Positions 1-5,236 of a stretch of DNA of 5,236 nt are shown in pieces. The notes beneath the pieces were generated by a model. It saw nothing but the letters and a program-made list of their open reading frames with translations, was not told the DNA's origin and did not search any database. Source of the stretch: Muribaculaceae bacterium (GTDB lineage Bacteria; Pseudomonadota; Alphaproteobacteria; Rs-D84); contig JAMPEH010000186.1 of assembly GCA_023665245.1 (NCBI GenBank), positions 1-5,236 of the forward strand, in the 5' to 3' direction. Every line of letters starts with the position of its first letter. The stretch's first letter is position 1. The translations under genes were made by a program, and so were the position numbers.

Positions 1-378
1 ACCCTGTGTGGCGGTCCGCTCGGTGACCGATATGGACGCAAACCCGTTATATGGGCGTCGATACTCGGCACTGCGCCATTTAGTATTTTAATGCCTCACG
101 TTGGACTGCCACTCACCGTCATACTCAGTTTTTGCGTCGGATTTATGCTGTCATCGGCATTTCCGGCTATACTGCTTTACAGTCAGGAGCTACTGCCCAA
201 CAAGCTTGGATTGGTCTCAGGGCTCTTCGTCGGCTTTGCGTTTGGAATTGCAGGAGTGGCATCAGCCGTACTTGGGGATTTCGCCGATGAATATGGCGTG
301 ACCGCTATATATAATGTATGCGGGTATATGCCGCTGCTTGGCTTCGTGGCAGCATTCATTCCCAATCTGAAGAAATAG
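1..378 (+). CDS. fsr: MFS transporter, fosmidomycin-resistance (Fsr) type, C-terminal part
   Basis: This is the last 125 residues of an inner-membrane major facilitator superfamily transporter; the N-terminal part lies before the window. The frame is open from base 1 and ends with TAG at 376-378. The fragment begins with a GGPLGDRYGRK stretch, the MFS motif-A-like loop of the C-terminal half. It continues with sequence recalling E. coli Fsr: an IWASILGTAPF helix, SAFPAILLYSQELLP, a glycine-rich GLFVGFAFGIAG helix, and a final CGYMPLLGF helix. About four membrane segments are therefore present. Fsr proteins of about 400 residues export fosmidomycin and probably other compounds; the natural substrate here is unknown. 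No terminator follows directly. The gene converges on the dicarboxylate transporter operon. Assignment to the Fsr subfamily rests on remembered sequence similarity, while MFS membership is more secure. Confidence 0.85.
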   Translation, partial: TLCGGPLGDRYGRKPVIWASILGTAPFSILMPHVGLPLTVILSFCVGFMLSSAFPAILLYSQELLPNKLGLVSGLFVGFAFGIAGVASAVLGDFADEYGVTAIYNVCGYMPLLGFVAAFIPNLKK

Positions 379-658
379 CCGACATTTGTCCCATTAGTCT
401 AAAAAGTTGGTCAATTTGTTTCATTTATCATAAAAGTTACAATATTTTTATCTCTATTAGGAATATCTTGCTATATTCGTGCAATGAAATACGTATAACA
501 GCAGGGTAGAATTTCAGTTTCGCACCTCTATTAACGACCCATTTTACATTACTTACTAACCAATTCATCATGATGATTATTCTTCACCCCATAAAAACAG
601 TAATATCAAGATAGTATCTCGTTGACGCCAAAGTTACGGGCTGCTATTACCGCATATA

Positions 659-687
659 TACCGGACTCATCAACCATGACTCCGGTA
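659..687 (+). repeat. Long imperfect hairpin upstream of a T9 run
   Basis: The arms taccgga (659-665) and tccggta (681-687) are exact reverse complements. After one C-C mismatch the stem continues with tcat (667-670) and atga (676-679) around a five-base loop. This gives 11 pairs in a 12-position stem. A run of nine T begins 15 bases further on (702-710). That gap is too long for a standard intrinsic terminator. A small alternative stem, gtag 685-688 with ctac 695-698, would bring a hairpin closer to the T-run while competing with the main one. It may be a weak or regulated terminator, or part of a structured RNA. Confidence 0.45.
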
Positions 688-793
688 GTGTCCCCTACAT
701 GTTTTTTTTTAAGTGTAATTAATAGTAATAATTGAAGACAAGTTAAAAACAATTGTAATTTAAGTGTATTCCTTACCTGATGTCTAATACCGC

Positions 794-838
794 GTGGGTG
801 CCGTGTTTTTCGTGATACAGTCGGCACCCACATTTTTT
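794..838 (+). terminator. Intrinsic terminator, plus strand
   Basis: A perfect 10-bp GC-rich stem (794-803 with 822-831) encloses an 18-base loop and is followed by six T at 833-838. On the plus strand this is a standard Rho-independent terminator, though with a large loop. It lies 11 bases before the last codon of the convergent dicarboxylate transporter gene, so it would stop antisense transcription from entering that gene. Read on the minus strand, the stem is preceded by an A-run and is not followed by T. It is thus not a good terminator for the transporter operon, though it could protect that mRNA's 3' end. Confidence 0.65.
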
Positions 839-849
839 AACAACGTTCT

Positions 850-2148
850 TTAATACAGTTGAATCATCAGCAATCCGGCAACAATAGCTACTGTTGTGGC
901 AACCAACCCGGGCATCATGAACGAATGATTCAGAACCCAGCGACCTATTCGCGTAGTGCCGGTACTGTCAAAATTGATTGCCGCCACTATAGTCGGATAA
1001 TTAGGTATGAAGAAATAACCGTTGACCGCCGGAAACAGAGCTATCAACATTAGCGGACTGATACCGAGAGCCACTCCAAGCGGCATTATAGCCCTCACCG
1101 TAGCCGCTTGACTGTAAAGCAATATCGACATAACAAACAACGCCACTCCGAATAGCCATGGCATACTGTTGACTATACCCTCAATCGAGCCTGTCAATGT
1201 AGCTATATTACCATTTATAAACGTATCGCCCATCCAGGCTATACCGAAAATGGCAATAACAGCCTGCATACCGGCAATAAACACGCTGCCTTGAGTTGGA
1301 GTGATTCCATTGGTTCGAGACAGAAGCAAAATTGCAGCCGACGTAGTAAGCATCAATATCTCTATCAATGAGGGCATATCGACCGATACACCGTTGCAAC
1401 TTGGTCGCAACGACGGAACAGAACCGAATAGAACTATCATAAATGTTGCAATGAGGAAAAGAATTACCGACAACCGAGCCTTGACCACATTGCGTATCTC
1501 ATTAACTTTCAGATTATTTTCCCTTATCATCCCAGACTCGATACGTCTCAGATACTCGGAATCTTTCTCAAGCTCACAGCCCACCCGCTTAGAGAAAAAA
1601 GCCCAGACAAGCACACCTATCAACGTGGCAGGCACAGTAATCTTCAATATGTCGAAAAGAGTGATATCAGCCCCCGAGAGCATTCCTAACAGCGCGACCG
1701 TGGCCGCTGAAATGGGACTCGCTGTAATGGCTTGCTGCGAGGCTATCACAGCGATACCGAGCGGACGTTCTGGACGAATCTTTGTCTCACGCGCCACCTC
1801 AGCTATGACAGGAAGCACCGAATAAGCCACGTGACCTGTTCCTGCTACAAAAGTAAACAGATAAGTCACGAGCGGGCTGACAATTGTCACCTGAGACGGA
1901 TTTTTACGCAACATCTTCTCTGCAATCCCGACCAAATAATCGAGACCGCCGGCTGCCTGCATGGCTGCAGCTGCAGAAATCACTGCCGCTATCATCAACA
2001 TCACGTCAATTGGGGGAGACGTAGGTTCAAGTCCAAACACAAACACGAGAACCGTCATTCCAACGCCACCCATCACTCCGAGTCCTATCCCTCCGAGCCG
2101 CGCACCGACTATAATGGCGGCAAGTACAAATAATAATTGAATAATCAT
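850..2148 (-). CDS. dcuB: Anaerobic C4-dicarboxylate transporter, DcuA/DcuB family
   Basis: This is a 432-residue inner-membrane exchanger; E. coli DcuA and DcuB have 433 and 446. The family swaps fumarate, malate or aspartate for succinate during anaerobic fumarate respiration. Family-typical stretches run the whole length: GARLGGIGLG near residue 15, PPIDVMLMIAAV (45-56), QAAGGLDYL (64-72), GTGHVAYSVLP (103-113), IRPERPLG (124-131), ITASPIS (141-147), LRPS (247-250), SQAAT (346-350), and a closing GTTRIGRWVLNHSF (397-410). Hydrophobic segments fill most of the rest. The start at 2148 was chosen because MIIQLLFVLAA matches the family's N-terminus and lies 17 bases after the upstream stop. 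The further upstream ATG at 2208 would overlap the preceding gene and add a non-family leader. The gene is cotranscribed behind a DcaP-like porin gene. DcuA and DcuB cannot be separated firmly here. Confidence 0.93.
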   Translation of the reverse strand: MIIQLLFVLAAIIVGARLGGIGLGVMGGVGMTVLVFVFGLEPTSPPIDVMLMIAAVISAAAAMQAAGGLDYLVGIAEKMLRKNPSQVTIVSPLVTYLFTFVAGTGHVAYSVLPVIAEVARETKIRPERPLGIAVIASQQAITASPISAATVALLGMLSGADITLFDILKITVPATLIGVLVWAFFSKRVGCELEKDSEYLRRIESGMIRENNLKVNEIRNVVKARLSVILFLIATFMIVLFGSVPSLRPSCNGVSVDMPSLIEILMLTTSAAILLLSRTNGITPTQGSVFIAGMQAVIAIFGIAWMGDTFINGNIATLTGSIEGIVNSMPWLFGVALFVMSILLYSQAATVRAIMPLGVALGISPLMLIALFPAVNGYFFIPNYPTIVAAINFDSTGTTRIGRWVLNHSFMMPGLVATTVAIVAGLLMIQLY

Positions 2149-2165
2149 AGTCTTTAAACAACCTG

Positions 2166-3467
2166 TTAAAATGAAAATTGTGCCATAACTCCCACCCTGC
2201 GAGCCCATCGATCGTGCCCGTCGACATTTTCGCGTCTGCCGAGATTAAACTCAGCTGCCATCTGTATGCGTGGAGTCAAATTCCAATATATATTGGCAGC
2301 CGTGTAGAGTCCGCTGCGATATTCGTCACCCGGAACCTTGCCGTCGGGATGATAAGAAGCACCTCCCACTGTTGCCGATACAAACAGATTCGGGCGAATA
2401 TTGAACTGCAACGCGCCATATCCTCCAAATGCCGCAGGCGCATAAAGGCGTCCTGCTTTTTCAAGGTCGGGCACCAGATCATAGTTACCCATAAGCCAAT
2501 CGCCACCAAGTCCGGCATAGCCATATCCGCCATTGAAGCACCCATAAACGGTAAATCGGCTATCAGGGTGCCATACGCCGGAAATCTGCGCTCCCCACCC
2601 TACTCTACAGTGATTACGTTCGGCAACAAGGTCGCGATAAGACATGAAACGCATCACTCCCGAGAGCCTGACGTGGTTTCCTCCTCCCCAAGAATATTGG
2701 GCGAAAGCAGCCACGTCGGGGGCATATTGTTCTACCTTGGCTGTGTAGATGTCAGTAGCGATTCTATCCGACGGCGTCTCAGCCGACAATGCCACACTGA
2801 AACCTTTTGGCAAATTATGCATCCAGCGAATCAGGACCGACGTAGCACTCATTTTGCAATTCGGTCCCGAAGCATCGACCGTCGGAGGCAAAGCCGCCGG
2901 GTCGCTGAATGTGGAATTGGCATAACCTATCGTAAAATCATTTATTACGGCATAAGCCTTTTTCAAATGAAAGTCACGAGATTCGTAGCCATTAAAATTG
3001 GCCTCGATATAAATCTGATATTCACCAAGAGCCTTATTGTTACCTATAACACGAAAAAACAAACAGGTCCCGGCAGGAGTGGTTCCAAAATACTTCTCAC
3101 GCAACGGATTTTTCTCCATAGGAATAAGATAGGGAGCAAATCCAGGAGCGGGGACGGCACCGCCCCAATCGAAATAACCACGCATTCTCACGCATCCGCC
3201 TATACCTGCCGCCAATTGTGAATCCTTGCTCATGAACAGAAAATAAGGTGCCAACGGATCAGAAAAATGACGGAACTGGTCGAAATAAAACATCTTTATC
3301 AAGTTCTCGACCGAATCGCGCGAGGGATTTGCTCCTTCTCCAATAAATACAATTTTATGGTCTCTGATAGTTGAATCCATTTGAATGTCACTCAAAGTCT
3401 TACCCTCAACCGACACTGCCGACAACAAAGATGCGGCGACCATAATATTCCAAAAAAATGTTCTCAT
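2166..3467 (-). CDS. DcaP-like outer membrane porin
   Basis: This 433-residue protein begins with a signal peptide: basic MR, a hydrophobic core about residues 4-20, and likely cleavage near VEG-K (residue 22). It ends in Phe (AQFSF), as outer membrane beta-barrels do. Alternating aromatic and small residues, Tyr/Gly-rich strands and the absence of internal membrane helices support a barrel. The stretches AAGIGGCVRMRGYFDWGG (86-103), LGEYQIYIEANF (147-158), FHLKKAYAVI (166-175), STFSDPAALPPTVDASGPN (185-203) and HVRLSGVMR (265-273) recall DcaP-like porins of Bacteroides. In Acinetobacter, DcaP channels pass dicarboxylates, which fits the dicarboxylate transporter gene 17 bases downstream. About 60 residues between the signal and the barrel form an uncertain N-terminal segment. 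The start at 3467 was chosen because the upstream ATG at 3506 precedes the -7 promoter box and lacks a signal peptide directly behind it. Family assignment is from memory; substrate is inferred. Confidence 0.85.
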   Translation of the reverse strand: MRTFFWNIMVAASLLSAVSVEGKTLSDIQMDSTIRDHKIVFIGEGANPSRDSVENLIKMFYFDQFRHFSDPLAPYFLFMSKDSQLAAGIGGCVRMRGYFDWGGAVPAPGFAPYLIPMEKNPLREKYFGTTPAGTCLFFRVIGNNKALGEYQIYIEANFNGYESRDFHLKKAYAVINDFTIGYANSTFSDPAALPPTVDASGPNCKMSATSVLIRWMHNLPKGFSVALSAETPSDRIATDIYTAKVEQYAPDVAAFAQYSWGGGNHVRLSGVMRFMSYRDLVAERNHCRVGWGAQISGVWHPDSRFTVYGCFNGGYGYAGLGGDWLMGNYDLVPDLEKAGRLYAPAAFGGYGALQFNIRPNLFVSATVGGASYHPDGKVPGDEYRSGLYTAANIYWNLTPRIQMAAEFNLGRRENVDGHDRWARRVGVMAQFSF

Positions 3468-3484
3468 GACACAAATAGTTGATA

Positions 3485-3492
3485 CAAATATA
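3485..3492 (-). promoter_or_regulatory. Bacteroidetes -7 box for the porin/dicarboxylate operon
   Basis: TATATTTG on the minus strand matches the Bacteroides TAnnTTTG consensus exactly. It ends 17 bases before the ATG at 3467, giving a predicted leader of only about 10-12 bases. No clear TTTG-type -33 element is seen; the best upstream match is a TTTA about 16 bases away. Its position rules out the ATG at 3506 as the main start, because that codon would lie upstream of the transcript. Confidence 0.65.
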
Positions 3493-3498
3493 CAACAA

Positions 3499-3533
3499 TA
3501 CGTCATCTTAAAGAGTTTTACGTTTTTTTACGT
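3499..3533. repeat. Phased TACGT repeats in the divergent promoter region
   Basis: TACGT occurs at 3499, 3519 and 3529, that is, spaced 20 and 10 bases apart, on the same face of the helix. The last two copies are part of a longer direct repeat, TTTTACGT, at 3516-3523 and 3526-3533. The last copy runs into the -7 box of the plus-strand HU gene, and the first lies just upstream of the minus-strand box. This arrangement could be an operator acting on both divergent promoters, but three five-base matches are weak evidence. Confidence 0.35.
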
Positions 3534-3540
3534 ATCTTTG
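3533..3540 (+). promoter_or_regulatory. Bacteroidetes -7 box for the HU gene pair
   Basis: TATCTTTG matches TAnnTTTG exactly and ends 17 bases before the ATG at 3558, mirroring the spacing of the divergent minus-strand promoter. No convincing -33 element is visible. The expected leader of roughly 11 bases has no Shine-Dalgarno sequence, which is common in this phylum. Confidence 0.65.
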
Positions 3541-3557
3541 TCAACAATTTTTGCCCT

Positions 3558-3836
3558 ATGGACAACAACACATTCATAAATCATTTCGCCAAATTATCGG
3601 GACTCGACCCCAACACGGCAACCCGTCATGTTGAAACTATCGCTTCGACACTTCAGACTGCTCTCGTTGCCGGTGATTCAGTAGCGATACCCGGTTTTGG
3701 GCAATTCGAATCAGTAAAGGAGAACGAACGGGTTGTCAAAGACCTGTCTACCGGTCAACACATATTACTGCCTCCTGTCATAGAAATCCGCTTCACCCCC
3801 GCAGCAGCGTTGGTAAAAGCAGTAAGCCGTTGTTAG
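3558..3836 (+). CDS. HU/IHF-family DNA-binding protein
   Basis: This is a small 92-residue protein of the HU/IHF superfamily, at the family's usual length of about 90-100. It shows the standard order: two N-terminal helices (about 4-36, with FINHFAKLSGL), the turn VAIPGFGQF (42-50) matching the HU signature before the beta sheet, a beta-arm region (about 52-77), and the closing IRFTPAAALVKAV helix (77-89). HU proteins bind and bend DNA as dimers through the arm. Here the usual Asn-Pro-x-Thr-Gly arm tip reads KDLSTG (61-66), so the intercalating proline is missing and the arm has few basic residues. It lies 3 bases before a second HU-like gene and certainly shares its transcript. The two may form a heterodimer. 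It is unlikely to be the cell's main HU. Its own DNA-binding strength is uncertain. Confidence 0.88.
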   Translation: MDNNTFINHFAKLSGLDPNTATRHVETIASTLQTALVAGDSVAIPGFGQFESVKENERVVKDLSTGQHILLPPVIEIRFTPAAALVKAVSRC

Positions 3837-3839
3837 TAT

Positions 3840-4832
3840 ATGCAAAACACGATTACACTGTCGCAGTTCGTTGAACTGATGATTAAAAATTCCTCCGTCA
3901 TAGACAACAAGGAAGAAATCGAGACCGTCACCAAGCAATTCTTCAATGCGATAACCGATGCGCTCAGAATTGAAAGCAGCGTGAAAATAAGCGATTTCGG
4001 CTCCTTTGTCATCAACGAACTTGACCCTTCGGAGATATCATTCATCCCCGAAAAGAGCATCGCTGAAGCGGTTAATGAACCGTTTGGCTTTTTCGAGCCC
4101 GTCGAACTCAACAACGGAGTGACTGAGGAAATGCTTCAAAATGCCGAGATAGAAGCTGACGGCAAAACCGAATCTCAACAGGAACCGGTAGCGGAACCAC
4201 CGACTGAATCCGTTGACCGACCGGAACCAATTGTAATACCGGAACCTGAAACTGAAAAAGAGACAGAACATGCAACGGAACCCGTAAAAGAAACGGGATA
4301 TGTCCCTGAACCCGTCAACATACCGGAAACTGAAGAAAAAATTGTATATGTCTACAAAAAAGTGTTCCCATGGTGGTATGCGTTGATTGCAGGTGTTGCT
4401 GCCGGCATTGTCATAGGATTATTCACTTTTATAACTGACAGACCTTCATCGGTCGACAACACAAAATTGGACGAGATTGCCAAAATTGAAAGTATCGACC
4501 CGGTTCCTGTTGACACGGAGATTGCAGCTCCTGTCGATTCTATTATCGAAGAAACCGAAGAAGAATATACCGACGAAACGGTTATAACCGACACGATAAG
4601 AACCAACCGATTTCTCACCACCATGGCGAGAAAACATTATGGCGAAATGCACTTTTGGGTGTATATCTACGAAGAAAACAGTCAAAATCTCGGCAACCCC
4701 GACCGCATTTCCCCCAACACTATCGTCGTAATCCCCCCTGCCGAAAAATATGGAATCGACAAAAATAATCCCGAAAGTGTAGCTGCCGCTAAACAAAAAG
4801 CAGCTGAAATCTATTCTAAGTATAAACAATAG
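3840..4832 (+). CDS. Membrane-anchored HU-like protein with periplasmic LysM-like domain
   Basis: This 330-residue protein has a striking domain order. Residues 5-90 form an HU-like domain: helix TLSQFVELMI, the VKISDFGSF turn at 48-56, then SFIPEKSIAEAVNEPFGFFEPVEL at 67-90. Residues about 95-168 are a Pro/Glu-rich linker with repeated EPV and PEP units. One membrane helix covers about 177-198, preceded by KK (173-174) and followed by acidic residues, which predicts a cytoplasmic N-terminus. An acidic periplasmic stretch (about 209-252) leads to a LysM-like domain at about 250-300, with MARKHYG, WVYIYEEN, NPDRISP and IVVIP. A short Ala/Lys helix closes it. LysM domains bind peptidoglycan. 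The HU domain lacks the long beta-arm: only 11 residues separate the GSF and SFIP phenylalanines, against 28 in the neighbouring HU protein. It may therefore bind a partner rather than DNA. The start follows the HU stop by 3 bases and has no Shine-Dalgarno sequence. Function is inferred from domains only. Confidence 0.88.
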   Translation: MQNTITLSQFVELMIKNSSVIDNKEEIETVTKQFFNAITDALRIESSVKISDFGSFVINELDPSEISFIPEKSIAEAVNEPFGFFEPVELNNGVTEEMLQNAEIEADGKTESQQEPVAEPPTESVDRPEPIVIPEPETEKETEHATEPVKETGYVPEPVNIPETEEKIVYVYKKVFPWWYALIAGVAAGIVIGLFTFITDRPSSVDNTKLDEIAKIESIDPVPVDTEIAAPVDSIIEETEEEYTDETVITDTIRTNRFLTTMARKHYGEMHFWVYIYEENSQNLGNPDRISPNTIVVIPPAEKYGIDKNNPESVAAAKQKAAEIYSKYKQ

Positions 4833-4861
4833 TTTGTCATAGCTAACAGCCTGACCTTGTT

Positions 4862-4896
4862 TTTAACATGTTAAACTATTAATAGTTAAATTTAAC
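4862..4896. repeat. Three chained palindromes with TTTAAC half-sites
   Basis: Three perfect palindromes follow each other with 1-3 bases of overlap: tttaacatgttaaa (4862-4875), aactattaatagtt (4874-4887) and gttaaatttaac (4885-4896). The first and third are built from the same half-site, TTTAAC/GTTAAA, in opposite arrangements, giving four half-sites in 35 bases. AT-rich sequence makes short palindromes common, but three perfect ones of 12-14 bases in a chain stand out. They could form a multi-dimer operator site or a cruciform. Confidence 0.5.
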
Positions 4897-4910
4897 ATAT
4901 ATTGGCGGTC

Positions 4911-4944
4911 TATGTTACAATGCAAATATTAATTTTGTAACATA
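4911..4944. repeat. Inverted repeat overlapping the moxR -7 box
   Basis: tatgttacaa (4911-4920) and ttgtaacata (4935-4944) are exact reverse complements, separated by 14 bases. The right arm overlaps the last three bases of the -7 box, so a protein bound here would compete with RNA polymerase. A further GTTACA at 4953-4958 forms a second inverted pair with TGTAAC at 4936-4941. Repressor binding is the simplest reading. An RNA hairpin is unlikely because the transcript should start near the right arm. Confidence 0.5.
4930..4937 (+). promoter_or_regulatory. Bacteroidetes -7 box for the moxR gene
   Basis: TAATTTTG matches TAnnTTTG exactly and is 61 bases before the ATG at 4999, giving a leader of about 55 bases. 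A TTG at 4902-4904 lies 25 bases upstream, longer than the usual spacing, so the -33 element is uncertain. The box suggests that the ATPase gene has its own promoter. Confidence 0.55.
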
Positions 4945-4998
4945 AATTATACGTTACATAGATAGAATAAACAAATAACTACACAATATAATAACACA

Positions 4999-5236
4999 AT
5001 GAGTCAACCGGTAGATATCAGACAACTCAATGACATGGTTGCATCCAAGAGCAACTTTATCAACATCATCTCCAAGGGGATGGATCAGCGCATAGTAGGA
5101 CAGAAGCATCTCGTGGAATCGCTGCTTATTGCGCTTCTTTCCAACGGACACGTACTGCTTGAAGGCGTTCCCGGATTGGCAAAAACCTTGGCAATAAAGA
5201 CATTGGCCCAATTGATTGACGCCAAATACAGCCGCA
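4999..5236 (+). CDS. MoxR-family AAA+ ATPase, N-terminal part
   Basis: Only the first 79 codons are present; MoxR ATPases are usually about 320-330 residues. The fragment shows the family's N-terminal pattern: a leading helix, then [19 protein letters not shown] (29-47), [13 protein letters not shown] with the Walker A lysine and threonine at 62-63, and a following helix ending in [10 protein letters not shown]. Walker B, sensor and arginine-finger residues lie beyond the window. MoxR proteins act as chaperone-like ATPases, commonly with DUF58 and von Willebrand A-domain partners encoded downstream, and affect envelope or stress functions. The ATG at 4999 starts a full family N-terminus; its leader is A-rich and lacks a Shine-Dalgarno sequence. 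It follows the LysM-linked HU gene in the same direction but with its own promoter-like site. Confidence 0.9.

Follow-up and report, generated by a model that had tools for sequence, protein, structure and literature searches.

Could one bacterial protein link the nucleoid to the cell wall? The question is raised by the window analysed here, a stretch of 5,236 nucleotides encoding a protein with an HU-like domain at one end, a LysM-like domain at the other and a membrane helix in between. To our knowledge, chromosome positioning and segregation have been little studied in the Bacteroidales. A conserved protein pair that may form a physical link from the cell wall to the nucleoid or cytoplasm is a concrete, testable candidate for a role in these processes. 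We find that the fusion protein is part of a larger unit; it is paired with a second HU unit, usually the product of a neighbouring gene. The two HU units probably form a wall-anchored docking head. The features of the region are as follows.

3533–3540, + strand: promoter-like TAnnTTTG box, 17 bases ahead of the small HU start codon (suggested by position)
3558–3836, + strand: small HU-family protein P0002, 92 amino acids, full-length beta arm, proposed partner subunit (PF00216, E = 1.8e-16, profile positions 1–89 of 90)
3840–4832, + strand: HU-linker-membrane helix-LysM fusion protein P0001, 330 amino acids (open reading frame, profile and fold analyses)
3840–4088, + strand: arm-less HU domain, residues 1–83 (profile and fold)
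4074–4109, + strand: motif NxPFxxFEPVEL, residues 79–90, spanning the end of the HU fold and the residues behind it (family alignment)
4110–4352, + strand: Pro/Glu-rich linker, residues 91–171 (composition; model confidence below 60 at about 111–170)
4374–4436, + strand: membrane helix, residues 179–199 (sequence and model)
4437–4583, + strand: acidic stretch, residues 200–248, net charge −13
4584–4739, + strand: LysM fold, residues 249–300 (structure model and structural matches)
4770–4817, + strand: conserved C-terminal helix behind the LysM fold, residues 311–326, with A317 invariant (alignment and model)
4999–5235, + strand: beginning of a gene for a MoxR-type AAA ATPase, often but not always found at this position

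The preliminary description had read the domain order of the fusion protein as HU-like, Pro/Glu linker, single membrane helix, acidic stretch and LysM-like. Profile and fold analyses confirmed this order. The HU profile PF00216 scored 26.5 bits, above its curated cut-off of 22.4, with a match covering only positions 3–54 of the 90 in the profile. Structure prediction of both ends, which had been proposed as a check, placed an HU fold at the N-terminus and a LysM fold at the C-terminus; each was identified in the structure model and by structural comparison, and neither end adopted an unrelated fold. At the profile level, Pfam LysM had no match in the fusion protein at E ≤ 1, and the NCBIfam YgaU/LysM model scored 20.1 bits, below its cut-off of 134. 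The nearest solved folds are those of Kbp and of LysM domains from injection machines, rather than those of wall hydrolases. Since the best solved matches are of these types, peptidoglycan binding by the fusion's LysM domain is assumed here; we infer it from the modelled fold alone.

The fusion protein belongs to a large Bacteroidales family, with 939 related proteins found. Family counts below refer to 120 listed members, namely 119 homologues from these 939 plus the window protein. Lysine and arginine residues are more numerous before the membrane helix than after it in 79 of the 120, equal in 36 and fewer in 5. In the window protein, VYKKVFPW lies ahead of the helix and the stretch of net charge −13 behind it. 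By the positive-inside rule, a cytoplasmic HU domain and an external LysM domain is the better reading, and the sequence thus supports the cytoplasmic and periplasmic placements originally suggested. Residues N79, F82 and F85 of the NxPFxxFEPVEL motif are invariant in 120/120 listed members. Among the same proteins, residues 63–100 are on average more conserved than residues 1–62. As a guess, the motif might serve in docking or lock a dimer.

Does the HU domain retain the means to hold DNA? The preliminary description had proposed a nucleoid-to-wall tether. The domains and topology fit such a tether; the missing DNA-gripping arm does not. HU has about 28 residues between the second-strand GxF and the third strand, which form this arm, and the window protein has 11. 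The net charge of its HU domain is −7. With an arm remnant of 11 residues and this charge, the domain is unlikely to hold DNA alone. Its sequence suggests that the HU body has been kept and the DNA grip lost. A full 28-residue arm is present in 17 of the 120 listed family members and missing in 103, the window protein included.

The alternative offered in the preliminary description, a nucleoid-bound partner, fits better. A separate HU gene encoding about 90 amino acids lies just upstream of the fusion gene in 76/76 loci with room, among the best 80 of 224 related loci (75 positive by script, L006 in addition, and four without upstream room). Three bases separate P0002 from the fusion gene in the window; in L006, the small HU gene overlaps the true start of the fusion gene by four bases. 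Conversely, a MoxR gene comes next in only 45 of the 78 loci with downstream room (2 of the 80 had none), and lies further downstream in 3 of the other 33. Hence, the pairing of the HU genes goes beyond ordinary conservation of gene order. By label, 75 of the 80 loci are Bacteroidales, 3 are Firmicutes and 2 have no label at that rank. The genes of the three Firmicutes entries, L003 (Pseudoflavonifractor), L009 (Lachnospiraceae) and L079 (Lachnoclostridium), group among the Bacteroidales rows, and these are probably mislabelled metagenome bins.

A survey of the gene pair across Bacteroidales genomes had also been suggested, and it bore the pairing out. In a panel of 198 such genomes, 38 have a match at E ≤ 1e-10, a threshold that may miss more diverged forms. 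Of these, 34 hold 35 loci fitting both the HU end and the LysM end, and the remaining 4 hold LysM-only proteins. A strong hydrophobic stretch is present in 34 of the 35 loci, with L168 falling narrowly below. The small HU gene is upstream in 30/35. The other five have an extra HU domain in the same frame, recognised by profile in L156, L158, L162 and L175 and by eye in L160. Pfam placed the N-terminal HU domain of these cis loci above the cut-off in L156 and L158 and below it in L175, with no HU match in L160 or L162. Thus, the LysM form is associated with two HU units, whether in cis or in trans, although L160 should be read with caution. Small proteins of 153–159 amino acids in L170, L171, L172 and L173 match the family profile in its LysM part only. 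The same LysM type closes an open reading frame at L169:1976–3601 that also has an OmpA domain and, narrowly below cut-off, a beta-barrel match.

All 76 aligned small HU proteins (75 loci and the window) have an arm of 26–28 residues. In HU/IHF-type proteins the arm-tip proline is the intercalating residue. P0002 reads KDLSTG, with leucine where this proline would be, and has a net charge of −1. A route to DNA through the partner is uncertain in the window and looks stronger in arm-keeping lineages (28/69 pairs). Overall, the earlier HU-to-wall interpretation is partly supported: the partner gene improves it, and the missing arm weakens it.

The two halves were compared in 69 pairs, the 75 minus 6 without a recognisable motif. 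Arm classes were set by length, with at least 92 residues up to NxPF required for an arm-bearing label; partial arms are thus classed as arm-less. The 41 arm-less fusion HU domains have a mean net charge of −4.9 and their partners +1.9; the 28 arm-bearing domains average +0.5 and their partners +7.75. The partner's tip proline is present in 28/28 arm-bearing pairs versus 11/41 arm-less pairs. In the window and in L049, its nearest relative in the tree, the arm and the tip proline are missing and both halves carry a net negative charge. In a tree of 73 rows, loss of the arm and loss of the proline gave 5 independent pairs (mean 2.7 agreeing, 2.3 showing no difference and 0 opposed; p = 0.25). 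The test in the reverse direction gave 7 independent pairs, with a mean of 1.9 agreeing (p = 0.5). L006, whose start was miscalled, has an unreliable arm label and no proline label; it therefore lies outside the pair test (70 of 73 rows) but still contributes to the tally of 8 arm changes. Few independent events underlie the association of arm loss with proline loss, which is tied up with kinship and suggestive only. Independent co-loss was accordingly set aside as a finding.

The window's two HU parts were modelled as one read-through chain, with the stop codon read as Q and followed by Y. The model, built from 13 aligned sequences and with no negative control, has a pTM of 0.70 and aligns with single-chain IHF. 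The alignment comprised the window and 12 loci; L032, with its 5′ end cut, was left out of the 13 in-frame pairs. Given the two-residue join, the 13 sequences and the lack of a negative control, the dimer arrangement in the model may have been forced. HU also occurs as homodimers, which counts against reading the pair as a heterodimer. The model alone is what leads us to infer a heterodimer. Its best structural matches include chains from microtubule doublets and from the Mycoplasma gliding machine, with entry titles that are not about DNA. These chains are presumably CCDC81-type tandem HU proteins.

The explanation that we favour, and hold to be rather probable as a whole, is an HU heterodimer anchored in the membrane and attached to the wall. 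One half of this HU/IHF-type heterodimer would be the small HU protein (3558–3836), the other the N-terminal HU domain of the fusion (3840–4832). The single helix of the fusion would hold the dimer at the inner membrane, facing the cytoplasm, and on the other side the LysM domain would fix the complex to peptidoglycan. The HU head would then be a wall-anchored docking point. In relatives with arms on both halves the head could grip nucleoid DNA, and such gripping is plausible where both arms survive. In the window's lineage, with one arm gone and the other lacking its tip proline, contact with DNA may be weak or occur solely via the partner, and proteins may be the main ligands of the head. 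For this lineage, a protein scaffold seems about as likely as a weak tether via the partner. With a natural series running from arm-bearing to arm-less pairs, DNA binding can be told apart from anchoring, and the idea of HU dimers as protein scaffolds in bacteria becomes testable.

It is possible, though we hold the view only tentatively, that the HU head is a protein-binding scaffold, having lost DNA contact and linking the wall to a structure in the cytoplasm, for instance a complex of the division or motility machinery. A scaffold role was previously proposed for CCDC81-type tandem HU domains. The missing arm and net charge of the fusion, together with the partner's charge and leucine tip, agree with this, as do the doublet and gliding-machine chains matched by the pair model. 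Moreover, the most conserved cytoplasmic stretch, residues 63–100 with the NxPFxxFEPVEL motif, is outside the DNA arm. However, the arm of the small HU protein is full-length in 76/76, and in 28/69 pairs the arm and the tip proline are kept and the mean charge is positive, all of which is hard to explain if DNA never mattered. CCDC81b occurs in Tetrahymena doublets, and the passages on it make no mention of HU domains (PMC11961760).

Direct DNA binding by the fusion's own HU domain, tying nucleoid to wall, is unlikely. The PF00216 score, the HU fold and the topology speak for it, and HubP of Vibrio cholerae, in the part of the source available, is a comparable case of a LysM membrane protein that helps to hold a chromosome origin at the pole via ParA1 (PMC8789113). 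Conversely, the full arm is missing in most listed family members, the window included, and the HU part is acidic. We regard as very unlikely a sensor of wall stress, in which LysM occupancy would act through the helix on the HU head, freeing the small HU protein or changing nearby transcription, possibly with the MoxR ATPase. Such a sensor would suit the MoxR gene next in 45/78 loci and a small HU protein encoded separately, and so releasable, in most loci, but MoxR is not adjacent in 33/78, cis forms cannot release a subunit and long linkers of low model confidence would transmit a signal poorly. It is equally hard to credit that the C-terminal LysM is a Kbp-like module binding ions or protein instead of peptidoglycan, leaving no wall link, even with Kbp and injection-system LysMs as nearest solved folds and Pfam LysM unmatched.

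The closest known kind to the membrane-anchored HU pair is the bacterial HU-CCDC81 family (PF18174 plus PF18175), reportedly described by Burroughs and co-workers in 2017 as HU-HU-membrane helix-SPOR proteins. Both have two HU units, a linker, one membrane helix and a C-terminal domain of peptidoglycan-binding type. The window type differs in having LysM for SPOR and a first HU unit that usually has a gene of its own and a full arm. The fusion protein matches neither PF18174 nor PF18175 at E ≤ 1; P0002 scores 17.3 and 17.7 bits, below the cut-offs of 26 and 35. No SPOR match was found in the fusion protein at E ≤ 1, a LysM fold being in its place. The two HU units lie in two genes in the window and in one chain in only 5/35 panel loci, one of them by eye. 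Failing the profile, one-chain and SPOR tests, the window protein represents a sister design rather than a member of that family, and an HU-CCDC81 identity was rejected. Its family's HU domain is nearer to canonical PF00216 than that of HU-CCDC81 (30/30 tested members), and 19/30 tested members match PF18175 at E ≤ 0.01.

In the panel, PF18174 is above cut-off in 165/198 genomes and PF18175 in 154/198. By hand count, a PF18174 match occurs in 28/34 genomes with the LysM form versus 146/164 others. Hence, the LysM and SPOR-type forms coexist, and mutual replacement was rejected. We chose 20 SPOR-form loci from the PF18175 match list. All were HU-HU-linker-helix-SPOR by eye, and a script found a GxF-type first-HU motif and a strong hydrophobic stretch in 20/20. 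First-HU profile matches were weak, with none in L148 and L149; of two loci tested for SPOR by Pfam, L143 was above cut-off and L136 unmatched. We can tentatively imagine that the Bacteroidales have a second, split membrane machine with two HU units, an IHF-like heterodimer with one half fixed to membrane and wall. It would originally have been a tether between nucleoid and wall and have become an arm-less scaffold in the window's lineage, parallel to the tandem-HU proteins of the eukaryotic CCDC81 type. A literature search, whose reach did not extend to the 2017 paper of Burroughs and co-workers, returned no paper on HU-LysM fusions.

Other known proteins share parts of the design. The window pair resembles HU/IHF nucleoid proteins in fold and, in the model, in a heterodimer-like arrangement; unlike them, the fusion is membrane-anchored, carries a wall-type domain and lacks the DNA arm. 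Kbp (YgaU) of E. coli, a soluble potassium-binding protein, is the nearest solved match and shares the LysM fold; unlike the fusion, it has no HU domain and no membrane helix. According to the available part of the source, the periplasmic LysM of V. cholerae HubP is both required and enough for polar placement, and HubP acts via ParA1 on the place of the chromosome-1 origin (PMC8789113). As far as that part shows, HubP/FimV polar landmark proteins resemble the window protein in a LysM, predicted to be periplasmic in the latter, one membrane helix and an acidic part, which is cytosolic in HubP/FimV. The window protein has the reverse domain order and HU instead of TPR, and Pfam found no TPR in it; the parallel would be functional only, with no sequence kinship shown.

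The window contains 6 matches to TAnnTTTG, which we take to be a promoter-box consensus, versus 4.2 expected by chance. Thus, only its position suggests the box at 3533–3540. The AT-rich gap at 4833–4998 contains palindromic runs and, ahead of the MoxR gene, a TAnnTTTG box (4930–4937); it may hold a separate promoter for that gene. A PADLOC scan for defence systems gave only a weak Cas10b match at the LysM end of the fusion (E = 1.5e-4, 20.2 bits) and none for P0002; we attribute this lone match to chance and set aside a defence-system identity. Divergent from the small HU gene, on the reverse strand, is an open reading frame of 446 amino acids (2166–3506), outer-membrane-like by eye and with no Pfam or NCBIfam match at E ≤ 1. 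On the same strand, positions 850–2208 encode a DcuA/DcuB-type anaerobic C4-dicarboxylate transporter (PF03605, E = 1.9e-149).
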